Source: Phyllobacterium myrsinacearum
Lineage (GTDB): Bacteria > Pseudomonadota > Alphaproteobacteria > Rhizobiales > Rhizobiaceae
NCBI RefSeq assembly: GCF_002980555.1
Contig: NZ_PVBT01000007.1
Coordinates: forward strand, 124,001 to 188,000
Direction: 5' to 3'
DNA: 64,000 bases
Part shown: positions 1 through 64,000 of the stretch, in pieces
Layout of the letters: every line of letters begins with the position of its first letter
Numbering within the stretch: the stretch's first letter is position 1
Notes under the pieces: model-generated
Databases searched by the model: none
Seen by the model: only the letters and a program-made list of their open reading frames with translations
Told to the model about the DNA's origin: nothing
Position numbers and translations under genes: made by a program

Positions 1-623
1 AGAATATCGGCATTGCGGCAAAGGCCCGGAAGGTCCTTCGTCTTGCTGTGGGCAATCGTGACCGTGGCATTGTGTGCGAGCAGCAGATTGAACATCGGTT
101 TGCCGACGATGTTCGAGCGGCCGACAACCACCGCATTGAGGCCCGAGAGATCGCGGCCGAGGATGCGGTCGATCAGCAGCATCGAGCCCTCGGGCGTGCA
201 GGGAACGAATGCGGTTTCAAGCTCGCCGGTTCCCAGCTTGCCGACATTGATGAAGTGGAAGCCGTCGACATCCTTGTCGGGCGAAATGGTCTGGATGATG
301 CGGCCGGAATCGATGTGCTTGGGCAATGGCAGCTGCACGAGAATACCGTGGATGGCCGGATCGGCATTGAGCGTTTCAACCAGCTTGACCAGTTCATCTT
401 CGCTCGTCTGTTCCGGCAGGGTGTGCTGCACGGAATGGAAGCCGCATTCCCTTGCCTTGCGTCCCTTGGAGGCGACATAGACTTGGCTGGCCGGGTCTTC
501 GCCAACGATCACCACGGCAATGCCCGGCGTGATGCCAGTGACCTCAATCAGCTCGGCGGCGGACGCCTTCACCTTTGAAACCACGTCTTCGGCAATCTGC
601 TTGCCATCAATCGTCACTGCCAT
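1..623 (-). CDS. folD: FolD, methylenetetrahydrofolate dehydrogenase/cyclohydrolase (C-terminus off window)
   Basis: Cytosolic bifunctional enzyme that oxidises 5,10-methylene-THF to methenyl-THF (NADP) and hydrolyses it to 10-formyl-THF. The minus-strand reading gives [15 protein letters not shown] near the start, then [14 protein letters not shown] with the catalytic Lys region, [11 protein letters not shown], and the Rossmann part [12 protein letters not shown] followed by [11 protein letters not shown]. These are classic FolD blocks. About 207 of the usual ~295-300 codons are present; the C-terminal third lies beyond base 1. The ATG at 621-623 is preceded by GGAGCAGC, a plausible ribosome site. 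The gene is divergent from the soxB-like gene. Confidence 0.95.
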
Positions 624-834
624 GTGCTGCTCCTGGGCATCGCGCTTCGGGAATGGACGTCATTCTGAGGATTCTGAGGCAATACAATACCGCCAGAACG
701 GCGTTCACTGACGCAATAACGAAAGCGGCCCATAAGGGCAATGCGATGATGTGACCCAAGGATGGTTCTGGGGCTTGCGAATACGCCAAAACCACGCATG
801 ATCACACTGTTCCGCCCGCAAACTGGATTCGTCG
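624..834. other. Intergenic region between divergent folD and soxB
   Basis: About 210 bases that should hold both promoters. A 62-codon frame (minus, 795-607, GTG start) would encode a protein with one hydrophobic segment, but it lacks a ribosome site and runs into folD, so I do not call it. No clear operator seen. Confidence 0.4.
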
Positions 835-2088
835 ATGCGCTATTCCGCTTTCTCCCTTCTCAAGAACGCCCTCAACGGCAACAAGGACTGGAAGCCCGCG
901 TGGCGCAAGCCCGATCCGAAACCGGCCTATGATGTGGTGATCATCGGCGGCGGGCACGGGCTGGCAACGGCCTATTATCTCGCCAAGGAGCATGGCATCC
1001 GCAACATCGCCGTGGTGGAAAAAGGGTGGCTCGGTTCCGGCAATATCGGCCGCAACACGACGGCGGTGCGCTCCAATTATCTCCTGACGGAAAACCAGCA
1101 CTTCTATGAAGCATCCATGAAGCTCTGGGAGACCATGTCGCACGACCTCAATTACAATGTGATGTTCTCGCAGCGCGGCGTGGTCAATCTCGCGCACAAT
1201 CTCCCCCAGCTCGATGTCTATGTCAGGCGCGGCAACCAGATGCGGCTCAACGGCATCGATTGCGAACTGCTCAATCCGAAACAGCTGGAGAAACTCATTC
1301 CCGGCCTCGACACCAGCGCATCGGCACGGTTTCCAATCATTGGCGGCCTGATGCAGCGCAGCGCTGGCACGGCACGCCACGATGCCGTGGTCTGGGCCTA
1401 TGCCCGCGCGGCCGACCAGCTCGGCGTCGATATCATCGAGAATTGCGAAGTCACGGGCTTCATCAAGGACGGCGACAAGGTGACGGGCGTCATGACCACC
1501 CGCGGTCCGATCAACGCGAAAAAGACCGCTTGCGCCGTGGCCGGACACACCAGCGAGTTGATGCGCCGGGCCGGTGTCGACCGGCTGCCGCTGGAATCGC
1601 ATGTCCTGCAGGCCTTCGTTTCGGAAGCGCTCAAGCCCGTGGTCGATACGGTCGCGACCTTCGGCGGCGGTCATCTCTATTTCAGCCAGTCGGACAAGGG
1701 CGGGCTGGTTTTCGGCGGCGATATCGACGGCTACAATTCCTATGCGCAGCGCGGCAACCTGCCCGTGGTGGAAGATGTGATGAGCGAGTTCGTCGCCCTC
1801 ATGCCGGCGCTGGCCCGCGTCAAGCTCCTGCGCTCGTGGGGCGGGATCATGGACATGTCCATGGACGGCTCCCCCATCATCACCACCGGTCCATTGCCGG
1901 GCATGTATCTGAACACCGGCTGGTGTTACGGCGGATTCAAGGCAACGCCGATCTCCGGCAAATGCTTCGCCTGGACCATCGCCAAGGACGAGCCGCATCC
2001 GCTGTCGGCGCCGTTTACGCTCGACCGGTTCTATCGCGGCTATGTCATCGACGATAAAGGCATGGGACCGACGCCGCGCCTGCACTGA
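835..2088 (+). CDS. soxB: Sarcosine oxidase subunit beta (SoxB-like), orphan
   Basis: FAD/FMN-dependent subunit of heterotetrameric sarcosine oxidase, which demethylates sarcosine to glycine and formaldehyde. The 417-residue length is typical. After a SoxB-type N-terminus (RYSAFSLLKNAL) comes the Rossmann dinucleotide site GGGHG at residues 38-42. H182, in GTARHDAV, matches the His that carries covalent FMN in characterised SoxB. The C-terminal block NTGWCYGGFKATP is also family-typical. In known operons soxB is followed by soxD, soxA and soxG; here the next gene is convergent and unrelated, so the delta, alpha and gamma subunits must be elsewhere, or this is a stand-alone DAO-family oxidase. 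SoxB-like family is certain; activity as sarcosine oxidase is inferred. Confidence 0.9.
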   Translation: MRYSAFSLLKNALNGNKDWKPAWRKPDPKPAYDVVIIGGGHGLATAYYLAKEHGIRNIAVVEKGWLGSGNIGRNTTAVRSNYLLTENQHFYEASMKLWETMSHDLNYNVMFSQRGVVNLAHNLPQLDVYVRRGNQMRLNGIDCELLNPKQLEKLIPGLDTSASARFPIIGGLMQRSAGTARHDAVVWAYARAADQLGVDIIENCEVTGFIKDGDKVTGVMTTRGPINAKKTACAVAGHTSELMRRAGVDRLPLESHVLQAFVSEALKPVVDTVATFGGGHLYFSQSDKGGLVFGGDIDGYNSYAQRGNLPVVEDVMSEFVALMPALARVKLLRSWGGIMDMSMDGSPIITTGPLPGMYLNTGWCYGGFKATPISGKCFAWTIAKDEPHPLSAPFTLDRFYRGYVIDDKGMGPTPRLH

Positions 2089-2097
2089 AGCCCGGCT

Positions 2098-4218
2098 TCA
2101 GTCTTCGCCGGCACGCTGCCGGAGCACATCGCGGATCTCGGCAATATCCGCGAGCATGTCCTCGATATTGGAATTGTCGTGGTGGCGCGGGGCGTGATGC
2201 ATGTCGGCATAGTCATAGAGAAACTGCGCAACCGCGACCTGATCCTCGGCCCACGCCGCATCGTCATCGGCCATTACAGCCGCATCGGAAGTGAAATTGC
2301 GCGTCTGGGCCTGTTTTATCGCCGCGCCCAGGCGTGATTCTGCGGTTGCCGTGAGCGGGCTGGCAGCAACCTGTTCGGTCCGTTTTCCGCCCGACGGCGG
2401 ATCAAACGGGCCGTCGTTTCCGGCACCGGCTGGTGCGCGCTCATGCCTGTTGCGGGCAGCGCTGGTCATACCGCGCAGCATTGCGACAGCCAGTCCGGCA
2501 AGCAGGCCAGCCAGCAGGCCACCCATTACCGGAACACCGCGTGACGGCCCGGTAGGCTCGGAGGAAGGTTGCGCTGGCGAAATGACCCGGATGCTGGTGC
2601 CGCTCATATCGGCGCTTTGCGCGCTTGCCTGACCGCGCTGCGCATAGGCGTCATAGGCCGCGCGCTTCGTTGCGGCATCCTGCTCCAGCGTCCGCAGCCG
2701 GGTCATATCCCCGCCTGTTCCGGCCGTGCGCGATTTGATCTGTGCAAGCTGATTTGCCAGGTCCTGTTCGCGCTGCACCGAACGCTTCAGCTCCGTCTGC
2801 ACCGAGGCGGCCATGCGGCTCAATTCGCTGCGCACTTCCTTGCGGATGCCGTCGACTTCCGACCGCGCCTGAATCAGCTGCGGATGCCGCGGCCCAAGCT
2901 TGATCGCCAGCGTATCCGCCTGCTGCTTTAGAGCAGCATATTGCGCACGCAGCGCAGCAATCGCGTCGGACTGCAATGCGTCTGGCACCGCATTGCCGAG
3001 AACACTGTCCACCGATGCGCCTTGGATGGCGGTGGCCTGCGCGTTGAGCTTTATCGTCTGATCACGCGCCGCAGCGAGCGCGTCGCCCGCCCTTGCAACA
3101 TCATCAGCCGGTGCGCCCGGCGCACCGGCGAGATTGTTGTCGATCCTGAATTTCTGTGCCGCGTTCTCGGCCTCCTCCGCAGCACTGCGCAGCTCATTCA
3201 GCCGGCCGGCAAGCGGACCCGTTGTTCCAGCGTCAGGTGACGGATTGCGCTGCTCCTCGATGAAGACATCGGACAGAGTGTTGGCCAGGCGTGCGGATTT
3301 CTGCGGATCGCTGGATTTGACGGTGATATCGAAGACAAAATTCTGCGCGCTCCGCTCCACGGTGAGATTGTCCGAGAGATTGCGCACCAGCAGCGCTTCG
3401 CGCGATGCCGTGTCCGGCGTGCTATCGGTCGAGAAAAGCTCACCCATGGCTGCGAGCCAGCCCTTGTCCTTCAGATTGCCATTGAACTCGGGATCTTTGG
3501 CAAGACCCGTCCGGTCGATCACCTGGGAAAGCAGGCGGTTGGAACGGATGGCACGCAACTGGCTCTCGGCAATGGCCAGGGATGCCTCGGCTGGCAGCTG
3601 ACCGGCTGTAGGCGCTGTCCCGCTCAACGTGATGTTGCTCGGATCGACCAGAAGTTCGGCCGTTGACTGGTAGAGCTTCGGCAGTGTCATCGCATAGCCG
3701 GCACCGAGCAACGTGCCGATCAGGGTCGTCGCGATGATCAGCTTTTTGGAACTGACGACATGATCGCGGATGCCAACCGGCTCGATGAAACGTTTCATCG
3801 CGCCATGATTGTCAGCAACAGGCTCGACAGGGCTTGCCGCCGGTGCAACGGGTGTCTCGGCCGCAACCGGCGGTGAAAGCGGCGCAGCGGACGGGTTGTC
3901 GTCGATCCGGCGGTTGAGCTCTGCCTTGATGGCCGCCATGTCGGCGCGCATGCGATCGATGGCGATCTGCTCGGCCTCTTCATCCGTCAGGGCATCGCCG
4001 TGTTCCGCCTGAGGCAGCGGCGTGATTTCGCTGCTGGCCGCCAGGCGCAGCGCCCGCATCCGCTGATAGTGCTCCAGATCGTCTTCGCGGCGCGGGGCTT
4101 GCGGGGGTGTTGCAGGCGCCGCGCGTGCAGGCGCATCACCCGCCGCTTCCGGCTGGCTGGCAAACGAGAGCAGCGAGCGTCGTGGCCGCTTGTCTATCCC
4201 GTTGTCCCGATCACCCAT
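2098..4218 (-). CDS. Wzz/GumC-type polysaccharide co-polymerase, no kinase domain
   Basis: Inner-membrane protein of about 706 residues that probably governs chain length or export of a surface polysaccharide. A long, acidic and Pro/Ala-rich cytoplasmic N-terminus (~150 residues) precedes transmembrane segment 1 (IIATTLIGTLLGAGYAM). A periplasmic Wzz domain follows (LYQSTAELLVDPSNI), then a Gln/Ala-rich coiled-coil region with LGPRHPQLI, and TM2 (GVPVMGGLLAGLLAGLAV). The ~120-residue cytoplasmic tail has no Walker motifs, so the BY-kinase part of ExoP/Wzc proteins is missing. I start at the ATG at 4216-4218, preceded by ACAGGA with GGAG further upstream; a TTG ten codons earlier is less likely. 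No polysaccharide genes are adjacent. It ends 9 bases from the convergent soxB. Confidence 0.85.
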   Translation of the reverse strand: MGDRDNGIDKRPRRSLLSFASQPEAAGDAPARAAPATPPQAPRREDDLEHYQRMRALRLAASSEITPLPQAEHGDALTDEEAEQIAIDRMRADMAAIKAELNRRIDDNPSAAPLSPPVAAETPVAPAASPVEPVADNHGAMKRFIEPVGIRDHVVSSKKLIIATTLIGTLLGAGYAMTLPKLYQSTAELLVDPSNITLSGTAPTAGQLPAEASLAIAESQLRAIRSNRLLSQVIDRTGLAKDPEFNGNLKDKGWLAAMGELFSTDSTPDTASREALLVRNLSDNLTVERSAQNFVFDITVKSSDPQKSARLANTLSDVFIEEQRNPSPDAGTTGPLAGRLNELRSAAEEAENAAQKFRIDNNLAGAPGAPADDVARAGDALAAARDQTIKLNAQATAIQGASVDSVLGNAVPDALQSDAIAALRAQYAALKQQADTLAIKLGPRHPQLIQARSEVDGIRKEVRSELSRMAASVQTELKRSVQREQDLANQLAQIKSRTAGTGGDMTRLRTLEQDAATKRAAYDAYAQRGQASAQSADMSGTSIRVISPAQPSSEPTGPSRGVPVMGGLLAGLLAGLAVAMLRGMTSAARNRHERAPAGAGNDGPFDPPSGGKRTEQVAASPLTATAESRLGAAIKQAQTRNFTSDAAVMADDDAAWAEDQVAVAQFLYDYADMHHAPRHHDNSNIEDMLADIAEIRDVLRQRAGED

Positions 4219-4472
4219 TCCTGTCCGCACTCCATAAGAACCGTTCAATACCTTACCCCCGAAGCATGGCTTACGGTTAACCCAACCTAAAGTTCTATGG
4301 GAAATAAATCGTTAATCATTGGTGAAACACATGGGAATTTATCCGGAGTGCACCGGCGGTACAGCGGTCTTTCCCATTATTTCGACGATCGGCGCCCGGC
4401 CGTGCGGTTGACCGGTTGACCCGGCGCTTTGGACCGGATCAAAATGCGGCCACATGATTTGGGAGAAGACAG
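4219..4472. other. Divergent promoter region of wzz-like gene and proC
   Basis: About 250 bases, AT-rich next to the wzz-like gene (around 4270-4340) and GC-rich toward proC. It should contain both promoters. I see no convincing operator or RNA element. Confidence 0.4.
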
Positions 4473-5288
4473 ATGGTTGACAGCGTGGTTCTGGTTGGTT
4501 GCGGCAATATGGGTTTTGCCATGCTCAAGGGCTGGCTGGATGCCGGCATGCTGCAGCCGGGACAGGTCCATGTCGTCGAACCGACCGATGCCCTGCGGGA
4601 GCGGGCAGCAACACTCGGGGTCAATGCCGTCGCGGGCGCCGCGCAGCTTGCCGCCGGTCTTCAGCCACGTGTGATCCTTGTTGCGGTCAAGCCGCAGGTG
4701 ATGGGCGACGTCCTGCCCGCCTACAGGCGCTTTGCCGAACACGCGACATTTGTCAGCGTGGCCGCCGGTATTACCGTGAACTTTTTCGAGAAGCATCTCG
4801 GCGATAAAACCGCGATCATTCGCACGATCCCCAATACACCAGCGGCCATCGGCAAGGGCATGATCGTCACGTTCCGCAACCCCCATGTGGGTGACAGCGA
4901 TGCCGCCTTTGTCGATAGGCTGCTGAAAACCAGCGGTGCCGTGGCCTCCGTCGACGATGAAAGCCTGATCGACGCCGTGACGGCCGTATCGGGTTCCGGG
5001 CCTGCCTATGTCTTCCATTTCATCGAAGGCCTGACCGAGGCCGGGGTCGCCGCCGGGCTGACGCGGGATATCGCAGGCCTTCTCGCCATGCAGACCGTCT
5101 ATGGCGCCGGTGCGCTGGCCGCAGCCAGTGCCGATACCCCGACGACGCTGCGCGAACAGGTGACCAGCCCCAACGGTACCACCGCTGCGGCTCTGAAGGT
5201 GCTGATGGGCGGGGACCGGCTGAAGAACCTCCTGACCGAGGCCGTGCATGCGGCGCACCAGCGCGCCATCGAACTTGGGAAAGTTTGA
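4473..5288 (+). CDS. proC: Pyrroline-5-carboxylate reductase
   Basis: Last enzyme of proline synthesis, reducing 1-pyrroline-5-carboxylate with NAD(P)H in the cytosol. The 271-residue length is normal. The N-terminal Rossmann motif VGCGNMG (residues 8-14) opens the protein, VAVKPQ follows at mid-domain, and the C-terminal P5CR signature appears as SGSGPAYVF, then QVTSPNGTT near residue 229. A strong ribosome site (GGGAGAAG) sits just before the ATG. The urease accessory gene ureD follows 37 bases later on the same strand and could share a transcript. Confidence 0.96.
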   Translation: MVDSVVLVGCGNMGFAMLKGWLDAGMLQPGQVHVVEPTDALRERAATLGVNAVAGAAQLAAGLQPRVILVAVKPQVMGDVLPAYRRFAEHATFVSVAAGITVNFFEKHLGDKTAIIRTIPNTPAAIGKGMIVTFRNPHVGDSDAAFVDRLLKTSGAVASVDDESLIDAVTAVSGSGPAYVFHFIEGLTEAGVAAGLTRDIAGLLAMQTVYGAGALAAASADTPTTLREQVTSPNGTTAAALKVLMGGDRLKNLLTEAVHAAHQRAIELGKV

Positions 5289-5325
5289 GCTTTCCCGCCC
5301 CGGCAGGCTGCGCTAGCCTTGCGGA

Positions 5326-6159
5326 ATGAACGTTCACCCGTCCCTTGACCTGATACCGGCAGCGAGGCCGCAGCGTGCCTATGGGCATGCCCGGCTGGCG
5401 GTGAAACCCGTCAACGGGCGCACGCGCATTGCGACGCTCTATCAGGAAGGCTGTGCAAAAATCCGGCTGCCAGACCGGGACGATGCGGTGCTGGAAGCCG
5501 TGATGATCAATACATCCGGCGGCCTCACCGGCGGCGACGTCATGCGCTGGCAGTTCGATGCGGGCAATGACTGCCACGCGCAGATTACCACGCAGGCCTG
5601 CGAGCGCATCTACAAAGCCTCCTCTTCCATTGCCGAGGTGGAGACCACGCTTTCGGTTGGCGAGAATGCCAGTCTCGCCTGGCTGCCGCAGGAGACGATC
5701 CTGTTCGAGCGCTCCGCCCTGAAACGAACGCTGACAGCACGGCTGGCCGGAACGGGCCGCGCCCTGATCGTCGAGCCGGTGGTGTTCGGCCGCAAGGCCA
5801 TGGGCGAGGACGTCCAGACCTGCACGTTCCGTGACCGCTGGCGCATCTACCGGCAGGACAGGCTGGTTCACGCCGAAGACTTTGCGATTGGTCCCGATAC
5901 GGCTGCCATGCTTGCCCGGCCAGCCCTGCTCGGCGGCATGCGGACAATGGCCACCATCCTGCTGCTCGACCATGATGCGGAGCGGTATCTGGAGCCGGCG
6001 CGAAAAATAATCGGTGAAAAAGGCGGGGCGTCTGCCTGGTCTGGCAAGCTTCTTGCGAGGCTGGTGGATGAGGATGCCTATTCCCTGCGGAAACGGCTGA
6101 TACCGCTGATCGACCTGCTGAATCAAAAGGCAGGCGTGCCTAAAGTCTGGTCAATCTAG
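5326..6159 (+). CDS. ureD: Urease accessory protein UreD
   Basis: Scaffold of the UreD-UreF-UreG complex that delivers Ni and CO2 to apo-urease. The 277-residue protein shows the UreD blocks NTSGGLTGGD (around residue 63), ITTQACERIYK and LAWLPQETILFE, in the right order. It opens the urease cluster and is followed after 48 bases by ureA. The ribosome site before the ATG is weak (GCGGA), which fits either coupling to proC or a leader I cannot resolve. Confidence 0.96.
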   Translation: MNVHPSLDLIPAARPQRAYGHARLAVKPVNGRTRIATLYQEGCAKIRLPDRDDAVLEAVMINTSGGLTGGDVMRWQFDAGNDCHAQITTQACERIYKASSSIAEVETTLSVGENASLAWLPQETILFERSALKRTLTARLAGTGRALIVEPVVFGRKAMGEDVQTCTFRDRWRIYRQDRLVHAEDFAIGPDTAAMLARPALLGGMRTMATILLLDHDAERYLEPARKIIGEKGGASAWSGKLLARLVDEDAYSLRKRLIPLIDLLNQKAGVPKVWSI

Positions 6160-6207
6160 ACCGGGATCGCGGCATGCGGAACAAACAGGGATGGCCAAGA
6201 GGACAAA

Positions 6208-6510
6208 ATGAACCTGACACTCCGTGAAAAAGACAAGCTCCTGATCGCCATGGCGGCAATGGTCGCCCGACGCCGCCTCGAACGCGGCGTCAAGCTCAAT
6301 CATCCGGAAGCCATTGCACTCATTACGGATTTTGTCGTGGAAGGCGCGCGTGACGGCCGCTCGGTCGCCGAACTCATGGAAGCCGGAGCCCATGTCATCA
6401 CCCGCGCTCAGGTGATGGAAGGCATCCCCGAGATGATCCACGACATCCAGGTCGAAGCCACGTTCCCCGATGGCACCAAGCTCGTCACCGTTCACGAACC
6501 GATCCGTTAG
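6208..6510 (+). CDS. ureA: Urease subunit gamma
   Basis: Small structural subunit of the (UreABC)3 urease. Exactly 100 residues, the standard length. It begins [12 protein letters not shown], contains [14 protein letters not shown], and ends [14 protein letters not shown], all family signatures. The ribosome site AGAGGACAAA precedes the ATG. ureB follows after 8 bases, so translation is probably coupled. Confidence 0.97.
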
Positions 6511-6518
6511 GAGATGCC

Positions 6519-6824
6519 ATGATCCCGGGTGAAATCATTCCTTGCGCAGGCGAGATCGAACTGAACGCAGGCGCGGCCACCGTGACGCTGAAAGTGGCGA
6601 ACACGGGCGACCGGCCCGTACAGGTCGGTTCGCATTATCATTTCTTCGAAACCAACAATGCGCTGATATTCGACCGTGCTCAGGCGCGCGGCATGCGGCT
6701 GGACATCGCCGCGGGAACCGCGGTGCGGTTTGAGCCGGGCCAGGAGCGCGACGTGACACTTGTGCCGCTGGGCGGAAGCCGGACGGTCTACGGGTTTCAG
6801 CAAAAGATCATGGGAAAGCTTTGA
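6519..6824 (+). CDS. ureB: Urease subunit beta
   Basis: Second small structural subunit of urease, 101 residues. It starts [15 protein letters not shown] and carries [11 protein letters not shown], then [15 protein letters not shown], the canonical UreB blocks. The ribosome site is TAGGAG. ureB is the last gene before the cluster is interrupted: the next gene (6857-7225) lies on the opposite strand, so ureC cannot be the immediate continuation of a compact operon as in most urease clusters. Confidence 0.97.
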
Positions 6825-6856
6825 CCAACCAGCTTCCCCAATGTTCTGCCGCGCGG

Positions 6857-7225
6857 TCAGCCCGGCTTTTTGGTGACAAGGGTCAAAAGGCCCTTGGAAT
6901 CGAGGCTTGCGACAACCACCGCCGCCGAGGTCAGGCCCTTTTCCTTCAAGGCGGCGGAGACCTGCGGCGAGGCATCAATCGAGGTGCGCAGCTGCTGCAT
7001 GTCCTTGTCCGAGCGCTTGGCCACGGCATCGTTGACCTGGGTTTTCGTCCCCTCCGGCAGTTCATTGATATCGACAATATTGATCGTCGTGATCGGCACC
7101 GTTCCGGACTGCGCCGGAGCCTTGCTGGCCGGTTGCTGCGCGGCTGGTGCCGCAGTCTGCGCGTAGGCCGCGGATGTGGCGAGCGGGAAGGCGGCACACA
7201 TGGCCAGGATCATCATTTTTCGCAT
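6857..7225 (-). CDS. Small exported protein of unknown function, inverted inside urease cluster
   Basis: A 122-residue protein with a clear signal peptide (MRKMMILAMCAAFPLATSAA, cleavage probably after AYA). An Ala/Pro/Gln-rich linker follows, then a folded-looking part containing TINIVDINELPEGTKTQV and ending VVVASLDSKGLLTLVTKK. It is likely periplasmic. I do not recognise the family. The ATG at 7223-7225 has AAGGAAAG upstream, better than the GTG five codons earlier. It is convergent with ureB (32 bases apart) and divergent from ureC, so it splits the urease genes into two transcription units. No metal-binding motif is visible, so a link to urease is not supported by sequence. Confidence 0.8.
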   Translation of the reverse strand: MRKMMILAMCAAFPLATSAAYAQTAAPAAQQPASKAPAQSGTVPITTINIVDINELPEGTKTQVNDAVAKRSDKDMQQLRTSIDASPQVSAALKEKGLTSAAVVVASLDSKGLLTLVTKKPG

Positions 7226-7412
7226 CGTCTTTCCTTTCACGTGATTGGCGAACGATCATCGTTTGATGACGGGCGCAGTTCACATGCGGAATTCGATCTC
7301 AAGCGGTCAGTTATCGGGTCATTCCGGGGCGATATCGTGGCCAAAATGTGGCCCGCATCTCCCGCAGCCGCGCGCGTACCGTGCCAGACCTACAGCCCAG
7401 GAGAGAACCATC

Positions 7413-9125
7413 ATGCCCGCTAGAATCTCCCGCTCCGCCTATGCCCGCATGTTCGGTCCGACAACCGGCGACAGGGTGCGGCTTGCCGATACGGAGCTGT
7501 TCATCGAAGTGGAAAAGGATTTCACCATCTATGGCGAAGAGGTGAAGTTCGGCGGCGGCAAGGTCATCCGCGACGGCATGGGACAGAGCCAGATTGCCCG
7601 GGCTGACGGCGCCGTCGATACGGTCATCACCAATGCCCTGATCGTCGACCATACGGGCATCTACAAGGCGGATGTCGGGCTCAAGGACGGGCTGATTGCC
7701 GCCATCGGCAAGGCCGGCAATCCCGACACACAGCCGGGCGTGACCATCATTATCGGACCGGGCACGGAAATCATCGCCGGGGAAGGCAAGATACTGACGG
7801 CCGGCGGCATGGACGCGCATATCCACTTCATCTGCCCGCAGCAGATCGATGAGGCGCTGATGTCCGGCGTCACCACCATGTTCGGCGGCGGCACCGGCCC
7901 CGCGCATGGCACGCTGGCGACCACCTGCACGCCCGGCCCATGGCATCTGGCGCGGATGATCCAGGCCTTCGATTCCATTCCGATGAACCTCGGACTATCG
8001 GGCAAGGGCAATGCTTCGCAGCCGAAAGCGCTGGAGGAGATGATCCTCGGCGGCGCCTGCTCGCTGAAACTGCATGAGGATTGGGGCACCACGCCGGCCG
8101 CCATCGACAATTGCCTCACCGTTGCCGACCGGTTCGACATTCAGGTGATGATCCATACGGACACGCTCAACGAGAGCGGGTTTGTCGAGGATACGGTTGC
8201 AGCCTTCAAGGGGCGCACGATCCATGCCTTTCATACGGAAGGTGCGGGCGGCGGGCATGCGCCCGATATCATCAAGATATGCGGTCTGCCCAATGTCATT
8301 CCCTCATCGACGAATCCGACCCGGCCCTACACGAAGAACACCATTGCCGAACATCTCGACATGCTGATGGTCTGCCATCACCTGTCATCGTCGATTCCCG
8401 AAGACGTGGCATTCGCCGAAAGCCGTATCCGCAAGGAAACCATTGCTGCGGAAGATATCCTGCACGACATCGGCGCCTTCTCGATCATCTCGTCGGACAG
8501 CCAGGCCATGGGCCGCGTCGGCGAAGTTCTGATCCGCACCTGGCAGACCGCCGACAAGATGAAACGCCAGCGCGGAAGCCTGCCGCAGGAAACCGGCGAC
8601 AACGATAATTTCCGCGTGAAACGTTATATTGCCAAATATACGATCAATCCGGCGATTGCGCAGGGCGTGTCCCGGCATATCGGCTCGATCGAAACGGGCA
8701 AACGCGCCGACCTCGTCCTGTGGAACCCGGCCTTCTTCGGTGTCAAACCCGACATGGTGCTGCTGGGCGGCTCCATCGCCGCCGCACCGATGGGCGACCC
8801 CAACGCATCCATTCCAACACCGCAGCCCGTGCATTACCGCCCCATGTTCGCCACCTTCGGCAAGAATGTCTCCAATTCCTCTGTTGTCTTTGTCAGCAAG
8901 GCATCGATTGAGGCTGGCCTGCGCCAGTCGCTTGGCACGGACAAGCACCTGATCGGTGTCGAGAACACCCGCGGCGGTATTTCAAAGGCATCGATGATCC
9001 ACAATGACGCCACGCCGCACGTGGAAGTTGACCCTGAAACCTATGAAGTGCGCGCCGACGGCGAACTTCTGACATGCGAACCGGCGACGGTGCTGCCCAT
9101 GGCGCAGCGCTACTTCCTGTTCTGA
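7413..9125 (+). CDS. ureC: Urease subunit alpha (catalytic)
   Basis: Catalytic subunit that hydrolyses urea to ammonia and carbamate at a di-nickel site. 570 residues, the normal length. The Ni ligands H136 and H138 are in MDAHIHF, the carbamylated lysine is K219 in SLKLHEDWG, and the flap and active-site region [15 protein letters not shown] is intact, as is the Asp ligand region SSDSQAMG. The frame is open further upstream, but [17 protein letters not shown] is the family N-terminus and AGGAGAG lies just before this ATG. A promoter must lie in 7226-7412, because the preceding gene is divergent. Confidence 0.98.
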
Positions 9126-9137
9126 GGAGAATGCATC

Positions 9138-9632
9138 ATGAAACGCGTCACAGGCCATGCGCATGCCGGTCACTACACAGGCACGCCCTTCGACCATATC
9201 GTCCTGGCGCATGACGAGAGGCATCTGCGCCGCAAGGTCCTGACCCTGCAACGGGGTGAGCAGATCCTGATCGACCTGCCCGATCCCATCGCCTTCACCC
9301 ACGGCGACGTGCTTGTCCTCGAAGATGGAAGAATGGCGGAGATTATCGCCGCCGAGGAAACCCTCTACGCGGTAATGCCGCGCGACCGGCAACATCTTAC
9401 CGAACTGGCCTGGCATCTGGGCAACCGCCATCTGCCGGCCCAACTGGAAGAAGACCGTATCGTTATCTTGCGCGACCACGTCATCAAGGCCATGCTCGAA
9501 GGTCTGGGAGCGCGGGTCACCGAGATCGTTGCACCATTCCATCCGCTGCGCGGTGCCTATCACAGCGGTCATGGCCACGATCATGGACATCAGCATCATG
9601 ATCACGGGCATCACCATCATTCCCATGACTGA
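9138..9632 (+). CDS. ureE: Urease accessory protein UreE, nickel chaperone
   Basis: Metallochaperone that binds Ni(II) and hands it to the UreG complex. 164 residues: an N-terminal peptide-binding domain, a C-terminal ferredoxin-like domain with [13 protein letters not shown] and ILRDHVI, then a tail with 13 histidines in the last 24 residues. The His tail marks a nickel-storing UreE. The ribosome site GAGGAGA precedes the ATG. Its last 8 bases overlap the start of ureF, suggesting coupled translation. Confidence 0.96.
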
Positions 9633-10293
9633 GTTCACCGCAAACACCGCGCTGCTGCGGCTCATGACCTGGCTGTCCCCGGCCTTTCCCGTCGGGGCCT
9701 TTTCCTACAGCCATGGCATTGAACGGGCGATCCATGACGGGCTGATCCGCGACAAGGATACGCTGCATTCCTGGCTGACCGATCTTTTGCAGCATGGCTC
9801 GATCTGGAATGACGCCGTCCTGTTTGCCGCCAGCTGGCATGAGGCGCAGGCGGGCGGGGATTGCCAACCCATTGCAGCCCTTGGCGAAGCCATGGCCGGA
9901 TCGAGGGAACGGCACATGGAAACCATGCTGCAAGGCAGCGCTTTCCTGCAGGCCATTGCGCACTGGAGCGGAGATCAACCGGGCGCAACCGAAGAGATGC
10001 CCTACCCCGTTGCGGTTGCCATTGCCGCTGCCTGTAATGGCGTGGAGCTGCAGCCGGGGCTGGCGGCCTTTGTGCATGCGGTCATTTCCAACCTCATTCA
10101 GGGTGCCGTGCGTCTCGTTCCTCTTGGCCAAAGCCATGGGGTCGCGCTGATGGCGGCACTGGAACGGCCGATCCTGGCGGTTGCGCAACGCGCCGCCGCC
10201 TCAAGCCTAGATGATTTGGGATCGGCAGCGATCCTGTCGGACATCATGGCGATGCAGCATGAAACACAATATTCGAGGGTTTTCCGGTCATGA
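9625..10293 (+). CDS. ureF: Urease accessory protein UreF
   Basis: Part of the UreDFG activation complex; it modulates the GTPase UreG. 222 residues from the ATG at 9625 ([14 protein letters not shown]). The frame is open upstream through ureE, but the UreF signature [17 protein letters not shown] begins about 15 residues after this start, as in the family. All-helical sequence with GQSHG near residue 170. It overlaps ureE by 8 bases and ureG by 4. Confidence 0.94.
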
Positions 10294-10907
10294 TCTCACA
10301 GAATGGACCGCTTCGCGTCGGGATTGGCGGCCCCGTCGGCTCCGGCAAGACCACGGTCACCGAAATGCTGTGCAAGGCGATGCGCGACCGCTACTCCGTC
10401 GCCGTCGTGACCAATGACATCTATACCAAGGAAGATGCGCTGATCCTCAGCCGTCTGCAGGCTCTGCCCGAGGACCGGATCATGGGCGTGGAAACCGGCG
10501 GTTGTCCGCACACGGCCATTCGCGAGGATGCCACCATCAATCTGCAGGCGATTGCCGAGATGAACAGGCGCCATCCGGACCTCGATATCGTCTTCATCGA
10601 ATCCGGCGGCGACAATCTCGCAGCAACATTCTCGCCCGATCTCGCCGATCTGACGATCTACGTCATTTCAGTCTGCCAGGGCGAGAAAATACCGCGCAAG
10701 GGCGGCCCCGGCATCACCCGCTCCGACCTCCTGATCATCAACAAAAAGGATCTGGCGCCCTATGTCGGCGCCGACCTCGACATCATGGACGCCGACACGA
10801 AGCTGCAGCGCGGGGCCAAGCCCTATGTTTTCACCGATATGCTGCGGCGCAACGGGCTTGACGAGGTCATCGCGTTCATCGAGACCGCAGGGGGTCTGCA
10901 GCCTTAG
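10290..10907 (+). CDS. ureG: Urease accessory protein UreG, GTPase
   Basis: SIMIBI-class GTPase that powers nickel insertion. 205 residues. P-loop GPVGSGKT at residues 14-21, the nickel-binding CPH motif at 72-74, ESGGDNL as switch region and NKKDL as the base-recognition motif. The start overlaps the ureF stop (ATGA). It ends 4 bases inside the convergent LLM oxidoreductase gene. No ureJ/hupE or urea transporter gene follows. Confidence 0.97.
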
Positions 10908-11923
10908 CCGCTGGCCCGTGCAGGCTCGGCCTGTTGTCCTGCGATCATGACCTCGGCCAGAATTTCATAGGACCGGATCCGCGCCTTGTGATCGAATATA
11001 TGACCTGTCGCCATGATTTCATCGGCGCCGGTGCGCTGGATGAACTCTTCGACACCGGCCTTGACGGTCGACGGGGAGCCGGCGACCGTGCAGGACAGCG
11101 ACTGGCGCAAAATGGCGCGCGCGTGAAGGTCGAGCGTTTCCTCGTAGCCTTCGACAGGCGCAGGCAACGGCCCCGGCATACCGGTGCGCAGATTGACAAA
11201 TGCCTGCTGCTGCGAGCTCTTCAACAGATTTGCTTCATCATCCGTTGCCGCGGCAAAGACGTTCAGCCCCAGCATGACATAGGGCTTTTCCAGATGTTCG
11301 GACGGTTGGAACCGCGCGCGATAAATCTCCACCGCCCGCTCCATTTCGGCCGGGGCAAAATGCGAGGCGAAGGCGTAGGGCAGCCCGAGGGCGGCCGCCA
11401 GCTGCGCGCCAAACAGGCTCGAACCCAAAATCCAGACCGGAACATCGAGGCCCGCGCCCGGCACGGCCTGGACCTTCTGGCCCGGTTCCGGTTCACGGAA
11501 ATAGCCCATCAGTTCCACCACATCCTGCGGGAAACCGTTGATATCCTGCTCAAGATTACGGCGCAGGGCATGGGCCGTTATCTGGTCCGTACCCGGCGCG
11601 CGGCCAACGCCCAGGTCAATACGGCCGGGATGCAGCGCCGCGAGCGTGCCGAACGCCTCGGCCACCATCAGCGGCGCATGGTTTGGCAGCATGATGCCGC
11701 CAGCGCCGAGGCGGATGGTCGACGTGCCCGCCGCCACATGGGCGATGACGACGGCTGTCGCGGCGCTTGCAATGCCGCGCATGTTGTGATGTTCAGCCAG
11801 CCACAACCGGTTGTAGCCGAGGCGTTCGGCATGCTGGGCCAGATCCAGCGAATTGCGGAGGGATTGCCCTGGCGTGCTGCCAACGGGAACCGGCGAAAGG
11901 TCAAGGACGGAAAGTGGGGTCAT
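10904..11923 (-). CDS. LLM-class flavin-dependent oxidoreductase
   Basis: Bacterial-luciferase-like TIM-barrel monooxygenase of the YhbW type, about 339 residues, using FMNH2 and an unknown substrate. Family features are [14 protein letters not shown] at the N-terminus, [36 protein letters not shown] and [17 protein letters not shown] place the start at the ATG at 11921-11923 (MTPLSV, with GAAGG just upstream); an ATG three codons earlier and a TTG seven codons earlier are possible. It stands alone, convergent with ureG. Confidence 0.85.
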
Positions 11924-12044
11924 TGCCTTCATATAGGCGAGCAATCACCGCGCACAATGCGCGGCAATCGATTCATGATTCACAAAATTTGAAGCCATGT
12001 TCAATGGAAGAAATGAATCCCCAAGCCTTGGATTGGACCCGCCT

Positions 12045-12254
12045 TCAATTCTTCAGAACGCGCAGGCCGGCAGCCTCGGCACGCAATTCCATGCCAACGA
12101 GAGCACGTGTTTCCTGGGACAATTGTTCATCGGACTCGCGGATGGCGGTTTCAATGAAATAGGCGATCATCTCAAAGCCTTCACTGTCGGCAATGGCACA
12201 CAGTTTCGAGAGTTCTGTTTTCAATACTTTCAGCGTCTGAACTCTTTTGTCCAT
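12045..12254 (-). CDS. Small helical protein of unknown function
   Basis: A 69-residue frame starting at the ATG at 12252-12254, preceded by GGAGAGAG, a strong ribosome site. The protein begins MDKRVQTLKVLKTEL and is rich in Leu, Glu and Ala, so probably all helix. It has one Cys and no signal peptide or membrane segment. Codon use matches its neighbours. I do not recognise the family. It stands alone between the LLM gene and an AT-rich gap. Confidence 0.6.
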   Translation of the reverse strand: MDKRVQTLKVLKTELSKLCAIADSEGFEMIAYFIETAIRESDEQLSQETRALVGMELRAEAAGLRVLKN

Positions 12255-12594
12255 GCATCTCTCTCCAAGTCCCACCAGCGGCAATGCCATTTTTTCTTTT
12301 CACTGAAACATTCACACTATTGCAGATAAAAATCCATGTCGCAGACCGCACGATCAACAAACTCCGCAGTGCAATTGATGGATATTTTTCTCAGTAGTTA
12401 ATTGTTCTTGCAGATTATATCGAAAGTTTTCACATGACATTATTCGCAAAACGCGCGACTTGAAAAGCCCGCTATTGATCACAACTTTTGCCATCATTTT
12501 CTTATCTTGATTTAAATTTATATTAAATTTGAATTACTTACATTCAACACCATGAATGCACTCATGTATTTTTTCAAAACCTCAAGTTTGCCAG
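12255..12594. other. AT-rich gap
   Basis: About 340 bases, clearly more AT-rich than the surroundings, especially 12290-12560. It should hold the promoter of the small gene at 12045-12254. No inverted repeat, terminator or RNA motif is convincing. Confidence 0.4.
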
Positions 12595-12951
12595 TCAGAG
12601 GCGGGAAATTTGCAGCTGCGGTTTTCCGCATATTTCTTTTGATCCCGATTTCACCGCCTTGTCGATCAGGCCGGAAGCAAGGTCTGAAACCACTTCGACG
12701 GCAATATCTTCCGGCAATCCGGTTTCGGCCATTCCGGCTTTCATCGCGGCAAAACTCGCTGCACTGTCTGTTCCGCAGATATAGGCCTTGGCTTCCAGCA
12801 ATGCGGCTCGCTCAAACTTCTTGTTGTAGATTTCATTGGTCTCGGATGGCGCAGCGGTTTGCGCCTTCAAGCTGAAGGCTCCCGCCGGCTGGATCGATAA
12901 TGCCGACGCTATCACGGCTGCCATAAGGACTGACGCAGATATTTTACGCAT
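12595..12951 (-). CDS. Small exported protein of unknown function
   Basis: 118 residues with a signal peptide (MRKISASVLMAAVIASAL, cleavage after PAGA) and a mature part of about 93 residues holding two cysteines (in AYICGTDS and KEICGKP). These could form a disulfide in the periplasm. GAGAAG precedes the ATG. Family not recognised. Monocistronic on the minus strand; the sRNA locus lies upstream on the plus strand. Confidence 0.75.
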   Translation of the reverse strand: MRKISASVLMAAVIASALSIQPAGAFSLKAQTAAPSETNEIYNKKFERAALLEAKAYICGTDSAASFAAMKAGMAETGLPEDIAVEVVSDLASGLIDKAVKSGSKEICGKPQLQISRL

Positions 12952-13088
12952 CTTCTCGGCCTCGATTACGGAGATCCGATGCTTTCATCATCGGCCCCTT
13001 TACGAAGCATTAACGAATCAGGATGCCCGAAAGTTCCGTTCTGGCGCTCAACTCGACGTGATGGCCAGTTGATAATTGAACGCTTCTT

Positions 13089-13122
13089 TGCTGCATTGCA
13101 CCAGGTGCATTGCTGCTATGCA
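13089..13122 (+). promoter_or_regulatory. Tandem 12-bp box (22-bp period) upstream of the sRNA
   Basis: TGCTGCATTGCA at 13089-13100 and TGCTGCTATGCA at 13111-13122, their starts 22 bp apart (two helical turns). The same arrangement precedes the DUF1127 gene at 16877-16910; over 42 aligned bases the two regions share 33. The second copy overlaps the expected -35 position if TATTAA at 13133-13138 is the -10. The half-dyad TTGC-N6-GCA is compatible with a LysR-type activator such as VtlR/LsrB (inference). Confidence 0.6.
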
Positions 13123-13144
13123 ATATTATCTGTATTAAATCACA

Positions 13145-13290
13145 CCAATGGAGTTATTGTTGGATCAGGAATTTTCGACAGCGTCACCTCCTCCCGGCCC
13201 TGTCGAAACGGTTGGCCTCTTCTCCTCCCAGAAGGCCTTCCAAAACCAACGAAACCCACCGCACCTCCTCCCGCGGTGGGTTTTGTTGTT
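13145..13290 (+). ncRNA. Three-hairpin anti-Shine-Dalgarno sRNA (alpha-r14/cuckoo-like)
   Basis: Three consecutive hairpins each expose a CCTCC-type loop. Hairpin 1: TTTCGACAG at 13173-13181 pairs with 13200-13208, and its loop holds CCTCCTCCC at 13187-13195. Hairpin 2: GGCC/TTCT arms around 13213-13234 with CTCCTCCC at 13222-13229. Hairpin 3: AAACCCACCGC at 13252-13262 pairs with 13273-13283 around ACCTCCTCCC, and is followed by TGTTGTTT. Hairpin 3 is both an intrinsic terminator and a loop carrier. This matches the alphaproteobacterial alpha-r14/cuckoo sRNAs, thought to bind Shine-Dalgarno sequences. The 5' end is estimated from a possible -10 (TATTAA, 13133-13138). Confidence 0.78.
13252..13290 (+). 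terminator. Intrinsic terminator of the sRNA
   Basis: Perfect 11-bp stem with a 10-base loop followed by TGTTGTTTC. A-rich sequence on the 5' side makes it weakly usable from the other strand too. Confidence 0.75.
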
Positions 13291-13330
13291 TCAGGGCTCT
13301 CCCAACTCCCCCTTGTGCGACGCGTCAAAC

Positions 13331-13367
13331 GAAAACACCGGCCAGAGTTTGATCTCTTCGGCCGGTG
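13331..13367 (-). terminator. Terminator of the small lipoprotein gene
   Basis: CACCGGCC at 13336-13343 pairs with GGCCGGTG at 13360-13367. On the minus strand the stem is followed by TTTTCGTTT. It lies about 40 bases past the stop of the lipoprotein gene at 13408-13638. Confidence 0.6.
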
Positions 13368-13407
13368 CTATGAAAGATATTCAAGTCTTTGACGCTGTAT
13401 CCAGGCT

Positions 13408-13638
13408 CTACTGCACCGCGTTCTGGGCACCCGGTGTCTCGGGAACTTTTGAGGGAACGGCCTTCTGGGTCAGGGACTTGGGTGGTGGAACAAAATGCGT
13501 GTCCTTTGCCGGCGACAGGGCAGCAGCGGCCGCTTTTGGACTGGTGCTCGTGCCGGTGGTCGTTCCGGTACTCGTGCTTGTGCTGCAGGCCGCCAGAGCC
13601 ATGAGGGACAAGACAGCCAAGGGTAATGCAATGCGCAT
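13408..13638 (-). CDS. Small lipoprotein of unknown function
   Basis: 76 residues from the ATG at 13636-13638, chosen because AAAGGA lies at a good distance. The lipobox LAAC at the end of MRIALPLAVLSLMALAAC predicts lipidation at Cys18. The mature part is low-complexity Ser/Thr/Gly, then Ala/Pro-rich, typical of small envelope lipoproteins. No domain recognised. A terminator hairpin follows it. Confidence 0.75.
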   Translation of the reverse strand: MRIALPLAVLSLMALAACSTSTSTGTTTGTSTSPKAAAAALSPAKDTHFVPPPKSLTQKAVPSKVPETPGAQNAVQ

Positions 13639-13773
13639 TCGATATTCCTTTGTTTGCATGAAAGAGCCGCCCAAGCGACACTTAAGACAATCACGCCCGC
13701 TTGACCACCCAATCATGCCAAATGGGCGTCAAATAAAGCTCGGCCCCCATCCTTGAAAACCGCGAAGAGATTT

Positions 13774-15036
13774 CTAGCGAATAAGGATTGCCCTGAGGTC
13801 ATTGACATTGGTGCCGGTTGGTCCCGGCACGAAGAGATCGCCGATGGCATGGAACGCCGACCAGGCATCATTGCCGTTGAGATAGGCCGATGCATCGAGC
13901 CCCTTCGCCAAAAGCCGGGCGATGCTGCCGCTGTCGGCAAAGGCGCCGGCATTGTCCTCCGAGCCGTCGATTCCATCCGTGTCCGCCGCAAAGGCGCTGA
14001 TGCCGTCACATCCGTCGATATCGAGCGCGAGGGACAACAGGAACTCGCTGTTGCGTCCGCCCTTGCCTTTTCCCCGCACGGTCACCGTGGTTTCACCGCC
14101 GGAAAGCAGGACGACGGGTTTGGCAAACGGCTGGTTTTTGGCCAGGACCTGCTTGGCCAGAGCCGCATGCACATGCGCCACCTCCCGCGCCTCGCCTTCA
14201 ATCGCATCGGACAGGACGACAGCCTCCACGCCAAGCGAGCGGGCGGCAGCGGCCGATGCGTCCAGCGATACGGCCGCGGAGGCAATGACCCGGTGCTCAT
14301 GCGCCGCAAACACCGCATCCGATGGCTTGGGCGCGTCGGCCGCAGCCGACTGCAGATGTTTCAGGGCTGCCGCCGGCAGGGCAAGATTGTAGCGTTCGAC
14401 GATCCGCAGGGCATCCTCGCGGGTTATGGCGTCGGCAACCGTGGGGCCGGACGCGACAAAGGCAGGATTGTCGCCGGGTATATCGGACACGATCAATGAA
14501 AAGACACGGGCGGGATAGGCGGCAGCGGCCAGCCTTCCGCCCTTGATCGTCGACAGATGTTTGCGCACGGCATTCATTGCGGAAATCGGCGCTCCGGACG
14601 CGAGCAGCGCCCTGTTGACCGCGATCTCGTCATCGAGCGTCATGCCTTCCGGCGGCGACGGCAGCAAGGCCGACCCGCCACCGGAGATCAGCGCGACCAC
14701 CAGATCATCACCGGTCAGGCCCGAAACGGTTTCGAGCAGGCGCTTTGAGGCAACAAGACCTGCCGCATCCGGCACCGGATGCGACGCTTCGATAATCTCG
14801 ATGCGCTCGCAGGGAACGCCAAAGCCGTACCGGGTGACCACCAAGCCTTCCAGCGGGCCGTCCCAGGCCTTTTCAAAGGCGCTCGCCATTTGCGCCGACC
14901 CCTTGCCCGCACCGATCACAATGGTCCGGCCCTTGGGCCTTTCCGGCAGATGCGCGGCAATGGTGCGCTGCGGATCGGCGGCTGCGACGGCGGCCTCAAA
15001 CAACGTCTTGAAAAATTCCTTATCCTGCATGCGCAT
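13774..15036 (-). CDS. Glycerate 2-kinase (GckA/TtuD, MOFRL family)
   Basis: About 420 residues, close to the family length. It phosphorylates D-glycerate to 2-phosphoglycerate in serine-cycle, glyoxylate or tartrate metabolism; older annotations call it hydroxypyruvate reductase. Typical blocks are IVIGAGKGSAQMA, ISGGGSALLPSPPEG, SDIPGDNPAFVASGPT and the MOFRL part with GGETTVTV, then AADTDGIDG. The start overlaps the stop of the upstream Dabb gene (TGATG), so the two are probably translationally coupled. A GTG one codon earlier or an ATG two codons later cannot be excluded. Confidence 0.93.
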   Translation of the reverse strand: MRMQDKEFFKTLFEAAVAAADPQRTIAAHLPERPKGRTIVIGAGKGSAQMASAFEKAWDGPLEGLVVTRYGFGVPCERIEIIEASHPVPDAAGLVASKRLLETVSGLTGDDLVVALISGGGSALLPSPPEGMTLDDEIAVNRALLASGAPISAMNAVRKHLSTIKGGRLAAAAYPARVFSLIVSDIPGDNPAFVASGPTVADAITREDALRIVERYNLALPAAALKHLQSAAADAPKPSDAVFAAHEHRVIASAAVSLDASAAAARSLGVEAVVLSDAIEGEAREVAHVHAALAKQVLAKNQPFAKPVVLLSGGETTVTVRGKGKGGRNSEFLLSLALDIDGCDGISAFAADTDGIDGSEDNAGAFADSGSIARLLAKGLDASAYLNGNDAWSAFHAIGDLFVPGPTGTNVNDLRAILIR

Positions 15037-15362
15037 CACATATCCAGATCAAAGACAAAAACACCCTGAACACCGGCGGCAGCGGCCGCAACAATGCGCC
15101 CGCCGATAGCCCTGTGCCCGGCGTCGTCAAGGTAGGCGTCACGCGCTTGCGCATCGGCGAAATCGATGATGAACCCTTCGCCAAACCCTTTGTCCATACC
15201 GGTTTCCGGGCTGACATTGGCACCCGCATGGAAGGACAGGACGCCGGGCAGTTTTCCGCAAAGCGCAGCAAGATCGTTGTATATGTCCTGCCGGGCGGCG
15301 GCGGCGACATCGTCGCGAAAACGAATAAAAACACAATGGCGTATCACGGGAGAGACTTTCAC
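15036..15362 (-). CDS. Dabb-domain (stress-responsive alpha/beta-barrel) protein
   Basis: 108 residues with the Dabb pattern: RHCVFIRFRDD at the N-terminus, LPGVLSFHAGANVSPE, and GEGFIIDFADAQARDAYL followed by a final beta strand (VFVFDLDM). Such proteins form ferredoxin-like dimers; the function is generally unknown. Start uncertain: GTG at 15362 or the GTG five codons in (VIRHCVF), neither with a good ribosome site. In a two-gene operon with the glycerate kinase. Confidence 0.85.
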   Translation of the reverse strand: MKVSPVIRHCVFIRFRDDVAAAARQDIYNDLAALCGKLPGVLSFHAGANVSPETGMDKGFGEGFIIDFADAQARDAYLDDAGHRAIGGRIVAAAAAGVQGVFVFDLDM

Positions 15363-15499
15363 TGATGGTTGGCGGCCCGATTGCGCGGTAAAGCATCAAG
15401 GCCTGTCATTATCTCGGATCAATCGATGCGTATCCTGACGGGATTACTGAAAATTGCGAGCGCTATTTCCGCCTGCTGCGCAAAATCCTCGGGTTGGGC

Positions 15500-16801
15500 T
15501 CACGTCAACAATCGTTCAACGGACATGGCTATCGACAACAGGCGGCGGTCGGCGCCATGCCGGGCAAACAGCATCAGCCCTCCCGGCAATGCAAGACCGG
15601 GCATTGGAATAGTGATCGCGGTCAAATCAAACTGGTTGGCAATCTGCGGATTGCGCAACAGCAGGCCTTCGGTCCGTTTGTAGAATTCCTCGTTCCCGCT
15701 CACATCGGCAATCGGCGGCGCTGTCATCGGCACCGTCGGCAGAGCCAGGACATCATAGGCCGCGATATACTGGTCCATTTTCCGCACCAGCGCCTGCCGC
15801 TTTTGCATCACGTCGATATAGGCGGCTTCCGAAACGCCCAGACGGCGCAACAATGGCTTTTGCACGCGCTGGTCCACATCAAGCCCGCTCTTGTCCAGCC
15901 AGTCCGCATGAACCCGGCTGCCTTCAATCCCCGCAATGGAGCCGACAGAGGTCGCTTCAGCCATGTCACCGATCAGATCATCGAGCGTGCATTCCACCAG
16001 GATCGCTCCGGCTTTTTCGCATAGGCGCAGGCTTTGCTCGAATGCCCCGGCGATAGAGGGTTCCAGTGCAGAGAGAACCGCCCCCTGCGGCAGGCCGATG
16101 CGCAAACCGCGCAAGGAGATGGGTTCAGTACGATCCGCTGCCTCGCCGGCCATGACAGCATCCGCCAAGGCACAGTCGGCGATGGAGCCCGCCAGCGGGC
16201 CAATGGAGTCAAGACTTGGCGACAGTGGAAAAGCACCCTGCAGGGGAATGCGCTTTGCGGTGGGCTTGAAACCGGCGACACCATTCAGCGCCGCGGGAAT
16301 GCGGATGGACCCGCCCGTGTCCGATCCAATGGAAATCTCGCTCGTGCCATCGGCGACAGAAATCCCGGCGCCGGTTGACGATCCTCCGGCAATGCGGCTG
16401 CTGTCGCGGGCATTTCCGGCGACCGGATAGTGCGGATTGAGACCAACGGCGGTAAAGGCGAATTCGGTCATGATTGTTTTGCCGGCAATAACGGCGCCCG
16501 CACGGCGCAAACGTTCGACGATCACCGCATCCCTGGCAGCGGACGGCGCATTTTGGCGCATGCGGGAGCCGGCGAGCGTCGGTTCGCCCGCCACATCGAA
16601 CAGATCCTTGATCGAAACGATCCTGCCATCCAGGCCGCCAAGACTGGTCCCCTCGCGCAGGCGCTGGTCCGAAGCATCCGCTTCCGCACGGGCCGTCGCC
16701 GCATAGAGCGCGACGAAAGCATGCCCGCCTCCGGCAGCGATGGCTGCAAGACTTTGCTCCAGTTTATCACGCACAGATCCGACCGGCTGAGACAAAGGCA
16801 T
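15500..16801 (-). CDS. Amidase-signature family hydrolase
   Basis: 433 residues of the GatA-like amidase fold, hydrolysing an unknown amide. The Ser-cisSer-Lys triad is visible: Lys in VSIKDLFDVAG, the cis-Ser region AGGSSTGAGISV, and the nucleophile region GSDTGGSIRIPAA. GSSTGAG replaces the more common GSSSGSA. No GatB or GatC gene is nearby, so this is a stand-alone amidase and not part of the tRNA amidotransferase. Start chosen at the ATG at 16799-16801 because GAGGGGAGG precedes it directly; two earlier ATGs lack a ribosome site. Confidence 0.9.
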   Translation of the reverse strand: MPLSQPVGSVRDKLEQSLAAIAAGGGHAFVALYAATARAEADASDQRLREGTSLGGLDGRIVSIKDLFDVAGEPTLAGSRMRQNAPSAARDAVIVERLRRAGAVIAGKTIMTEFAFTAVGLNPHYPVAGNARDSSRIAGGSSTGAGISVADGTSEISIGSDTGGSIRIPAALNGVAGFKPTAKRIPLQGAFPLSPSLDSIGPLAGSIADCALADAVMAGEAADRTEPISLRGLRIGLPQGAVLSALEPSIAGAFEQSLRLCEKAGAILVECTLDDLIGDMAEATSVGSIAGIEGSRVHADWLDKSGLDVDQRVQKPLLRRLGVSEAAYIDVMQKRQALVRKMDQYIAAYDVLALPTVPMTAPPIADVSGNEEFYKRTEGLLLRNPQIANQFDLTAITIPMPGLALPGGLMLFARHGADRRLLSIAMSVERLLT

Positions 16802-16876
16802 CCTCCCCTCACACATGAACTGCATTGTCTATAACGCCGCCCGCTGAAAATTCAAAAGGGTTCGCATTGCCGGTTA

Positions 16877-16910
16877 TGCTGCCATGCAGCATGCTCATTG
16901 CTGCCATGCA
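16877..16910 (+). promoter_or_regulatory. Tandem 12-bp box (22-bp period) upstream of DUF1127 gene
   Basis: Two identical copies of TGCTGCCATGCA at 16877-16888 and 16899-16910. The same box pair with the same spacing sits before the sRNA at 13145. It lies 77 bp upstream of the DUF1127 start codon, in the same orientation relative to transcription as at the sRNA. The first copy also forms part of the dyad ATGCTG-N5-CAGCAT (16876-16892). Confidence 0.65.
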
Positions 16911-16986
16911 ACATTAGCAATTTTCATGCGGCCCAACGCGCCGCACTATTTCCCCGGGAGGTTGATCAAAACAAGGGGAATACCAA

Positions 16987-17130
16987 ATGAGCCTTCGCAA
17001 CCACATCCAAAAATGGCGCCAGTATCGTCAGAACCTGCATGAACTGAGATTGTGCACCGATCGCAATCTCGCCGATCTGGGCATCGCCCGCTCGGATATC
17101 CGCCGCGTCGCGTGGCAGGCCTGCAACTGA
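16987..17130 (+). CDS. DUF1127 small basic protein
   Basis: 47 residues. It begins MSLRNHIQKWRQYRQNLHEL and carries the DUF1127 core DRNLADLGIARSDIRRVAW. Net positive charge; no signal peptide. AAGGGG stands at a good distance before the ATG. DUF1127 proteins in rhizobia and Brucella are small, strongly regulated, and have been tied to RNA turnover, phosphate or fucose uptake and LysR regulator VtlR (family knowledge). The tandem box upstream links it to the sRNA locus 3.8 kb away. Confidence 0.9.
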   Translation: MSLRNHIQKWRQYRQNLHELRLCTDRNLADLGIARSDIRRVAWQACN

Positions 17131-17139
17131 GCCTTTCAA

Positions 17140-17187
17140 CGCCCGCATTGATGCGGGTGCAATCGAGCAGGCCGGCGACGGCCTGCT
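17140..17187. terminator. Two hairpins between convergent DUF1127 and MipA genes
   Basis: CCCGCAT-TG-ATGCGGG around 17141-17156, then AGCAGGCCG at 17166-17174 pairing with 17179-17187. Both stems are perfect but neither has a U-tract on either strand. Position suggests transcript ends from both sides. Confidence 0.45.
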
Positions 17188-18033
17188 TCAGTGACCGACG
17201 CCGAATGAGTAATTCCAGGTCACGCCAATAGCCTTCTGATCCTTGGACCCGAGTTTCGGCACGATCGGGCTATCCTCCGCGTCACCCGCCAGCCGGTCAT
17301 ACCGGCCGAAGACCTGGACGCTCCACGCGTCGGAGAATGAATAGGTGGTGGCAGCAACGATCCCGTATGACTTGACGCCGCCACCGGGGGTGTAAGCCTC
17401 GACCCGGTGATTGTTGTGGGATTCCTCTTCCGTCACGCCGAAGGTGTTGCGCATATAGGTGCTGTCGGCAAGCGACAGGCGCGGGCCGATGGAGAACAGG
17501 AATTTATCATAGCGCTGGAACACGTCAGCCGAGAGATCGGCCACGAGCCCCTCGGAGTTATTGAAGGCCTGCCTCACCTCGGCGCGCACGCGCAAGCGGT
17601 CCTGGATCGGCCAAAACTGTGCAAACACACCGCCATCCACCGTCCATGAAATATGGCGCAGGCCGACAAAGCCACTGTCATCGGAACGGGAGCGGCCGGA
17701 GCGGAAGCCGATGACGGGGCCGATTTCCAGCCCGCCGAGGGTCAAAAGCGTGTAATCGATATTGTCATCGGGCGCACTCATGCCCTCGGGTTCATCGCCG
17801 CGCCGGATATCGAAGGACGGCATGAAACCGAAGCCTTTGGAGCGCGCACCTTCAAACTTGCTGCCATATTCGACGCTGGCGCCCACCGTCACGATCCAGC
17901 GCGCCGGATTGACGGGTTTGCCGTCACTGGCAATCGGGTCGGAATCTGCCGCAAATGCATAGCTGGCAGACGCGGTCACAAGACCAGCGTACGCCAGCAC
18001 GGCGGCAAATTGCCTTATACAGCGATAGATCAT
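17188..18033 (-). CDS. MipA/OmpV-family outer membrane protein
   Basis: 281 residues from the ATG at 18031-18033. The signal peptide runs from MIYRCIRQFAAVLAYAGL to about SYAFA. The mature protein alternates short amphipathic strands, with VTVGASVEYGSKFEGA, then LPSF-type FMPSFDIRRG, GPVIGFRSGRS and a C-terminal aromatic strand (GVTWNYSFGVGH) typical of beta-barrels. The MipA/OmpV family includes MltA-interacting scaffolds and porins with unknown cargo. The frame opens about 40 codons earlier, but only this start gives a signal peptide. Confidence 0.85.
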   Translation of the reverse strand: MIYRCIRQFAAVLAYAGLVTASASYAFAADSDPIASDGKPVNPARWIVTVGASVEYGSKFEGARSKGFGFMPSFDIRRGDEPEGMSAPDDNIDYTLLTLGGLEIGPVIGFRSGRSRSDDSGFVGLRHISWTVDGGVFAQFWPIQDRLRVRAEVRQAFNNSEGLVADLSADVFQRYDKFLFSIGPRLSLADSTYMRNTFGVTEEESHNNHRVEAYTPGGGVKSYGIVAATTYSFSDAWSVQVFGRYDRLAGDAEDSPIVPKLGSKDQKAIGVTWNYSFGVGH

Positions 18034-18322
18034 CTCAAGCGGTTGCCCCGATTTGCAATCATCCAGGATTGCCCCACCAGCAAATTCGTTTCCCTGGCCA
18101 ATGCCAGCGCCATTTTCATCAGAGAAGATAGGCGCCCGGAAGATATAAGTCACCTTCTGATCGAAAACGACAGCAAAATCGATATAAGCGGTGAATCAAT
18201 TTTAAACCAATGACAATCCACAGGCCTCTGAAAACCGCGAGACCGAAGAGCATACGGGCATGCACAGATATCGGGATGGACTTGTCTGATTGCGGTGGAA
18301 AAATAAACAAAAGCAGAAGTGA
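18034..18322. other. Gap between MipA-like gene and tRNA-Phe
   Basis: About 290 bases; should contain the promoter of the MipA/OmpV gene. No gene, repeat or terminator recognised. Confidence 0.35.
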
Positions 18323-18398
18323 TGGTGCCCAGACGCGGATTCGAACCACGGACACGCGGATTTTCAATCCGCTGCTCTACCAACTGAGCTATCTGGGC
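18323..18398 (-). tRNA. tRNA-Phe (GAA)
   Basis: 76 bases including an encoded CCA (18323-18325 read in reverse). Acceptor arm GCCCAGA pairs with TCTGGGC, D-arm AGCTCAGTTGGTAGAGC, anticodon loop TTGAAAA giving GAA, and T-arm GTGGTTCGAATCCGC. All arms pair. Confidence 0.98.
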
Positions 18399-18589
18399 AC
18401 TTCAGGCATTTCCGTTATCCGGCAAGCCTTTCTGACAGCGTTGGCTTTCCGTCAGAAGCGGGTGGGTTATAACACTAAAAATCCCCCTGTCCAGCATCAA
18501 CTGACGAATTTTTTGCCGTTTTTCTGCCTCTTGCAAACAGCATGCATTGATGCGTTGTTTATTACCCAAACAGACAGGATTCGCATTTC

Positions 18590-19675
18590 ATGGATGAAAC
18601 GGGGGACAAAGCCGCCGGGAGCAGTGCTTTTGGCTGGGGAATCATCGGCAGCGGCGAGATCGCCCAGCGGTTTGCCGCCGATCTTGCGTTTGTTCCGCAG
18701 GCTTTCATCGCCGCCAATCATTCCCGCTCGCTCGCTGATGCCGAACAGTTTCGCGATGCATTCGGCAGCAAGCACGCCTATGGCGACCTTGATTCCCTCT
18801 TGGCGGACCCGGCCGTCGATGCCGTCTATGTCGCGACGCCCAGTTCCATCCATCTGGCGCAGGCGCTGAAGGCCGTCCGCTCTGGCAAGGCCATCCTCAC
18901 GGAAAAGCCGATCGCGCCATCCCACACGGAAGCCTCGGTCATCCAGCGCGAGGCAGCCCGGATCAAGGTTTTTGCCATGGAAGCCATGGAGACCCGCTTC
19001 CTGCCGGCGGTTGTGGCAGCCAAGGCGAAAATCGATGCGGGCGAGATCGGAACGATTCGCCGAATCACCGCCGAACTCGCTTATGCCGAGGATTACGCGC
19101 CGGAAAACCGCTTGTTCAACCGCTCCCTCGGCGGCGGCGCCACGCTGGATCTCGGCATTCACGGCGTCTCCCTGGCAATGCATTTTCTCGGTCAGCCGCA
19201 AAAAGTATCCGGCCTGTGGCACGCCGCGCCCAATGGCGTGGATATGAGCTCGGAGATAGCGCTGCACTATGATGGGGCCGACGCGATCCTTTCCTGCGGT
19301 TTTGACCGCAACGGTACCAATCATTGCGTGATCGAGGGAACCCTGGGCACGCTGCGGCTCGATGCACCTTTCCTCAAGGCACAGCGGCTGACGGCTTACC
19401 GGCCCTTCCTGGCCGCAACGCCCTTCGGCCCGCTGAAACGGCCAGGAGGCCTTTTTGGCAGGCTGCTCGACCGCTTGCCGGTCCCCGGGCGCAGAAGCGA
19501 AGATTATCCGTTTGAAGGCAATGGCCTGCAGTTTGAAGCCATGGCGGTGATGGAAGCCATGCGCAGGGGTGAAACAAGCGCGAAGACCATGCCCCTGAGC
19601 GACAGTATCCATGTGCTGCGTGCGATCAATATCGTGCTGGCACAGCCCGCCACACCGCGTGTGATCAAGCTGTGA
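18590..19675 (+). CDS. Gfo/Idh/MocA-family oxidoreductase
   Basis: 361 residues. NAD(P)-binding Rossmann domain with GWGIIGSGEIAQRFAADL at about residues 15-32, AVYVATPSSIHLAQAL, and the family lysine motif LTEKPIAPS. The C-terminal alpha/beta domain shows GGGATLDLGIHGVSLAM. It probably oxidises or dehydrogenates a sugar or cyclitol; the substrate cannot be read from sequence. Alone on the plus strand, convergent with yacG. The last bases include the 14-bp palindrome GTGAAACGTTTCAC at 19672-19685. Confidence 0.9.
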   Translation: MDETGDKAAGSSAFGWGIIGSGEIAQRFAADLAFVPQAFIAANHSRSLADAEQFRDAFGSKHAYGDLDSLLADPAVDAVYVATPSSIHLAQALKAVRSGKAILTEKPIAPSHTEASVIQREAARIKVFAMEAMETRFLPAVVAAKAKIDAGEIGTIRRITAELAYAEDYAPENRLFNRSLGGGATLDLGIHGVSLAMHFLGQPQKVSGLWHAAPNGVDMSSEIALHYDGADAILSCGFDRNGTNHCVIEGTLGTLRLDAPFLKAQRLTAYRPFLAATPFGPLKRPGGLFGRLLDRLPVPGRRSEDYPFEGNGLQFEAMAVMEAMRRGETSAKTMPLSDSIHVLRAINIVLAQPATPRVIKL

Positions 19676-19695
19676 AACGTTTCACGGCGCTGCGT

Positions 19696-19902
19696 TCAGC
19701 GTTCGGTGTCGTCTTCGCTGTCATCGGCGCTTTCAACCGCCGGAAGAACATAGGCACCCGTCAGCCAGCGATTGAGATCGACGTTGCGGCAACGGCTTGA
19801 GCAGAAGGGATAGTGCTCCCGCTGCGATGGCCGCTTGCATTCCGGGCATGGCCGTGTCGGCCGCAATGGCGTTACCTTCGCCGCGCTTTTGTTTTCGTCC
19901 AT
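19696..19902 (-). CDS. yacG: DNA gyrase inhibitor YacG, zinc-binding
   Basis: 68 residues from the ATG at 19900-19902, with AGGT upstream. The zinc site is CPECKRPSQ followed by PFCSSRCRNVDLNRWL, giving C-x2-C and C-x3-C pairs. YacG binds GyrB and inhibits gyrase in E. coli. The acidic C-terminal tail (ESADDSEDD) is common. Last gene of the infA-maf-yacG group, 10 bases after maf. Confidence 0.93.
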   Translation of the reverse strand: MDENKSAAKVTPLRPTRPCPECKRPSQREHYPFCSSRCRNVDLNRWLTGAYVLPAVESADDSEDDTER

Positions 19903-19912
19903 TCGTCTAAAC

Positions 19913-20539
19913 CTAGTGCGCCGATGCTTGCCAGTTGGCATAGACGGGATAACCCTCGCCATGCAGGAGACCAGCTGTCTCGTAAAGCGGCAGGCCAACC
20001 ACGTTGCTATAGGAGCCCACCAGCTTGACCACAAAACCGCCCGCAAGTCCCTGAATGGCGTAGCCACCGGCTTTTCCGCGCCATTCACCCGATGCAAGAT
20101 AGCTCTCCAGCTCCTCGCGCGAAAGACGCTTGAAGCGCACCCGGGTTTCGATCAGATCCTGGCGGATCTTGCCCTTCGGCGTAACCAGGCAAAGACCGGT
20201 GAAAACACGATGCGAACGGCCGGACAAAAGGCGCAGGCAGCTGGTTGCATCGTCGAGAATTTCAGCCTTGGGCAGAATGCGGCGGCCAACCGCGACAACC
20301 GTATCGGCCGCGATGATATAGGACTGGCCAAGGTCCGCATCGCCCTTCAATTCGCCGGCCACCTTTTCGGCCTTGAGGCGTGACAGACGGCGCGCGAGCG
20401 AACGCGGATGCTCGGCACGCAGAGGCGTTTCGTCCACGTCGGCGGGCAACAGGCGATCAGGCTCCAGGCCGATCTGGCCCAGCAGCGCCAGACGGCGCGG
20501 CGAGCCGGATGCCAGAACCAGTTTGTGTTGATCGCTCAT
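19913..20539 (-). CDS. maf: Maf-family nucleotide pyrophosphatase
   Basis: 208 residues. Maf proteins hydrolyse non-canonical or modified NTPs (m7GTP, dTTP/UTP types). Signature blocks: [14 protein letters not shown] at the N-terminus, [32 protein letters not shown] and [11 protein letters not shown]. The subtype (YceF or YhdE) is not certain. Lies between infA and yacG in the expected order for Rhizobiales. Confidence 0.95.
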
Positions 20540-20598
20540 GAACGCATTCCTGGAAAATCGTGTCCTGCGGACAAGTCAGGCCGAAGCCGGGAGGACTG

Positions 20599-20817
20599 TT
20601 ATTTGAAGCGGTAGGTAATGCGACCCTTGGTCAGATCGTATGGGGTCATTTCGACAAGAACCTTGTCACCCGCCAGAACGCGGATGCGGTTCTTGCGCAT
20701 ACGGCCGGCCGTGTGAGCAATGATTTCATGATCGTTTTCAAGCTTGACCCGGAACATCGCGTTGGGCAGCAGCTCCGTCACGAGACCGGGAAACTCTAGT
20801 ACTTCTTCTTTCGCCAT
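20599..20817 (-). CDS. infA: Translation initiation factor IF-1
   Basis: 72 residues, the exact family length, with an OB fold: [19 protein letters not shown], then [21 protein letters not shown] and [20 protein letters not shown]. The frame stays open 30 codons upstream; the ATG at 20815-20817 is the IF-1 start. GGAG lies 11 bases before it. Essential gene; the gap before it (20818-20953) may hold its own promoter. Confidence 0.98.
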
Positions 20818-20953
20818 GCGTAGTTCTATCTCCAGAAAGGAATTTGCGGTCACACTCGACCGCAATTTTGGGCGGAACCTATAGTATTGCGCGGCATTTG
20901 TGAACAAGGGAGTTCAACGCAATTGTGCACGGGCTGACAAAGGTTCGAATTGC

Positions 20954-21433
20954 CTAGCCGAAACGCGCCTGAATATGGTGTTTGAGGTTGTCGCGCACGT
21001 CGCGATAGGCCTCCATGATCTGGTCACGGCGTCCGCGCACCAGCGTCGGATCGGGCGTCGGCCAGTATTCCACATTGACCGATGTCGTTCGCGTCAGCTC
21101 CAGCGCCATGTGATGGGCCTTGGGCGACAGGGTGATGATCAGATCGAAATAGTCGTCTTCAAGCTCTTCGAAGGTCCGCGGGTGCAGGGAAATGCGCTTC
21201 AGCCCGAGTTCTTCCAGCACGGCATCGACAAACGGGTCTGGATCGCCCTTTTCGACACCGGCCGAGGCCACATAGACCCGCGGCGGCAGCAGGCTGCGGG
21301 CCAGGGTTTCGGCAATGGGCGAGCGGATGGAATTCATGCCACAGATGAACAGCACGGCACCGGGCATGCTCCGTTTGGCAGGCTCCTGCCCGTCCGGGAG
21401 TTTGTCGGGTTCGGCGCCCACGGGTTCGCTCAC
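20954..21433 (-). CDS. Low-molecular-weight protein-tyrosine-phosphatase-like protein
   Basis: About 159 residues. The P-loop C-x5-R-S is present in [14 protein letters not shown], and the general-acid loop DP occurs late (PTPDPTLV). This is the LMW-PTP/arsenate reductase fold; the substrate is unknown. I start at the GTG overlapping the UPF0262 stop (GTGA, 21430-21433). An ATG seven codons upstream is possible. Fixed neighbour of infA and UPF0262 in Rhizobiales. Confidence 0.88.
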
Positions 21434-21915
21434 CCCCGCCAATGCAGCACACATACCAGGGTAAAGAGGCGGCGTGCGGTATCGAAATCCACCTCGATCT
21501 TGCCATTCAGGCGATCCATCAGCGCTTGCGATCCTTCATTGTGCAGCCCTCGCCTCCCCATGTCGATGGCCTCGATCTTGCTTGGACTGGAGGAGCGGAT
21601 CGCCTCGTAATAGCTCTCGCAGATCATGAAATAGTCCTTCACCACCTTGCGCAGCGGCGTGAGGGACAGAATGTGGGTGACCACATCGTCGCCAGCCTCA
21701 CGCGAAATGGCAAAGACAAGACGCGACTCGATCAGTGAAAGCTTCAGACGATAGGGGCCTATCCCCTCGTCATTGACGGGACGGAAGCTGTTTTCCTCGA
21801 TGAGATCAAAAATGGCAACGGCACGCTCATGCTCGACGTCGGGCGTGGAGCGGCCGATGGTCTCGTCCAGCTCTACATCGATCAATCGCGCATCGGTATT
21901 GCCCGTTGCTGTCAT
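21430..21915 (-). CDS. UPF0262 family protein
   Basis: 161 residues from the ATG at 21913-21915 (AGGGTGAC upstream); GTG two codons earlier is the alternative. Typical UPF0262 stretches are [34 protein letters not shown] and [19 protein letters not shown]. Function unknown; the gene is regularly found after hisD in alphaproteobacteria. It overlaps the phosphatase gene by 4 bases. Confidence 0.93.
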
Positions 21916-21922
21916 TGTCACC

Positions 21923-23215
21923 CTACAGGTTCAACCGGATCGCGACGGAATTGCCATGCGCATCGAGGCCTTCGGCGCGCGCGAGTTCTATCGCCGCCGG
22001 CCCCAGAGCGCGCAACTGTTCCACACCCAGCTTCAGGATGGACGTTCGCTTGACATAGTCAAGCACCGATAGGCCGGAGGAAAAGCGGGCTGACCGCGCT
22101 GTCGGCAGGACATGGTTGGAGCCGCCGACATAATCGCCGATCACCTCGGGCGTATAGCGGCCAAGGAAAATGGCTCCCGCATTGCGCACGCCCGCCAGCA
22201 GGGCTTCCGGGTCAGCGGTCGCGATTTCCAGATGCTCAGCCGCGATGCGGTTGACCAGCGGCAGTGCAGAGGGCAAATCCTCGACCAGGATGACCGCCCC
22301 ATAGTCGCGCCAGCTGGCGCTTGCCGTTTCCGTGCGCGGCAGTCTTGCCAGCTGACGTTCCACCGCAGCCACCACGGCATTGCCGAACGCCTCGTCATCG
22401 GTGATCAGGATCGACTGCGAGGCCGTGTCATGCTCGGCCTGGGCCAGGAGGTCCGATGCAATCCAGTCCGGATCATTGTCGCTGTCGGCCAGAACAAGGA
22501 CTTCCGACGGACCTGCGATCATATCGATGCCGACCGTACCGAAGACGCGGCGCTTGGCAGCGGCCACATAGGCATTGCCCGGACCGACGATCTTCGACAC
22601 CGGTGCTATGGTTTGGGTGCCGTAGGCCAGCGCGGCGATCGCCTGGGCGCCGCCCACCCGGTAAATCTCGGAAACACCGGCAAGACGTGCAGCCACAAGA
22701 ACCAGGGGATTGAGCTTTCCGTCCGGGGACGGCACCACCATGACGATGCGCTCGACACCGGCAACCTGGGCCGGGACAGCATTCATGAGGACCGAACTCG
22801 GATAGCTGGCCGTGCCGCCCGGCACGTAAAGTCCGACCGATTCCACCGCCGTCCAGCGCGACCCGAGTTCCACACCCAACGCGTCGGTATAGCGGTCGTC
22901 CTGCGGCATCTGCCGCTGGTGATGGGAATGAATGCGGTTGCGGGCAAGCTTGAGCGCCTCGACGGTTTCCAGCGGAGCTGCCGCCATCGCCGCATCGATT
23001 TCGGCCGAGGTGACGGCAATACCGTGCTCGACAAGGTCGATACGGTCAAAACGCTGCGAATAGTCGATAAGCGCCGCATCGCCTTCGGCGCGCACGCGAT
23101 GAATAATATCGGCCACCACGCGATCCACATCCTCAGACACTTCGCGCTTGGTCAGAAGAAACGCGGAAAACCGGGATTCAAAATCAGGATCGGACTGCCT
23201 CAACACCAAAACCAC
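21923..23215 (-). CDS. hisD: Histidinol dehydrogenase
   Basis: Zn-dependent, NAD-linked four-electron oxidation of L-histidinol to histidine, last step of the pathway. 430 residues. Blocks include [45 protein letters not shown] and the zinc-site region [10 protein letters not shown]. Start is GTG at 23213-23215 with GAGGAG at a suitable distance. Part of the operon with murA upstream; no other his gene is nearby, as usual for Rhizobiales. Confidence 0.97.
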
Positions 23216-23236
23216 AATAACTGCTCCTCTTGCCTG

Positions 23237-23674
23237 TCAGGCTTCGTGTTCCGGCTTGAAATCGGTTTCCCACGCGGGCCCGAGATCGGTCAGCTGCGCC
23301 TCGATGGCTTCCACCTCGAGCCGCAGCGCCTTGCCGGCGGCAAATGTCAGCTCGATCACGCCTGACGGCGCATCGCCAACGATGAAACGGATCGCCAGCA
23401 GGGAAAGCACATCGTCCTTGAAACGGCGGTCGATGCCGGTTGCCTTGAGGCTCTTCACCCGCGCGAAATGCAGCGCCGTGCGCCGGCGTTCAAAGCTGCG
23501 GTGGCGTTTGCCATCGGCGGCCAATTCCCAGACAAACCGGTTGACGGCCAGGACCAGACGGCTTTCGCCCGGCAGATAATCGATATCGGCTATTTTCAGC
23601 ACCGAATCCTGCAGATGCGCAGAAAGGATTTGCAGATCTTCCTCATCAAGCGCGATGAGTTTGAGAGTGTCCAT
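23237..23674 (-). CDS. DUF2948 family protein
   Basis: 145 residues from the ATG at 23672-23674 (AAAGGG upstream). It starts MDTLKLIALDEEDLQILSAH and contains GESRLVLAVNRFVWE and RRRTALHFARV, typical of DUF2948. Function unknown. It is placed between murA and hisD across Rhizobiales; an evolutionary link to histidine or cell wall metabolism is only suggested by position. Confidence 0.92.
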   Translation of the reverse strand: MDTLKLIALDEEDLQILSAHLQDSVLKIADIDYLPGESRLVLAVNRFVWELAADGKRHRSFERRRTALHFARVKSLKATGIDRRFKDDVLSLLAIRFIVGDAPSGVIELTFAAGKALRLEVEAIEAQLTDLGPAWETDFKPEHEA

Positions 23675-23698
23675 GTCTACCCTTTGCATAACTTTTCA

Positions 23699-23729
23699 GG
23701 AGCATGGCGCGCAAAATGCGCCATGCTCC
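23699..23729. repeat. Perfect 12-bp hairpin between murA and DUF2948
   Basis: GGAGCATGGCGC at 23699-23710 pairs with 23718-23729 around a 7-base loop. No U-tract follows on either strand, so it is not a standard intrinsic terminator. It lies upstream of murA's stop-side gap within the operon and may stabilise or process the mRNA. Confidence 0.5.
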
Positions 23730-23809
23730 CTTCCCTGTTAGAGGAAAGTTCAGACAAATGGAATTCTGCCGTGGGGAGAAAGTGCGCCAGCAGAAGGAAC
23801 AGCGCTCAA

Positions 23810-25099
23810 TCAGTCGCTGATGCGCTCGACAACCGCGCCGCAACGGGACAGTTTTTCTTCCAGACGCTCGAAGCCGCGATCCAGATGATAAACGCGGTTG
23901 ACCGTCGTTTCGCCTTCGGCGGCCAGACCGGCGATAACCAGCGAAACCGATGCACGCAGATCCGTCGCCATGACAGGTGCGCCCTTCAAGCGCTCGACGC
24001 CTTCGATCCTGGCGGTTTGGCCCGACAGGGAAATTTTCGCACCAAGGCGCGCCAGCTCCTGCACGTGCATGAAGCGGTTCTCGAAAATGGTTTCGGTGAT
24101 GTGGGACGTGCCCTTGGCCTTGGTCATCAGGCCCATGAACTGCGCCTGCAGATCGGTCGGGAACCCCGGGAACGGCTGGGTTGTCACATCGACCGGCATG
24201 ATGCCATGGCCGTTGCGCACAACGCGCAGGCCGGAATTTGTTTCGGAAATTTCCGCGCCGGCCTGTCCGAGTGTCTCCAGTGCCGCACTGAGAAGGCTGG
24301 CATCGGCGCCTTCGAGGATCACGTCACCGCCGGTCATGGCAACGGCCATGGCGTAGGTGCCGGTTTCAATGCGGTCCGGAATGACGCGAACGCGCGCGCC
24401 GGAGAGGCTGGTCACGCCCTCGATGGTGATGGTGGGCGTGCCTGCTCCGCTGACGCGGGCACCCATGGCATTGAGGCAATCGGCGAGGTTGACGACTTCG
24501 GGTTCCTGCGCGGCGTTCTCGATGACGGTTTCGCCCTTGGCCAGGGTCGCGGCCATCATCAGCACATGGGTGGCGCCGACCGATACTTTCGGGAAGGTGA
24601 AGCGCGTGCCGACGAGGCCACCCTTGGCGCTGGCCTTGACATAGCCGTTCTCGATCTCGATGTCGGCACCGAGTGCGCGAAGACCGTCGATGAACAGATC
24701 GACCGGACGCGTGCCGATGGCGCAGCCGCCCGGCAGCGACACGGTTGCAACACCCATGCGCGCCAGAAGCGGTCCGATGACCCAGAAACTGGCACGCATC
24801 TTGGAAACGAGTTCATAAGGGGCGGTTGTATCGACAATATTGCGGGCAGTGAAATGGATCGTGCGGGAATAGGCGCCATCCTGGCGTTCGCGCCGGCCAT
24901 TGACCGAATAGTCGACGCCGTGATTGCCGAGAATGCGGATCAGCTGTTCAACGTCAGCCAGGTGCGGCACATTTTCCAGCGTCAGCGTATCATCCGTCAG
25001 CAGCGACGCGATCATCAATGGCAGGGCCGCATTCTTGGCACCGGAAATCGGGATGATGCCATTGAGCTTGTTACCGCCAACAATCTTGATACGATCCAT
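23810..25099 (-). CDS. murA: UDP-N-acetylglucosamine 1-carboxyvinyltransferase
   Basis: First committed step of peptidoglycan synthesis, adding enolpyruvate from PEP to UDP-GlcNAc; fosfomycin target. 429 residues. GAKNA with K22/N23 binds substrate, and catalytic C126 is in SLPGGCAIG, so the enzyme should be fosfomycin sensitive. [17 protein letters not shown] follows. Heads the minus-strand operon; murA to DUF2948 spacing is 135 bases and contains a hairpin. Confidence 0.97.
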
Positions 25100-25216
25100 A
25101 ATGTGTCACTTTCGCGGGGATAGACCCGTCCTGTCGTTGAGACCCTTTGCAGAGCCGGTTGATCTAAACCATTGCACAGAATGGTTCAAGAAATGCTTCG
25201 ATCGCGGTGCGACCGG

Positions 25217-25414
25217 TCAAGAGTCCGAAGTCGGGGTATCGGAGGATGTCTGTTCTGCAGCGGTGATTCCCTCGTCCCGGTCATCTGCAGCCCCGGAGCG
25301 CCGGGAACGCAATTGCTGTTTGCGACGCGCCAGATTCGCCCGTAATTGCTCTGAACGCCGCTTCTCACGGCTTATTTGCTCGGAATTCGGGTTTTTCGAA
25401 GACGGCGATGTCAT
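25217..25414 (-). CDS. Small basic protein of unknown function
   Basis: 65 residues from the ATG at 25412-25414. Hydrophilic, mostly helical, with RREKRR-like clusters (SREKRRSEQLRANLARRKQQ) and an acidic C-terminal tail. No signal peptide or membrane segment. Small Lys/Arg-rich proteins with LRANLARRK are common next to murA in Rhizobiales (recollection, not tested). The ribosome site is weak (GAAAGA). Confidence 0.65.
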   Translation of the reverse strand: MTSPSSKNPNSEQISREKRRSEQLRANLARRKQQLRSRRSGAADDRDEGITAAEQTSSDTPTSDS

Positions 25415-25568
25415 AAGTGATCTTTCAAAATCCGTATGCTCCAGCGTGGCTTTTTTCCACGTAAATACTGGGCTTTTGGCAAATACTGATATTTTGCCCA
25501 AGAGATTACAATTGCTTGCTTGCGATTTGAGCAATGATATGGCAGAAGTCCGCCGCGTTCGCAAATCA

Positions 25569-25643
25569 GCTGCGGTAGCTCAGTGGTAGAGCACTCCATT
25601 GGTAATGGAGAGGTCGAGAGTTCAATCCTCTCTCGCAGCACCA
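25569..25643 (+). tRNA. tRNA-Thr (GGT)
   Basis: 75 bases with CCA encoded. GCTGCGG pairs with TCGCAGC (one G-U), D-arm AGCTCAGTGGTAGAGC, anticodon loop TTGGTAA giving GGT, T-arm GAGAGTTCAATCCTCTC. Confidence 0.97.
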
Positions 25644-25729
25644 GTCTTTTCGATGATCGGACGATCATCTGCCAGGCGGACGTTATCCACAGATCATTTT
25701 GACGGCACCGCCTGATCGACGATCAGGGG

Positions 25730-26728
25730 TCATGTTCCGCTGACGCGCTTGTAGTGGGCTGATTCGCTGCCCATGCATGCCCGCAGGACGCCGACGATAC
25801 TGCCCAGGCGCGATGCCGCCTTGACCAGCGTTCGTCCCCGCGTGAACGGTACGGCCATCAGATAAAGACAAAGCGACAGCAGGCGGCCCATGAGCGAGCC
25901 CGGCAGACGCAGAAGCGTTGCAGTCCTGTGCTTGTTCAGCTTGGTGCGCATTTCAATGATGCTGATGTCCCGGCTGCGCCGATATTGGTAGGCGAAGGTG
26001 AGGCGGTCCTGCGGTACGGTTTCATAAGCGACGGCGGCCGGAGTCCAGCCTGTCTTGGCGCCCAGCCTGCGCGCGTCCGCCCACAGGCGCCAATCCTCGC
26101 CGCCAGCCAGGGCAAGCGCATTGTCGAAGCGCACGCCGGTTCTGCGAAAGAATGCCAGATTTCCCATCCAGCTGCCGGTGGCAATGCGTATCCGGCCGCC
26201 CTGTCCGGCATTGCGCCTGCGCAGATATTTTGCTTCGCTGTTGCGGTTGGCCCGGTCCATGCCGGACCAGATCATTTTCTGCCACACCGTTACATCCGGA
26301 CCATGCGGCGCGAGCCGAACCGGAGACCCGACAATATCAAAATCAAAGACATCACGCTCGGCGAGCAGTTGCACGAGCCAGTCCGGTTCGACGGTTTCGT
26401 CGTCATCGGCAAAGGTCAACAGGTCATCGCCGGCATCGAGCGCACAATCCAGAACCCGATTGCGGGCAAAGGCAATGCCGAGACGCGGTTCAACTTCGTA
26501 CTGAACGATGGACTGCGGCAACAGCGCTCGAAACGTTTCCACCACGTCGGAAAGGGTTGGCTGGTCATTGTTCTCGACCACGACAAAACGGATGCTGGTA
26601 CCCGCCGGAACCTGCATCCGTGCATAGGATTCGAAGAGACTTTTCAGCATCACCGGCCTGTTGCGGGTGATGGTCCCGACGCAGATGCTGCGCGTCTTCG
26701 CTGGTTCTCCGGGCACGGGATTTCCCAT
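25730..26728 (-). CDS. Family 2 glycosyltransferase
   Basis: 332 residues. GT-A fold with ICVGTITRNRPVMLKSLFES near the N-terminus, VVVENND, RLGIAFARNRVLD, the metal-site motif FADDDETVEPDWL (DDD), and the acceptor-side GGEDWRLWADARRLG. The C-terminus contains one hydrophobic stretch (LLSLCLYLMAVPF), so it may be membrane-associated. Likely adds a sugar to a surface glycan. The ATG at 26726-26728 overlaps the stop region of the deacetylase gene (TGAGGATG), a coupled pair. Confidence 0.9.
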   Translation of the reverse strand: MGNPVPGEPAKTRSICVGTITRNRPVMLKSLFESYARMQVPAGTSIRFVVVENNDQPTLSDVVETFRALLPQSIVQYEVEPRLGIAFARNRVLDCALDAGDDLLTFADDDETVEPDWLVQLLAERDVFDFDIVGSPVRLAPHGPDVTVWQKMIWSGMDRANRNSEAKYLRRRNAGQGGRIRIATGSWMGNLAFFRRTGVRFDNALALAGGEDWRLWADARRLGAKTGWTPAAVAYETVPQDRLTFAYQYRRSRDISIIEMRTKLNKHRTATLLRLPGSLMGRLLSLCLYLMAVPFTRGRTLVKAASRLGSIVGVLRACMGSESAHYKRVSGT

Positions 26729-26730
26729 CC

Positions 26731-27432
26731 TCAACCGGTGACGGATTTGCGCAGGACGTTCAGCCAGCCATCGGTCCGGCGAACGATCTTGCGGGGCAAG
26801 AGCAGCATATCATGCTGCGGCGTCGCCCGCCCGCGCTGCGTGGTGGTCGCCGTGGTATATCCCGCCTCCTCGACCATTTGCCTGATCTCTCGGGAAAAAT
26901 CGCCATAGGGGTAGCAAAATGCGTCCACCGCACTGCCCAGCATATCCTCGAGTTCGCGGCGCACGTCGGAGATCTGCCGCCGGGCCTCGTCAGGACCGAC
27001 CTCGGTCAAGTGCACATGATCAAGCGTGTGCGCACCGACTTCATGCCCCGATGCCGCCCATTCCAGCATTTCCGCACGGGACATGCAGGGCGAATGGGGA
27101 ACGCCGACATCGGCATCCCATATGTTGGAACCGCCGATCTGCCGGCTGACAAAATAATTCGTGGCGGTAAAGCCAAGCGCATCAAGCACCGGCAGTGCAT
27201 GCGTCATGACGTTGCGAAATCCGTCGTCAAAGGTGATGCCCACCACTTTGCCGGTCTTTTGGCCCGCCAGATAGGGCTGCAGATCCCGCATCGACAATCC
27301 GGCATATCCCATGCGCTTGAGCCATTTCATCTGGCGATGGAAATTGGCCGGATCGACGGTCAGATAGCGGAACGGACTGCCGCGCCCTGCCGGTCTGTCG
27401 ATCTGATGGTACATCAGGATGGGTATGGGCAT
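26731..27432 (-). CDS. Polysaccharide deacetylase family protein (NodB-like)
   Basis: 233 residues. NodB homology domain with motif 1 TFDDGF (catalytic and metal Asp), motif 2 HEVGAHTLDH (two metal His) and CYPYGDFS. It would remove N- or O-acetyl groups from a glycan. The N-terminus (MPIPILMYHQID) has no signal peptide, so it acts in the cytosol or is anchored through a partner. Co-transcribed with the downstream glycosyltransferase, which suggests a joint role in making a modified surface glycan. Confidence 0.9.
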   Translation of the reverse strand: MPIPILMYHQIDRPAGRGSPFRYLTVDPANFHRQMKWLKRMGYAGLSMRDLQPYLAGQKTGKVVGITFDDGFRNVMTHALPVLDALGFTATNYFVSRQIGGSNIWDADVGVPHSPCMSRAEMLEWAASGHEVGAHTLDHVHLTEVGPDEARRQISDVRRELEDMLGSAVDAFCYPYGDFSREIRQMVEEAGYTTATTTQRGRATPQHDMLLLPRKIVRRTDGWLNVLRKSVTG

Positions 27433-27624
27433 TTATGCGAACTCAGATGAAAGTGGGCCGGGCCGAAACTGCAGATATGACATATAACGGTATCCATCAA
27501 ATATATGAGAAACAGCTGCAGCGCCAATTCTAGCGCCGGCGAGCATGCTTGTCTGCGAATCTGTACATAACATTTTCAACATGACGCCTGGGTTGCCGCA
27601 GGCAAGATTCGGTCTAAAGACCGC

Positions 27625-28530
27625 TCAGTAGGCACAAGCGGCCATTTCCCGCGCGAATCGCTCAACCCACCATTTTGCAGCCGGACCAAGGGGGTTGTCG
27701 GCCATGTGGAGGGCAAAGAGCGAGTAATGACTTTCCGGATAGGGCTTAAGGTCAAGTTCCACCAGCCGGCCCTCGGCAACGTCATCCTTTATCATCCATT
27801 TGGGCAGGCCGCCCCAGCCCAGTCCGGCGACCATCAGGTCATGTTTGATCCCCACATCGGTCAACCGCCATGTCCGGTAGGCGAAAACGCCAAAGTTCCG
27901 GCCCTTGGTCTGCTCGGAGAGATCCGTCACCACCAGCTGGACATGATCGCGGATGAACGAGAGCGGCACCGGCCCCTTGTAGAGGGCCAGGGGATGATCC
28001 GGCGCGGCAGCGGGTGTCATGGTCATCTCGCCAACCCGGATCGTGGTCAGGTCATCGCTGGTCTGAACCGGCGGCCCGCCAATGCCGATATCCGCCTGCC
28101 GCTTCTGGACGAGATCCCATACCATGCCGAGCGCCCCGACATGCAGCCGCAGGCTCACGGTCGGGAATTGCTCCTGGAAGGCTTTCAGCACGGATATCAG
28201 CACCGGCGATGGCACGGACACGTCGACAACAATCGCTATCTCGGCTTCCAGTCCCGCCTTGAGACCCTCGGCACGCGCGCGCAGCCCCTGCAGCGCCGAT
28301 GCCATCCGCCGCGCGTCCTCCAGCATGGCGACCCCCGCCTCCGTCAGGCGCGGTTCCCGGGTTCCGCCACGGGTAAACAGCTGCAGCTCCAGCTGCGCTT
28401 CCAGATTGGCGATCGTATAGCTGATGACCGACTGAGACCGGTTGAGATGGCGCGCCGCGGCGGAAAAGCTGCCCGTGTCGGCAACGGCAAGGAAGACCTG
28501 GAGCTGATCGAGTGTCGGATTGGGCTGCAT
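27625..28530 (-). CDS. LysR-type regulator, divergent from azoreductase
   Basis: 301 residues. The winged HTH (residues ~1-65) has LDQLQVFLAVADTGSFSAAARHL then SQSVISYTIANLE. The effector-binding domain begins near residue 90 (EIAIVVDVSVPSPVL). It most likely controls the divergent azoR gene and itself through the ATCTAT/ATAGAT repeats at 28532-28563, a standard LysR layout. Confidence 0.92.
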   Translation of the reverse strand: MQPNPTLDQLQVFLAVADTGSFSAAARHLNRSQSVISYTIANLEAQLELQLFTRGGTREPRLTEAGVAMLEDARRMASALQGLRARAEGLKAGLEAEIAIVVDVSVPSPVLISVLKAFQEQFPTVSLRLHVGALGMVWDLVQKRQADIGIGGPPVQTSDDLTTIRVGEMTMTPAAAPDHPLALYKGPVPLSFIRDHVQLVVTDLSEQTKGRNFGVFAYRTWRLTDVGIKHDLMVAGLGWGGLPKWMIKDDVAEGRLVELDLKPYPESHYSLFALHMADNPLGPAAKWWVERFAREMAACAY

Positions 28531-28531
28531 G

Positions 28532-28563
28532 ATCTATCTAATCCATAGATGGGTTTGATAGAT
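28532..28563. promoter_or_regulatory. Putative LysR operator between lysR and azoR
   Basis: ATCTAT (28532-28537), N7, ATAGAT (28545-28550), then a further ATAGAT at 28558-28563, 13 bp on. A T-N11-A core is present. Starts two bases upstream of the regulator's start codon. Confidence 0.55.
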
Positions 28564-28643
28564 ATTTTCCCAGTTTTCTAAATGGATGTCGAGTACCAAA
28601 TTACGGGCATCAATTCATTGTCCTTTTGGAAGGTACGAAAACC

Positions 28644-29261
28644 ATGTCATCCATACTTCTCATCACATCGAGCCCGCGCGGTGCAGCTTCCCACTCGACT
28701 CAGGTCGCCACGGAGTTCGCACGCAAACTGCAGCAGGCAACGCCGGGCAGCACGATCGTCACACGCGACCTTGCCAGCCGCCCGCTGCCGCACATCGGCG
28801 CCGATTACACGGCCGGCATATACACGCCCGTGGAGGCACGCACCGCCGAACAGCAGCGGGTCGTGTCGGTTTCGGACCAGGCCGTCGATGAACTCTTTGC
28901 CGCCGACAGCATCGTCATCTCGACCGGGTTCATCAATTTCAGCATTTCGTCGACGCTGAAATCGTGGATCGACCACATCGCCCGCGCCGGCAAAACCTTC
29001 AGCTACGGCGAAGATGGCCCCAAGGGTCTCGTTACGGGCAAGAAGGTCTATCTGGTGATCGCATCGGGCGGAATTTACTCCGCCGGTCCGGCGTCCGCTC
29101 TCGATCACGCCACGCCCTATCTTAAATCCGTGCTCGGCTTCCTCGGCATGACCGATGTTGAAGTGGTTCGCATCGAAGGTGTTGGCATGGGACCGGAAGC
29201 CGAAGCCAAGGCAATTGCGACCGCACAGGAACAGACCAGTCACCTGGCTCTGGCTGCCTGA
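28644..29261 (+). CDS. azoR: FMN-dependent NADH:quinone reductase / azoreductase
   Basis: 205 residues, flavodoxin-like. It reduces quinones and azo dyes with NADH via FMN, protecting against electrophilic quinones. Motifs: LLITSSPRGAASHSTQVA at the FMN phosphate loop, GFINFSISSTLKSWIDHIAR, ASGGIYSAGPA and LGFLGMTDVEVVRIEG. The ATG at 28644 is chosen over one six codons upstream because GGAAGG precedes it. Divergent from its probable LysR regulator. A GGTGGAC hairpin (29279-29295) follows the stop. Confidence 0.93.
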   Translation: MSSILLITSSPRGAASHSTQVATEFARKLQQATPGSTIVTRDLASRPLPHIGADYTAGIYTPVEARTAEQQRVVSVSDQAVDELFAADSIVISTGFINFSISSTLKSWIDHIARAGKTFSYGEDGPKGLVTGKKVYLVIASGGIYSAGPASALDHATPYLKSVLGFLGMTDVEVVRIEGVGMGPEAEAKAIATAQEQTSHLALAA

Positions 29262-29278
29262 CACAGCGGACTTCAGGG

Positions 29279-29295
29279 GGTGGACTTCGTCCACC
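29279..29295 (+). terminator. Possible azoR terminator
   Basis: GGTGGAC-TTC-GTCCACC, perfect 7-bp stem, followed by TCTTCT. The U content is modest. Confidence 0.4.
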
Positions 29296-29366
29296 TCTTC
29301 TACGCATTCTGGCGGTGATGCTGATCTGGATCGGGGGATGCCGATGGGCCCGTCAGGGCTATCCGT

Positions 29367-29552
29367 TTATTTCGCCTGCTTGTATTCGGCTTCGTCCAGG
29401 CGGCGGAGCTGGTCGAGCAGGCTTTCCGGCACTGTATCCTCAACCTTGTAGATACCGGCAGCCCGTATAGCGGTCCGGTAGGACGACTGGGAAATTTGTC
29501 GTCGCATAATCCTGGATAACTGTTTTTCGTTGGCCCGGTTGGCACCGCCCAT
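29367..29552 (-). CDS. Small hydrophilic protein of unknown function
   Basis: 61 residues from the ATG at 29550-29552 with GGAG seven bases upstream. Sequence begins MGGANRANEKQLSRIMRRQI and ends LDQLRRLDEAEYKQAK; charged, mostly helical, no signal peptide. Coding-like composition, a good ribosome site and an isolated position support it as real. No family recognised. Confidence 0.6.
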   Translation of the reverse strand: MGGANRANEKQLSRIMRRQISQSSYRTAIRAAGIYKVEDTVPESLLDQLRRLDEAEYKQAK

Positions 29553-29721
29553 CGTATTACTCCAACTCTACTTCGTGGTCTTTAAACACCTTCCCAGCGA
29601 AGAAGGTTCCCCTTTTCTAGGATGACACAGGTTAAAGCAATGTGTCTCTCCGCCGCATGACCGGTTTACCAACGAGAAGCACACCGCGCCACGCGGCGGT
29701 GTTGCGCAACCGGGACAACAA

Positions 29722-30714
29722 TCAGCGCCCTGAATTGCGGCTTGCAAGACCCTTTTCCCAGGCGAGCGCCGTTTCGACGATCACATCGAGATTATCAAAA
29801 CGGGGTTCCCAGCCCAGGTCTTTTCGCGCCCGCGCGCTATTGGCCACAACCGATGCGGCATCACCCGCCCGCCGGTCCGTCAGGCGCGCGTCAATCGATC
29901 TCCCATGAACGCGCTCGACACTTTCAATCACGTCGCGCACCGAATATCCCCGGCCATAGCCGCAATTGGCGACAATGCTGCTGGCGCCGGTGCGGAGCCG
30001 GTCCAATGCGAGACGATGGGCGGCCACGAGATCGCTGACGTGAATATAGTCCCGCACGCAGGTGCCATCCGGCGTGGGGAAGTCGTGACCGTAGATTTCC
30101 ATATAGGGCCGTTTTCCCAGTGCCGTTTCACAGGCAACCTTGATCAGGTGCGTCGCCCCGCGCGTCGACTGGCCGGAACGGCCCTTCGGATCGGCCCCGG
30201 CCACATTGAAATAGCGCAGCGCCGTGTAACGAAAATCATGGGCCGCGGCCGTGTCGCGCAGCATCCATTCCGTCATCAGCTTGGAGACACCGTAGGGCGA
30301 CTGCGGCAACAAAACCGTCTCTTCGGTAACGGGCTCAAGCCCCCCGTCGCCATAGACGGCGGCCGTCGATGAAAAGATGAAGTTCTTGACGTTGGACTTG
30401 ACCACCGCTTCGATCAATGTGCGGGATTTCGAGGTGTTGTTTTCATAATAGGCCAGCGGATCCCGGACAGAATCGGGCACGACAACGGAACCGGCGAAGT
30501 GGATGACCGCATCGACATAATTGCGTTCGATCGTATCGCGCACGAGGTGCTGATCGGCGATATCGCCAACAATCAGCTTGGCTTCCGCCGGGACGGCCCA
30601 TTCAAACCCGGTGGAAAGGCGATCGATGACCACGACGGATTCACCGGAATCGAGCAATTCCCAGACCATGTGACTGCCGATATAGCCGGCGCCCCCGGTT
30701 ATGAGTACTGTCAT
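29722..30714 (-). CDS. galE: UDP-glucose 4-epimerase
   Basis: 330 residues. NAD-dependent SDR interconverting UDP-glucose and UDP-galactose for surface polysaccharides. TGGAGYIGSHMVWEL at residues 6-20, IHFAGSVVVPDS, SSTAAVYGDG, the catalytic YxxxK in SPYGVSKLMTEW, and LRYFNVAGAD. Family-length and intact. The gene ends in a GC-rich stretch and stands alone. Confidence 0.95.
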   Translation of the reverse strand: MTVLITGGAGYIGSHMVWELLDSGESVVVIDRLSTGFEWAVPAEAKLIVGDIADQHLVRDTIERNYVDAVIHFAGSVVVPDSVRDPLAYYENNTSKSRTLIEAVVKSNVKNFIFSSTAAVYGDGGLEPVTEETVLLPQSPYGVSKLMTEWMLRDTAAAHDFRYTALRYFNVAGADPKGRSGQSTRGATHLIKVACETALGKRPYMEIYGHDFPTPDGTCVRDYIHVSDLVAAHRLALDRLRTGASSIVANCGYGRGYSVRDVIESVERVHGRSIDARLTDRRAGDAASVVANSARARKDLGWEPRFDNLDVIVETALAWEKGLASRNSGR

Positions 30715-31019
30715 CAGCCAACCCCCTGAACCACACCAACAGTTTCATCGCAATATCTTGCCGCATTTTGGCAGGTCTGCAAAGCTTTGAAGATGCATCA
30801 TAAAAATAATGTGGCGAAAGAATCCCGGACGATCCGGCCGCGGGAATGGGCGGAACGGATTTCCGGCGCTTCCCGTATCACCGGCGCTCTTTCAACGGTA
30901 TAATGCCATCGGCGGCGGCGGCAGACCCGCGATTTGCCAAGCGTGGCAAATTGCCCACCTTCTCGTCATGGATTTTAGCCCGTAAAAACGCTACTAAGTC
31001 CAGAATACAGGAGCAGTTC
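30715..31019. other. Divergent promoter region of galE and hemA
   Basis: 305 bases. It contains the perfect dyad ATTTGCCA-N4-TGGCAAAT at 30932-30951, about 70 bases upstream of the hemA start, a likely operator. The hemA frame is open through part of this region, but the ALAS N-terminus and ribosome site place its start at 31020. Confidence 0.5.
30932..30951. promoter_or_regulatory. Perfect dyad upstream of hemA
   Basis: ATTTGCCA at 30932-30939 and TGGCAAAT at 30944-30951, 4-base spacer. The regulator is not identified; it does not match an FNR box (TTGAT-N4-ATCAA) or an iron-control box. Confidence 0.4.
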
Positions 31020-32297
31020 ATGGACTATCGTCGGTTTTTCGAAGACGCGATCGACCAATTGCACGCTGAAAAGCGCTATCGGGTCTTTGCCAATCTGGAA
31101 CGGATCGTGGGGAGATTTCCGCGCGCGCTTTGGCGCACTGCCGATTCCACGCGTGAAATCACCGTATGGTGCTCGAACGATTATCTGGGAATGGGTCAGC
31201 ATCCCTCGGTTATCGCAGCCATGCATGATGCGTCGAGCCGCATGGGCTCCGGTGCGGGCGGCACGCGCAACATTTCCGGCAACAACCATCCTCTCGTCGA
31301 GCTGGAAAACGAGCTGGCCGACCTTCACAACAAGGAAGCCGGCCTGGTCTTTACCTCTGGCTTCGTGTCGAACGAGGCATCGATATCGACGATTGCGCGG
31401 CTTCTGCCCAATTGCCTGATCCTTTCAGACGAATTGAACCATGCCTCGATGATCGAAGGCGTACGCCGTTCTGGCGCCGAGAAGAAGATTTTCCGTCACA
31501 ACGATGTGGCACATCTCGAAGATCTGCTGAAGGCTGCCGGCAAGGAACGCGCCAAGCTGATCGTGTTCGAATCGGTTTACTCCATGGACGGCGATATCGC
31601 TCCGATCGCGGCCATTGCCGATCTGGCCGAGAAATACAATGCCATGACCTATATCGACGAGGTTCATGCGGTTGGCATGTACGGCAATCGCGGCGGCGGC
31701 ATCACCGATCAGGAAGGTCTCTCCGACCGCATCGATATCATCGAAGGAACCCTGGCCAAGGCTTTCGGCACCCTGGGCGGTTACATAACCGGTCCCAAGA
31801 CCGTGATCGATGCCGTACGCTCCTATGCGCCCGGCTTCATCTTCACCACCGCCCTTCCCCCCGTGATCGCGGCAGCGGCTACCCAGTCGATCCGGCACCT
31901 GAAAGTCTCGCAGGAAGAACGCAGACTGCATCAGCAGCAATCGCAGCTGACCAAGGATGTTCTGGCCGCCGCCAACCTGCCGGTCATGCAATCGCAGACC
32001 CATATCGTCCCGATCCATGTCGGCGATCCCGAGCTGTGCAAGATGGCAAGTGACCGGCTGCTTCAGGTGCACGGCATCTATATCCAGCCGATCAATTATC
32101 CCACCGTCCCGCGCGGCACGGAGCGGCTGCGCGTCACGCCGACGCCCTTCCACTCCGATGAACTGGTGCTCGAACTGAAGGACGCACTGGTTGAGGTCTG
32201 GACGGCACTCGGCATTCCCTTCGCCAAGGACAACGCCCCGTCCGTCAAGACGGGCGAGCGCGTGGTGACACTCGCCGTTTCCAAGGCCGGCGGCTGA
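31020..32297 (+). CDS. hemA: 5-aminolevulinate synthase
   Basis: PLP enzyme condensing glycine and succinyl-CoA to 5-aminolevulinate, the C4 route of heme synthesis typical of alphaproteobacteria. 425 residues from the ATG at 31020 ([15 protein letters not shown]), with AGGAGC upstream. [38 protein letters not shown] and the PLP lysine in [14 protein letters not shown] are all present. A hairpin terminator follows directly. Confidence 0.97.
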
Positions 32298-32320
32298 AAC
32301 CACGCTTCCTGAATTCGCAA

Positions 32321-32351
32321 AAGCCCGCTGTTTCAATGAAATGGCGGGCTT
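32321..32351. terminator. Bidirectional terminator between hemA and the AbrB-like gene
   Basis: AAGCCCGC at 32321-32328 pairs with GCGGGCTT at 32344-32351, loop 15 bases. T-rich on the plus side (TTATTTG) and TTTTG on the minus side. It includes the first base of the AbrB-like stop codon region (stop at 32350). Confidence 0.7.
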
Positions 32352-33402
32352 ATTTGTTGGCGTCCGTATCGTTCAGCCAGCGCGCCAGAAACGGCACGGC
32401 AAAGGCAATCATCAGAAATCGCGCCACGTGGTGAGAGGCCACGTAGGACGGATCGACGCCCAGGGAAAATGCAATCACCGTCAGCGCTTCCAGCGCCCCC
32501 GGCGCAAAGGCCAGGGCGATCTGCGCAGGGTGTATGTCCAGGATATACCAAACCGCGACGGCTGCCAGGAAAGAGGCGGCCGTTCCGATAACAAAGGCGC
32601 AAAGGGCAGCCGGCAGATAGCGAACAAGCTGGGTGCGATGTTCCGCACCCACCCTTGACCCGATCAGCACGCCCAGAATAATCAATCCGATATCCGCAAT
32701 CGAGCGCGGAACCACCGCTGTCACGATGGAGGAGGCGTGCAGTGCCGCACTTGCCAGCAGGGCACCGAGCATCATGCCGCCGGGTACGCGCGTGTACTGG
32801 CCGAGGAGCGCGCCGGCAAGACCGCAGACAAACAGGATGAGTGCTTCCTGAACCGTCCAGTGATCGTTCAGCTCCACCACGACATGTGGCGCATTCCTGG
32901 CGATGACGGCAAGGAGCGGTGCGAGAAAGCCGATGAGAAGCAACAGGCGGATGCACTGAACGACGGTGATCTTGACCATGTTGGCCTGCGTTCCCATGGC
33001 GGCCACCAGCACGAAGGAAAGCGCTCCCGGCAACGATGAGAACAATGCGGTGGGCCCATCCCAGCCAAAACCCTTGCGCAGCATGACATAAGTCAGTCCG
33101 GTCACGGCGATGAGCGCTGCAAGGAGCATGAGGAAACTGACGGGCCACAGCACCATCTGGTTGACGGTATCAGCGGAAACACCGGACCCGGCCTGAATAC
33201 CCAGCATGAAGAAGACGAAGGCACGCAGCCAGTCCGGCAGATGGATACGGATACCCGAAAGCGAGGCTGCCGTGACCGCAAGCGTCGATCCGAGCAGAAA
33301 CGGGATGGGCAGACCGGCAAAACCGGCGCTGAAAGCGCCGGCCGAAGCGATGAGAAGCGAAAGAATGGTCGCCTGAGTGTTATTCAGATGTATGCGATTC
33401 AA
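32350..33402 (-). CDS. AbrB-family membrane protein (AidB-regulator type)
   Basis: 350 residues, about ten membrane segments, with two internally similar halves. Landmarks: GLPIPFLLGSTLAVTAA, FFMLGIQAGSGVS, SSLPGALSFVLVAAMG in the first half; RVPGGMMLGALLASAA, ILGVLIGSRVG and FAPGALEALTVIAFSLG in the second. Family members are annotated as AbrB regulators or putative ammonia monooxygenases; molecular function is unclear. I start at TTG 33402, which overlaps the aminotransferase stop (TTGA) and has AGGA upstream. Confidence 0.85.
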   Translation of the reverse strand: MNRIHLNNTQATILSLLIASAGAFSAGFAGLPIPFLLGSTLAVTAASLSGIRIHLPDWLRAFVFFMLGIQAGSGVSADTVNQMVLWPVSFLMLLAALIAVTGLTYVMLRKGFGWDGPTALFSSLPGALSFVLVAAMGTQANMVKITVVQCIRLLLLIGFLAPLLAVIARNAPHVVVELNDHWTVQEALILFVCGLAGALLGQYTRVPGGMMLGALLASAALHASSIVTAVVPRSIADIGLIILGVLIGSRVGAEHRTQLVRYLPAALCAFVIGTAASFLAAVAVWYILDIHPAQIALAFAPGALEALTVIAFSLGVDPSYVASHHVARFLMIAFAVPFLARWLNDTDANK

Positions 33403-34565
33403 CGTTTCCTGATCCAGTCTGCGAGGCGATCGGCAGCCTCCTCGACCTGATCTATACGCCGGGCAAAACACAGCCGCAGGAAGGCTTCGCCACCATCGCC
33501 AAAAGCCGTGCCCGGCGCAAGGCCAACCTTTGCTTCGTCGACGATGTCGAAGGCTGCGCGGTAGGAGTCGGAAACGCCCTCGATGCCAAACAGCAGGTAG
33601 AATGCACCTGCCGGCGGCGACATGCGCACCCTGCCCGTGGCTGCGAGTTTGGCGCAGAGAATGTCGCGCGCCTTGCGCGCGCGCTCCACCTGCATCCGGA
33701 TGAATTCGTCCCCGTGATCAAGGGCAGCGACGGCACCGCGCTGCATGAACTGCGCAACGCCTGAATTGGAATACTGGATCAGGTTCTCCACGGTTTTGCC
33801 GAGGGCGGGATGCAGGGTCATCCAGCCGACACGCCAGCCGGTCATTGCCCAGTTCTTGGAAAAACTATTGACGAAAATAATCCGGTCATCGGGATCCATG
33901 ACATCGAAAAACGAAGGGGATCGGCGCGCACCGTAATAAAAATGCGTGTAGATCTCGTCGGCGACGATCCACAGACCGTGCTGGCGGGCGATCTGCAATA
34001 TTTCGTTCAATGTCTCGATATCGGCGGTCCACCCGGATGGATTGGACGGCGAATTGATGAACAGAGCCTTTGTCCTGGGGGTGATCGCGTCGCGAATTTT
34101 TTGGGGGTCGAGCGTCCAGCCATTGCCGGTAAAATCCTGCGTCACCGGCACCGGCTTTGCGCCCGCTATGCCGGCAGCAGCGGCAAAATTCGGCCATGCC
34201 GGCGACACATAGACAACCTCGTCCCCCGTCCCGGCCGTGGCCTGGATGGCGAGCTGTATCGAATGCATCCCGGAACCCGTGACATAAAAATGCTCGACGG
34301 GCAGATCCACGTTGAAATGGCGTTTATGATAGCCGGCCAATGCCTGCCGCAGTTCCGGAATGCCAGCCTGCCAGGTATAGAAGGTCTCGCCATTGGCCAG
34401 ACCTGCATTTGCGGCATCCCTGATGAAATCCGGCGTGGGAAGATCGCCTTCACCCGCCCAGAGGGGAATGACGCCGTCCTGGCGCCTGCCATGGTTCATC
34501 ACCGCTACGATGCCGCTTTCCGGCGCCACCGCAGCTTCATGGCGCAAATGTTCAATCAGACCCAT
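33399..34565 (-). CDS. Class I/II PLP-dependent aminotransferase
   Basis: 388 residues, fold-type I aminotransferase. GDLPTPDFIRDAA, YVTGSGMHSIQLAI, SPSNPSGW, VADEIYTHFYYG and the PLP lysine region SFSKNWAMTGWRVG are present. The substrate is probably aspartate- or aromatic-like but cannot be assigned. Forms a two-gene, coupled operon with the AbrB-like membrane gene. Confidence 0.9.
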   Translation of the reverse strand: MGLIEHLRHEAAVAPESGIVAVMNHGRRQDGVIPLWAGEGDLPTPDFIRDAANAGLANGETFYTWQAGIPELRQALAGYHKRHFNVDLPVEHFYVTGSGMHSIQLAIQATAGTGDEVVYVSPAWPNFAAAAGIAGAKPVPVTQDFTGNGWTLDPQKIRDAITPRTKALFINSPSNPSGWTADIETLNEILQIARQHGLWIVADEIYTHFYYGARRSPSFFDVMDPDDRIIFVNSFSKNWAMTGWRVGWMTLHPALGKTVENLIQYSNSGVAQFMQRGAVAALDHGDEFIRMQVERARKARDILCAKLAATGRVRMSPPAGAFYLLFGIEGVSDSYRAAFDIVDEAKVGLAPGTAFGDGGEAFLRLCFARRIDQVEEAADRLADWIRKR

Positions 34566-34700
34566 AATATCTCCAGTGCCAAATGCACATCCCGTTCAAA
34601 GGCAGACGTAACGCAATGAAACGCAACAATCACGCGGATATTTGTGATGTTCCCATCACCGATGCTGATGGTCTGCTGACGTCTTCCTGACAATCATGGA

Positions 34701-34728
34701 AACAAAAACCCCGGCGCGAAGCCGGGGT
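34701..34728 (-). terminator. mscL terminator
   Basis: Minus strand: ACCCCGGC, loop TTCGC, GCCGGGGT followed by TTTTGTTT (positions 34728 down to 34701). Classic intrinsic terminator 23 bases past the mscL stop. Confidence 0.88.
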
Positions 34729-34750
34729 CTCTGAACCAATGCGAAATGTC

Positions 34751-35164
34751 CTAGCGCTTGGCCAGAAGATCGCGGATATCGGTCAGCAGAACTTCTTCCT
34801 TGGTCGGTGCAGCCGGAGCTTCCGGCGCTGCAGCTTCCTTCTTCTTGAGCCTGTTCATGGCTTTGACCACCATGAAAAGAACCCAGGCAATGATCAGGAA
34901 GTTGATCAGCAGGGTGATGAAGTTGCCGTAAGCAAGGGTCGCACCGGCGGTGCGTGCGGCAGCCAACGTGGCAGCGGGCGCACCAGCCAATTGGATAAAC
35001 ATATTGGAGAAGTCGACGCCACCAGTGATAAGCCCGATGATCGGCATCAAGATGTCGTTCACAATCGAATCAACCAGTTTGCCGAAAGCACCGCCGATGA
35101 TCACACCGATGGCGAGATCGACCATGTTTCCCTTCAAGGCAAATTCTTTGAATTCCTTTAGCAT
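34751..35164 (-). CDS. mscL: Large-conductance mechanosensitive channel
   Basis: 137 residues, homopentameric inner-membrane channel that opens under osmotic down-shock. [24 protein letters not shown] at the N-terminus with TM1, [10 protein letters not shown], a periplasmic loop, TM2 ([21 protein letters not shown]) and a C-terminal helix with an Ala/Pro linker ([20 protein letters not shown]). The ATG at 35162-35164 has GGAGAG ten bases upstream; the longer frame lacks family similarity. Confidence 0.97.
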
Positions 35165-35393
35165 GATATACCACTCTCCAGTATTCCGTGTTAATTGGAA
35201 GCTGTCAGTCCCCAGTGGTGCAGGTTGCAACACGGATTGACAGTAACAGATGTTCCCAATTTATTAATAAAAAGTTTTATATTCCACGCCGCGCCGGCAA
35301 CTCTGGTTATTCAAGTGTTTTCGACGGGTAGTTTTTAAATTTAATTCATTTTGATGAACACGTTCATCGCAAATTGATGGAAGGTTGAAGCCC
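35165..35393. other. Divergent promoter region of mscL and hybrid kinase gene
   Basis: About 230 bases, AT-rich at 35260-35370. Promoters of both genes expected; no operator recognised. Confidence 0.35.
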
Positions 35394-38300
35394 ATGACGG
35401 GCTGGACTGTAGCGCTTGTCGCGATTTTATACCTTATTGCCCAGTATGTGCGGGTCAAAACCATCGGCCGGCGCAATCGCCTTGATCGCAGAGGGGACCG
35501 GCCGCTTATCTATGCGCTTAGTCTCGCATCGGGCGGCAGCAGCTGGCTGTTCTACGGCGCCCTCGGATATGCCGCCGAAAACGGTGTTGAATTTATCGGA
35601 TTGTTCATCGGGATCGCGCTGGCCTTTACCCTGGGTTTTCCGTTCTTTCATCGCGTTATCAAGCTTGCACAATCGCAGGGTATTGCCTCCATCGCCGACC
35701 TGATCGGTGCGCGCTACGGCAAGAGTTTCTCGGTGACCGCTTTTGTGACGATCATCACGACGATCGGCGGCGTTCCCTATCTCGCCCTGCAGCTCACAGC
35801 GGTCCACTACCTCTTCGAGGTCTTTGCCGGCTCGCCGGCCCCGCACAGTGCGGACAGAGCCTATGAACCCCATTGGCTGGTGTGGGGGCTTCTGTGCGTC
35901 ATTGCCTTGTTCATCATCCACAACAGCGAAAAATCGCCGCAAACCATGGATCGCGATGAAAGCATCGTGCGCACGCTGGCCAGCGATTCCGCGTTCAAGA
36001 TGATTGTCTTCATTGCCGTGGGCATAGCCGCAACGACATTTCTTTTCGGCACGCCGGATGTGTTGTTCGACCATCTCACCGGCAGCGGGATTGCCATCCC
36101 GGCGCTGCACGCGCCCGTCTCTTTGGCGAACATCGTCGCGCTTGCGCTGATCGGCGCTGCGACAACATTGCTTTTTCCCAGCCAGTTCTATCTCACTGTG
36201 GTGGAAAACAGGAGCAGACGGGAATTGTCGGCCGCGCGGTGGCTGGTTCCCGCATGCCTGTCTATTGCCGGTTTTCTTGTGCTGCCGCTGGCGGCAATTG
36301 GAACCTGGAAGCTCCCGCACAATGCCTCCCCCGACTTTTACTTCCTTTCACTCCCGCTCCAGGCGCATCAAGGCTGGCTGGCCATTCTCGCTTTTGCCGG
36401 AGGTCTTTCGGCGGCAGCCACCATGCTGGTTTTACCGACCATTGTGCTGTCCATCATGATTTCCAATGATCTCATCCTGCCGATCCTGTTGAACTGGCCA
36501 TGGCGGACGACACCGCCCGGCAAGGACGACTACACGGCAATCATTCCAAAAATCCGGCGTTACTCCATCGTGGCCATCCTGCTTGCCGCCTATGCCTACC
36601 AGTTCACGATCAGGGATTATGTCGACTTTTCAGAGCTCTCGCTCATTTCCGCCGTCAGCATGATGCAGATGCTGCCGCCGTTTCTCGGCGGGTTTGTCTG
36701 GCGCAGGGCCACGGCACGCGGCGCGTGGTGGGGCATGGCGGCAGGCACGGCCGTGTGGTTCTACACCATGCTTCTCCCTACCTGGCTTGATAAGTCATGC
36801 TCTCTTGTTACGGGCGGCCCCTATGGTATCGGTCTCTTGCGGCCGCATCATCTCTGGGGGCTGGACGCAAGTCCCGTGGTAAACGGGTTGTTGTGGAGCC
36901 TGACCGCCAACCTGGCTTTCTTCATCCTTGGCTCCCTGTCGAAAAGTGCAGCGCCGCTTGAGCGCATCCAAGCCAATATTTTCATCCCCGAAACCGGGGA
37001 AGCCGCCCTTTCCAGCAGGAATCACCATGCCAACGTGACGGTCGACCAGTTGAAGGACACCATATCCCGGTACATAGGTGCTGAACAAACCCGGCTTGCA
37101 TTCGATGCCTTCCAGGGCCAGCAAGGAATTGTTCCGGACGGCTCGGCCGATTTCAAAACGGTGCATTTCTCCGAACAGCTGCTTTCCAGCATTGTCGGAT
37201 CGCCATCCGCCAGACTGATCCTGTCCCTTGCCATGGGCCCCTCTGGAACCGCCCAGAGACAGACGCAGATACTGCTCGAACACGCCACGGAAGCCCTGGT
37301 GCAAAACCGCGACCTACTGCAAACGGCGCTGGATCGCGTGGATCAGGGCATCGGCGTTTTCGACCGGCAATTCCGGCTCATGTGCTGGAACCGGCCGTTT
37401 CCGCTCATGCTCGATCTTCCCGCCCCCCTGCAGCGCATGGGCACGCCATTCCATGCGATCGTTTCTTTTCTTCTTCCGGCGAGAGACGCTGCGGCAAGCG
37501 GTGATCACATCGCGCTGAAAGAACTGGAGGCGCTGCCCGCGCGCTGGCGGATCATGCTCGGTCATTCGGGCCGGACTGTCGACATTCTGGCCAATGCCAT
37601 ACCGGACGGTGGCATGGTGGCAACCTTTACCGACGTCACCCAGGCGGTCGAAACAGACAGAATGTTGCGGCAAGGCAATGAGCGCCTTGACGCGCGGGTG
37701 CGCGAACGCACAAAAGCGCTCACCCTTGCCAATCAGGAACTGGCCAAGGCGCGGCGTCGCGCCGAGGACGCGAATATCAGCAAGACGCGTTTTCTCGCGG
37801 ATGCGGGGCATGATATTCTGCAACCCCTCAACGCTGCCCGTCTCTATGCCTCGGCACTGACGGAACAGCTTGCCAAGCCGCAGTTGAAGGAGCTTGCGGC
37901 CAACCTCAATTCATCGCTTGAGGCCGTTGAATCGATCTTCAATGCGCTGCTCGATATTTCACGGCTTGATGCCGGGGCCCTCAGGCCTGAGATATCGACC
38001 ATCCCGTTGAACACCGTGCTGCTGCAGGTCTTTCACGATTTTCTGCCGGTGGCGCAGGAAAGAGCGCTGGAGTTCAAACTCGTTGAAAGCTCCGTTGCCG
38101 TTGCCACCGATCCCCACCTTCTCCGGCGGCTTCTCCAAAACCTTGTTTCAAACGCCATCAAATATTGCAAGTCGGGCAAGATACTCATGGGCGTCCGCCG
38201 TCGCGGCGATACGGTCGAGGTCCAGGTGCTTGACACGGGTATAGGCATAGCCAAAACCGAATTGAACATCATTTTCCGCGAATTCTCCCGCCTTTCCCAC

Positions 38301-38864
38301 GGCATGCGCGAATCGGACGGACTTGGGCTCGGCTTATCGATTGTCGAGCGCATTGCCACGCTGCTGGGGATGACTATCCGCGTGTCCTCCAGCATCGGAA
38401 AGGGCTCGGTGTTTTCCATCAGAATGCCGGTGTGCTCCACTGCCGTCAGCAACCCGCCGGCTTTGGAGCGGCATGGCACACTGGATGGTCTGAGCGTGCT
38501 GTGCATCGATGATGACGAGCGTTCCCTTGCGGGCATGAAAGAGCTGCTCCAGACCTGGGGCTGCACGGTCAATGTCTTGACCCATGGCAAAACCCTGCTG
38601 GCCTTGCGTGACAGTCTTGGGGAGCCGCCAGACGTTATCCTTGCCGATTACAATCTCGGAGATGAGAACGGCATGGATCTCATAGCGGAACTGCGCAGCC
38701 AATATGGGTGTCGCATACAGGCCGCCCTTGTGACCGCCGACCGGTCGAGCCAATTGCGCGACCGTGCCGCCGCTGAGGATATCCCGTTGATCAACAAGCC
38801 CGTGCGGCCCGCTGTCCTGCGATCGCTGCTTTCCCATCTTCAAGGCACCCGTGCGGATGCCTGA
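35394..38864 (+). CDS. Hybrid sensor histidine kinase with sodium/solute-symporter-like N-terminus
   Basis: 1156 residues. Residues 1 to about 530 form ~13 membrane segments resembling the SSS transporter family (as in CbrA). A PAS-like region follows (ALDRVDQGIGVFDRQFRLMC), then a coiled coil, HisKA with phospho-acceptor H806 (in DAGHDILQPLNAARL), an HATPase with NAIKYCKSG, DTGIGI and DGLGLGLSI, and a C-terminal receiver with phospho-acceptor D1085 (ILADYNLGDENG). It may sense or co-transport a carbon or nitrogen compound. It converges on a NarL-type regulator gene, its probable partner. Start ATG 35394 has GAAGG upstream. Confidence 0.92.
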   Translation: MTGWTVALVAILYLIAQYVRVKTIGRRNRLDRRGDRPLIYALSLASGGSSWLFYGALGYAAENGVEFIGLFIGIALAFTLGFPFFHRVIKLAQSQGIASIADLIGARYGKSFSVTAFVTIITTIGGVPYLALQLTAVHYLFEVFAGSPAPHSADRAYEPHWLVWGLLCVIALFIIHNSEKSPQTMDRDESIVRTLASDSAFKMIVFIAVGIAATTFLFGTPDVLFDHLTGSGIAIPALHAPVSLANIVALALIGAATTLLFPSQFYLTVVENRSRRELSAARWLVPACLSIAGFLVLPLAAIGTWKLPHNASPDFYFLSLPLQAHQGWLAILAFAGGLSAAATMLVLPTIVLSIMISNDLILPILLNWPWRTTPPGKDDYTAIIPKIRRYSIVAILLAAYAYQFTIRDYVDFSELSLISAVSMMQMLPPFLGGFVWRRATARGAWWGMAAGTAVWFYTMLLPTWLDKSCSLVTGGPYGIGLLRPHHLWGLDASPVVNGLLWSLTANLAFFILGSLSKSAAPLERIQANIFIPETGEAALSSRNHHANVTVDQLKDTISRYIGAEQTRLAFDAFQGQQGIVPDGSADFKTVHFSEQLLSSIVGSPSARLILSLAMGPSGTAQRQTQILLEHATEALVQNRDLLQTALDRVDQGIGVFDRQFRLMCWNRPFPLMLDLPAPLQRMGTPFHAIVSFLLPARDAAASGDHIALKELEALPARWRIMLGHSGRTVDILANAIPDGGMVATFTDVTQAVETDRMLRQGNERLDARVRERTKALTLANQELAKARRRAEDANISKTRFLADAGHDILQPLNAARLYASALTEQLAKPQLKELAANLNSSLEAVESIFNALLDISRLDAGALRPEISTIPLNTVLLQVFHDFLPVAQERALEFKLVESSVAVATDPHLLRRLLQNLVSNAIKYCKSGKILMGVRRRGDTVEVQVLDTGIGIAKTELNIIFREFSRLSHGMRESDGLGLGLSIVERIATLLGMTIRVSSSIGKGSVFSIRMPVCSTAVSNPPALERHGTLDGLSVLCIDDDERSLAGMKELLQTWGCTVNVLTHGKTLLALRDSLGEPPDVILADYNLGDENGMDLIAELRSQYGCRIQAALVTADRSSQLRDRAAAEDIPLINKPVRPAVLRSLLSHLQGTRADA

Positions 38865-38891
38865 ATGATCGCCGGTACGGCGGGCCTTACC

Positions 38892-39563
38892 CTAGTGAAA
38901 CTCCACTGCTCTGGCGTTCAGAGGTGCGGGTGTGCTGTTGAAACGGGACAGGCAAATGACCGCTTGTGTCCGGCTTTCAACACCAAGCTTGTAAAGAACC
39001 GCAGAGACGTGCGCCTTGATGGTGGCCTCGGACACGTTGAGTTCATGCGCTATCTGCTTGTTAAGCATGCCGTCGGCCATCATGCCGAGAACCCGTCCCT
39101 GCTGCGGTGTCAGACGGCGCAGGCGGCCAACCAGCTCGAACAGTTCCTGGTCCAGCTGTCCCCCGCCCTGACCGGTCAGCGGCGACCATATCTCGCCATC
39201 GAGTATTCTGCCGATGGCGTCGGCAATCTCATCAAGCGTGGAGGATTTGGAAATAAAGCCCGAAGCGCCGAGCGCCAGCGCGGTACGGATGGTAACGGCA
39301 TCATCGGTTGCCGAAACAATCGCTATCGGCACACTCGGATGCAGCGAACGCAAAGCAATCAAACCGGTCAGGCCGCTGACGCCGCCCAGGGCGAGATCGA
39401 GCAACACAAGGTCAACGTCGGCTGCGTCGAGGATATGCTTTTTCGCACTCTCCAGATCGCTGACTTCGATAATATCAGCATCGCCTGTCTGCAACACAAG
39501 TGCAGCTTTCAACGCCCCCCGGAAAAGCGGATGATCGTCCACAATCACAAACTTAAATCTCAT
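38892..39563 (-). CDS. NarL/LuxR-family response regulator
   Basis: 223 residues. Receiver: VIVDDHPLFRG with the acidic pair, phospho-Asp in LVLLDLALGG, SAT switch Thr region IVSATDDA, and Lys in SGFISKSST. The C-terminal GerE/LuxR HTH is LTPQQGRVLGMMADGMLNKQIA, then ATIKAHVSAVLYKLGV. Probably phosphorylated by the adjacent SSS-type hybrid kinase, as in ErcS'/ErdR-like pairs of other proteobacteria (inference from layout). Confidence 0.9.
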   Translation of the reverse strand: MRFKFVIVDDHPLFRGALKAALVLQTGDADIIEVSDLESAKKHILDAADVDLVLLDLALGGVSGLTGLIALRSLHPSVPIAIVSATDDAVTIRTALALGASGFISKSSTLDEIADAIGRILDGEIWSPLTGQGGGQLDQELFELVGRLRRLTPQQGRVLGMMADGMLNKQIAHELNVSEATIKAHVSAVLYKLGVESRTQAVICLSRFNSTPAPLNARAVEFH

Positions 39564-39791
39564 GCCTGAAAAGTCTCCATTTTGAAATTACAACATCTAA
39601 AAATCTAATCGTTTTAATATTAGCGACTAAAGCGCATTCTCCTGATATATCAAGACAAATCTATTGCGCGGGAAAGTTCAGAACCAATGCGGACTGTTCG
39701 TAGATGTCTGCTAAACACATGAATTGACTTGGCAAAACCTTAATCCCGCGCAATCATATACCCATTTCGCCACTTTTCGAAAGAAAGATGT
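39564..39791. other. Gap upstream of pip and the response regulator
   Basis: About 230 bases, AT-rich at 39590-39660, holding the promoters of two divergent genes. No repeat or operator recognised. Confidence 0.35.
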
Positions 39792-40742
39792 ATGATAACG
39801 AATACACTTTATCCCGAGACCCAGCCCTATGCCGAGCAGATGCTCGCCGTGTCTGATCTGCACAGCATCCACGTGGAGGAATGCGGCAATCCACAGGGCA
39901 AACCGGTCATCATGATCCATGGCGGCCCTGGCGGCGGCATCAATCCCGCCATGCGCCGGCTGCACGATCCGGAACTCTACCGCATTATTCTATTCGACCA
40001 GAGAGGCTGTGGAAAATCAACGCCTTATGCTGAACTGCGCGAGAATACCACCTGGGATCTCGTGGCGGATATGGAGCGTATCCGCAACCATTTCGGCATC
40101 GATAAATGGCAGGTTTTCGGCGGCTCGTGGGGTTCGACGCTGGCTCTTGCCTATGCGCAGACCCACCCCGCCCATGTCAGCGAGCTGATCTTGCGCGGCA
40201 TCTTCATGATCCGCCGTTTCGAGATCGAATGGTTCTATTCCAACGGTGCGAGCATCATCTATCCGGACCGCTTCGAAGCCTACCAGGAGCATATTCCAGA
40301 GGCGGAACGCGGCGACATGATCGCCGCCTATTACAAGCGCCTTACCGACGACGACCCAGCCGTGCAGCTGGCAGCCGCCAAATTGTGGGCGCGCTGGGAG
40401 GGTTCGGCGCTTTCCCTCCTGCCGGACCCGGCCCGGGAAGAGGCATTTGCCGGCGACCATTTCGCCATCGCGTTTGCGCGCATCGAATGCCACTATTTCC
40501 AGAACAGGGGCTTTTTTGAAACGGATGACCACCTCCTGCGCAATGCCCATCTGATCCGCCAAATTCCCGGCGTTCTCGTGCACGGCCGCTATGATATGTG
40601 CACGCCGCTCCTGAACGCCTGGCATCTGAAAAAGGTCTGGCCGGAAGCGGATCTTCGCATTGTCGAAGATGCCGGGCATTCCGTCACCGAACCGGGCATT
40701 GTGCATGAATTGATTGCTGCAACCAAACGGTTCGCAGCCTGA
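39792..40742 (+). CDS. pip: Proline iminopeptidase
   Basis: 316 residues, alpha/beta-hydrolase that releases N-terminal proline from peptides in the cytosol. Oxyanion region HGGPGGGINPAM, DQRGCGKSTP, nucleophile Ser in GGSWGSTLALAYAQTHP, cap domain with RWEGSALSLLPD, and catalytic Asp/His in VHGRYDMCTP and AGHSVTEPG. The match to the S33 family pip type is strong. Monocistronic. Confidence 0.95.
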   Translation: MITNTLYPETQPYAEQMLAVSDLHSIHVEECGNPQGKPVIMIHGGPGGGINPAMRRLHDPELYRIILFDQRGCGKSTPYAELRENTTWDLVADMERIRNHFGIDKWQVFGGSWGSTLALAYAQTHPAHVSELILRGIFMIRRFEIEWFYSNGASIIYPDRFEAYQEHIPEAERGDMIAAYYKRLTDDDPAVQLAAAKLWARWEGSALSLLPDPAREEAFAGDHFAIAFARIECHYFQNRGFFETDDHLLRNAHLIRQIPGVLVHGRYDMCTPLLNAWHLKKVWPEADLRIVEDAGHSVTEPGIVHELIAATKRFAA

Positions 40743-40750
40743 TAGCAGCC

Positions 40751-40784
40751 CATGCAACCGGTTGTTGCGGCAGCCGGTTGCATG
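40751..40784. repeat. Perfect 11-bp hairpin between convergent pip and VOC genes
   Basis: CATGCAACCGG at 40751-40761 pairs with 40774-40784, 12-base loop. It spans the gap between the two stops. No U-tract on either side. Confidence 0.55.
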
Positions 40785-40785
40785 A

Positions 40786-41229
40786 TTACGCCGCCAGATG
40801 TTTGCGGCGTGATTTGACCACCCACAAGTGACCGAAGGGATCCGTCAGCACGCCGACGCGGTCACCATTGTCCAGTTCCTCGACGGCATTGCGCACATGG
40901 CCGCCTTCCGACGTGGCGTGGTGCATGACGCGATCAACATCGTCGACGTGGATGTCGAGCATGACAGGTGTCGCGCCAATCGCGTGGACCGAACGCGGCC
41001 CGCCCAGCGAGGCATCCGCATCCCGTTTGGGGTTGGCGCCGACAATCATGATCACCGACGCGCCCATCCGCATTTCCGCGGCAATCAACGCGCCATTGTG
41101 CAGGTAAGGGCGCCCGACCACCCGCGCGCCGAATACATTTTCATAAAAATCCATGGCCATTTGCTGGTCGCCGTGGCGCACAAAGAGCCGGATGGAAATT
41201 TCACCGATCAGTCTTGGCCCCTCGTTCAT
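40786..41229 (-). CDS. VOC-family (glyoxalase-like) protein
   Basis: 147 residues with the betaalphabetabetabeta repeats of vicinal oxygen chelate proteins: MAMDFYENVFGARVVGRPYL, then ALIAAEMRMGASVIMI, VMLDIHVDDVDRVM, and NGDRVGVLTDPFGHLWVV. Resembles the PhnB/YdeA-like group. Substrate unknown. It converges on pip. Confidence 0.87.
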   Translation of the reverse strand: MNEGPRLIGEISIRLFVRHGDQQMAMDFYENVFGARVVGRPYLHNGALIAAEMRMGASVIMIVGANPKRDADASLGGPRSVHAIGATPVMLDIHVDDVDRVMHHATSEGGHVRNAVEELDNGDRVGVLTDPFGHLWVVKSRRKHLAA

Positions 41230-41373
41230 CCTGTCCCTCCAGCGTCCAATATCGAGGGACTAAAGTCGTATAAAAACGCGAACAAATCAAGAACAAAATG
41301 ACATTCCGAACAAAGGTTCCGGTGTTTTCCGGGGAAAACGTGCCCTGACCGCGCGCCTCATATTTTACCCGTT

Positions 41374-41826
41374 TCAGGTTTTCTGCGGCTGGGCCTGCTG
41401 CGGCTTGGAGCCGCTGTCGTCATTCTGGAATTCCTTGGCTATCCCCATGAAACGGCGCATGAATTTCTCCATGTAATTCATGCCTTTCTCGAACTCTTCA
41501 TCGGAAGGCAGCGCTTCGCGAACAACCGGGGGAATCTTGCCCATGCTGGCGACCGTGTCTTCCAGCTTGGCAACACGGGTCTTCAGATCAGCCAGATCCT
41601 CCTCGTAGGCCTTGCGCTCTTCGGCAGCCAGTTTGCAGATCAACTGCCCGGACTTTTCCTGGCAGATGGACATCTCCCCGGTGCTGTTGTTCATCCGGAC
41701 ATAACCCGTGTCGGTTTTCTCCAGGGAATAACGCGTGGTCTCCTCGGCCGCCGAGCCGCTCGAGGCTGCGATTGCGAGGAACGGGACCGTCGCAACGGCG
41801 ACAAGCAGTGTTCGTGTACGTGACAT
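41374..41826 (-). CDS. Exported coiled-coil protein of unknown function
   Basis: 150 residues from the ATG at 41824-41826 with GGAGG seven bases upstream. Signal peptide MSRTRTLLVAVATVPFLAIA, cleaved near SSGSAA. The mature part has two cysteines (ICQEKSGQLICKLA), a heptad-like coiled coil (EDLADLKTRVAKLEDTVASM) and a Gln/Pro-rich tail. Probably periplasmic. No family recognised. The frame opens far upstream, but only this start gives an export signal. Divergent from the DUF952 gene. Confidence 0.75.
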   Translation of the reverse strand: MSRTRTLLVAVATVPFLAIAASSGSAAEETTRYSLEKTDTGYVRMNNSTGEMSICQEKSGQLICKLAAEERKAYEEDLADLKTRVAKLEDTVASMGKIPPVVREALPSDEEFEKGMNYMEKFMRRFMGIAKEFQNDDSGSKPQQAQPQKT

Positions 41827-41958
41827 GACAGACCTCCGAAATGCTGAACCTGAAGCTTGAGAGGATAATACGCCGAAAATGGGAATGCGCGCCGAGATTT
41901 CTGTTACCGGCATCAGTCTACCCTTTGCGTATTGCGGTTTTGCGTCTAGTAAATCCGC

Positions 41959-42306
41959 ATGAGCAAACTGATTTACAAGATTGCCCCACGGGCACTGTGG
42001 CAAGCGGCCGAAGCCGCAGGTGTGTTCGACGGTGCGCCGATCGACCATGCCGACGGCTATATCCACTTCTCCACCGCTGCACAGGCGGTGGAAACGGCAA
42101 GCAAACACTTTGCCGGACAGGACGACCTGCTGCTCGTCGCCGTTGAGACCGACCGGTTGGGCGATGCCCTGAAATATGAGGTTTCCCGCGGCGGCGATCT
42201 CTTCCCCCACCTCTACGCCTCGTTGCCGATGGCGGCCGTGCGGTGGGTCAAACCGCTGCCGCTCGGCACCGATGGCAAGCACCAGTTTCCGGAGATGAAC
42301 GCATGA
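41959..42306 (+). CDS. DUF952 family protein
   Basis: 115 residues: LIYKIAPRALWQAAEAAGVFDG, then HADGYIHFSTAAQAVETASKHF and LKYEVSRGGDLFPHLYASLP, the DUF952 blocks; the fold resembles ADP-ribosyltransferase-like domains. Function unknown. Its stop overlaps the pyrD start (ATGA), a pairing commonly seen in Rhizobiales. Confidence 0.92.
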   Translation: MSKLIYKIAPRALWQAAEAAGVFDGAPIDHADGYIHFSTAAQAVETASKHFAGQDDLLLVAVETDRLGDALKYEVSRGGDLFPHLYASLPMAAVRWVKPLPLGTDGKHQFPEMNA

Positions 42307-43400
42307 GCGGGCTGTTTCAGTCGTTGGGCCGCAAGGTCCTGTTTTCCTTTGACCCGGAAGACGCCCACGGCATGTCGATCAAGGCATTGAAGACCGGTCT
42401 TGTTCCCGGATGCGCGCTGCGCGATGACCCTGCCCTGCAACTTACCGTTGCCGGGCTGAAATTTCCCAATCCTCTCGGCATGGCCGCCGGCTATGACAAG
42501 AACGCGGAAGTGCCCGATGCGCTGCTGAAGCTCGGTTTCGGCTTTGCCGAGATCGGGACCCTCACGCCGCTGGCGCAACCCGGCAACCCAAAGCCGCGCA
42601 TTTTCCGTCTTGTCGACGACAATGCGGTGATCAATCGCCTCGGCTTCAACAATGAGGGCCACGAAGCGGCTTTCCAGCGGCTGTCATCGCGCAGGCAGCG
42701 TCCAGGAATTGTCGGGGTCAATATCGGGGCCAACAAGGATTCAACCGATCGCGTGGCCGACTACGTCGCCGGCATCCGGAAGTTCCATGCGCTTGCCGCC
42801 TACTTCACCGCCAACATCTCGTCGCCCAACACACCGGGCCTGCGGGATTTGCAAGCCCGCGACAGCCTCAAGGAATTGCTCGGCAAGGTGCTGGAGGCCC
42901 GCGATGCGGCTGCAGCGCCATCCGGAACCGGGCGCCCGGTCTTTCTGAAGATCGCGCCGGATCTGCCTGAAGCCAGCCTCGATGACATCGCTGCCGAAAT
43001 CGCGCTGCATCCGCTGGACGGCCTGATCATCTCCAACACCACCCTGTCGCGCACCGGTTTGCGCAGCCCGCAACACACGGCCGAGACCGGCGGTCTGTCG
43101 GGTGCGCCGATCTTCAATCGCTCCACGATTGTGCTGGCAAAGATGCGCCAGCGCGTTGGCCCCGCGCTGCCGATCATCGGTGTCGGCGGCATCGACAGCG
43201 CCAAGACGGCAATCGCCAAGATTCGCGCAGGTGCCGATCTCGTCCAGCTCTATACCAGCATGATCTACCATGGCCCTGGGCTCGCTGCTGAAATCCTCAA
43301 GGAGACGTCCGCCACACTCAAGCGCGAAGGCATCAGCAATATCAGCGCATTGCGGGATCGCGACCTTGCAGATTGGGCGGCGAAAGACATTCCCGCCTGA
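42303..43400 (+). CDS. pyrD: Dihydroorotate dehydrogenase, class 2 (quinone)
   Basis: 365 residues. Membrane-associated FMN enzyme of pyrimidine synthesis that passes electrons to quinone. N-terminal membrane-docking helix, NPLGMAAGYDKNAEV, GFGFAEIGTLTPLAQPGNPKPR, NRLGFNNEG, catalytic Ser in ANISSPNTPGLR, and GVGGIDSAKTA. Start ATG 42303 overlaps the DUF952 stop by 4 bases. Confidence 0.97.
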   Translation: MSGLFQSLGRKVLFSFDPEDAHGMSIKALKTGLVPGCALRDDPALQLTVAGLKFPNPLGMAAGYDKNAEVPDALLKLGFGFAEIGTLTPLAQPGNPKPRIFRLVDDNAVINRLGFNNEGHEAAFQRLSSRRQRPGIVGVNIGANKDSTDRVADYVAGIRKFHALAAYFTANISSPNTPGLRDLQARDSLKELLGKVLEARDAAAAPSGTGRPVFLKIAPDLPEASLDDIAAEIALHPLDGLIISNTTLSRTGLRSPQHTAETGGLSGAPIFNRSTIVLAKMRQRVGPALPIIGVGGIDSAKTAIAKIRAGADLVQLYTSMIYHGPGLAAEILKETSATLKREGISNISALRDRDLADWAAKDIPA

Positions 43401-43478
43401 CGGCAGAGCGTAATTTTGCCACTGTTCCGCAATCCAACGGATGGCAGGGATAAACTCCAGCAAAATGGAAACAGAGTG

Positions 43479-44564
43479 ATGACGCGCAAGAGACGGGTGG
43501 CAGTTCTATATGGCGGCCGTTCGGCCGAACATGAGGTTTCCCTGCTTTCGGCCAGCAATGTCGTCAAGGCAATCGATACGTCAAAATATGAGGTGGTGCC
43601 TATCGCCATCACCCGCACCGGGCAGTGGCTGCTTGCGGCGCTTGACGGTGGTGGCCTGCCAGAGACTGTTCCGGCCACCGGACCTGAAGTCAGCCTGCTG
43701 CCCGGCGGTAAAGGCCGGCTTCTCGTTATTCCGGCAAGCGGCGCGCCGCATGAAATACCGCCGGTCGATGTGGTCTTCCCCGTGCTGCACGGCCTTTGCG
43801 GCGAAGATGGTTCGGTACAAGGCTTGGCGGAAGTTGCCGACATTGCCTATGTCGGCTGCGGCATTCTCGGCTCCGCAACGGCGATGGACAAGGACGTCGC
43901 CAAACGCCTGCTCAAGCAGGCCGGCCTGCCCGTCGCCAGAGGCGTGACACTCCAGTTTGGCGAAACCGCCGGGTTTGACGACATCACACGCGAGCTTGGC
44001 TCGCCCGTCTTCGTCAAGCCTGCCCGGCAGGGCTCATCGGTCGGCGTTGGCAAGGCTGCCACGGCCGAGGCTTTCGAGGCCGCCGTCAAGGAGGCATTCC
44101 GGCACGACCGCAAGGTCATCGTCGAGGAGTTTGTCCAGGCCCGCGAGATCGAATTTGGCGTTCTCGAAGGGAGCGACGGTTCATTGACGGTTTCGGTTCC
44201 CGGCGAGATCGCCCCAGCCGCCAGCCATGGCTTTTATACCTATGACGCCAAATATATCGATGCCGACGGCGCGGCCTTGTCCATTCCAGCCAATCTTCCC
44301 GCATCCGTCCGGGAACAGCTGCAGGACATGGCAGGCCTGGCCTTTCGGGCCCTCGGCTGTGAAGGCATGGCACGGGTCGACTTCTTCCTGCGGCCGGACA
44401 TGAGCGCCGTCGTCAACGAGGTCAACACCATACCCGGCTTCACCAATATCAGCATGTATCCGAAGACACTGGGAGCAAGCGGCATTCCCTACCCTGATCT
44501 GGTGGACCGGCTGATCCAGCATGCGCTGGATCGCGCCGACCGCCAGCGCTCCGGAACGATCTAG
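43479..44564 (+). CDS. ddl: D-alanine-D-alanine ligase
   Basis: 361 residues, ATP-grasp enzyme making the D-Ala-D-Ala dipeptide of peptidoglycan. VLYGGRSAEHEVSLLSA, VVFPVLHGLCGEDGSVQGL, FVKPARQGSSVGV, and VNEVNTIPGFTNISMYPK with metal ligands. It is outside a mur/fts cluster, so a DdlA-type copy is likely, with a second ddl expected elsewhere. Starts at ATG 43479; the 21 codons before it lack family similarity. Converges on the MATE gene with a 4-base overlap. Confidence 0.95.
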   Translation: MTRKRRVAVLYGGRSAEHEVSLLSASNVVKAIDTSKYEVVPIAITRTGQWLLAALDGGGLPETVPATGPEVSLLPGGKGRLLVIPASGAPHEIPPVDVVFPVLHGLCGEDGSVQGLAEVADIAYVGCGILGSATAMDKDVAKRLLKQAGLPVARGVTLQFGETAGFDDITRELGSPVFVKPARQGSSVGVGKAATAEAFEAAVKEAFRHDRKVIVEEFVQAREIEFGVLEGSDGSLTVSVPGEIAPAASHGFYTYDAKYIDADGAALSIPANLPASVREQLQDMAGLAFRALGCEGMARVDFFLRPDMSAVVNEVNTIPGFTNISMYPKTLGASGIPYPDLVDRLIQHALDRADRQRSGTI

Positions 44565-45916
44565 CTGGCGAACTGCAGCCGCGCCCGCCGCGGCAGGATT
44601 GCCAGCAATGACAGACCGCGCAGCCCGAGGAAAAGGTGAAGCGCCAGCCAGAGCCCGTGATTGCCCATGAATTGCGGCAGAATGAAATAGGCGGCGAAGT
44701 ACCCGGCCAGTGACAGCATCATCATGTTGCGCATGTCGCGTGACCAGGTGGCGCCGATGAATACGCCGTCCATGTGGAAGGCCAAGAGCCCGGTAACGGG
44801 CGCCAGGGCGGCCCATGGCATGTAGAGCGCGGCCAAGGCCTGAACATCGGCGGATTTGATCAGAACCGCCACGATGGCATTGCCGTAGATGAGGAAGAAC
44901 AGCGCCATCAGCGAAGCCAGGACCAGCCCCCACAGGAATGAAAGCTTGATGCCGCGATCAAAGGCCGGGCGATAATGCGCACCGACGGCACGGCCGGAAA
45001 TCTGCTCGGCTGCCGTCGTCACCCCATCAATGAGATAGCCTGAGATCAGCAGAAAGTTCATCAGCACGGCGTTGGTTGCCAAGGTTACGGCACCGGCTTC
45101 CGTTCCAGCACGGGTGAAATAGGCATAGGCGATCAGCAGGAAGAATGAGCGCAGCATGATATCGCGGTTAACCGCAAACATCCGCCGGATGGCCGGCATG
45201 TCAAGGATGCGCGCAAGCGATGGATTGGGAACCGCGCGAAACTGCCAGTAGACCATGGTCAGGCCGACAACCAGCGCGACGCTTTCGCCAAGCACGGTTC
45301 CCCAGGCGATGCCCGCCACGCCCCAGCCCATGACCAGGCCGAGCCAGCAGGTCATGACCACATTGACGCCGTTGAGCAGAAATTGCAGGTAGAGGCCCTG
45401 CATCGCCTTGCCCTGCCCCAGCAGCAGACCGAGCACCACAAAGTTTCCCAGCGCCATCGGCGAGGAAAAGAGCCGGATCGACACATAGGTGGACATGGCA
45501 TCGGCGACCGCCTGATCCGGGTTCATGAAGCGGACCGTTGCCGTCAGCACCAGCGGCGTTACCGCAATGAAAACAAAGCCGACAAGCACGGCTATGCCGA
45601 TTGCCCGCCAGAACACCGCTTGCTGTTCCACGTTGTCATGACGACCCATCGCCTGCGCCACCAGTCCGGTTGTTCCGGCGCGCAGGAAATTCATGGTCGA
45701 GAACAGGAAATCGAAAACCAGGGCCCCGATTGCCAAGCCGCCGAGCAGATGCGGATCGCCGAGCTGGCCAATGACAGCCGTATCGACGAGACCGAGCAAG
45801 GGCGTCGTCAACGATGCCAGCATCACGGGAATCGTGATCGACAGCATCAGGCGGTTCGTCACCTCGAATGGGCGAACGATTTTTGATCCATCAGGATGGG
45901 ACACTTGCGTTGACAT
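44561..45916 (-). CDS. MATE-family efflux transporter (DinF-like)
   Basis: 451 residues, about 12 membrane segments. N-terminal block SITIPVMLASLTTPLLGLVDTAVIG, AIGALVFDFLFSTMNFLRAGTTGLVAQ, FAVNRDIMLRSFFLLIAYAYFTR, and EQISGRAVGAHYRPAFDRG. Expected to export an organic cation or other drug by Na or H antiport. Complete; monocistronic. Confidence 0.92.
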   Translation of the reverse strand: MSTQVSHPDGSKIVRPFEVTNRLMLSITIPVMLASLTTPLLGLVDTAVIGQLGDPHLLGGLAIGALVFDFLFSTMNFLRAGTTGLVAQAMGRHDNVEQQAVFWRAIGIAVLVGFVFIAVTPLVLTATVRFMNPDQAVADAMSTYVSIRLFSSPMALGNFVVLGLLLGQGKAMQGLYLQFLLNGVNVVMTCWLGLVMGWGVAGIAWGTVLGESVALVVGLTMVYWQFRAVPNPSLARILDMPAIRRMFAVNRDIMLRSFFLLIAYAYFTRAGTEAGAVTLATNAVLMNFLLISGYLIDGVTTAAEQISGRAVGAHYRPAFDRGIKLSFLWGLVLASLMALFFLIYGNAIVAVLIKSADVQALAALYMPWAALAPVTGLLAFHMDGVFIGATWSRDMRNMMMLSLAGYFAAYFILPQFMGNHGLWLALHLFLGLRGLSLLAILPRRARLQFAS

Positions 45917-45982
45917 GGGACACCGGGAAAGACGCCAGAGGGGCTATCAGTATCCTATGCCATTGCGCGCGGCGCTTTTCCA

Positions 45983-46012
45983 GAACTATCGGCCAATCCT
46001 GGCCGATAGTTC
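45983..46012. repeat. Perfect 13-bp hairpin at the end of the CAP lipoprotein gene
   Basis: GAACTATCGGCCA at 45983-45995 pairs with 46000-46012, 4-base loop. It reaches into the stop codon of the CAP gene. No U-tract. Confidence 0.55.
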
Positions 46013-46508
46013 AGCTGGCAAGGACCAGGGCCCAATACCGCTGGCTGCTGCCGCTGGCAGCTTCCGAATAGGCAAGGCCGAACCGGGTGAACTTCTGATC
46101 CAGCATATTGCGGCGATGCGGCGGCGAGGCCATCCACATGGCAAAGAGCCGGTCGAGTTCCATGCGGCCAACGGCGATATTCTCCGCAGCAATACCGTGG
46201 ATCTCGTTGTTGCGCACACGGGTGGCAAAATCCCGCCCCCAGCCGGTCGTATGGGACATGCGGCCGGCGCTGGCCATGTAACCCGCCTGCTGCAGCGCCG
46301 CGCTTTCCAGAGAAGAATCGGCGGTCAGGCCGGCCAATCCATTGGAAGAACGTATATTCTGCACAAGCGAAGCGGCTGACGTAGACACACCCGCGCTTTT
46401 CCCCGGCGTGCGCGTCACCGTCTGGCAGGCGGCCAGCGGCAACAGTGCCGAGACGGTGGCAAGCCCAAGAAAGCCGCGGCGTGACAAATGAAATCTATGA
46501 TCGGGCAT
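46011..46508 (-). CDS. CAP-domain (SCP-like) Tat-exported lipoprotein
   Basis: 165 residues from the ATG at 46506-46508 (AGGA upstream). The signal has twin arginines (LSRRGFLGLA) followed by a hydrophobic stretch and lipobox LAAC, so Tat export with lipidation is predicted. The CAP domain shows SLVQNIRSSNGLAGL, AGRMSHTTGWG, the cavity His/Glu region AAENIAVGR, and MASPPHRRNMLDQKFTRFGLAY. Possible roles include lipid binding or cell-envelope interaction. The single-domain size is usual. Confidence 0.87.
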   Translation of the reverse strand: MPDHRFHLSRRGFLGLATVSALLPLAACQTVTRTPGKSAGVSTSAASLVQNIRSSNGLAGLTADSSLESAALQQAGYMASAGRMSHTTGWGRDFATRVRNNEIHGIAAENIAVGRMELDRLFAMWMASPPHRRNMLDQKFTRFGLAYSEAASGSSQRYWALVLAS

Positions 46509-46584
46509 AAGCAATTCCTGAATGAGACGCACTGCCGATATCCAGCAATTGTGGCTCATTCAGGCCAAGGCGATATTTTTGCGC

Positions 46585-46851
46585 TTAACGCTTGTAGCTC
46601 AGCAGCCGCAAAATGATGAAGCACGGGACAACCACGACCGCGCCCAAGAGGAAATAACCGGCAAAACGCTCGACCGCGCCAAAACCGAGATTCCAGATGC
46701 GGCGGGCAAAATTCTCGAAGCCGTACAGAATATCGAGCGGCGACCAGTTGAACGCATTCATGATCACGCCGACAAAAAGCGATACGAGAATGAGCTTGAG
46801 CAGGACACGGCCCGGCGTGTCTCCCAGAAAACGGTTCATCTTGTCCGACAT
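46585..46851 (-). CDS. DUF6460 membrane protein
   Basis: 88 residues from the ATG at 46849-46851 with GGAGT upstream. Two hydrophobic segments (VLLKLILVSLFVGVIMNAF and YFLLGAVVVVPCFIILRLL) flank FARRIWNLGFGAVERF, the DUF6460 pattern. Inner-membrane protein of unknown function. The palindrome CATATGGCCATATG at 46892-46905 lies about 40 bases upstream. Confidence 0.87.
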   Translation of the reverse strand: MSDKMNRFLGDTPGRVLLKLILVSLFVGVIMNAFNWSPLDILYGFENFARRIWNLGFGAVERFAGYFLLGAVVVVPCFIILRLLSYKR

Positions 46852-46891
46852 TGATACTCCGATAGCGGCGGCGTTGCAGCGATGGTGTTCA

Positions 46892-46905
46892 CATATGGCC
46901 ATATG
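46892..46905. promoter_or_regulatory. 14-bp palindrome upstream of DUF6460 gene
   Basis: CATATGGCCATATG, a perfect palindrome 41 bp upstream of the start codon. Possible operator; regulator unknown. Confidence 0.3.
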
Positions 46906-47010
46906 CGGCCCGGTTCAAGCAATTGCACGGCAACAGCCCGTTCGCCAAGCGTTTCAATCCCAATATGGTCTGGATATGGCGGCGAGGCAGGCGGGGTGAT
47001 CAGCCTGGTG

Positions 47011-47262
47011 TCAACGCCGGTCCTGCACGAAAATATCGACTGTTTTTGCCGCCGCAATGAAGGCTTTTCGGGCTTCGCCCACCGTTCTCTCGCCATTCAA
47101 GGCATCAAGGCATATTTGTTGTGCAGCCAGATAACTCGGTCCGTGCCGGGCCGGCCAATCGTCCGACAGAAATTCAGCGGCTTCTTTCACCGAGGCAATG
47201 CTGCGGTATGTGCCGATCTGCCTGGTTTCTACGGTAACGGATTCGAATGTCAGTTTACGCAT
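47011..47262 (-). CDS. DUF982 family protein
   Basis: 83 residues from the ATG at 47260-47262. Matches the DUF982 pattern: VETRQIGTYRSIASVKEAAEFL, DDWPARHGPSYLAAQQICLDAL and EARKAFIAAAKTVDIFV. Small cytosolic proteins of unknown function, expanded in Rhizobiales. The ribosome site is weak. Confidence 0.9.
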   Translation of the reverse strand: MRKLTFESVTVETRQIGTYRSIASVKEAAEFLSDDWPARHGPSYLAAQQICLDALNGERTVGEARKAFIAAAKTVDIFVQDRR

Positions 47263-47593
47263 GATGTGAGACGCCCAAAAACAGCCAAGCCCCCGCGTGA
47301 CCATATTATATTGGCATTCCATCATGAGTACAACCATTCCGGCCAGGCTCTCATTGGGACGTCATTTTCAGGACTTGTTCATAGGACACGAGCTGGCCGC
47401 TGCCGGCAAAGACCTGCGTCATTTCCTTCACGGCCACGCCGCACCGGCTTCCGTCAAAACTTCGGCAAATGCATGAAAAGCGACAAAGAAATGTGGAATG
47501 AGTTTGACGCCCGGAAACGCAAAGGCCCCCGCGTCCGGCGACACGGAAGCCTTCTGGAATTTCAGACAGGCCTATCGACGGGCCACGCTAACC
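47263..47593. other. Gap upstream of DUF982 gene
   Basis: About 330 bases. A minus-strand run of ~40 codons without a clear start ends in MTQVFAGSGQLVSYEQVLK and could be a very short ORF (47365-47436 region) or a gene remnant. A plus-strand frame crosses the region but has no support. Otherwise nothing seen. Confidence 0.3.
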
Positions 47594-48088
47594 CTAGCGG
47601 CGAGCGTCCAGCAGGTCGTTCACCTCGTCAATTTGCGCCGTGGTGAGCGTGCGATGAAAATCGATACTCAGTTTGGCTTCAGCGGCAGCAAGAGCCTGCT
47701 CCCTCAATGTAGGGTCTTTAATGGCAAGTGCTGCCTCGCGGCTGCGCTCATAAGCGGCGATCTTGCCGACAGAGGAATTAGGGGAGGCCCGTTCCCGTGC
47801 CCGTGCGGATGCATGCGCGGCGTTGAGAGGACCAAGCGTGTTCTTGTCCAGATTATTGTCGCTCAGGTCGGCTTCTTTGGTCTTGGATTTGTCATCCGCA
47901 TGGTCTGCCTTGGCATTGCCATGGCCTTCGCCGCCATTGCCCTTTCCGCCGCCCTCACCGCCACCATTACCATTCTTGGCCAGTGCGGAACCGACAAGGC
48001 TGTAATTGCCCGTCGTCGAGAGTGCCGTGCCGGCAACCAGCAAGCCAAGGCACGCGACGGCAGCAAAACTGCGCTTCACTAGAGTCAT
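47594..48088 (-). CDS. Exported Gly/Asn-rich protein of unknown function
   Basis: 164 residues. Start at ATG 48086-48088 because GAGGAG stands six bases upstream; an ATG two codons earlier is too close to it. Signal peptide (MTLVKRSFAAVACLGLLVAG). Then a low-complexity stretch of Gly/Asn/Lys (NGGGEGGGKGNGGEG) and a helical C-terminal part (AAYERSREAALAIKDPTLRE). No known domain. Likely periplasmic or surface-exposed. Confidence 0.7.
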   Translation of the reverse strand: MTLVKRSFAAVACLGLLVAGTALSTTGNYSLVGSALAKNGNGGGEGGGKGNGGEGHGNAKADHADDKSKTKEADLSDNNLDKNTLGPLNAAHASARARERASPNSSVGKIAAYERSREAALAIKDPTLREQALAAAEAKLSIDFHRTLTTAQIDEVNDLLDARR

Positions 48089-48165
48089 ACCCATCTCCTC
48101 AATATGTCCCCGTGACCGTTCCCCTGTCTGAAGGTTAAGAATCCGTTTGGGGCCATTATGAGGCG

Positions 48166-48456
48166 TTAGTACCGGTAATAGTACCGGTGACCACGATGGT
48201 GCTTCCAATAGCCAGGACGATAATGCCGATTGTTCCAGTGATGGCGGCGGTGGTGATGACCTCTCCAGCCGTGGCGATGATGATGGCGGTGGCCCCAATG
48301 CTTGCCGCGATTGTGCTTGTACTTCACCAGCTCCACATTCGACACGACCGGTGCACGTTGCACGGAGATCGGCGAGGCGTGCGCGGATACGATTGACGTC
48401 AGGCCCATCACAAGCGCGATGAGACCTGCGGCGACCAGGGAAAGAATATTCTTCAT
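48166..48456 (-). CDS. Exported His-rich protein
   Basis: 96 residues from the ATG at 48454-48456, with GGAGGGAG upstream. Signal peptide MKNILSLVAAGLIALVMGL, cleaved near AHA. The mature protein has about half His, Arg, Trp and Tyr (for example HRHHHRHGWRGHHHRRHHW). Such proteins bind transition metals or nucleotides in vitro; a role in periplasmic metal buffering is conceivable, not shown. Upstream of the Gly-rich exported gene on the same strand (78 bases apart). Confidence 0.72.
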   Translation of the reverse strand: MKNILSLVAAGLIALVMGLTSIVSAHASPISVQRAPVVSNVELVKYKHNRGKHWGHRHHHRHGWRGHHHRRHHWNNRHYRPGYWKHHRGHRYYYRY

Positions 48457-48981
48457 GGCAGCTCCCTCCAATTTATCCCTCGCCACATTACGCCCTTCTT
48501 GATCAACGTTCAATTGAACGCACCCATAGCGTGTGACTGATGCCATTTCCCGGCGTGGCGTGGCGAGGCAGGCTTGCCGATACCGATGAAGGCTGCCCGA
48601 CGGATTCTCTTCTTGAAAAAGCCATATCCGCAGATCAGATTTTTCAGGTTGCTACTCTCCAGGGCAACATGAGGCCCGGCGATATTCTTCCCCGATGCCC
48701 CGTGCCGGGCCTCATTCCCATCAGTTCTCAGTTTTGGCAGGATATCCCTCGCCGGTGCTCTCCGGATTATCGCACTGCGCCCGCTCCATATTAAGGGACC
48801 GCGAGCGCTCAGATGCAAATGACTACTATATGCATTTAACTATTTGATTTTGCTTGACTTTTTTCACATCGCCCCCTACATGCCGACCGTCAGTTGCGAA
48901 AAGCCTGATGAACCCGTGGTGTTGTCGGACGGAGCGGTCGTACGGCACCACCGAACTGAATTGTTCCGCCTGGCGCTTACC
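48457..48981. other. Gap upstream of mntP
   Basis: 525 bases. GAGGCCCGGC at 48671-48680 pairs with GCCGGGCCTC at 48704-48713. A likely promoter (TTGACT 48854-48859, 17-bp spacer, TACATG 48877-48882) serves mntP. GTGGTG at 48916-48921 pairs with CACCAC 48946-48951 in the predicted leader. An 84-codon frame at 48540-48794 has no ribosome site and is not called. Confidence 0.5.
48854..48882 (+). promoter_or_regulatory. Candidate mntP promoter
   Basis: TTGACT and TACATG with a 17-bp spacer, giving a start near 48889 and a leader of about 90 nt before the mntP ATG. Confidence 0.5.
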
Positions 48982-49551
48982 ATGTCCCCCATAGCGATCC
49001 TTGTTCTGGCTATCAGCATGTCTGTCGACGCATTTGCCGTTTCGGTCGGCCGCGGAGCGGCATTGGGACGCCCGCGATTTTCGGAATCCATTCGTACCGG
49101 CGCCGTGTTCGGGATAGTGGAAGCCATCACCCCACTGATCGGCTGGGCTGCAGGTGTTGCCGCAAGCGGCTTTGTACAGGCGGTCGATCACTGGATTGCC
49201 TTCGGGCTTCTCGGAGCCGTTGGTTTCCGCATGCTGTACGCCGCTTGTTGCCAAAGGCAGCAAACGGAAGAGCGCGTTGGAAATTCGGCCTATATGCTGC
49301 TGGCGACCGCCATCGGGACGAGTCTTGACGCTATGGCCGTGGGCATTTCGCTGGCATTCCTCAACGTCAATATACTCGTTATCGCCCTTGCGATCGGCGT
49401 CGCCACCTTTTTGATGTCGTCCGGCGGCATGCTTGTTGGCCGGCTGATCGGCGAGCGGTTTGGACGTGTGGCGGAAGCCGTCGCCGGTGCAGCGCTGATC
49501 ATCCTCGGCGCATCGATACTGGTCGAGCATTTGACGGCGGCAGCTGCCTAG
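48982..49551 (+). CDS. mntP: Manganese efflux pump MntP
   Basis: 189 residues, six membrane segments, exporting Mn(II) across the inner membrane. [24 protein letters not shown] carries the conserved Asp in MSVDAFA; a second, related half begins with [19 protein letters not shown] (SLDAMAVG). The frame is open 46 codons upstream, but the family start is MSPIAIL at 48982 and the promoter lies inside that extension. The ribosome site is poor, so translation control in the leader is possible. I do not find the yybP-ykoY Mn riboswitch core. Confidence 0.95.
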
Positions 49552-49574
49552 TCCGCCTGCGGTATGCAGGGCTG

Positions 49575-50030
49575 CTATTCGCCGCGAGGCAGTCTTTCGA
49601 GTATGAGCTGCAGCGTCGATGTCAAACCGTCGATAGTCTCCTTGCCGGCAACACTTTCCCAATTCTGCTGAATGCGTTTGCCTGCCGCCATCGCCGTGGG
49701 CTGCACCGCCTGCCCCCGGACCGTCAGGAAGACCAAGCGTCCCCGCTTGTCGCGCGGATCGGGCCGGCGCTCCACATATCCAAGCTTTTCAAGCTCTTCC
49801 ACCGCCTGGGTGATCGATTGTTTGCGGGTTTTCGACAGTTTCGACAGTTCGCTGACCTGAATTCCGGATGACGGCGTGAAAGCCAGGACGTTCGAGTGCG
49901 ATGGACGGATATCGACGAACCCCGCCTCATCGAGCGCGGTGTCGATAGCCTGCGTCCATTGCTGATGCAGAAGCCGCAAAAGAATTCCAAGATTAGGCGT
50001 TGGTGACCCCATCAGCGTGCTGTTTCCCAT
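49575..50030 (-). CDS. MarR-family transcriptional regulator
   Basis: 151 residues. Winged HTH with IQVSELSKLSKTRKQSITQAVEELEKLGYVERRPD and the wing DPRDKRGRLVFLT, flanked by dimerisation helices. Divergent from a haloalkane dehalogenase gene; it probably represses it through the GACAGG palindromes at 50058-50093. The ligand may be a halogenated or aromatic compound (inference). Confidence 0.92.
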   Translation of the reverse strand: MGNSTLMGSPTPNLGILLRLLHQQWTQAIDTALDEAGFVDIRPSHSNVLAFTPSSGIQVSELSKLSKTRKQSITQAVEELEKLGYVERRPDPRDKRGRLVFLTVRGQAVQPTAMAAGKRIQQNWESVAGKETIDGLTSTLQLILERLPRGE

Positions 50031-50057
50031 TCGCGAGGCAGGCAGCCTCCAGATATT

Positions 50058-50093
50058 GACAGGTACCTGTCCATTTGGTATTAGACAGGCACC
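50058..50093. promoter_or_regulatory. MarR operator, dyad plus half site
   Basis: Perfect 14-bp palindrome GACAGGTACCTGTC at 50058-50071 and a near-half copy GACAGGCACC at 50084-50093, starts 26 bp apart. It lies in the 89-bp gap between the divergent regulator and dehalogenase genes. Confidence 0.65.
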
Positions 50094-50119
50094 TTACTAT
50101 ATTTGAAGAGGCCAATCTC

Positions 50120-50977
50120 ATGCCATCGATCTCAATTCTTGATTCAACCGTATACTACGAAGAAACGGGCGTGGGCACGCCCATTGTGTTCCTGCATGGA
50201 AATCCGACCACGTCCTATTTGTGGAGAAACATCACCCCCGCCCTGCCCGGCTATCGCCGTCTGGCTCCCGATCTGATCGGCATGGGGCGTTCGGGCAGGC
50301 CGCCGCTTGAATATAGTTTTGCCGATCAAGCCCGTTATCTCGATGCGTGGTTCGATGCGCTGGAACTGACCGGCGTCATCCTTGCGGGTCACGACTGGGG
50401 CGGTACGCTTGCCCTGGATTGGGCGGCGCGTCATCCGGAGCGGGTGCGGGGCGTCGCCTTCATGGAAACAATGCTGCGACCGATGCATTGGGCCGATTTT
50501 CCGCCGGAGGTTGCAGAACGGTTTCGTGCGTTGAAGACAGAGGGGCTCGGCGAGAGCATCGTGCTCCAGAGCAACACTTTCATTGAACAAACCCTGCAGG
50601 CCACGGTGCTTTCCGGTCTTTCAGGTGAGGATCTCCATGCCTACACGCAGTCCTATACTACCCCTGAAAGCCGCCGGGCCGTTCTCGAATGGACACGCTC
50701 CATGCCTGTCGACGGGGAACCGGCGGCGGTGATTGAAAGAATGCAGCATTTCAACACCTGGCTTGCCGACAGTGTCGATGTACCGAAACTGTTGATGGCG
50801 TTCGAAGGGCCGGGAAAAAGCCTGGCGATCGGGGCCGACATGATCGCCTGGTGCAGGGCCAACTATGCCAACCTGAGCGTTGTCAATTGCGGTGCTGCCA
50901 AACACAATGCACCGGAAGATCAACCGGAGGACATCGCGCAATCGCTCGGCAAATGGCTGGAGCAGATCGGTATTTGA
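50120..50977 (+). CDS. Haloalkane dehalogenase
   Basis: 285 residues, alpha/beta hydrolase that hydrolyses carbon-halogen bonds. HGNPTTSYLWRN provides halide-binding Asn and Trp support, nucleophile Asp in GHDWGGTLALDW, the catalytic Glu in FMETMLRPMHW as in DhaA/LinB-type enzymes, and the His in AKHNAPEDQPEDI. The triad is therefore Asp-His-Glu (HLD-II). Physiological substrates in Rhizobiales are unknown. Divergent from its likely MarR regulator. Start ATG 50120; the longer frame starts within the operator region. Confidence 0.9.
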   Translation: MPSISILDSTVYYEETGVGTPIVFLHGNPTTSYLWRNITPALPGYRRLAPDLIGMGRSGRPPLEYSFADQARYLDAWFDALELTGVILAGHDWGGTLALDWAARHPERVRGVAFMETMLRPMHWADFPPEVAERFRALKTEGLGESIVLQSNTFIEQTLQATVLSGLSGEDLHAYTQSYTTPESRRAVLEWTRSMPVDGEPAAVIERMQHFNTWLADSVDVPKLLMAFEGPGKSLAIGADMIAWCRANYANLSVVNCGAAKHNAPEDQPEDIAQSLGKWLEQIGI

Positions 50978-51038
50978 CGACCGGAGCAGCGCGAGGCGGT
51001 ATCATTGCAGCCGCCTTGCGCGCCTTGCAAACAAGGGA

Positions 51039-51112
51039 TGGAGCGGGTGAAGGGAATCGAACCCTCGTATGCAGCTTGGGAAGCTGCCGTTCTACCATTG
51101 AACTACACCCGC
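51039..51112 (-). tRNA. tRNA-Gly (CCC)
   Basis: 74 bases with CCA. Acceptor GCGGGTG pairs with CACCCGC, D-arm AGTTCAATGGTAGAAC, anticodon loop TTCCCAA giving CCC, T-arm CGAGGGTTCGATTCCCTT, U73 discriminator as in glycine tRNAs. Confidence 0.97.
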
Positions 51113-51215
51113 CTATGCCCGCGGACTTGCATCGGGGCAGATAACCGGAATGAAAAGCAGCCGGGATCGATAGTCAACCGGATTCGCACATCACCCCCCG
51201 CAAACAGCATGTATA

Positions 51216-51524
51216 TCAGCCGCGGCGCATGCGCCCGGCGATGGCGACAATGCCCAGGCCGATCCAGCCCAGCACCGCAATCAACAGGAGCGGCGCAGCC
51301 GGAATCATCAGCCAGCCCAGCACGCCCATGGTGTAAAGCGTGTCGCCAATGTCGAGCCCGCCCAAAAGGCATGGGTGAACGCTGTTCTCATCCACCGTAC
51401 AGCCAAGCGTATTCGCGATCGCATAGGTCAGCACGACCGACAACAGCGGCAGCAGCGCTATAAGCGTCAGAATGGCGAGCACAACAGCTGCTGCACGCCA
51501 TTTCCACCCGGTTTTCTGAGGCAT
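51216..51524 (-). CDS. Small membrane protein of unknown function
   Basis: 102 residues from the ATG at 51522-51524 with GGGAGG seven bases upstream. Two membrane segments (AAAVVLAILTLIALLPLLSV and LMIPAAPLLLIAVLGWIGLG) with a periplasmic loop holding two cysteines (LGCTVDENSVHPCLLGGLD). The Cys pair and LYTMGVLGWL recur in small membrane proteins of proteobacteria (recollection). Function unknown. Confidence 0.75.
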   Translation of the reverse strand: MPQKTGWKWRAAAVVLAILTLIALLPLLSVVLTYAIANTLGCTVDENSVHPCLLGGLDIGDTLYTMGVLGWLMIPAAPLLLIAVLGWIGLGIVAIAGRMRRG

Positions 51525-51603
51525 TGCAAACCTCCCGTCCTGCTTGACCAATCCGAGCGCACATCCAGGCCGTCAAACCGGCGTTTTGTCAATCAGCGGC
51601 CGC

Positions 51604-52698
51604 TCACGAGCGGAAATGTTTGGAGAGTTTCAGGCCCTGCGCCTGATAGTTCGAGCCGAGGTCGGTGCCGTAGAGCGCCTTGGGCCGTTCCAGCATGTGT
51701 TCATAAATCAGGCGGCCGACAATCTGGCCATGCTCGAGAATGAACGGCACCTCGTGACTGCGCACCTCAAGCACGGCGCGGCTACCGGTGCCGCCAGCAG
51801 CCGTATGGCCGAAGCCCGGATCGAAGAACCCGGCATAGTGGACGCGGAATTCGCCGACCAGCGGGTCGAACGGCGTCATCTCCGCCGCATAGAGCGGAGG
51901 AACATGCACGGCTTCACGCGACACGAGAATGTAGAATTCATCGGGATCGAGCACCAGTTCGCGCGCGCCGCGGTCATGGATCGGCTCCCAGAAATCAAAG
52001 AGGTCATGCGCGCCGCGTTTGTCGACATCCACCACCCCGGTGTGATGCTTGCCGCGATAACCGACGAGGCCGTTCTTGTCGCCCGTCAGGTCGATCGACA
52101 GGGCAATGCCGCCGCCTGATATGTTGGGGGTGTCCGATGCCACAAGCGTCTCGCTTGCATGCAATGCGGTCAGTTCCGTCTCGTCGAGCTGCGCCCGTCC
52201 GGTGCGAAAGCGTATCTGGGAGAGACGCGATCCCGCCCGCGCGACTATCGGGAAGGTACGCGGGCTGACTTCGAGATAGATGGGACCTTGGTATCCTGCA
52301 GGCACCTTGTCGAATTCCTGTGCCCCGTCAACGATGACGCGGGTGAAAATATCAAGACGGCCGGTCGAACTCTTGGGATTGGCCGATGCGGAAACGCCGG
52401 CAGGCAGCGCCAGGCTTTCCAGCAGCGGGACGATATAGACACAGCCGGTTTCCAGCACGGCACCGTGACTGAGGTCGATCTCATGCAGCTTGAGCTTTTC
52501 CAGCTTGTCGATAACAGGCGTTCCTGGACCTGGCATGAAACTGGCGCGCACCCGATAGGCTTTTGTGCCCAGGCGCAGGTCCAGACTGGCCGGCTGGATC
52601 TGATCGGCGTCGAAATCACGCTCGGTTTTCAGCGCACCGGCCTGATGCAATGCCCTGATGCCACTATCCGCCAGAATGCCCGCTTCACGTATACTCAT
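51604..52698 (-). CDS. dcd: Two-domain dCTP deaminase (Dcd-like)
   Basis: 364 residues, about twice the size of trimeric Dcd, consistent with the long alphaproteobacterial form with two tandem dUTPase-like domains. It converts dCTP to dUTP for thymidylate synthesis. First half: IQPASLDLRLGTKAYRVRASF and SASANPKSSTGRLDIFTRVI. Second half: ARELVLDPDEFYILVSREAVHVPP, then AGFFDPGFGH and EVRSHEVPFILEHGQIVGRL. Complete; monocistronic. Divergent from the SAM-II/metZ transcript. Confidence 0.92.
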   Translation of the reverse strand: MSIREAGILADSGIRALHQAGALKTERDFDADQIQPASLDLRLGTKAYRVRASFMPGPGTPVIDKLEKLKLHEIDLSHGAVLETGCVYIVPLLESLALPAGVSASANPKSSTGRLDIFTRVIVDGAQEFDKVPAGYQGPIYLEVSPRTFPIVARAGSRLSQIRFRTGRAQLDETELTALHASETLVASDTPNISGGGIALSIDLTGDKNGLVGYRGKHHTGVVDVDKRGAHDLFDFWEPIHDRGARELVLDPDEFYILVSREAVHVPPLYAAEMTPFDPLVGEFRVHYAGFFDPGFGHTAAGGTGSRAVLEVRSHEVPFILEHGQIVGRLIYEHMLERPKALYGTDLGSNYQAQGLKLSKHFRS

Positions 52699-52788
52699 AT
52701 CGACCGCCGAAACCTCATATAATTTCCCAAAAGCTTTAGCGTCTCACCCGATTGACGCAAGCCGCCAAGAGGATTAAAGCAATTTTAT

Positions 52789-52844
52789 CCCGTGGTGATT
52801 TGGCCGGCCGGCTTGCAGCCACGTTAAACAATTTGCTAAAAGAG
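52789..52844 (+). promoter_or_regulatory. SAM-II (metA-type) riboswitch upstream of metZ
   Basis: Conserved SAM-II elements in order: CGTGGTGATTTGG, GGCTTGCAGCCACG, GTTAAACA, and GCTAAAAG. The helix GTGG/CCAC and the pseudoknot partner AU-rich and GCTAAA segments are intact. SAM-II RNAs bind S-adenosylmethionine and shut off methionine genes in alphaproteobacteria. Its 3' end runs directly into a terminator region (52843-52892) before the metZ start. Confidence 0.93.
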
Positions 52845-52892
52845 GCCCGGTCTCGTCCGGCCTTTTTGCGATTCCCGCAAGGCCGGTTTTTT
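52843..52892 (+). terminator. Expression platform: two competing hairpins, second an intrinsic terminator
   Basis: Hairpin A: AGGCCCGG at 52843-52850 can pair with CCGGCCT at 52857-52863. Hairpin B: the same CCGGCCT pairs with AGGCCGG at 52880-52886, with TGCG/CGCA inside, followed by six T (52887-52892). The two exclude each other, so B is a terminator and A a possible antiterminator or SAM-linked switch. Confidence 0.7.
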
Positions 52893-52923
52893 ATTGGCCA
52901 GATTCTGGCAGATTGAGAAGACG

Positions 52924-54111
52924 ATGACCACAACCCGTAAGCTGCGCCCCGCGACACAACTCGTTCATGCCGGAACCTTGCGCTCCGGTTTCGGTGAAAC
53001 TTCGGAAGCCCTCTTCCTCACCCAGGGCTTTGTCTATGACACGGCCGAAGCTGCTGAATCCCGCTTCAAGGGCGAAGAACCCGGCTTCATCTATTCGCGT
53101 TACGCCAATCCGACCACCGATATGTTTGAAAAGCGCATGTGCGCACTTGAGGGCGCGGAAGACGCACGCGCAACGGCTTCAGGCATGGCTGCGGTTGCAG
53201 CGGCGATCCTGTGCCAGGTCAAGGCCGGAGACCATGTTCTGGCAGCGCGCGCCCTGTTCGGCTCGTGCCGTTACATCATCGAGACGCTCCTGCCGAAATA
53301 CGGTGTTGATTTTACCCTGATCGACGGCTCCAAGGCCGAGAACTGGGAAAAGGCCATCCGCCCGAACACCAAGGCGCTGTTTCTGGAAAGCCCGACCAAT
53401 CCAACCCTCGAGATCGTCGATATTGCTGCTGTGGCGAAGGTTGCCAATTCCGTCGGCGCCAAGCTCATCGTCGACAATGTGTTTGCGACCCCGCTGTTCC
53501 AGAAGCCTCTGGAACTTGGTGCCCACATCGTCGTCTATTCGGCCACCAAGCACATTGAAGGCCAGGGACGCTGTCTTGGCGGCGTCATCCTTTCCGACAA
53601 GAAGTGGATCGACGAAAACCTTCATGAATATTTCCGCCACACCGGCCCCGGCCTCAGCCCGTTCAATTCCTGGATCATGCTGAAGGGGCTGGAAACCCTG
53701 CCCGTCCGCGTCCGCCAGCAAACGGAAAGTGCGGCAAAGATCGCCGGCTTCCTCGCGGATCATCCCGCAGTTTCCAAGGTTATTTACCCCGGCCGTGCGG
53801 ATCACCCGCAGGCCGATATCATCGCCAGGCAGATGACCGGCGGCTCCACGCTCGTGGCCTTTGAACTCAAGGACGGCAAGAAGGCGGCCTTTGATTGCGA
53901 GAACGGACTGGAAGTGGTGCGGATTTCCAACAATCTTGGGGATTCGAAGAGTCTCATCACTCACCCCGCGACAACCACGCACAAAAACCTTACAGATGAA
54001 GCGCGTGCTGAACTTGGCATTTCGGACGGACTGTTGCGCCTGTCCGTCGGCCTGGAAGATGCCGACGATCTGATCGAGGATTTCGATGCCGCCCTCAAGG
54101 CGGCCAAGTAA
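52924..54111 (+). CDS. metZ: O-succinylhomoserine sulfhydrylase
   Basis: 395 residues, PLP-dependent Cys/Met metabolism enzyme that makes homocysteine from O-succinylhomoserine and sulfide. PATQLVHAGTLRSGFGETSEA, YSRYANPTTDMFEKR, the PLP lysine in YSATKHIEGQGRCLGG, and ISNNLGDSKSLITHPATTTH. Start ATG 52924 with GAGAAG upstream. Controlled by the SAM-II riboswitch. A perfect 12-bp terminator (54124-54151) closes the unit. Confidence 0.95.
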   Translation: MTTTRKLRPATQLVHAGTLRSGFGETSEALFLTQGFVYDTAEAAESRFKGEEPGFIYSRYANPTTDMFEKRMCALEGAEDARATASGMAAVAAAILCQVKAGDHVLAARALFGSCRYIIETLLPKYGVDFTLIDGSKAENWEKAIRPNTKALFLESPTNPTLEIVDIAAVAKVANSVGAKLIVDNVFATPLFQKPLELGAHIVVYSATKHIEGQGRCLGGVILSDKKWIDENLHEYFRHTGPGLSPFNSWIMLKGLETLPVRVRQQTESAAKIAGFLADHPAVSKVIYPGRADHPQADIIARQMTGGSTLVAFELKDGKKAAFDCENGLEVVRISNNLGDSKSLITHPATTTHKNLTDEARAELGISDGLLRLSVGLEDADDLIEDFDAALKAAK

Positions 54112-54123
54112 GACGGAAGCGAT

Positions 54124-54155
54124 ACCGCACTGAAATTGGTTTCAGTGCGGTTTTG
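54124..54155 (+). terminator. metZ terminator
   Basis: ACCGCACTGAAA at 54124-54135 pairs with 54140-54151, 4-base loop, followed by TTT and an AT-rich stretch. Confidence 0.85.
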
Positions 54156-54280
54156 GTATATTTAAGTATAAAATTTTCTAAAATATCGCCTATTCGCATT
54201 AAAATTAATCATCTTTATGTATTGTAATGGTTGACGAGACGGCCTCGACCCGCAATATCATTGATAAGACAAGGTTTATC

Positions 54281-54673
54281 ATGTATCGCGCAGTCACTCA
54301 GAATATTGAAGTAATCGTAGAACCATTCTATCTGGAGGAGCAGTCCAATCCGGAAGAAAACAGATACGTCTGGGGATACAGGATTACGATCGCCAATGAA
54401 TCCGACGGCACCGTCCGGCTTCGGGCGCGCTATTGGAAAATCACCGATGGGAACGGCCAGATTGAAGAGATTCGCGGCCCCGGCGTCATCGGCGAACAAC
54501 CGGTGCTCAATCCAGGCGACTCGTTCCAGTACTCTTCAGGCTGCCCGCTGACAACGACATCCGGTGTCATGGTTGGCCGCTATTCCATGGAAAGCGAAAC
54601 CGGAAACTTGTTCGATATCGAAATTCCGGCTTTTTCACTTGATTTGCCGGATCAATTGCGGACATTGAACTAA
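54281..54673 (+). CDS. apaG: ApaG (CorD-like) protein
   Basis: 130 residues, a fibronectin-III-like fold: [46 protein letters not shown] and [20 protein letters not shown]. Role unclear (Co/Mg resistance, ppGpp binding in some bacteria). The ATG at 54281 with AAGG nearby is the family start; 18 earlier codons are not. Confidence 0.94.
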
Positions 54674-54752
54674 GCCCCGGCCGGACTGCCGCCTTTGCGG
54701 AGCGCAATCGTTGCAAGCGCCGTTTTGATCACATGCATGAGTACACGCCCTG

Positions 54753-55061
54753 ATGACCACCCAAACTGAGATGCCGTACCTGAAGGCGCTTGCCTGCTCC
54801 GTTGTTGCCTTTACCCTGGGTGTTGGCGCGCTTTTTATGGGCTATGTCCTGCCAAGCATCCAGGCCGGCAAGGCCGGACTGCCCGAACTTCTGGCGCTGG
54901 CGCTTGTACCGGGCCTTGTCGTCGGGCTCTTCGCCAAACGTTCGGCGAAGCCGTGGCCGTTGTGGCTGATCATCGGTGCGTTCCTGATTGTCCTGGTTGC
55001 CGTCACCGCTGCCCACGAGGCGCTGGTATCCTGGCGGATCGCCAACGGACTGCTGAAATAG
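54753..55061 (+). CDS. Small membrane protein of unknown function
   Basis: 102 residues, three hydrophobic segments (ALACSVVAFTLGVGALFMG, LLALALVPGLVVGLFA, LWLIIGAFLIVLVAVTAA). No signal peptide or recognised domain. Located after apaG with 79 bases between. The ribosome site is weak. Confidence 0.65.
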   Translation: MTTQTEMPYLKALACSVVAFTLGVGALFMGYVLPSIQAGKAGLPELLALALVPGLVVGLFAKRSAKPWPLWLIIGAFLIVLVAVTAAHEALVSWRIANGLLK

Positions 55062-55091
55062 CAATTCACGTGCGGCGTTTGTGGCCTCGCA

Positions 55092-55304
55092 TTACGCCTT
55101 CTTGACGAATTCCGTTTTCAGAACCAGGCCTTTGACCTGTTTGGTGTTGCACTCGACTTCACCCTCGCGGCCATTCAGGCGGATATTCTTGACGAGCGTA
55201 CCCCGCTTGATCGTCTCTGATGTTCCCTTGACTTTCAGGTCCTTGATCAAAGTGACGGAATCGCCATCCTGAAGCTCATTTCCATTGCTGTCGCGTACGT
55301 CCAC
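55092..55304 (-). CDS. PhnA-domain protein
   Basis: 70 residues: MDVRDSNGNELQDGDSVTLI, KDLKVKGTSETIKRGTLVKNI and VKGLVLKTEFVKKA match the C-terminal PhnA/YjdM domain; the N-terminal zinc ribbon of longer relatives is absent. Despite the name, no phosphonate role is proven. GTG start at 55302-55304 has GAGGA eight bases upstream; 54 further codons lie inside hslO's end region. Follows hslO by 22 bases. Confidence 0.87.
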   Translation of the reverse strand: MDVRDSNGNELQDGDSVTLIKDLKVKGTSETIKRGTLVKNIRLNGREGEVECNTKQVKGLVLKTEFVKKA

Positions 55305-55326
55305 AGGGCAATCCTCGTTTGGATAA

Positions 55327-56337
55327 TCAGTTCTTTGGCAGGAATTCCGCCGGGTCAAATTCGTAATGCGTCGAGCAGAACTCGCAGGTCACGCTGATCT
55401 TGCCATCTTCGATACTGTCCGTGATCTCTTCGGCGGTAAATCCGGAGAGGACACCTGCAATCTTGTCGCGCGAGCAGGAGCAATCGTCATTCACCGGCAC
55501 GGCGTCGAACACACGGACGCCGCGCTCATGGAACAAGCGGTACAGCAGCCTTTCGGCGCCCACCTGCGGATCGGTCAGTTCCGAACTCTCAATGGTCGCA
55601 ACCAGGGCTTTCACTTCAGCCCAATCGTCGTCCTCTTCAACATCGTCCTCATCCTCGTCGGCATCCGGCGCGTCACCCGCCGGCAGATCACGCTGGCGGA
55701 TACGCAGCTCGGATTCCGGCAGGAACTGCACGATCAGCCCTCCGGCACGCCACTGCTCGACGGGTTTGCCGTCCTCGCCGCGCTCTATGAGCTTGGCGAC
55801 GGACAGGCGGATGTCGGTTGGAATCTGCTCCGACTGACGGAAATAGGTCTTGGCGATTTCCTCCAGATTGGAACCGTCAAGTGCAACGATGCCCTGATAA
55901 CGCTGGGTGTATTCACCCTGATCAACTGTCAGGGCCAGCGTTCCCGTCCCCATCAATTGCTCCGGCGAAAGCCGGTGTGCGGCGATCGCCTCAGCCAGCC
56001 GGTCTTCGTCATAGCGGGCATAGGCGCGCACCGAATTCGGCGTGCGGAAATCAACCACCAGCATGTCAACCGGCCCGTCGGACTGCGACTGGAAAATGAA
56101 CTTGCCGTCGAATTTCAATGACGTTCCCAGGAGCACGGTCAGGACAATCGCTTCGGCCAGGAGCTTAGCAACCGGCTCCGGATAATCGTGCCGGCTGAGA
56201 ATATCGTCCAGTGTCGCCCCCAATTGCACGGCGCGCCCGCGTGCATCGAGTGCCTCGACTTGAAAAGGCACAACCGCATCATCTCCGGCGAAGACATATT
56301 CGTCGGAGCGCTTGGTGATGTCAGGCATATCAGACAC
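55327..56337 (-). CDS. hslO: Hsp33 redox-regulated chaperone
   Basis: 336 residues. Holdase chaperone activated by oxidation of four zinc-binding cysteines: C-x-C in DDCSCSRD and C-x2-C in CEFC near the C-terminus. An acidic insert ([15 protein letters not shown]) is notable. The GTG at 56335-56337 has AAGGAGG eight bases upstream, so I prefer it to the ATG three codons later. It overlaps the argF end, placing it in the argD-argF-hslO unit. Confidence 0.95.
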
Positions 56338-57268
56338 TCGGGCGACCTCCTTCGAGACACCAGGCTAGAATGGCTTTTTGCGCGTGCAACCGGTTTTCGG
56401 CTTCATCGAAGACAACGGAATGCGGCCCGTCAATAACCGAATCCGTGACCTCCTCGCCCCGGTGGGCAGGCAGGCAGTGCATGAACAGGGCATCGGGATG
56501 GGCGTGCCTGATCAGGGCGTCATTGACCTGATAGGGCATGAACACATTGTGACCGCGGGCCCGGCCTTCCTGCCCCATCGATACCCAGGTATCGGTGACG
56601 ATGCAGTCAACACCCTCGACAGCGGCGATCGGATCGGTCGTCAGCTTGACATTGCCGCCCGCGCTCCTGGCCCAGGCAAGATATTTGCTCTCGGGCTCGC
56701 TGCCTTCCGGCGTGGCAATATTCAGGTTGAAATCAAAGCGCGCCGCCGCCTCGACAAGGGAATGCAGCACATTGTTGCCATCGCCCGTCCAAGCGAATGT
56801 CTTGCCCTTGACCGGACCGCGATGCTCTTCGAAGGTCATGATGTCAGCCATGATCTGGCATGGATGCGTATCGTCCGTCAGGGCATTGATGACGGGAACC
56901 GTTGCATTCTCGGCCATTTCGATCAGCCGGTCGTGCGTCGTCGTGCGCATCATGATGATATCGACGTAACGCGAAAGCACCTTTGCCGTATCGGCGATGG
57001 TCTCGCTGCGGCCGAGCTGCATTTCGGAGCCGGTGAGCATGATGGTTTCGCCGCCCAGCTGGCGCATGCCGACGTCGAAGGACACGCGGGTCCGCGTCGA
57101 AGGTTTGTCGAAAATCATCGCAAGCACCTTGCCTGCAAACGGCTTTTCGATGTTGCCTGCCTTGAGCCGGTTCTTGCGCGCGCGCGCGTCATCGAGGATG
57201 GAACGCAACACACCGGGAGAAAGCGCCGAGATATCCGTGAAGTGACGGAGGTCCTGCTTGATTGTCAT
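56330..57268 (-). CDS. argF: Ornithine carbamoyltransferase
   Basis: 312 residues. Makes citrulline from ornithine and carbamoyl phosphate. STRTR at residues 57-61 binds carbamoyl phosphate; [28 protein letters not shown] and [13 protein letters not shown] are further signatures. Follows argD by 9 bases on the same strand. Confidence 0.97.
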
Positions 57269-57277
57269 GACAGTTCC

Positions 57278-58483
57278 CTACGCACTCTTCTGCCGGGCCG
57301 AGACCGACAGCCGTTCGGCGGCCGCTTCAATCCGGGAAAGGGCCTCGCGTGCCTCTTCTTCGGTCACAACCAAAGGGGGCAGCAACCGGATGACATTGTC
57401 ACCGGCGCCAACGGTCAGCAGATGTTCGTCACGCAGGGCCTGGACGAGCGCCGTATTGGGAACAACGCTCTTGATGCCCATCAACAGCCCGCGGCCGCGC
57501 ACCTCCGCAATCACGTCGGGATAGCGATCGGAGATCGAGGCAAGGCCCTGCTTCATGAAGAGGGCAACCTGCTGCACATGCTCGAAAAAGCCATCGGCGA
57601 GAATGACATCGAGCACAGCGTTGCCGACGGCCATGGCAAGCGGATTGCCGCCATAGGTCGTGCCGTGCACACCGGCGGTCATGCCCTTGGCTGCTTCGGC
57701 CGTTGCAAGACAAGCCCCCAGCGGGAAACCGCCGCCGATGCCTTTGGCAACAGCCATGATATCGGGTGTAATGCCCGACCATTCATATGCAAAGAACTTG
57801 CCCGTACGTCCGACACCCGACTGAACTTCGTCGAGGATCAGCAGCAGGCCGTTCTCGTCGCAAATCTTGCGCAGACGGCGCAGATCCTCGTCCGGAACGG
57901 GACGCACACCGCCCTCGCCCTGGATCGGTTCGATCAGGATGGCGGCGGTCTGCGGGCCAATGGCTGCCTTCAATGCCTTTTCGTCACCGAAGGGTACCTG
58001 GTCAAAGCCCGAGACTTTGGGGCCGAAGCCTTCGAGATACTTTTCCTGGCCACCGGCGGCGATCGTCGCCAGCGTCCGGCCATGGAAGGCACCTTCGAAT
58101 GTGATGATGTGAAACCGTTCCGGTTGACCGTTGACATAGTGATAGCGCCGCGCGGTCTTGATCGCGCATTCCAGCGCTTCCGCGCCGGAATTGGTGAAAA
58201 ATACCTTGTCGGCAAAGGTATTGTCCACAAGACGCTGGCCAAGGCGCTTCTGTCCCGGAATTTCATAAATATTGGACAGATGCCAGAGCTTCTCAGCCTG
58301 GGTCTTCAGGGTCTCGACGAGATGCGGATGCGAATAACCCAGCGAATTGACGGCAATGCCGGCAGCGAAATCGAGATAGCGTTCACCGTTCTCGGTCGTC
58401 AGCCAAACACCTTCTCCTCGCTCAAAGCGCAGATCCGCACGAGCAAAAGTGTCGTATAGCGGTTGCGCGTTTGCGTCCGTCAT
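57278..58483 (-). CDS. argD: Acetylornithine aminotransferase
   Basis: 401 residues, PLP enzyme of arginine synthesis. [50 protein letters not shown] and the PLP lysine in [14 protein letters not shown]. Start at ATG 58481-58483 ([13 protein letters not shown]); GGAGG lies 12 bases upstream. First gene of the argD-argF-hslO operon. Confidence 0.96.
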
Positions 58484-58553
58484 GTCGTTTCGGGCCTCCA
58501 ATACCCTGTTTTGATCTGCTGTTTGCTAAGAAGAAACCGGCAGCGATGAAATC

Positions 58554-58576
58554 AAAAAGCCGCCCACAAGGGCGGC
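58554..58576 (-). terminator. Terminator-like hairpin upstream of argD
   Basis: Minus strand GCCGCCC, loop TTGT, GGGCGGC, then TTTTT. Lies 70 bases before the argD start and just downstream of a good -35/-10 pair. Confidence 0.75.
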
Positions 58577-58587
58577 CTGACGCTGGT

Positions 58588-58616
58588 AATATCATCATTC
58601 AATCCGCAATTGTCAA
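58588..58616 (-). promoter_or_regulatory. Candidate argD promoter
   Basis: TTGACA and GATATT on the minus strand with a 17-bp spacer; start expected near 58581. Confidence 0.55.
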
Positions 58617-58966
58617 ATGAACACTTCAAAAACATATGCGCCGTCTTGCGCCAGCGCCAAGCGGCCTTTCCCTAAGGTTTTCAAATCTGTAGCCACGCGG
58701 CCATACGAAAAGCGACGGGATTTGCAGGAAATGTCATTTCTGTCACGTTTTCATGCGCAAGTTGGGGAAAACCCAAAAAAGCAAGCCGCTTGCCATGCCC
58801 GACTCTTGTCACAGAGTCATCGCATATTGTAGCTTGAGAAACGGAATAGCTAGATTTCGTGCGGCGGACCTCGTCACCTGGATAGATATAGTATCTGCGA
58901 TCTGGAGCAATCCAGATGTGAGGGAAGGATTCAGCCTAGAGTCCGCACAATACGGAGCCAAGGAAG

Positions 58967-59494
58967 ATGAACTGGACAGATGAGCGCGTAGAACAGCTGA
59001 AGAAGCTTTGGGCCGAAGGTCTGAGCGCAAGCCAGATCGCAGCACAGCTGGGCGGCGTCAGCCGCAATGCCGTCATCGGGAAGGTGCACCGCCTGAAACT
59101 GTCAGGCCGCGGCAAGACCACATCGACCCAGACGCGCAGCAAGAAAGTCAACACGACCGCTTCAGCTGGACATCGCAGCAGCGTCAGCACGTCCGCGCAG
59201 ATGACGAGCCGCGTTGTGACCAAGAGCGTTGGCGCAACGGCGTTGCAGCAGGAATATTTCGTTGACACGGTGACGCAGACCGTAATGAAGCCCTCGACGG
59301 ATGTCGTGGTGCCGATCTCGCGGCGTCTCGAACTCGTGCAGCTCAGCGAGCGCACCTGCAAATGGCCGATGGGCGACCCGCTGCAGCCTGATTTTCACTT
59401 CTGCGGAAATGATGTCGGCGAAGGCGGTCCATACTGCACCTATCATGCCCGCCTGGCCTATCAGCCGGCATCCGATCGCCGCCGCGTTCGGTAA
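58967..59494 (+). CDS. gcrA: Cell cycle regulator GcrA
   Basis: 175 residues. The N-terminal HTH (MNWTDERVEQLKKLWAEGL, then SRNAVIGKVHRLKLSGRG) and the C-terminal sigma70-interacting part with three Cys and a His (ERTCKWPMGDP, FHFCGN, GPYCTYH) match GcrA. In alphaproteobacteria it works with sigma70 at GANTC-methylated promoters. Four GANTC sites lie within 166 bases upstream, so the gene itself may respond to CcrM methylation. A strong terminator follows. Confidence 0.96.
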   Translation: MNWTDERVEQLKKLWAEGLSASQIAAQLGGVSRNAVIGKVHRLKLSGRGKTTSTQTRSKKVNTTASAGHRSSVSTSAQMTSRVVTKSVGATALQQEYFVDTVTQTVMKPSTDVVVPISRRLELVQLSERTCKWPMGDPLQPDFHFCGNDVGEGGPYCTYHARLAYQPASDRRRVR

Positions 59495-59517
59495 TCGGCA
59501 AGACACGGAATGCAAGG

Positions 59518-59542
59518 AAAGGCGCCCTCAGGCGCCTTTTTT
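59518..59542 (+). terminator. gcrA terminator
   Basis: GGCGCC-CTCA-GGCGCC followed by six T, with AAA on the 5' side; may also serve the convergent phoR-like gene. Confidence 0.9.
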
Positions 59543-59549
59543 ATTGGCA

Positions 59550-60827
59550 TCAAGCCTTGGCTTTCTGCGGACCGAAGGCCACCGTGAACGATGAGCCTTC
59601 GCCGACGCGCGAGCGCACCACGAGCCGGGCCCGGTGCCGCGTCAGGATGTGCTTGACGATTGCCAGACCCAGGCCCGTGCCCTTCTGAGCCCGGCTGGTC
59701 TCGATATTGACGCGGTAAAAACGCTCGGTCAGCCGCGGGATATGTTCCTCCGGTATGCCCGGACCGAAATCCTGAACGGTGGCCTTGATCCCCTCGCCAT
59801 TGTTCTTGAGCTCGACAACCACCTTCTTGCCGGACTGGCCGTATTTGCAGGCATTTTCCAGAAGATTCTGGAAGACCTGCGTCAGTTCATCCCGGTCGCC
59901 GAGGACCATGACCGGTCCCGGATCGATATGACGTTCAATTTCAATGTCGAGATGGGTGGCGAGCGGGCGGAGAGTATCCACCACATGATTGAGAACGGTT
60001 GTCAGGTCCACCTGATCCTTCACCGCAATATGGGCTTTCATTTCGATGCGCGACAGGGAGAGAAGATCATCGATGAGCCGCGCCATGCGCTCAGCCTGCT
60101 TCTGCATGATCTCCAGAAAATTGTCGCGGGCAACGGCGTCGTTGCGCGCAGGGCCGCGCAACGTTTCAATGAAACCGCTGAGTGAGGCCAGCGGCGTGCG
60201 CAGTTCATGGCTGGCATTGGCGATGAAGTCCGAACGCATGCGCTCCAGGCGGTGCGCCTCGGTCAGATCGCGGAACGACAGGAGGTACTGGCGGTCGGAA
60301 CCGCCCTGATCCAGACGCAGCACGGTGGCACGATACCAGCGTTCAACCGGAACGCGTTCGGAATAATCGATCGATCCCGCCTGTGCATCCGACATGACCG
60401 ACTGGACCAGCGTCTGCATCTCCGGTGCGCGGAAATGCAAAAGCAGTGTGCCGCCGCGCGCCAGAGGCCCGAATGCGCCGTTGGCGGCCGGATTGACGTA
60501 AAGAATTGTCCCTTCATGATCAAAGATGATCAGGGGATCCGGCAATTGCGCCGCAAGCTGTTGGCCGGACAGGCGGAAGATCGCCGGATCGCTGACCGGC
60601 AGCGCAGGATTGGTGTCATCAATGCGCGGAATGCTTGCCGACAGGGCGACCACCCCCAGAAGCAGCAGCATCAGAATGGCAAAACTCAGCCACCAGGACG
60701 CGCCTGAATTCAGAACGAGCGCGGTGAGAAAGGCAGCGGCACCGAGAATATAGCGTGCACGGATGATCCGCTGCATCGCCCTTTGCCGCAACCCGCGGCT
60801 CTCCCGCCCCGAACCGAATATGCTCAT
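59550..60827 (-). CDS. phoR: PhoR-like sensor histidine kinase
   Basis: 425 residues from the ATG at 60825-60827 (AGGGAG upstream). Two close membrane segments ([18 protein letters not shown] and [17 protein letters not shown]), a PAS domain ([18 protein letters not shown]), HisKA with [14 protein letters not shown], and HATPase with [29 protein letters not shown]. Typical of the phosphate-starvation kinase PhoR. No pstSCAB, phoU or phoB gene is adjacent; ppk2 is divergent. Best assignment PhoR, medium certainty. Confidence 0.82.
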
Positions 60828-60923
60828 GCGTTCAACTCCCTGCCCTGCCATGCTTGTCATCGACACTGGACGCCACAACGCTGTCCCAATAACATGGCTT
60901 CATGTCAATTGAGGGAGACTGTC

Positions 60924-61832
60924 TTGGCCAAAAAATCGAAAGAGAAATCCGACCAGCCGTCTGTCGGTAAGACAACGCTTAAACTCAAGATCGATGGGAA
61001 GAAGCGGAGTTTCAACATCGACGATGCGAAACTGCCGGACTGGATTGACGACGGCGCCCTTGCGTCAGGCGATTTTCCCTACACAGACAAAATGAACAGG
61101 GACGAATACGAAAAAACACTCGAGCAGCTGCAGATCGAACTGGTCAAAATGCAGAGCTGGCTGCAGGAAACGGGCGGCCGCGTGATATCGGTTTTCGAAG
61201 GGCGCGATGCGGCCGGCAAGGGCGGCACCATCTTCACACTGCGCCAGTACATGAACCCCCGCAATGCGCGCAACGTTGCCCTGCCCAAACCCACGGAAAC
61301 CGAAAGCGGGCAATGGTATTTTCAGCGCTACGTTTCGCACTTTCCGACAAAGGGCGAATTCGTCACGTTTGACCGCTCCTGGTACAATCGCGGCGGTGTG
61401 GAACCCGTCATGGGTTTCTGTACGCCGGAACAGCACGAATCCTTCCTGGAGGAGACGCCCGGCTTCGAACGCATGATCGTCGCCGATGGCATTTTCTTCT
61501 TCAAATTCTGGCTCAATATCGGCCAGATCATGCAGTTGAAACGTTTTCACGACCGTCGCCATAGCCCGTTGAAGAACTGGAAGTTCTCGCCGATGGATAT
61601 TGCAGGTGCTGAAAAGTGGGACGACTATACCGACGCCCGGAACGAGATGATGGCCCGAACCCATACGGCCCATGCCCCGTGGACGGTGGTGCGCTCCAAT
61701 GACAAGCGCCGTGCCCGCATCGCCGTTATCCGCCGGGTTTTGTTGAGCTTGCCCTACAAGGACCGGGATGTCGGGGTGATCGGCAATGAAGACGCTCTGA
61801 TCATTGGTTCCGGTCCGGGGTTTCTTGAGTAG
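60924..61832 (+). CDS. ppk2: Polyphosphate kinase 2
   Basis: 302 residues, class I PPK2, using polyphosphate to phosphorylate nucleoside diphosphates. Walker A in [14 protein letters not shown], the Asp/Arg motif [17 protein letters not shown], and [19 protein letters not shown] choose the TTG at 60924, because GAGGGAG stands six to seven bases upstream; an in-frame ATG ten codons earlier has no ribosome site. Divergent from phoR, consistent with a phosphate theme. The last 32 bases overlap the convergent glycosyltransferase gene. Confidence 0.93.
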
Positions 61833-63645
61833 ATCGCGCTGGCCGGTGCGGCGTCTTTTCCCATAGGAAAGGCCGCGTGTTCAATTGTCCCAAAGCGCGC
61901 CATGCCGCCAGGGACATGAGCAGCCAGTAGAGCGGTATCCACGGCAGGATTCTGCCGGGCATCGTTGCGCCCGCCAGCGCGCGCTGCCCCAGCCTGTGGA
62001 ACGACAGATATCCCATCACAATGTTGATGAGGTCGATGCAGAGAATATCCTGATGCCGGGCAAAGACATCGCTGCCGGATAGCCAGCAGAAGCTGACCGA
62101 GAGCATAAACAGCAGCGTGAGCGGATAAAGCAGGGATGAAACGATCATCCCTGCGGCGAGAAGCTGATAGACGATGAAGCGCCGGAAACCCAACTGCGCG
62201 AGAACGGTGAACGGCTTACGCATCTGCACCAGCCACGTCTGTATCCAGCCCTTGAACCAGCGTGTTCTCTGGCGAAACCAGACACCGGCTTCAGCCGGCG
62301 CATCTTCGAGGGTCGCCCGGGCAATCATGTCGGCCCGATATCCCAGGCGGGCCAGACGGGTCCCAAGCTCCGCATCCTCCGTTACGTTGTGCGGATCCCA
62401 GCCTCCGATGGCAATCAGGCAATCGTAACGAAAATGGTTGGAACTGCCGCCAAGGGGCAATACCAGCCCGCGATGCGCAAGCCAGGGTAGGAAGCTCTGG
62501 AAATGTGCCGCATATTCGAAGGCAAACATACGGGCAACGAGACTTTCATGGGCATTGGCGATCTTCAACGGGGCCTGGAGACAGCCGAGCTTTTCATCGG
62601 CTCGCTGGAAGTGTTGAAAGGCTTCCAGCAACTGGTCTGGGTGCGGGCGATCCTCGGCATCGTACACCACGACAAACGCCCCCTTCGACAGCAGCAGCCC
62701 ATAATTGAGCGCCTTTGGCTTCGTCCGCGGGCCATATCCGGCGATGGGAATGATGTCGAAAGACTGAGGCAGAACCTGACACCTTAATGCGGTGAGTGTC
62801 GCCGCGTCATCCGCTTCGCAGAGAAAGAGGACCTGGAGCTTTGATCGCGGCCAGTTGAGCGCCAGCATGGCTTTGACAAGCTGCGGAACAACGTCTGCTT
62901 CCTGATACAGCGCAATCATGACCGTATAGACCGGCAGTTCTGCAGGACTTATCGCCGGCAAAGGCGGCGGATCGTCACCGCTCGCACGTTTGCATGCCAC
63001 CAGGCGCAGCAGGACGCAGGCAAGAAAGAACAGCGAGAAAAAGACATGCAGCCCCCTCCAGCCGAGCTGCTGCTTTTCAAGGGCATCCAAAAGAAGACAG
63101 GTTATCAGCATGCCGATCAGAATGCCCTGCTGACCCGTCAGGACCGTTTTCGCCGAGTATTCGCAGCGGAAATCTTCGATCATCCGCGCAGCCTTGTCGG
63201 CGAGCAGCTCCTGGTGCCCGATCCTTAGAAGGTCACGCACCCCGGAAGGCGTGGTCACTCTCAATCGGGCAGCCACATCCTTGCGGCCCGACAGACGGCG
63301 TTTGACAAAGGCGATATCCTCAATTGTCGGCGCAATATAAATCAGCGCGTTGCTGTCGGGGGTGAGTGTCGTCGCAATGCGCGCATGCGGGAGAACCGTG
63401 ATGTCAGGCCCCGATCGCAGAAAAATGCCCGTCGTTTGCGGTGCGTATTCAAAAACCACACCGGCCACATCGGCAATACACTGCCCGATCACCGCATCTT
63501 CACCCCGCGCACTGGCATAGAGCTCGTCAATGAAGGACGTCTTGCCGGCGATTGAATCGCCGAAAGCACGCAGGATCAGGATTTTTGCCAGTCCGGCGCG
63601 GTAAAGACGCGCCGCCAGCGCCACTTCAATATCGCGGTCGCGCAT
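61801..63645 (-). CDS. Membrane-bound family 2 glycosyltransferase, cellulose-synthase-like
   Basis: 614 residues. N-terminal ~160 residues form a soluble domain, possibly related to the MshEN/GspE-N fold (tentative). Then two membrane segments ([34 protein letters not shown]), the GT2 catalytic domain with [30 protein letters not shown] (D,D), [14 protein letters not shown] and [11 protein letters not shown] (Q-x-x-RW), and several C-terminal membrane segments. A processive polysaccharide synthase is likely; product unknown. Overlaps ppk2 tail to tail by 32 bases. Confidence 0.9.
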
Positions 63646-64000
63646 TTATCCTCTGCTTCGCGCCGGATCTTTGAGTGTATCGACAGTTAACGTGAATATT
63701 CCCGGCGGAGGCGGCACAAGCAACATGAACTCAACCCACAATTCAAAATTGAAAATGAAATTTGGAACAATTCGCAGTGTGATACGTGAAGACCGATATT
63801 GTTAGGCCCATTCATATGAATGGCAATTCTTCATAAGTCGCAGAAGGCGTGCTTTTCAGCCTGCGGGTGGCGCGACGGGGCGCAGGACAACCATCGACCT
63901 GTCATGTCGGGAGCGCCCATGCTACTCTTCGGGCAAATCACATGGGTTTCTCAAATCGAATGCATATCCGGACAATCGCTTTTTGCACTGCAGGTTTCCT
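63646..64000. other. Right-edge gap, possible gene start
   Basis: 355 bases. Contains the palindrome CCATTCATATGAATGG at 63808-63823. Two plus-strand frames open near 63919 and 63941 run off the window; the latter, with MHIRTIAFCTAGF, could be a signal peptide, but too little is visible to call a gene. Confidence 0.35.

Follow-up and report, generated by a model that had tools for sequence, protein, structure and literature searches.

Matching 22-bp tandem boxes ahead of an ar14-type small RNA and a DUF1127 gene in Phyllobacterium myrsinacearum, predicted operators of the LysR-type activator LsrB

The window analyzed here is a 64,000-nucleotide stretch of a Phyllobacterium myrsinacearum contig (NZ_PVBT01000007.1, positions 124,001 to 188,000), and two of its plus-strand loci carry the same promoter element. 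The first encodes a small RNA (sRNA) of the ar14, or NfeR1, type at 13167..13290, with a predicted 5' end at 13167. The Rfam ar14 model (RF02344) scores 77.7 bits at positions 13170 to 13288 of the plus strand, above its gathering threshold of 58.8, and the segment from 13167 to 13290 has a three-hairpin fold with anti-Shine-Dalgarno loops (-54.9 kcal/mol; z score, -6.66). A perfect CCUCCUCCC is found in two of the loops, and UCUCCUCCC is found in the middle one. An earlier reading made from the sequence alone (the sequence-only reading) had placed a three-hairpin sRNA on this strand downstream of the first tandem box, and the family match and the fold agree with it. The second locus is the open reading frame (ORF) of a 47-amino-acid protein at 16987..17130 (+), which the same reading had assigned to DUF1127 and which PF06568 recognizes with 44.9 bits (cutoff, 23.3). 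The protein is 47 amino acids long in all nine genus genomes examined. A hairpin seen in sequence and fold at 17166..17188 (+) lies 3' of the stop codon, where operon-type loci have their sRNA; a motif scan downstream of the gene found no CCTCCTCCC in that hairpin. The DUF1127 gene and the sRNA are 3.8 kb apart here, with other ORFs between them, and are not one CIN1-type transcript unit.

Both promoters contain a tandem of the box TGCTGCNNTGCA. At the sRNA promoter the distal box (TGCTGCATTGCA) occupies 13089..13100 and the proximal box (TGCTGCTATGCA) 13111..13122; at the DUF1127 promoter, aligned across nine genus genomes, the distal box (TGCTGCCATGCA) occupies 16877..16888 and the proximal box 16899..16910. 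All four are exact plus-strand matches, and the window holds no further copy. As had been claimed, TGCTGC-N2-TGCA thus occurs exactly four times, as two pairs with a 22-bp period each, and the 42 bases from 13089 onward are identical to those from 16877 onward at 33 of 42 positions. Shuffled sequences gave an expected count of 0.35, and none of 100 shuffles reached 4. Downstream of the tandem, CTT..aA and CcTATcT recur at a constant distance in the family consensus, and these offsets point to a weak sRNA core promoter at 13132..13160 (+), with a -35-like GTATTA (13132 to 13137), 17 nucleotides, and a -10-like TATTGT (13155 to 13160). The same offsets and the genus alignment predict a DUF1127 core promoter at 16921..16949 (+), made of TTTTCA (16921 to 16926), 17 nucleotides, and CACTAT (16944 to 16949). 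A scan with the sigma-70 consensus found no promoter at either window locus. A GGGAGG (16956..16961, +), complementary to CCUCCC in the sRNA loops, lies where the DUF1127 mRNA is predicted to start.

Genome-wide, the 34-bp tandem is rare: when up to 3 mismatches are allowed it has six matches in all, 2 of them exact and 4 with 3 mismatches. Among the latter four, one lies ahead of a DUF1127-sRNA operon (C1:909359-909392), another is the DUF1127 site itself read on the reverse strand, and the remaining two are elsewhere; a backwards-pattern control gave 0 matches in the whole genome. Matches were few, with no crowd of unrelated sites such as the sequence-only reading had named as a warning against its own claim. 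The single box was rejected as a regulon finder. It has 30 exact genome copies; beyond the 4 in the window, 26 remain, 19 inside a mechanical ORF of at least 70 amino acids and 7 outside such ORFs, so only the tandem is informative. Two DUF1127-sRNA operons with adjacent genes occur elsewhere in the genome (the C1 and C3 copies), one preceded by the 3-mismatch tandem and the other by a weak tandem with 7 mismatches, and the 400 bp ahead of six further DUF1127-domain matches lack a good box. The proposed small regulon is in this respect upheld in part.

Within the genus, all 13 genomes searched have the sRNA box; with up to 3 mismatches allowed, 9 of the 13 also have the DUF1127 box, 3,694 to 3,788 bp away and in the same orientation. 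The fraction of invariant columns in the tandem is 0.71 (24/34) for the sRNA box in 13 genomes and 0.62 for the DUF1127 box in 9 genomes, against 0.00 over the 60 columns upstream of the boxes in an ungapped alignment, in which upstream indels also lower the value. Across the family, the tandem at up to 2 mismatches is present in 97 of 199 genomes, with 0 matches for the forward and 3 for the reverse control. After removal of two double readings there are 126 distinct family sites, and 85 of them lie ahead of a DUF1127 gene and/or an ar14-like sRNA, recognized by an sRNA-like CCTCC cluster: 62 precede both (a DUF1127-sRNA operon), 15 the sRNA alone, and 8 DUF1127 alone. The other 41 precede neither gene type, and several of these are between divergent ORFs. 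A free-spacing scan of genome contigs set the 22-bp geometry apart: of 18 matches spaced by 22 bp, 17 have DUF1127, an ar14-like sRNA, or a conserved 45-amino-acid ORF downstream of them, versus 1 of 108 at other spacings that lay ahead of DUF1127 or the sRNA. The 45-amino-acid ORF stands behind the same tandem element in Bradyrhizobium. Loss of the 22-bp spacing in related genomes had been named in advance as evidence against the idea, and the spacing is kept across family and genus. The strict tandem is not universal, being strong in 5 of 36 ar14 upstream regions drawn irrespective of box presence; in the same regions, at least one box exceeds the 95% null level in 27 and the 99% level in 24. 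An order-level search at up to 1 mismatch found the tandem in 14 of 150 genomes, including 10 of 145 outside the family, three of the ten in one genus. Pairs spaced 26 to 29 bp in Rhodobacterales were rejected as the same element; where a gene is visible there, it is phasin-like.

We predict that each 34-bp tandem is an operator of the LysR-type activator LsrB, called VtlR in Brucella, and put the probability of this at roughly 0.84. Positions 13107 to 13119 read GCAT-N3-TG-N3-T and positions 13097 to 13110 read TGCA-N6-GCAT, and both are exact copies of published LsrB/VtlR site forms. The first form appears in PMC8844928 and PMC7486931; the second is the site of the Sinorhizobium meliloti sRNA NfeR1, for which PMC10746234 reports direct activation by LsrB and support by gel shift and point mutations. 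The DUF1127 site is one base off each published form, with TCAT in place of GCAT, and a count by eye gives 13 matches in 15 between positions 16896 to 16910 and the Brucella VtlR motif CAATGCAGCCATGCA (PMC12595884). A single LysR-type activator for both loci, as first suggested by the sequence-only reading, is consistent with every sequence test, and its background statement that VtlR controls DUF1127 genes and sRNAs accords with PMC12595884 and PMC7486931, where VtlR activates DUF1127 genes and AbcR sRNA. That LsrB activates NfeR1 and VtlR activates DUF1127 genes is already in print, and since the sRNA falls in the same ar14/NfeR1 family as the LsrB-activated S. meliloti sRNA, the one-activator inference largely predicts known biology. 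The pair would be a real and well-inferred addition to the known regulon, with binding predicted from the sites.

A LysR gene with LysR domains is present in the same genome (G000:C1:284561-285451), flanked by a trxB-like gene upstream and an AbcR-like sRNA downstream, and the order trxB-vtlR-abcR is reported for vtlR in PMC7486931. The name LsrB rests on this neighborhood and the published gene order, with the trxB-like ORF judged by reading, and no NCBIfam equivalog reached its cutoff among the matches listed (25 of 59). The AbcR-like sRNA is a subthreshold RF00519 match (34.9 versus 41 bits), and its promoter shows GCAT-N3-TG-N3-T by eye. RF00519 was rejected as an AbcR marker, its best match being a suhB-adjacent sRNA. 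A close relative of the LysR protein is found in 196 of 199 family genomes, which makes a presence test uninformative for LsrB. One genome (G031), in an assembly that is 96% complete, has two associated tandems, no LsrB match, and no PhaR match.

In the mechanism that we propose, two boxes of the T-N11-A type spaced by 22 bp, about two helical turns, would align two LsrB dimers, or one tetramer, on one face of the helix, between about -78 and -45 relative to the start site. In this position LsrB would act by class I activation, bringing RNA polymerase to a weak promoter of the sigma-70 type. One tandem would drive the ar14/NfeR1-type sRNA, whose CCUCCUCCC loops may mask Shine-Dalgarno sequences, and the other the 47-amino-acid DUF1127 protein. 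We interpret the pair as the two halves of a CIN1-type unit, a DUF1127 gene followed by an ar14/CcsR-type sRNA that appears to form one transcript in most box-bearing relatives. A distance of 3.7 to 3.8 kb separates the two in this genus, and a predicted operator at each would retain coregulation without cotranscription; we infer the direction of the evolutionary split.

The halves may also have been relinked in trans, with a feed-forward loop replacing cotranscription in Phyllobacterium, though we regard this as unlikely. It stems from the GGGAGG at the start of the DUF1127 mRNA, since its complementarity to the sRNA loops means that LsrB would induce both the DUF1127 gene and an sRNA able to pair with the 5' end of its message. 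All 9 genus DUF1127 leaders have GGGAGG, at offset 79 or 81, and none of 63 operon-type leaders does, but conservation in the genus amounts to one lineage. The predicted leader-sRNA duplexes range from -13.6 to -19.2 kcal/mol, only a moderate gain over shuffled sequences (mean, -11.2; standard deviation, 2.9), 7% of which reach the observed mean. Alternatively, GGGAGG may be a ribosome standby or initiation sequence.

The polyhydroxybutyrate-responsive repressor PhaR has the site CTGC-N3-GCAG. If the boxes were PhaR operators, storage metabolism would be linked to the sRNA and DUF1127, a reading that we disfavor as improbable. The distal DUF1127 box does read CTGC-CAT-GCAG, but 3 of the 4 window boxes lack the GCAG half, leaving 1 of 4 that fits the operator form. 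Likewise, the TGCTGCNNTGCA pairs of Rhodobacterales at 26 to 29 bp flank a -35-like CTTGAA, with 4 of 12 such loci examined preceding a similar 149-amino-acid phasin-like ORF, and the phasin-like gene of this genome has TGTTGCATTGCACAA, the family distal-box consensus, just upstream of a -10-like TATACT; the window boxes, however, lie upstream of the predicted promoter, an activator position, and not over the -35 element. PhaR is encoded by one gene in this genome and is present in 174 of 199 family genomes. A DUF1127- or sRNA-associated tandem occurs in 72 of 174 PhaR-positive versus 1 of 25 PhaR-less genomes by hand count, which alone mildly favors PhaR, although many PhaR-less genomes are small or divergent and the 1 in 25 may reflect lineage. 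PhaR-less genomes nevertheless retain the proximal core ahead of DUF1127 and ar14. In 12 of them, all with the LysR relative, GCA-N3-CWGM-N-ATGCA, a pattern written after these genomes had been viewed and found in 4 of the 36 drawn ar14 regions, occurs in 17 of 28 ar14 upstream regions (0.01 expected from shuffles). In 6 of these regions it stands at -55 to -58, and in the other 11 it precedes DUF1127, at -256 to -395. CTGC-N3-GCAG occurs in 1 of 28. Finally, a pull-down with the S. meliloti NfeR1 promoter recovered LsrB and NtrC (PMC10746234).

We give even less credence to control of both loci by a different regulator, of the LysR type or not, that recognizes a similar site. Many regulators are encoded in the genome, and the 41 of 126 family sites located elsewhere, several between divergent ORFs, suggest that such sites may serve two or more factors, but the element holds published LsrB/VtlR forms ahead of published target types. 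Chance or a recent duplication, under which the resemblance would reflect copying and no shared regulation, could draw on the 33 of 42 shared positions and the 3.8-kb distance but is already contradicted by conservation, the box columns being kept in 13 and 9 genomes where the flanks are not, and the element recurring ahead of DUF1127 and sRNA genes across the family with a near-empty control.

A literature search, with key subscription papers outside it, found none combining LsrB with the CIN1 operon or with the tandem geometry. DUF1127 and LsrB do occur together in three papers.

The LsrB reading can be set beside several known systems. S. meliloti NfeR1 (alpha-r14) has the same sRNA family and the site form TGCA-N6-GCAT, placed at -72 to -57 as published, a distance similar to that of the center at about -61 to -64 here; it was published as one LTTR box plus an NtrC repressor site, whereas the window has the full 22-bp tandem. 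The VtlR regulon of Brucella and Agrobacterium (abcR, DUF1127-type small proteins, and vrsA) likewise joins a LysR activator to sRNAs and DUF1127 genes through CAATGCAGCCATGCA or GCAT-N3-TG-N3-T, but the present ar14 sRNA and DUF1127 gene, with a tandem each, share a single 4-kb neighborhood. The CIN1 locus, or ccaF1-CcsR1-4 of Rhodobacter sphaeroides, also ties a short DUF1127 protein to sRNAs with CCUCCUCCC loops. The cotranscription stated for Rhodobacter in the sequence-only reading is borne out by PMC10253847, which describes one operon with an RpoHI/RpoHII promoter, in contrast to the two units with LsrB-type boxes found here. PhaR operators at Rhodobacterales phasin promoters resemble the element in their paired TGCTGCNNTGCA-like boxes but differ in spacing (26 to 29 bp versus 22 bp) and in enclosing a -35-like CTTGAA instead of lying upstream of the promoter. 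New here are the family-wide 22-bp tandem geometry, the pair as separated CIN1-type halves, and the Bradyrhizobium 45-amino-acid ORF behind the element. The 34-bp element would join three published strands, LsrB-NfeR1, VtlR-DUF1127, and the DUF1127-sRNA CIN1 association. Its fixed geometry can be traced through the family and used as a search pattern for the regulon, and the window offers what may be a natural case of operon parts that moved apart, each retaining the same operator.

The box TGCTGCNNTGCA occurs exactly four times in the window by pattern count, as two tandem pairs with a period of 22 bp. The first pair (13089-13122) is directly followed by an sRNA with a match to Rfam ar14 (RF02344) and a fold of three hairpins, and the second (16877-16910) is upstream of a 47-amino-acid DUF1127 ORF. 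The two 42-base tandem regions have 33 of 42 positions in common. The box count, the Rfam match, the fold and the DUF1127 match confirm this arrangement, which the sequence-only reading had described. Between the tandems are genes for a MOFRL/DUF4147 protein, a 108-amino-acid ORF with no NCBIfam match, and an amidase (minus strand). An alignment of 5.8 kb with 91% identity to a contig named P. calauticae assigns the sequence to the genus Phyllobacterium. Other Rfam matches in the window were to 5_ureB_sRNA (7565-7854, minus strand, 140.1 bits) and to the alphaproteobacterial SAM riboswitch (52782-52861, plus strand, 79.5 bits).

A genome scan, suggested in the earlier reading, returned few tandem matches in the 5.4-Mb genome, 2 exact and 4 more at 3 mismatches, and the backwards-pattern control gave none. 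At ≤2 mismatches, 97 of 199 family genomes had a match, and control patterns over the same genomes gave 0 forward and 3 reverse matches. The 128 readings represent 126 distinct sites, which were sorted with a DUF1127 profile derived from three proteins that the window's own genome encodes, and by CCTCC motif clusters, the latter standing in for Rfam in the sRNA assignment. By this sorting, 62 sites precede a DUF1127 gene and then an sRNA-like cluster, 15 an sRNA-like cluster alone, 8 a DUF1127 gene alone (some of these reach a contig end), and 41 neither. At several loci (L143, L144, L145, L149, L208, L209 and others) the sRNA cluster starts about 420 to 465 nt past the box, versus the usual 250 to 290 or so, with about 190 additional nt between DUF1127 and sRNA. 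At another (L139, G049:C66:219517-219572), two overlapping tandem registers 22 bp apart make three successive boxes before a DUF1127-sRNA operon. Beyond the family, occurrence of the strict tandem is scattered (10 of 145 genomes at ≤1 mismatch).

Conservation of the 22-bp spacing among relatives, the lack of which had been named as evidence against the proposed regulon, is also seen within the genus. The sRNA tandem is present in 13/13 Phyllobacterium genomes searched, and the DUF1127 tandem, at ≤3 mismatches, in 9/13, always in identical orientation and 3694 to 3788 bp beyond the sRNA tandem; a tenth genome (G063) has a weaker one, judged by eye. In ungapped, box-anchored genus alignments, the invariant fraction was 0.71 (sRNA) and 0.62 (DUF1127) within the 34 bp, and 0.00 in the 60 columns upstream of the box.

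Leaving the gap free from 0 to 30 bp, a scan of named genomes gave at least 119 stretches and at least 126 matches. Among the matches listed, 18 had the 22-bp spacing, and 9 of these were associated with DUF1127 or an ar14-like sRNA, as was 1 of the 108 listed with other spacings. One further 22-bp match was in a Lachnospiraceae genome. The remaining eight (L022, L024, L036, L039, L067, L097, L118 and L125), of which six come from contigs with Bradyrhizobium names, precede a conserved 45-amino-acid ORF (MSKTA...RNGDLPxFGL) with its ATG 90 to 94 nt past the box. One such sequence, when searched, had no Pfam or NCBIfam match; the ORF could represent a DUF1127 counterpart that has diverged. The second common spacing among the matches listed was 26 to 29 bp, the named loci being mainly Rhodobacterales, and a phasin-like ORF lay downstream in 4 of 12 such loci examined.

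The DUF1127/sRNA-associated sites have the consensus TGtTGCatTGCACAA..cGCAtTGCTGCcATGCA, and past the element come CTT..aA, at a distance of about 9 bp, and CcTATcT, at about 32 bp. These distances would place the tandem between about -78 and -45, where an activator would sit. At the consensus places the window has weak -35/-10-like hexamers, and a sigma-70 scan found no promoter at either, as would be expected of activator-dependent promoters. From the best 150 ar14 matches listed, 36 upstream regions were drawn regardless of the box. At least one box was found above the 95% null level in 27 and above the 99% level in 24, but a strong 22-bp tandem in only 5, indicating that ar14 copies generally have a single box and that the full tandem typifies only part of the family. 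Since 9 regions (among them L011, L019, L289 and L297) had no box above the 95% level, some ar14 copies are probably under other control. A fourth ar14-like copy in the window's own genome, outside the window (G000:C7:92456-92571, L019), lies immediately 3' of a phasin-like gene, like a 3'-UTR-type sRNA, and has no tandem box within 400 bp upstream.

Which regulator might bind the tandems can be approached through published sites. At the Sinorhizobium meliloti NfeR1 promoter, pull-down, gel shift, point mutation and fusion experiments are reported for LsrB binding to TGCA-N6-GCAT (PMC10746234). Reports on abcR1 give the LsrB/VtlR consensus GCAT-N3-TG-N3-T and describe T-N11-A boxes that are tandem in most sequences (PMC8844928; PMC7486931), and Brucella VtlR is described as activating three DUF1127 genes and abcR2, with the motif CAATGCAGCCATGCA (PMC12595884). 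TGCA-N6-GCAT and GCAT-N3-TG-N3-T are exact at the window sRNA tandem, and all three published forms can be placed on the DUF1127 tandem with one to two differences. This mapping supports, as an inference, the sequence-only proposal of one LysR-type activator for both loci. One LysR gene in the genome has a trxB-like gene on one side and an AbcR-like sRNA on the other, and 196 of 199 family genomes encode a close relative of its protein.

The rival candidate is PhaR, a polyhydroxybutyrate-responsive repressor whose site, CTGC-N3-GCAG, resembles the tandem box. Similar boxes occur at phasin-like promoters in this genome and in Rhodobacterales, and a hand count of associated tandems (72 of 174 PhaR-positive versus 1 of 25 PhaR-less genomes) would, taken alone, favor PhaR. 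However, across 12 genomes that lack PhaR and all encode LsrB, a proximal core written after inspection of these same sequences, GCA-N3-CWGM-N-ATGCA, is present in 17 of 28 ar14 upstream regions versus 0.01 in shuffled ones (6 at -55 to -58 relative to the sRNA, 11 ahead of DUF1127), and CTGC-N3-GCAG in just 1 of the 28. LsrB appears far likelier than PhaR to regulate both tandems. One 96%-complete assembly (G031; L158 and L172) has two associated tandems, yet no LsrB or PhaR match, possibly owing to an assembly gap.

As for function, ar14 sRNAs silence mRNAs via anti-Shine-Dalgarno loops, according to published work that includes the NfeR1 study (PMC10746234), and DUF1127 proteins are reported to act on phosphate signaling via PhoR in Agrobacterium or to bind RNA in Rhodobacter (PMC12501420, PMC10253847). 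GGGAGG at the predicted transcription start of the DUF1127 leader is present in 9/9 genus sequences and 0/63 operon-type leaders, and could pair with the sRNA loops. Pairing energies are just moderately better than those of shuffles and the sequences are all of one genus, so we treat this pairing as a lead. In the nine genus genomes examined, the window-type DUF1127 gene has a hairpin 3' of it and no CCTCC cluster after it. Elsewhere in the window's own genome, on contigs C1 and C3, two ar14 copies lie directly behind a DUF1127 gene, the order seen at 62 associated family sites and named the CIN1 locus in a review (PMC10253847). In contrast to CIN1, the DUF1127 gene and sRNA of the window are separated, with a tandem for each; a single unit may have split, or two copies may each have lost a part. 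The pair is a well-inferred new addition, with good conservation, to a known regulon.
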